Positions 1 to 8,737 of a stretch of 8,737 nt of DNA are shown in pieces. This DNA comes from Planctomycetota bacterium (lineage in GTDB: Bacteria; Planctomycetota; Planctomycetia; Pirellulales; Pirellulaceae), in NCBI GenBank assembly GCA_026692885.1, contig JAPLNJ010000417.1, forward strand, positions 1-8,737. The letters run 5' to 3'. The translations under genes and the position numbers were made by a program. How positions within the stretch are numbered: position 1 is the first letter of the stretch; the number at the start of each line of letters is the position of its first letter. The notes under the pieces were generated by a model, which did not search any database, was not told the origin of the DNA, and saw nothing but the letters and a program-made list of their open reading frames with translations.

Positions 1-31
1 TCGATGGAGACGACTTGATCCGAGCGGCCTT

Positions 32-144
32 GTAGGGTGGGCCAGAGCGGACCCTTTCCGACCGACCCAAGACCGTCACTCGACTCAGCCATCGTCGGAG
101 CACCTGACCTGCCAAGAACCGAGCGCCGGCCCACCAGGATCCGC
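32..144 (+). repeat. Left half of a composite repeat (outer plus inner arm)
   Basis: This stretch carries two blocks that recur near the other end of the window. The outer block (32-50, GTAGGGTGGGCCAGAGCGG) and the inner block (122-141, AGCGCCGGCCCACCAGGATC) lie 90 bp apart. In the complete element at 6885-7146 the same two blocks are 91 bp apart and are followed by their inverted complements. Here the right-hand complements are missing, so this is probably a truncated copy. I see no coding signal in it. Confidence 0.7.
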
Positions 145-500
145 TTCCCATCCGAATACTCTCCCGGCACGGAGCGTTCGATGGCCGCCATGCTGCTCTT
201 CGAGCGGATGGTCAGGCCGTGTTGATCGGCCCGGAACAGCACCGCGGGAAAGGGTCCGCGCGGCGACGTTCCGAGCGCATGGCGAAAGACGGGCCACAGT
301 TGCCGGGCTCGGCGCGGGTCTCCGACCCCGCCGAAATGGCCGACCGTCAGGTCTTCTCTTCATCTTTCTGCCATCAATCTTTCTGCCGATCGTTGGCATG
401 CACCTGATCCCAATCGATTCGGAGGGATTCACGTTCGATGGGGATGCATACAAGCCCGAATCGCCAGCGATTGGGATCTTTCCGACGATGGTTTTCAGGC
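145..500. other. Non-coding, decayed intergenic stretch
   Basis: No gene is supported here. The open frames on both strands look compositionally random and overlap one another, and none resembles a family I recognise. The only structure I see is a short tandem repeat: ATCTTTCTGCC occurs at 362-372 and again at 377-387, a 15-bp period. The GC-rich block around 315-345 resembles dispersed planctomycete intergenic repeats, but it has no second copy in this window to prove that. Confidence 0.5.
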
Positions 501-503
501 CAT

Positions 504-532
504 CTGACAAGACGTTTGGCGTGTGGTAGAAT
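504..532 (+). promoter_or_regulatory. Sigma70-type promoter of the toxin-antitoxin-like operon
   Basis: A -35 box CTGACA (504-509) is followed by a 17-bp spacer and a -10 box TAGAAT (527-532). Each box matches the consensus at five of six positions with ideal spacing. Transcription would begin near 539-541, about 31 nt before the ATG at 572. It is the best promoter-like sequence I found in the window, and it supports a start at 572 rather than the in-frame TTG at 542, which would sit at the transcription start. Confidence 0.65.
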
Positions 533-571
533 GACCCCAACTTGGCCACTGTTTGTACGCCGAGATTCGCA

Positions 572-856
572 ATGTCGCAGAAGGTCCTGAATCAGATTCG
601 TGACGCGGTGCTCGGCGGGCGATATGCCATGTCGGAGCATGCTTACGACGAGACGGACGAAGACAACTTGGATGTTTTGGACGTGGAAGCGGCGATTCTC
701 AGCGGGCGGATCGAGCAGACACTGACCCGCGACCTGCGCGGAACGCGATACGTGGTCGTGGGCACCGCCTGCGACGAATCAACGCCGGTGGCGGTGGTGG
801 TCCGGTTTGTCGAACGCCAGCAGTTGCTGGTCATTACCGTGTACGAAATCAAGTAG
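572..856 (+). CDS. DUF4258 family protein, probable toxin of a type II TA pair
   Basis: This 94-residue protein fits the DUF4258 family of small single-domain proteins, which are often found with zinc-finger or HTH antitoxins and are proposed to be RelE/BrnT-like RNases. What I see is an early SEHAYDE segment (about residues 21-27) resembling the conserved His/acidic start of the fold. It is followed by a helix containing VEAAILSGRIEQ and strands RYVVVGTA, VAVVVRFV and LLVITVYEIK, the usual closing beta hairpin. The ATG at 572 is preferred: it sits about 31 nt after a predicted transcription start, although no strong Shine-Dalgarno is visible. The next gene starts 10 bp after the stop, so the two are almost certainly co-transcribed. 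Toxin-first order matches mqsRA-like modules. Toxicity is inferred from family and context; no catalytic residue can be assigned with confidence. Confidence 0.8.
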   Translation: MSQKVLNQIRDAVLGGRYAMSEHAYDETDEDNLDVLDVEAAILSGRIEQTLTRDLRGTRYVVVGTACDESTPVAVVVRFVERQQLLVITVYEIK

Positions 857-866
857 CAGTCAAGCC

Positions 867-1100
867 ATGTACGATTTCACCTGCGAACACTGTGGCGGAC
901 AGGTCCAGGCGCGGCGCGTCGAGCGGGAAGCGTTGCGTCACAGAGGGAATTTTGTGATCCTGGAGGACGTGCCGATCGGCGTCTGCGACAAGTGCGGGGC
1001 GCGCTACTTTGACGCCTCGGTCCTCCGCCGAGTGGCCGAAGTTGGCCGGGGTAAGACGCCCAGCGAACGCACCCTGGAAGTCCCCGTCGGCCGCTACTGA
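867..1100 (+). CDS. YgiT-type zinc-finger protein, probable antitoxin
   Basis: This 77-residue protein has two CxxC pairs, C6/C9 (TCEHCGG) and C40/C43 (GVCDKCGARYF), the zinc ribbon of the YgiT/MqsA N-terminal domain. In MqsA this zinc domain binds and neutralises the toxin, while a separate C-terminal HTH binds the operator. Here the HTH is absent: after the second CxxC there are only about 34 residues, including SVLRRVAEVGRGKTP, which could form one helix. It belongs to the short YgiT-type proteins that sit next to DUF4258 genes. The start at 867 is the ATG immediately before the zinc ribbon, 10 bp after the DUF4258 stop. Without an HTH, autoregulation by the complex is uncertain. The family call is secure; the antitoxin role is inferred from the neighbour. 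Confidence 0.85.
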   Translation: MYDFTCEHCGGQVQARRVEREALRHRGNFVILEDVPIGVCDKCGARYFDASVLRRVAEVGRGKTPSERTLEVPVGRY

Positions 1101-1106
1101 AGGGCA

Positions 1107-1145
1107 TCTTCCCGTCACCTCGTCACCCGCTCACCTTGTCACCCC
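1107..1145 (+). repeat. Degenerate GTCACC short tandem repeat
   Basis: CGTCACC, CGTCACC, CTCACC and TGTCACC follow one another with a period of about 8-9 bp just after the YgiT stop codon. It is a short direct repeat without clear dyad symmetry and does not look like an intrinsic terminator. Confidence 0.5.
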
Positions 1146-1316
1146 GCCATCCTCCCGGCCTCGGCCAGTTCGCTGGCCACGGTCTGCCGCAGCACTTGGT
1201 TGTTGCGTAGCGACTGCGGCTCGATCCCTTGGACGATCTGCTCGGCCTGGGACACCAATTCGTCCAGCTCTTGGTTGGAACGGACATTGAGCTGGCGGAA
1301 GCGGCGGAAGAATCGC
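1139..1316 (-). pseudogene. Coding-looking fragment of unknown family, probably broken
   Basis: On the minus strand the frame reads through FFRRFRQLNVRSNQELDEL and then VSQAEQIVQGIEPQSLRNNQ before stopping at 1139. The amphipathic, Gln/Glu/Leu-rich composition and absence of low-complexity artefacts make it look like the helical tail of a real protein. Upstream in the same frame the sequence becomes the palindromic repeat at 1318-1364, so any gene has lost its 5' part or been interrupted there. I do not recognise the family. It could be a remnant of an alpha-helical or coiled-coil protein. Confidence 0.35.
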
Positions 1317-1317
1317 A

Positions 1318-1364
1318 AAACGGGGACTGGCTCCGACCAGGACGATCGGTGCCTGTCCCCGTTT
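1318..1364. repeat. Palindromic intergenic repeat (hairpin)
   Basis: AAACGGGGACTGGCTCCG (1318-1335) pairs with CGGTGCCTGTCCCCGTTT (1347-1364). The arms match at 16 of 18 positions around an 11-nt loop. It lies at the 5' edge of the minus-strand fragment at 1139-1316. It resembles REP/MITE-like hairpins that are scattered in planctomycete intergenic regions; that comparison is from memory. Confidence 0.7.
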
Positions 1365-1556
1365 ATCACGGTGTCCCGACACTTCTTCAGGTCGTCCAGA
1401 CAATCGGGCTTGCCGACCACGAGGTTCCGTTTGACGGCCGCGTCAACCCAGGAGGCCAGTTCGTCGTCGCTGCGGATAGTCGCAGACGAGAGGAGTTGCC
1501 GGGCTTTTCCGACGCCGAGGGGAAGCGCGGGCCACTTGTTCGGAGGTACCGGTCCA

Positions 1557-1709
1557 GTAGAGCGTGGGTTGCCGCCGCTGGCTTGCCAAGTGCTCGAGCG
1601 GCGTTTGCAGGGTCAGTCGGTCACGGAAATTGCCCGCGAATTGAGCCTCGCCCGCCAGGCCGTCTATCGGACGTTGGCCCTGTTGCAGCAGCGGCTGGCC
1701 AGGTCGTAG
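1557..1709 (+). pseudogene. C-terminal remnant of an ECF sigma factor (region 4)
   Basis: The frame ends with LPPLACQVLERRLQGQSVTE, then IARELSLARQAVYRTLALLQ and QRLARS. This is the helix-turn-helix of sigma70 region 4, which recognises the -35 box: a leading helix (LACQVLERRLQG), a first HTH helix (SVTEIARELS) and a recognition helix (LARQAVYRTLALLQQRL). Region 2, the core-binding part, is not found upstream in any frame; the same frame there is Ser/Arg-rich and random. The stop codon (1707-1709) falls inside the start of a GTAGCATGG-type repeat, so the repeat may have supplied or moved the stop. ECF sigma genes commonly precede Pkn-type kinase genes in planctomycetes, which suggests a former partner of the kinase downstream. 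I consider it non-functional. Confidence 0.6.
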
Positions 1710-1743
1710 CATGGCTCTCTGGAGTCGTGCCGTTCGACTCCGA
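1706..1743 (+). repeat. Left end of MITE-like repeat, truncated copy
   Basis: The sequence beginning GTAGCATGGCTCTCTGGAG and running through GCCGTTCGACTCCGA closely matches the left end of the 127-bp element at 5412-5538. No matching right terminal repeat follows before 1795. It overlaps the end of the sigma-factor remnant. Confidence 0.7.
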
Positions 1744-1794
1744 CCGGCCCGACAGCACACCATCGGCGACGGGTTCCGCAGCGTCGGGAAACGT

Positions 1795-1848
1795 CGTAGA
1801 ACGGATTTCAATCCGTTCAGTGAGGAGCGGAATAAATTCCGCTCTACG
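1795..1848. repeat. Double-hairpin intergenic repeat
   Basis: Two short palindromes lie side by side, AACGGATTTCAATCCGTT (1801-1817 region) and GAGCGGAATAAATTCCGCTC. Both are enclosed by an outer inverted pair CGTAGA (1795-1800) and TCTACG (1843-1848). It lies just upstream of the kinase gene, in a stretch open in the kinase frame, so it might be transcribed in the kinase leader. Confidence 0.7.
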
Positions 1849-1941
1849 AAGAAATGTGGAAAGAATTTTGTTACAGAATGGGGTGCCGCTCGCAATGTTC
1901 TTGGTGGGGCAGGAGTGTTTCACCGCAGCAGGCATTCACGA

Positions 1942-1947
1942 AAGGGA
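1942..1947 (+). promoter_or_regulatory. Ribosome binding site that fixes the kinase start
   Basis: AAGGGA lies 6 nt before the ATG at 1954. The reading frame is open upstream to an ATG at 1711, but that ATG lies inside a dispersed repeat and is followed by repeat-derived residues. The Shine-Dalgarno here, and the switch to family-like protein sequence right after 1954, make 1954 the likely start. Confidence 0.6.
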
Positions 1948-1953
1948 TCTCCC

Positions 1954-4900
1954 ATGACGAACATCCTCTTGTCAGCGCTGGCGGATCAGGACCGGGAAAC
2001 CGTCGAGTTCTGGTTGGTAGATTTCGAACAGTCCTGGACGGAAACCGCAATGGCGGAATGGGTTATGAGCCGTCTGCCGGTGCCGGGCCACCCCTTGCGC
2101 CGGCCGACCTTGGCCGAAATGGTCAAGGTGGATCTGGAACGACAGTGGCAGCAGGGACGCCAACTCCCGCTCGGCTCCTACTTGGAACGCTACCCGGAGC
2201 TGGATACCGCTCAAACGGTCACGGCTGATCTGCTGTTGGCCGAGTATCAGGTGCGCCGACAGGTTGGGGCGACGGCCGACCTGAGCGACTACACGCGGCG
2301 TTATCCGCGCCAGGCGGACGAGTTGGCGCAGTTGGTACAGCAAGCCGAGGCCGAACACGACACCTCGCGTCTGGCGGCAATGGAAACGGCCTTTCCCGTT
2401 GGCGAGTCTCCTCTCGCCCCAGCACCCCAGGCAACAGGGTCGGCTCCCGCTGCTCCCCTCGCCCCGGTACTCCGGAAAGAGGGGTTGGCTTCGGCTGCTC
2501 CCCTCGCCCCGGTACTCCGGGGAGTGGGGTCGGGGGTGAGGGGCCGCGACCTGCCCGAAACCTTCGGCCGCTATCGCATCCTGAAAAAGCTCGGCCAGGG
2601 CGGCATGGGCGCCGTCTACCTGGCGCAGGACACGCACTTGCAGCGACAAGTCGCCTTGAAAGTCCCGAACTTCTCGGCCCACGAGCAGCGCGAGATCGTC
2701 GAGCGGTTCCTGCGTGAAGCGCGGGCCGCAGCCACGATCCAACACCCGAACCTTTGTCCGGTGTACGACGCGGGCGAAATCCAAGGCGTGCCGTACATGA
2801 CCATGGGCTACATTGAGGGGCACTTGCTGTCCGCTTACATCCAGCCGGACAAACCGGCGCCGGAACGGCGGGCCGGGATGCTAATCCGCAAGGTCGCGTT
2901 GGCGTTGCACGAGGCCCATAGCCGCGGGATCGTGCACCGCGACCTGAAGCCCACCAACATCATCCTGAACCAGCGTGGTGAGCCGATCATCATGGACTTC
3001 GGCTTGGCGCGACGCGAGTCGAGCGAGGATGCCGCACTGACGCACGACGGCACGCTGCTGGGCACACCGGCCTACATGGCCCCCGAACAAGCGCGGCGCG
3101 ACTTGACCGCGATCGGGCCGCGCAGCGACCTCTACAGCCTGGGCGTCATCCTGTATGCCTTGCTGGCTGGCCGCCCGCCGTTCCAGGGCGACTTGGTCCA
3201 GGTGCTATCGCAAGTGCAGGTGGTTCCGCCGCCGCCGCCCTCGACGCACCGGTCGAACCTCGACCGGCGGTTGGAAGCGATTTGTCTGAAGGCCATGGCC
3301 AAGCGGCCCGAGGACCGTTACGCCTCAATGGCCGAATTGGCCGCCGCCCTGGGTGACTACCTGCGATGCGTCCCGGAATTGTCCGTGACCGGCGAAGCCC
3401 CGTTCGAGCCCGTCGACAGCTCTCCCCCCCGTAGCATGGCTCTCCAGAGCCGTGCACATGAAGCCACCCCCGACCGCCAGGCCTCCGCGCAAGCGAAAAA
3501 ACCGCAGTCCCGTCCTGCACCCCGAGCGGTGCCCAGGTCAGCCGCCTCGTCTACCGCGCCCGACGATGGCCCGTCGATCGTGTTGGCCATCCCGCCCGAG
3601 CCGGCGCCCGAGCCCGCATCACCGCCGATCGTGACGCTGGCGACGTACACTCAGCCCAGCCGCTGGCAACGAATTCCACCCATTTGGAAATGGACTGCGG
3701 CGGGTCTCGCGGGGTTTGGGCTGCTGTGCTTGGGGATCATGCTGTTGGTGTCCACCCCGCACGGGACGGTCAAGATCGAACTCAGTGACTCGCAGGCGCA
3801 AGTCGAAGTCAAGGTTGACGGCGACACGATCGACCTGGCCGGTCTCGACCAGCCGCTACGTCTCCGCGTCGGCGAGCACGGCATTGTCGTGACCGGCAAG
3901 GATTTTGAAACGGTGACGGATTCCTTCACTGTGACACGCGGCACCGAGATCCCCATGAAGATCACGCTGGTCAAAGTAGGTCAGGCTGTCCAGCCTGATG
4001 TTGCGCCCGCGCCACCCATCTCCCCTCGCCCCGGTACTCCGGGGAGAGTGGTCGGGGGTGAGGGGCCTGCCCCCGCCGTCTATCACGTCCAGCTCACCCC
4101 CACCGGCGCCAAGCTCTTGGTCAGCGGCGCAGGTGCCACCGTTGTTGCCCACGACGACCAGTGGACGGTGACGGTCGCCAATCCGGACGGCCAGCAGGAG
4201 ATCGAGCTGGTGGCGACCAAGAGCGGCTATGAGAGCCACGAACAGCAGGTCCGCCCAAAGCCGGGCGAATCGAGCACCTTGGCCATCCACCTAAATCCTG
4301 TGCCACTGCCGAAACCGGTCTTACCACCTGCGCCCCAGCCGGCGGTCTTCCAGGTGCAACTCGAACCGGCTGACGCGCGGTTGGTGGTCAGTGGCGCAGG
4401 CGCCTCCGTGGCTGGCGAAGGCGCGCAACGCACGGTGACCGTGGCCAAACCGGACGGCCAGCAGAAAATCACACTGCTCGCCTCCAAAGCGGGTTACCGG
4501 AACGACGAGCGCGAGCTGCTTCCGGTGGCTGCCGGGTCCCGGTCGTTGACATTCAAGCTGCAACTGGCGAATGCGCCGCCTTCCGGTCCTTCCATCACCA
4601 ATTCCATCGAAATGCGATTGGTGTTGATCCCGGCCGGCGAGTTCCAGATGGGATCACCGGCTTCCGACAGCGAGGCGTCCAGCGACGAGAAACCGCAGCA
4701 TCGGGTGCAGATCACCAAGCTGTTCTATCTCGGTATCTACGAGGTCACGCAGGCGGAATACGAACAGGTGATGGGCAGCAATCCCAGCAGTTTCAAGGAA
4801 TCGGGGGCGACGGCGCCGGTGGAGAATGTTTCGTGGGAAGACGCTCAGGCCTTCTGCCGAAAACTGTCCGCATTACCTGCCGAGGAAGCAGCCGGTCGCC

Positions 4901-5310
4901 GCTACCGGTTGCCGACAGAGGCGGAATGGGAGTACGCATGTCGTGCGGGCAGCACGACGAAGTACTCTTTCGGCGACTCGGATTCCGAATTGGCGACCTG
5001 CGCCTGGTACGACAAGAATTCGGGATCGAAGACGCATCCGGTCGGGCAGAAGCAAGCGAACGCTTGGGGCTTGTACGACATGCACGGGAATGTGTGGGAG
5101 TGGTGCGAGGACTGGTCGGGAACGTACGAAGCTGGTACAGTCACCGATCCTCAGGGTCCAGCTACAGCCGCGGACCGGGTGCTCCGGGGCGGCGGCTGGG
5201 TCCTCGTCGGCTGGGGCTGCCGGTCGGCGCACCGCAACGGGTACGGTCCCGGGTATCGGAACCAGAGCCTCGGGTTCCGGGTGGTCCTAGTCCGGTCAGA
5301 CGCGAGCTAA
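1954..5310 (+). CDS. Transmembrane Ser/Thr kinase with DGR-diversified FGE/lectin-fold tail
   Basis: An 1118-residue receptor-like Pkn2-type kinase. Residues 1-200 are the helical extension usual in planctomycete kinases, then a Pro/Ala-rich linker. The kinase domain (about 204-469) has glycine loop GQGGMGAV (214-221), lysine K236, HRD at 328-330, DFG at 348-350 and APE at 376-378, so it should be active. A second Pro/Ala linker leads to one membrane helix (about 580-600), putting the kinase inside and the C-terminus outside. Next come three PEGA-like beta segments (about 605-675, 710-782, 799-871), the last two similar to each other, then an FGE/C-type-lectin-fold domain (about 884-1113; MHGNVWEWCEDW, GFRVV). 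The paired catalytic cysteines of true formylglycine enzymes are absent, so this domain probably binds ligand. Residues 1070-1112 are the DGR variable repeat. Linkers contain inserted repeat DNA. Ligand and targets are unknown. Confidence 0.93.
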   Translation: MTNILLSALADQDRETVEFWLVDFEQSWTETAMAEWVMSRLPVPGHPLRRPTLAEMVKVDLERQWQQGRQLPLGSYLERYPELDTAQTVTADLLLAEYQVRRQVGATADLSDYTRRYPRQADELAQLVQQAEAEHDTSRLAAMETAFPVGESPLAPAPQATGSAPAAPLAPVLRKEGLASAAPLAPVLRGVGSGVRGRDLPETFGRYRILKKLGQGGMGAVYLAQDTHLQRQVALKVPNFSAHEQREIVERFLREARAAATIQHPNLCPVYDAGEIQGVPYMTMGYIEGHLLSAYIQPDKPAPERRAGMLIRKVALALHEAHSRGIVHRDLKPTNIILNQRGEPIIMDFGLARRESSEDAALTHDGTLLGTPAYMAPEQARRDLTAIGPRSDLYSLGVILYALLAGRPPFQGDLVQVLSQVQVVPPPPPSTHRSNLDRRLEAICLKAMAKRPEDRYASMAELAAALGDYLRCVPELSVTGEAPFEPVDSSPPRSMALQSRAHEATPDRQASAQAKKPQSRPAPRAVPRSAASSTAPDDGPSIVLAIPPEPAPEPASPPIVTLATYTQPSRWQRIPPIWKWTAAGLAGFGLLCLGIMLLVSTPHGTVKIELSDSQAQVEVKVDGDTIDLAGLDQPLRLRVGEHGIVVTGKDFETVTDSFTVTRGTEIPMKITLVKVGQAVQPDVAPAPPISPRPGTPGRVVGGEGPAPAVYHVQLTPTGAKLLVSGAGATVVAHDDQWTVTVANPDGQQEIELVATKSGYESHEQQVRPKPGESSTLAIHLNPVPLPKPVLPPAPQPAVFQVQLEPADARLVVSGAGASVAGEGAQRTVTVAKPDGQQKITLLASKAGYRNDERELLPVAAGSRSLTFKLQLANAPPSGPSITNSIEMRLVLIPAGEFQMGSPASDSEASSDEKPQHRVQITKLFYLGIYEVTQAEYEQVMGSNPSSFKESGATAPVENVSWEDAQAFCRKLSALPAEEAAGRRYRLPTEAEWEYACRAGSTTKYSFGDSDSELATCAWYDKNSGSKTHPVGQKQANAWGLYDMHGNVWEWCEDWSGTYEAGTVTDPQGPATAADRVLRGGGWVLVGWGCRSAHRNGYGPGYRNQSLGFRVVLVRSDAS
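2455..2543 (+). repeat. Two in-frame copies of a CCCCTCGCCCC repeat in the first linker
   Basis: CCCCTCGCCCCGGTACTCCG occurs at 2455 and again at 2500 inside the kinase gene. The second copy is complete (44 bp, 2500-2543, ending in TCGGGGGTGAGGGG). Both are translated in the same frame as APLAPVLR, and they lengthen the linker between the N-terminal extension and the kinase domain. Another copy lies at 4022-4065 in a different frame and a partial inverted one at 8583-8610. Confidence 0.85.
3431..3455 (+). repeat. MITE-like terminal repeat inside the kinase gene
   Basis: GTAGCATGGCTCTCCAGAGC plus CGTGC is the same terminal sequence found at 5412 and, in slightly altered form, at 1706 and 8093. 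Here it is translated in frame as SMALQSRA, in the linker between kinase domain and membrane helix. Only the left end is present. Confidence 0.85.
3976..4000 (+). repeat. Short hairpin repeat in the kinase extracytoplasmic linker
   Basis: GTAGG is followed by the perfect palindrome TCAGGCTGTCCAGCCTGA (3981-3998; two 8-nt arms, 2-nt loop). It is translated as VGQAVQPD just before the second CCCCTCGCC-type insertion. It resembles a hairpin repeat common in planctomycete intergenic DNA, recalled from memory. Confidence 0.6.
4022..4065 (+). repeat. CCCCTCGCCCC repeat in the kinase gene, second reading frame
   Basis: A 44-bp copy nearly identical to 2500-2543, but read in another frame (SPRPGTPGRVVGGEG instead of APLAPVLRGVGSGVRG). 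This shows that the DNA, not a protein motif, is what is repeated. It lies between the first and second PEGA-like segments. Confidence 0.9.
5161..5290 (+). other. DGR variable repeat (VR) at the kinase 3' end
   Basis: This 130-bp end of the kinase gene aligns without gaps to 6593-6722. There are 24 differences. At 20 of them the downstream copy has A, and this copy has G, T or C instead. The other four are C/T exchanges. This copy never has A where the template lacks it. The changes alter the surface-loop residues of the lectin fold: template Asn becomes V, L, G, H, Y, D or S. The unchanged 3' part, GGGTTCCGGGTGGTCCTAG (5272-5290), is G/C/T-rich and would be the initiation-of-mutagenic-homing (IMH) site; it differs from the template end by one base. 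Confidence 0.95.
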
Positions 5311-5411
5311 GGGGGGAGTTGGCCGGAGCGCAGCCGGGAGCGTAGGCAGGGTAGGCGGAAAAGGGCGCAGCCCCCGCCTGCCAGGCCGTAGCGGAAGGCG
5401 CAGCGCAGGCC
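5311..5411. other. Kinase 3' flank without a gene
   Basis: This GC-rich flank starts with GGGGGGAG directly after the stop and holds no gene or clear terminator. GCCGTAGC/GGCCGTAGC-like words recur shortly before the MITE-like element. Confidence 0.4.
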
Positions 5412-5538
5412 GTAGCATGGCTCTCCAGAGCCGTGCCGTTCGACTCCGATTCGCTGAACGGTCCACGTTTCTGCCGGACTCGGACGCGTGAGGCGCTTGG
5501 CGGAGCGTATCGCACACGGCTCTGGAGAGCCATGCTAC
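5412..5538. repeat. MITE-like element, 127 bp, with terminal inverted repeats
   Basis: The left end GTAGCATGGCTCTCCAGAGC (plus CGTG) is the inverted complement of the right end, CACGGCTCTGGAGAGCCATG (plus CTAC). A second element of 129 bp lies at 8093-8221; both have TTCGACT after the left end and GCGTATC before the right end. It carries no gene. It lies about 120 bp past the VR, where other DGRs may carry a hairpin, but its second copy elsewhere argues for a dispersed repeat. Confidence 0.85.
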
Positions 5539-5837
5539 GAGGAGGCGGGGCGACTCTGACCAGCGAATGCGTTCACGATGGCCGCCGGGTTCGGAGGGGA
5601 AGGCGGAGCGGGCCGGGAGGGGGTCGAGCAGCAAGTGAACAGATGTTCCAATCGGCAGTTAAGGTGTACAGACGCACCTTTCCTGTTTGCCGATCTGGCC
5701 GAAGCAAAAGGGGGTCGGGAGTGGGGTGTTTAGTTTGTCTGATTTTGCCTTGAATTGGTGTTTTCCCGAATGCCTGATGCTGTTCCATTCTGGTTGGCTT
5801 CGCGGAGTGACTACGAAATCAAGGATGACCGAGTGGT
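5539..5837. other. Intergenic stretch without a supported gene
   Basis: No convincing open frame on either strand. The part from about 5640 to 5830 is noticeably richer in A+T than the rest of the window. I checked it for an Avd-like or reverse-transcriptase frame and saw none. Confidence 0.5.
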
Positions 5838-5959
5838 CCCTGGGGCTACCCCTGATCGTGATCCACAGGTTTCCGCCCCAACGGGGCAGCCACATAACGG
5901 CCCCTGGGGCTGCCCCTGATCGTAATCCTCCGGTTTCCGCCCCAACGGGGCAGCCATAA
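5838..5959 (+). repeat. Two tandem copies of a ~60-bp unit
   Basis: Units at about 5838-5897 and 5902-5959 share CCCTGGGGCT, CCCCTGATCGT, GGTTTCCGCCCCAACGGGGC and AGCCA(C)ATAA. Each contains a small GCCCC/GGGGC hairpin. The second unit is also the outer part of the large inverted repeat at 5902-6241, so one arm of that element appears to be partly duplicated. Confidence 0.75.
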
Positions 5960-6241
5960 ATCAGCCCAGCGGCAGAGCGGAGCGGCGTAGCCGCGTAGCG
6001 CCGCCCTGGGTTATGCGAGAATGGAGCACACCAGCCCTGAAGGGGCGAAACAAGCCTTGGCCGCATCGGACGAACGAGGCGTGTGGGAGGAACCGATTTG
6101 TTTCGCCCTTTCAGGGCTACCGTGCTGCATCGAACCCGTACCCAGGGCGTCGCTCTGCGGCTGTCGCCGCGACGCTCTGCCCTGGGCTGATTTGTGGCTG
6201 CCCCTATCGGGGCGAAAACCCGTGGATCAGGATCAGGGCTT
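5902..6241. repeat. Large imperfect palindrome, arms of about 140 bp
   Basis: The left arm (about 5911-6053) and right arm (about 6098-6239) are inverted copies around a 44-nt centre. Matching blocks from outside in are CCCTGATC, CGCCCC...GGGGCAGCCA, AAATCAGCCCAG, CGCCCTGGGT and AGCCCTGAAGGGGCGAAACAA, the last with one mismatch. The arms contain smaller hairpins. Frames through it give low-complexity peptides typical of false ORFs. A transcript would fold into a very long stem. I take it as a dispersed planctomycete repeat, though only one copy is in this window. Confidence 0.8.
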
Positions 6242-6362
6242 GTCTCGATCTGTCATGGAACGCTGCCGAACGGGCTGGACCCTCGGAGAGACAATCCGAG
6301 AGTTTGGCGTCTTGGGCGCGGATTGGGGTGTCGAAGGCGGGCCGCGGGATGTCTCTACGCCC

Positions 6363-6500
6363 GACCTCCACGAGCTGGCCTCGTGGGTGAAGAAGATTGA
6401 CAGGCTAAGCGGTCACCGTTTCCCCGTCCCCCCTGGTTGCGGCGTTGCCGGGTTCTAGCTCGACAATCTCATTCACCCACGAGGCAAGCTCGTGGGGGTC
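6363..6500. repeat. Inverted duplication of a coding-like 39-bp block
   Basis: 6363-6401 and the reverse complement of 6462-6500 match at 34 of 39 positions. Each arm, read in its own direction, encodes D(L/P)HELASWV(K/N)(K/E)I, and the differences include third-position changes, as if both came from a real gene. The plus-strand arm continues a frame from about 6255 (TGWTLGETIREFGVLGADWG and onward) that looks protein-like but matches no family I know. A transcript would form a long hairpin with a 60-nt loop, about 90 bp upstream of the template repeat. Confidence 0.65.
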
Positions 6501-6560
6501 TCGCCGATGCACGTGCTTCGCTTTTACACGTACTCCGGGGGTGCGGAGTTGGCATTTCCG

Positions 6561-6586
6561 CCGGGCTGTGTTAGAACACTGCCCGG
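6561..6586 (+). other. Hairpin directly upstream of the template repeat
   Basis: CCGGGCTGTGTT (6561-6572) and AACACTGCCCGG (6575-6586) pair at 11 of 12 positions; the innermost pairs would open to make a loop. It ends 6 nt before the TR homology begins and has no following T-run, so it is not an ordinary terminator. It could be a structural part of the template RNA, but no evidence beyond position supports that. Confidence 0.45.
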
Positions 6587-6592
6587 TGAGCG

Positions 6593-6722
6593 GCCAAAGC
6601 CACGAACCGGGTGCTCCGGGGCGGCAGCTGGAACAACGACGGCAGGAACTGCCGGTCGGCGAACCGCAACAGGAACGATTTCGGGAATCGGAACCAGAAC
6701 AACGGGTTTCGGGTGGTCCTAG
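6593..6722 (+). other. DGR template repeat (TR)
   Basis: A 130-bp near-copy of the kinase 3' end on the same strand, 1432 bp downstream. It is A-rich at key positions: ten AAC codons and one AAT among 43 codons, giving the Asn-studded sequence SWNNDGRNC, RSANRNRND and NRNQNNGF typical of FGE-type DGR templates. 20 of its 33 adenines are replaced in the VR. Homology begins near 6593 and stops at 6722. The frame is open from just after a TGA at 6587-6589 to a stop near 6869, but the sequence past 6723 no longer resembles the kinase, so I do not call it a gene. In a working DGR this would be transcribed as RNA and copied by an error-prone reverse transcriptase. Confidence 0.93.
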
Positions 6723-6884
6723 CTCGCGCAGGGCGGCGGATGTCGCCCCATGACCGACCCGGCCGCTTTCCCGTCCCCCGGGCGTATTCCGCACAGGGGC
6801 GAAATATTGTCCTTGCGCCGCCCGGTGCTAGTAGTCGAAGCGTACGAACGCTCCGGGCGGCGTTTTGTTGAATTGCGCCACAGC
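6723..6884. other. TR downstream flank, no gene recognised
   Basis: In many DGRs the reverse-transcriptase gene follows here. I read all frames of this flank and found no YxDD-like motif or reverse-transcriptase-like sequence. It ends abruptly at the composite repeat that starts at 6885. Confidence 0.5.
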
Positions 6885-7146
6885 GTAGGGTGGCGCCAGA
6901 GCGGGCACGGCGAGAAAACTCTCCATTGGGTAACAACGGTGATTTGCCGGTTGACTATCCAAGGCAAAACAACGGAGCGCCGGCCCACCAGGATCCGCGG
7001 AGTATTACGAAGGACGCGCATCGCACGAGATAGCGAGTCGATCCTGGTGGGCCGGCGCTGGTCTGCCGCGGATTTCGGTCCGCCGGGATGGCCGCGCTGT
7101 TGGTTGGGACTGTTGGTTGCCGTTGGTCCGCTCTGGCCCACCCTAC
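6885..7146. repeat. Composite nested inverted repeat, 262 bp
   Basis: The outer arms GTAGGGTGG(C)GCCAGAGCGG (6885-6904) and CCGCTCTGGCCCACCCTAC (7128-7146) are inverted copies with one inserted base. The inner arms AGCGCCGGCCCACCAGGATC (6976-6995) and its perfect complement (7040-7059) enclose 44 bp. The left half recurs at 32-144. No transposase is inside, so it looks like a non-autonomous mobile element or dispersed repeat. Its right edge abuts the point where the Rpn homology begins. Confidence 0.85.
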
Positions 7147-7812
7147 GGCATCAGGCCACAGTTCGGTTACTTCGCCCGACTGCACGAGAAGTACGATCTG
7201 CCGGTGTACCCGATCGCGGTGTTTTCGTACGATGCGCCGCAGCGCCCGGAACCGAACTCGTATTGCGTCGAGTTTCCGGATTTATCTGTGTTGACCTTCC
7301 AGTTTCGGGCTGTGCAGCTGAACCAATTGGCTTGGCGCGATTTCGTGGACCGGACGAACCCGATCGCTGCGGCCTTGATGGCCAAGATGCACAGGGAGCC
7401 CGGTGAGCAGGCGCGGGTCAAATTGGCTTGTCTGCGGATGCTGGCCCAACTGCAACTAGATCCCGCCCGGCGGGAATTGATTTCCGGCTTTGTCGATGCG
7501 TACCTGTGCCTTACAATGCAGCAGGAGCAGGAACTTGAATCCGAACTGCAACAGATCCAACCCCAAGAGCGGGAGGGCGTGATGGAAATCGTGACGAGTT
7601 GGATGAGGAAGGGCCTGGAGCAAGGCCTGGAACAGGGCGAGCGGACGGTCGTCCTGCGTCAGTTGCGCAAGCGGTTGGGCCTAGTCAGCCGAGAGACAGA
7701 AGACCAAATCGAAGCATTGTCGAAGGAGCGGCTCGAACAGCTTGAAGAAGCGCTGCTCGATTTCAGGCGTCGCGACGATCTGGAGGCGTGGCTGCAAGCA
7801 CACGGCTCCTGA
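7147..7812 (+). pseudogene. 5'-truncated Rpn-family (PD-(D/E)XK) nuclease gene with DUF4351-like end
   Basis: Rpn proteins are recombination-promoting DNA nucleases, formerly annotated as PDDEXK transposases. The frame contains the middle and end of the family: FGYFARLHEKYDLPVYPIAV, then FSYDAP, VEFPDLSVL, QLNQLAWRDF, NPIAAALMAKM, a helical stretch (LDPARRELISGFVDAYL), VMEIVTSWM, GLEQGLEQGE, and a DUF4351-like tail (VLRQLRKRLG, LEEALLDF, LEAWL). The N-terminal catalytic part with the acidic PD-(D/E)XK residues is missing. The homology begins immediately after the composite repeat at 6885-7146, and I find no N-terminal half upstream of it. The frame is open back to a TTG at 7117, but the first in-frame ATG is deep in the domain. 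I infer loss of the 5' end at repeat insertion or by associated deletion. About 220 residues remain of a usual 280-330. Confidence 0.85.
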
Positions 7813-7815
7813 ACG

Positions 7816-8074
7816 TAACGGCCGGTGGCACGCCGGACAACGGGCAACCAGCCAACATTGATGTTCACGGCAAACGGGCATCGCGCGCAGGGACCAAGCC
7901 AGCCGCTCGTACGGAGTCGGGTCCTGCTTCAAGCATGTCGGGCAGACCGGAAACATTGGCTGGCAGCTTGCCGGCGTCGGCCAGCAGAGGACGCAGCCGG
8001 TGCGGCCCTGCGTATCCCATGGCCGCCGCGGTGCGACGTACCAGACACACCAGCGACTCTCCCGGCAGTGGCAC
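7816..8074 (-). pseudogene. tniQ: Broken TniQ-like transposition gene
   Basis: TniQ proteins help choose targets in Tn7/Tn5053-like transposition. On the minus strand, 8074 starts MPLPGESLVCLVRRTAAAMG, the typical first helix region of TniQ. After about 39 residues the frame shifts at position 7956 to one reading FPVCPTCLKQDPTPYERLAW followed by SLRAMPVCREHQCWLVARCP and ACHRPL, the TniQ zinc-binding module (CPxC...CxxH...CPxC). In intact TniQ these two parts are separated by several dozen residues, so both an internal deletion and a frameshift are likely. The recognisable part ends at 7816, tail to tail with the Rpn frame that stops at 7812. No TniA or TniB partner is in the window. The gene symbol is used for family only. 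Confidence 0.7.
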
Positions 8075-8092
8075 TACGCGCGCGGGCAGGGC

Positions 8093-8221
8093 GTAGCATG
8101 GCTCTCCGGAGCCGTGTGGTTCGACTGTGACGAGTCAACCCGCTCAAGATGTCCTGCCCCCGGCTCGAAGGTCCAGGACGCGGTAGGGCGTATCCTGCAC
8201 GGCTCTGGAGAGCCATGCTAC
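8093..8221. repeat. MITE-like element, 129 bp, second copy
   Basis: The left end GTAGCATGGCTCTCCGGAGC and the right end GGCTCTGGAGAGCCATGCTA(C) are inverted copies. It shares ends and the internal words TTCGACT and GCGTATC with 5412-5538, but the rest of the interior differs. It sits just upstream of the broken TniQ gene start. Confidence 0.85.
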
Positions 8222-8241
8222 GTGTTGGTCGGTTGCCTTGG

Positions 8242-8292
8242 CCGGCCGGTGTTTAGCCCCGCTGGCGCGAGGCGACAGGCCGACACCGGCCG
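8242..8292. repeat. Short inverted repeat CCGGCCGGTGT / ACACCGGCCG
   Basis: CCGGCCGGTGT (8242-8252) pairs with ACACCGGCCG (8283-8292) around a 30-nt loop. It lies between the MITE-like element and the next palindrome, as one of several adjacent hairpins. Confidence 0.6.
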
Positions 8293-8310
8293 TCCGGGTT
8301 TGGTCGGCGG

Positions 8311-8443
8311 CCTTTGGAGTGCGGTGGCTCGACACCGCTTTGGCTATGCCTTTCTTTGGAACAACGGCCAGCCCGGCCATGCGGCGGACACCGAGAACGT
8401 GAAAGCGGTACGCAAAGCGGTGTCAAGCCACCGCACTCCAAAG
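8311..8443. repeat. MITE-like palindrome with about 31-bp arms
   Basis: The left arm starts CTTTGGAGTGCGGTGGCTCG and continues ACACCGCTTTG (8312-8342). The right arm CAAAGCGGTGTCAAGCCACC plus GCACTCCAAAG (8412-8442) is its inverted copy with one mismatch. The roughly 70-bp interior has no gene. It is a separate repeat family from the GTAGCATGG element. Confidence 0.85.
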
Positions 8444-8444
8444 C

Positions 8445-8580
8445 GCCGCGGCTGGCAAGATAGAACCGGCCGGCCAAGTCGACATTCGCCAGGCTGGATG
8501 TTTCGGCCAGCGGAAGCGTCTCGTCGAGCTTCTTCAGCATGCCACAGAACTCCCGCTGACCTTGCGGCGAGCGCCAATCC
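8445..8580 (-). pseudogene. Possible coding fragment between repeats, family unknown
   Basis: On the minus strand the frame reads WRSPQGQREFCGMLKKLDET followed by LPLAETSSLANVDLAGRFYL, which looks more like real protein than the surrounding false frames. It is bounded on both sides by dispersed repeats (8583-8610 and 8311-8443), with no start or stop of its own. It may be a remnant of an interrupted gene. I do not recognise it. Confidence 0.25.
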
Positions 8581-8582
8581 GA

Positions 8583-8610
8583 CCCCTCACCCCCGACCCC
8601 TCTCCCCGGA
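8583..8610 (-). repeat. Inverted partial copy of the CCCCTCGCCCC repeat
   Basis: CCCCTCACCCCCGACCCCTC plus TCCCCGG is the reverse complement of the right part of the 44-bp repeat at 2500-2543 and 4022-4065. This is the non-coding copy, in intergenic DNA. Confidence 0.75.
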
Positions 8611-8737
8611 CAGATTGTCCCACTTTGTTGGATGGATGGGGGGTTGGGGTAAGAAACTGGTCTCCAGCGACTTGGGGTTTTCGGGCAGAGTATGGGTGCA
8701 AAGAACTGCCCCCCCAAATCCGGAGATCGACAAGGAT
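8611..8737. other. End of window, no feature seen
   Basis: A G-rich stretch (about 8630-8650) and otherwise unremarkable sequence. No open frame is supported. A gene entering from beyond the window cannot be excluded. Confidence 0.4.

Follow-up and report, generated by a model that had tools for sequence, protein, structure and literature searches.

The 8,737-nt stretch of planctomycete DNA analysed here (the window) carries a diversity-generating retroelement (DGR) without a reverse transcriptase (RT) in cis, its RT being lost, acting in trans, or missing through an assembly misjoin. We propose, with a probability of about 0.77, that this is a DGR locus of the HRDC-containing planctomycete type from which HRDC and RT are gone, leaving the RT 3′ end, the template repeat (TR) and a structured RNA flank (Table 1).

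Table 1. Positions in the window of the DGR components and neighbouring features
Feature	Position	Strand	Basis
Target gene, encoding a Ser/Thr kinase with one predicted transmembrane segment and an FGE/C-type-lectin domain	1954..5310	+	Pfam, motifs, hydropathy
FGE/C-type-lectin domain	4618..5286	+	Pfam PF03781, residues 890-1112
Variable repeat (VR)	5161..5290	+	target-gene 3′ end; versus TR, 20/24 differences at TR adenines
Slot occupied by HRDC and RT in relatives	5311..6500		palindromic/tandem repeats; RT and HRDC searches
Palindromic repeat I1	6363..6500		45-nt arms, 84% complementary; right end abuts start of RT homology
RT gene stub, approximately last 26 codons	6517..6594	+	HMM of relatives' RT tails; DNA alignment to L082
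Template repeat (TR)	6593..6722	+	VR comparison; TR-peptide search of genomes; DNA matches in relatives
Conserved TR 3′ flank, presumed protein-binding part of template RNA	6723..6866	+	alignment to L082; four-locus alignment A2
Hairpin with [A/G]GUA...GAA internal loop	6816..6862	+	covariance model R1; found 3′ of DGR template repeats

The template and variable repeats

The two repeats are a DGR template/variable-repeat pair. Our repeat alignment reproduces exactly the coordinates and counts of the preliminary description of this DNA, which had claimed 130 bp aligned without gaps and 24 differences, 20 of them at TR adenines. From TR to VR these comprise 9 A>G, 7 A>T and 4 A>C changes; the other four differences are C/T exchanges, as had been claimed (3 T>C and 1 C>T), and nowhere in the 130 bp does a VR adenine face a TR base other than A. 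Adenines occupy 33 of the 130 TR positions, and for chance placement, which the same description had dismissed, the hypergeometric p of at least 20 of 24 differences falling on them is 2.2e-11. Read in the target gene, each of the 20 adenine changes affects the first or second base of its codon, and in just one of the 43 TR codons could substitution of A give a stop. An independent repeat search also recovers the pair, extended to 139 nt at 80%.

Past the last changed adenine (TR 6702) 19 of the next 20 bases agree, so that both repeats close with a constant, IMH-like stretch; the region 3′ of the VR where a DNA hairpin might be sought (5276-5400) folds no better than its shuffles (z 0.03). 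That FGE family members vary at the same positions anyway could suggest two diverged paralogous FGE gene ends and no DGR at all, but the concentration of changes at the adenines of one copy refutes this, and what precedes the TR copy is the tail of an RT rather than an FGE domain, with a DGR-type RNA flank on the other side; we give the paralogue explanation practically no chance. Because the TR/VR differences are adenine-specific, we suggest, by analogy with the known DGR mechanism, that the last 130 bp of the target were overwritten by TR cDNA from an adenine-unfaithful RT. The earlier DGR reading is supported in part: the VR was written by a DGR from such a TR, but of the RT the window has only the C-terminal stub.

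Three non-A mismatches fall within the 105-nt core of the pair (3/79). Where the TR has a Phe codon, the VR has Pro, as do 175 of 222 homologous segments, so that the last full TR copy is older than that change.

A kinase target with a lectin-like end

The target protein, translated for the Pfam scan from 1951, one codon ahead of the ATG at 1954, matches Pkinase (1.2e-45) and FGE-sulfatase (1.2e-51), and it has the kinase motifs HRDLKP, DFGLAR and GTPAYMAPEQ and a single strongly hydrophobic segment by Kyte-Doolittle (residues 582-602); its start is uncertain, as an upstream ATG at 1711 lies in the same open frame. The product would be a receptor-like kinase ending in a lectin-like sensor; its gene carries the VR at the 3′ end, as DGR targets do, and the C-type-lectin fold usual among them is recognised here by sequence. 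By sequence, the top PDB match of the FGE domain is TvpA of Treponema denticola (2y3c, E 3.3e-40), a DGR variable protein with an FGE-type C-type lectin like the end of our target; the matched chain, of 294 residues, lacks a kinase, unlike the target. When the target was aligned with chain u88902, of two cysteines, which we take to be the FGE catalytic pair, one was opposite a Leu that is diversified and one opposite a Cys, so that the full pair is not seen in this alignment.

The best-scoring match to the target protein, among the matches listed, is 50% identical over residues 1-880, and in 146 genomes four matches at E <= 1e-90 cover the kinase part alone. As a proxy for variation among strains, we compared two sister proteins (P0124 and P0125): differences occur at 12 of the 16 residues predicted to vary and at 1 of the 19 others in the VR core. 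Kinase-FGE targets are also found in two related planctomycete DGRs, L082 and L122/L106 (below); our literature search found no earlier report of targets of this planctomycete type, which is not proof of absence. Cyanobacterial DGR targets are described with a C-terminal lectin on an N-terminal Ser/Thr kinase and a VR near the 3′ end, as in the window, albeit in a different phylum; targets remote from the DGR are also described there, whereas an RT stub beside a TR is not among the features in the available text of that source (PMC7517822). The DGRs of Thiohalocapsa PB-PSB1, from the portion of PMC10907252 available, share with the window FGE and kinase target domains and incomplete loci, and mobile elements are linked there to duplication and divergence of DGR loci; they differ in belonging to another organism, in having population data, and in having intact-RT variants for two disrupted loci.

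The slot between target and template

Searching genomes with the TR peptide gave 56 loci, some of the matches being VRs; 35 of the 56 hold an RT or RT piece related to the RTs of other loci, and 24 of these 35 contain 30 TR/VR pairs whose differences are mostly at TR adenines. In one genome a kinase-FGE VR compared with an RT-linked TR shows 20 substitutions, all at TR adenines. At the DNA level, 6500-6870 of the window has matches in 32 of 396 genomes, from one order. The gene order in related planctomycete DGRs is target-HRDC-RT-TR. We looked at 21 relatives, namely L082 and 20 fetched regions: RT sequence is present in 15 and is preceded by an HRDC match in 11, eight of which have an FGE target upstream as well. 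The 1432 bp from VR to TR in the window fit this RT-in-between order (1214-2485 bp, n=16) and not a VR-TR-RT order (291-312 bp, n=4), the 10 further pairs of the 30 having other orders.

Two relatives are among the systems closest to the window. L082 lies on contig C133 of the G012 genome (MAG PLM2.Bin2), to which L045 also belongs. Like the window, it has a kinase-FGE target with a VR at its 3′ end; its TR and both flanks are 69% identical to the window over 379 columns, and 16 of its 20 VR/TR substitutions are at TR A, with a 3-column gap in addition. It differs in having HRDC and RT between target and TR, the RT sequence lying in two ORFs. Genome G582 has an FGE domain 60% identical to that of the window, an RT tail among the three closest to our stub, and VR/TR substitutions that are all at TR A (20/20, plus a 3-column gap); it differs in that an RT is present and in that target (L122) and HRDC-RT-TR (L106) are on separate contigs, which probably form one DGR.

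In the window, the corresponding 1.2-kb slot is instead filled with several palindromic and tandem repeats. An RT profile gave a best E of 0.58 in the window with filters off, whereas six loci outside the profile, as a positive control, scored E 4e-26 to 1e-135. Homology to the L082 RT starts at 6502, adjoining the palindromic repeat end at 6500; when 6502-6590 was aligned as DNA to the L082 RT 3′ end, none of 500 shuffles scored as well. The stub matches an HMM of three relatives' RT tails at E 6.9e-11 (the next of 210 window segments, 0.31), but the choice of these three rested on DNA that likewise matches the window ahead of the TR (starting at 6502, 6549 and 6544), so that the shuffle test is the less selected support. 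With a broad HMM of 14 RT tails the stub has an E of 0.049 and is still top of the 210 segments.

A candidate HRDC remnant at 5681-5767 (translated match E 3e-4) was rejected, as its frame differs from that of the relative's HRDC and, tested as DNA, 5600-5840 was equalled or beaten by 234 of 500 shuffles. Aligned over 5311-6362 with the relative's HRDC-RT DNA, the slot scored 18, and 5 of 200 shuffles did as well. A Pfam scan of nine further window ORFs gave neither Avd nor HRDC. Phage, viral-contig and Rfam searches with the window DNA gave nothing useful, and a repeat pattern was sought in 392 genomes with no match. A broken TniQ-like gene lies near the locus.

Since the slot is rich in repeats, a misjoin skipping HRDC-RT is possible: the contig could connect target gene and RT tail via a repeat, or show just one of the structures in a mixed population, with HRDC and RT both present in the real or commonest form of the locus. 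The junction of RT homology with a palindrome, the several repeat families in the window, the split of VR gene (at a contig end) and HRDC-RT-TR between contigs in G582, and the intact-RT Thiohalocapsa variants mentioned above (PMC10907252) would all suit this; yet the contig has no Ns and runs through several different repeats over 1.2 kb, and we regard a misjoin as unlikely. We favour instead that the HRDC and RT genes are gone from between target and TR, with the 3′ end of the RT gene, the TR and the structured RNA that follows it left behind.

The RNA flank and the fate of the locus

Structured RNA 3′ of the TR, a DGR feature drawn here from the relatives, is found in the window. No shuffle of 500 aligned as well to L082 as 6723-6866 does, while 6723-6880 folded alone gives a z of -1.56. 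Covariance model R1, built with the window left out, has a single window match (36.3 bits, E 1.1e-7). In related loci totalling 1.98 million strand-bases the hairpin motif occurs 34 times, in 31 cases 204-317 nt past a TR start. A first scan of TR 3′ flanks (n=56, window included) found the hairpin in 31 and none in 25, and for R1 19 of the 30 non-window hits were hand-picked by a GTAG motif and an inner part of 8-12 nt; the scan missed the hairpin of L016, found in a later one, and L056 lay outside it. On 46 further sources, R1 gave a match at E <= 1 in 14. The hairpin is common to several phyla and may let templates be found without an RT. In the Bordetella phage BPP-1 DGR a structured spacer after the TR recruits bRT-Avd (PMC12875486, in the part available), a likeness to the window's structured RNA; the BPP-1 accessory protein is Avd, not HRDC, and R1 found no convincing hairpin in its spacer (7.5 bits, E 1.2).

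Once HRDC-RT had gone, the VR could either have been frozen or still be served by template RNA that some other DGR RT in the cell uses in trans. That the DGR is dead is plausible, if short of an even bet: there is an RT stub and no RT in 8.7 kb, the TR side carries substitutions, the nearby TniQ-like gene is broken, and L005 and L040 appear to be RT-less pairs of longer standing, the RT matches examined in their genomes not being of DGR type. Against this, the RNA hairpin has no sign of decay, and non-A mismatch is low compared with L005 (13/78), L040 (13/79) and L033 (18/73), the L033 genome giving no match in an RT search. TR decay was rejected as proof of RT death, as 9 of 30 pairs with an RT in cis match or exceed the window's rate (median 1.3%, maximum 11.4%; these pairs were taken without an adenine-bias filter and include L028, 9/79).

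The other reading, an intact non-autonomous DGR that has kept target and template RNA while an RT from another part of the genome diversifies it in trans, is possible but tentative. The RT 3′ end, TR and 3′ flank have been kept, the hairpin fits a model from other loci, and the non-A mismatch resembles that of the cis-RT pairs. Trans action has been proposed for Thiohalocapsa DGRs (PMC10907252, in the text available), and genomes G011, G004 and G001 carry DGR-type RTs on stretches away from their RT-less loci L043, L006 and L002, although L002 and L043 are near contig ends, where the RT may still be in cis. The three non-A core differences, and a last full copy that would predate the Phe/Pro change, count against it. 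The wider idea, that non-autonomous DGRs exist as a target plus an RNA unit (RT 3′ end, TR and hairpin flank) diversified in trans, with the [A/G]GUA/GAA hairpin as a cross-phylum recognition element by which RT-less templates can be found genome-wide, is one we think rather doubtful.

A large survey states that DGRs whose VR is not beside the RT would escape its detection (PMC8144416, in the part available), so that counts of RT-less templates and targets are probably too low. Many TRs in several phyla have this hairpin in their 3′ flank, with few stray matches, and searching for it would allow orphan templates to be counted and the persistence of trans function to be asked about. With its target, a receptor-like kinase whose sensor is hypermutated, the kinase targets described in cyanobacteria are joined by cases of planctomycete type, and an RT tail beside an intact-looking RNA template makes one ask if templates of this kind might work with a borrowed enzyme.

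The repeat pair and its kinase target

Two 130-bp repeats had been read in the preliminary description as the template and variable repeats (TR and VR) of a diversity-generating retroelement (DGR), and this pair is confirmed, with 24 differences of which 20 lie at TR adenines. The other four are, from TR to VR, three T to C changes and one C to T change. Two of the non-adenine differences are neighbours (6680-6681) and turn a TR Phe codon into Pro in VR; of 222 same-length homologous segments (from 103 proteins), 175 have Pro here, and because it so prevails the derived state seemingly lies in TR, not in VR. Judged from the sequence, TR seems to have been altered later than the last full TR-to-VR copy. 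Among 30 TR/VR pairs in 24 loci with a reverse transcriptase (RT) at the same locus (cis-RT loci), the non-A mismatch rate, an unfiltered count over 105 nt (72 in one), runs from 0 to 11.4% with a median of 1.3%; the 3/79 of the window is equalled or exceeded by nine of the 30.

The assignment of the pair to the DGRs also stands, given RT-bearing related loci and A-biased differences. Scanning the TR translation against genome contigs gave 56 loci, a mixture in which some matches are VRs rather than TRs; the fetched stretch of 35 encodes an RT, or part of one, with relatives among the RTs found at the other loci, and the G..SQ motif with YxDD was found in 31 of the 56 by regular expression.

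In PknB-like kinases the kinase part lies inside the membrane and the sensor part outside and, by analogy, the target protein would be placed likewise (Table). Among solved structures, the sequence of its FGE part best matches TvpA, which in Treponema denticola is a variable protein of a DGR. Across the 222 segments, mean entropy is 3.55 bits at the 16 residues with a consequential A in the TR codon versus 1.03 at the other 19, which alone is no proof because the FGE family varies at those positions anyway. In 392 segment pairs, chosen by at least 75% identity upstream, differences fall at 4978/6272 predicted variable versus 1134/7448 other positions, and some pairs have zero VR differences. 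The sister proteins P0124 and P0125 (49% and 48% identity with the target protein, across 88% of residues 1-880) are 93% identical to each other in the 150 residues preceding the VR core, within which they differ at 12/16 predicted variable and 1/19 other positions. Further proteins (P0293, P0002, P0041 and more) have multiple FGE domains, and between the copies in any one of them most differences fall at variable positions of DGR type.

Features of the window and of the target protein (residues numbered with translation from 1951)
Feature	Position	Strand	Evidence or location
TniQ-like transposition gene remnant	7684-8074	-	Pfam TniQ 7684-7956, E 4e-7
DUF4351 protein	7117-7812	+	E 3e-17
Repeat like CGTAGCATGGCTCTCCAGAGCCGTG, six copies	1704-1730, 3429-3455, 5410-5539, 8091-8222		repeat search
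DUF4258 protein, then small zinc-ribbon protein	542-1100	+	
45-48 nt repeats	2408-2545, 4020-4067; inverted copy 8580-8610		2408-2545 and 4020-4067 within kinase gene
Kinase domain	residues 208-458		target protein
Single hydrophobic segment	residues 582-602		target protein
FGE domain	residues 890-1112		target protein

The RT stub and RT-bearing relatives

A profile made from 13 RTs, run in six frames with filters off, found no RT in the window (best E 0.58) and gave E 4e-26 to 1e-135 at six control loci outside the profile. VR-TR spacing is 1214-2485 bp in 16 pairs ordered VR-RT-TR and 291-312 bp in four ordered VR-TR-RT, ten further pairs being arranged otherwise; the 1432 bp of the window is within the VR-RT-TR range. 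The slot where relatives carry HRDC and RT (5311..6500) holds palindromic and tandem repeats; in the slot ORFs covered by a Pfam scan nothing rose above a weak E of 0.08, and no HRDC remnant could be demonstrated there.

A remaining RT 3' end (6517..6594, + strand) was found through contig C133 (read as loci L069 and L082), a second contig of the genome of locus L045, which matches window 6502-6866, far past TR. A single strand of L082 carries the kinase-FGE gene, an ORF for HRDC, two ORFs with RT sequence, and TR; the match to the window starts within the RT 3' end. When the RT tails of L082, L104 and L106 were combined in an HMM, it matched 6517-6594 at E 6.9e-11; among 210 window segments the runner-up reached 0.31. 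The DNA alignments with L082 on the two sides of TR, upstream (6502-6590) and downstream, were each reached by 0/500 shuffles. RT homology begins two bases after a palindromic repeat (6363-6500).

Searching the order of the L045 genome found matching DNA in 32/396 genomes. Twenty fetched regions and L082 make 21 loci, several on short contigs: 15 have RT sequence and 11 an HRDC match upstream of RT, eight of these also with an FGE domain further upstream. L082 has 16/20 VR/TR substitutions at TR adenines plus a 3-nt gap. Genome G582 has a kinase-FGE gene (1391-codon ORF) with its VR near a contig end (L122) and HRDC-RT-TR at another locus (L106); this VR and TR differ by 20 substitutions, 20/20 at TR adenines, and one 3-nt gap.

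Elsewhere in the window, the TniQ-like gene has, by eye, an N-terminal piece in another frame reaching 8074, and the DUF4351 protein, also judged by eye, seems to lack its N-terminal part; a repeat lies at the 5' end of its gene. Copies of the CGTAGCATGGCTCTCCAGAGCCGTG-like repeat make up two inverted pairs at a spacing of about 80 bp, and one copy lies within the kinase gene; none was found in 392 searched genomes of the phylum. The zinc-ribbon protein has a weak, below-cut-off MqsA match, and with DUF4258 looks like a toxin-antitoxin-type pair.

A hairpin in the TR 3' flank

The TR 3' flank contains a hairpin whose outer stem adjoins [A/G]GUA (5' side) and GAA (3' side), the sequence of a predicted bulged-G (sarcin-ricin, loop E) motif. 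In a first scan it was present in 31/56 TR 3' flanks (including the window), versus 3/1120 shuffled flanks and 2/52 upstream controls. Nineteen hairpins aligned without the window have 94.7% paired cells (61.9% shuffled, at most 47.0% slid) and 104 cells changed on both sides (32.4 shuffled, at most 30 slid), counts biased towards structure because the rows were selected by a stem-requiring scan; their 13 pairs with both-side change are not distinctive, being reached by 33/500 shuffles.

Support from position and specificity is less biased. A covariance model built without the window (R1) has one match in it, 6816-6862; of 46 other sources, 14 gave matches with an E of 1 or less, 15 in all. 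Compared with the TR positions of the loci, 14/15 lie 3' of TR on the TR strand, among them one training row (L116). A simple hairpin pattern matches 34 times in 1,979,724 strand-bases of 78 loci, 31 of these 204-317 nt past the TR-match start on the TR strand (the window's at 237), a measure of specificity and not independent discovery, since these loci had also supplied the pattern. By record titles, hairpin-bearing loci include cyanobacteria, Accumulibacter, Chlorobiaceae, Treponema, Bacteroidales, Hydrogenedentota and planctomycetes.

A search of the BPP-1 spacer did not find the hairpin, and the best-ranked matches of a literature search held no published description of it. It is possibly already in print, because PMC12875486, in the passages available, says of that spacer, citing another paper, that it folds into an intricate structure.

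History of the locus

DGRs and their FGE/CLec targets are already known, as are, from passages of the respective papers, DGR kinase targets (PMC7517822) and incomplete DGR loci and trans action (PMC10907252). Two things are new as far as the searches went: a planctomycete-like contig in which an RT stub adjoins a template unit that looks intact, and the hairpin signature.

What the sequence shows at the locus is rewriting specific to adenines, the domain architecture of the target, the stub of RT and a conserved RNA flank. We propose that VR would have been written by DGR retrohoming, and that RT would have gone from the locus since the last full copy, or be missing through misassembly. At three comparison loci, L005 (13/78), L040 (13/79) and L033 (18/73), non-A mismatch is higher than in the window. 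The L033 genome has no RT-profile match reaching E 1e-20, and the RT matches examined in the L005 and L040 genomes are not of DGR type; the former genome also has one further weak match. L005 (Brasilonema, 9671-10276) and L040 (Nostoc, 10001-10596) have TR/VR pairs with the hairpin and many non-A mismatches; both are likely older RT-less DGRs. Since non-A mismatch in the window is in the cis-RT range and below that of these three loci, recent RT loss, or use of the RNA in trans, is weakly favoured over an old fossil.
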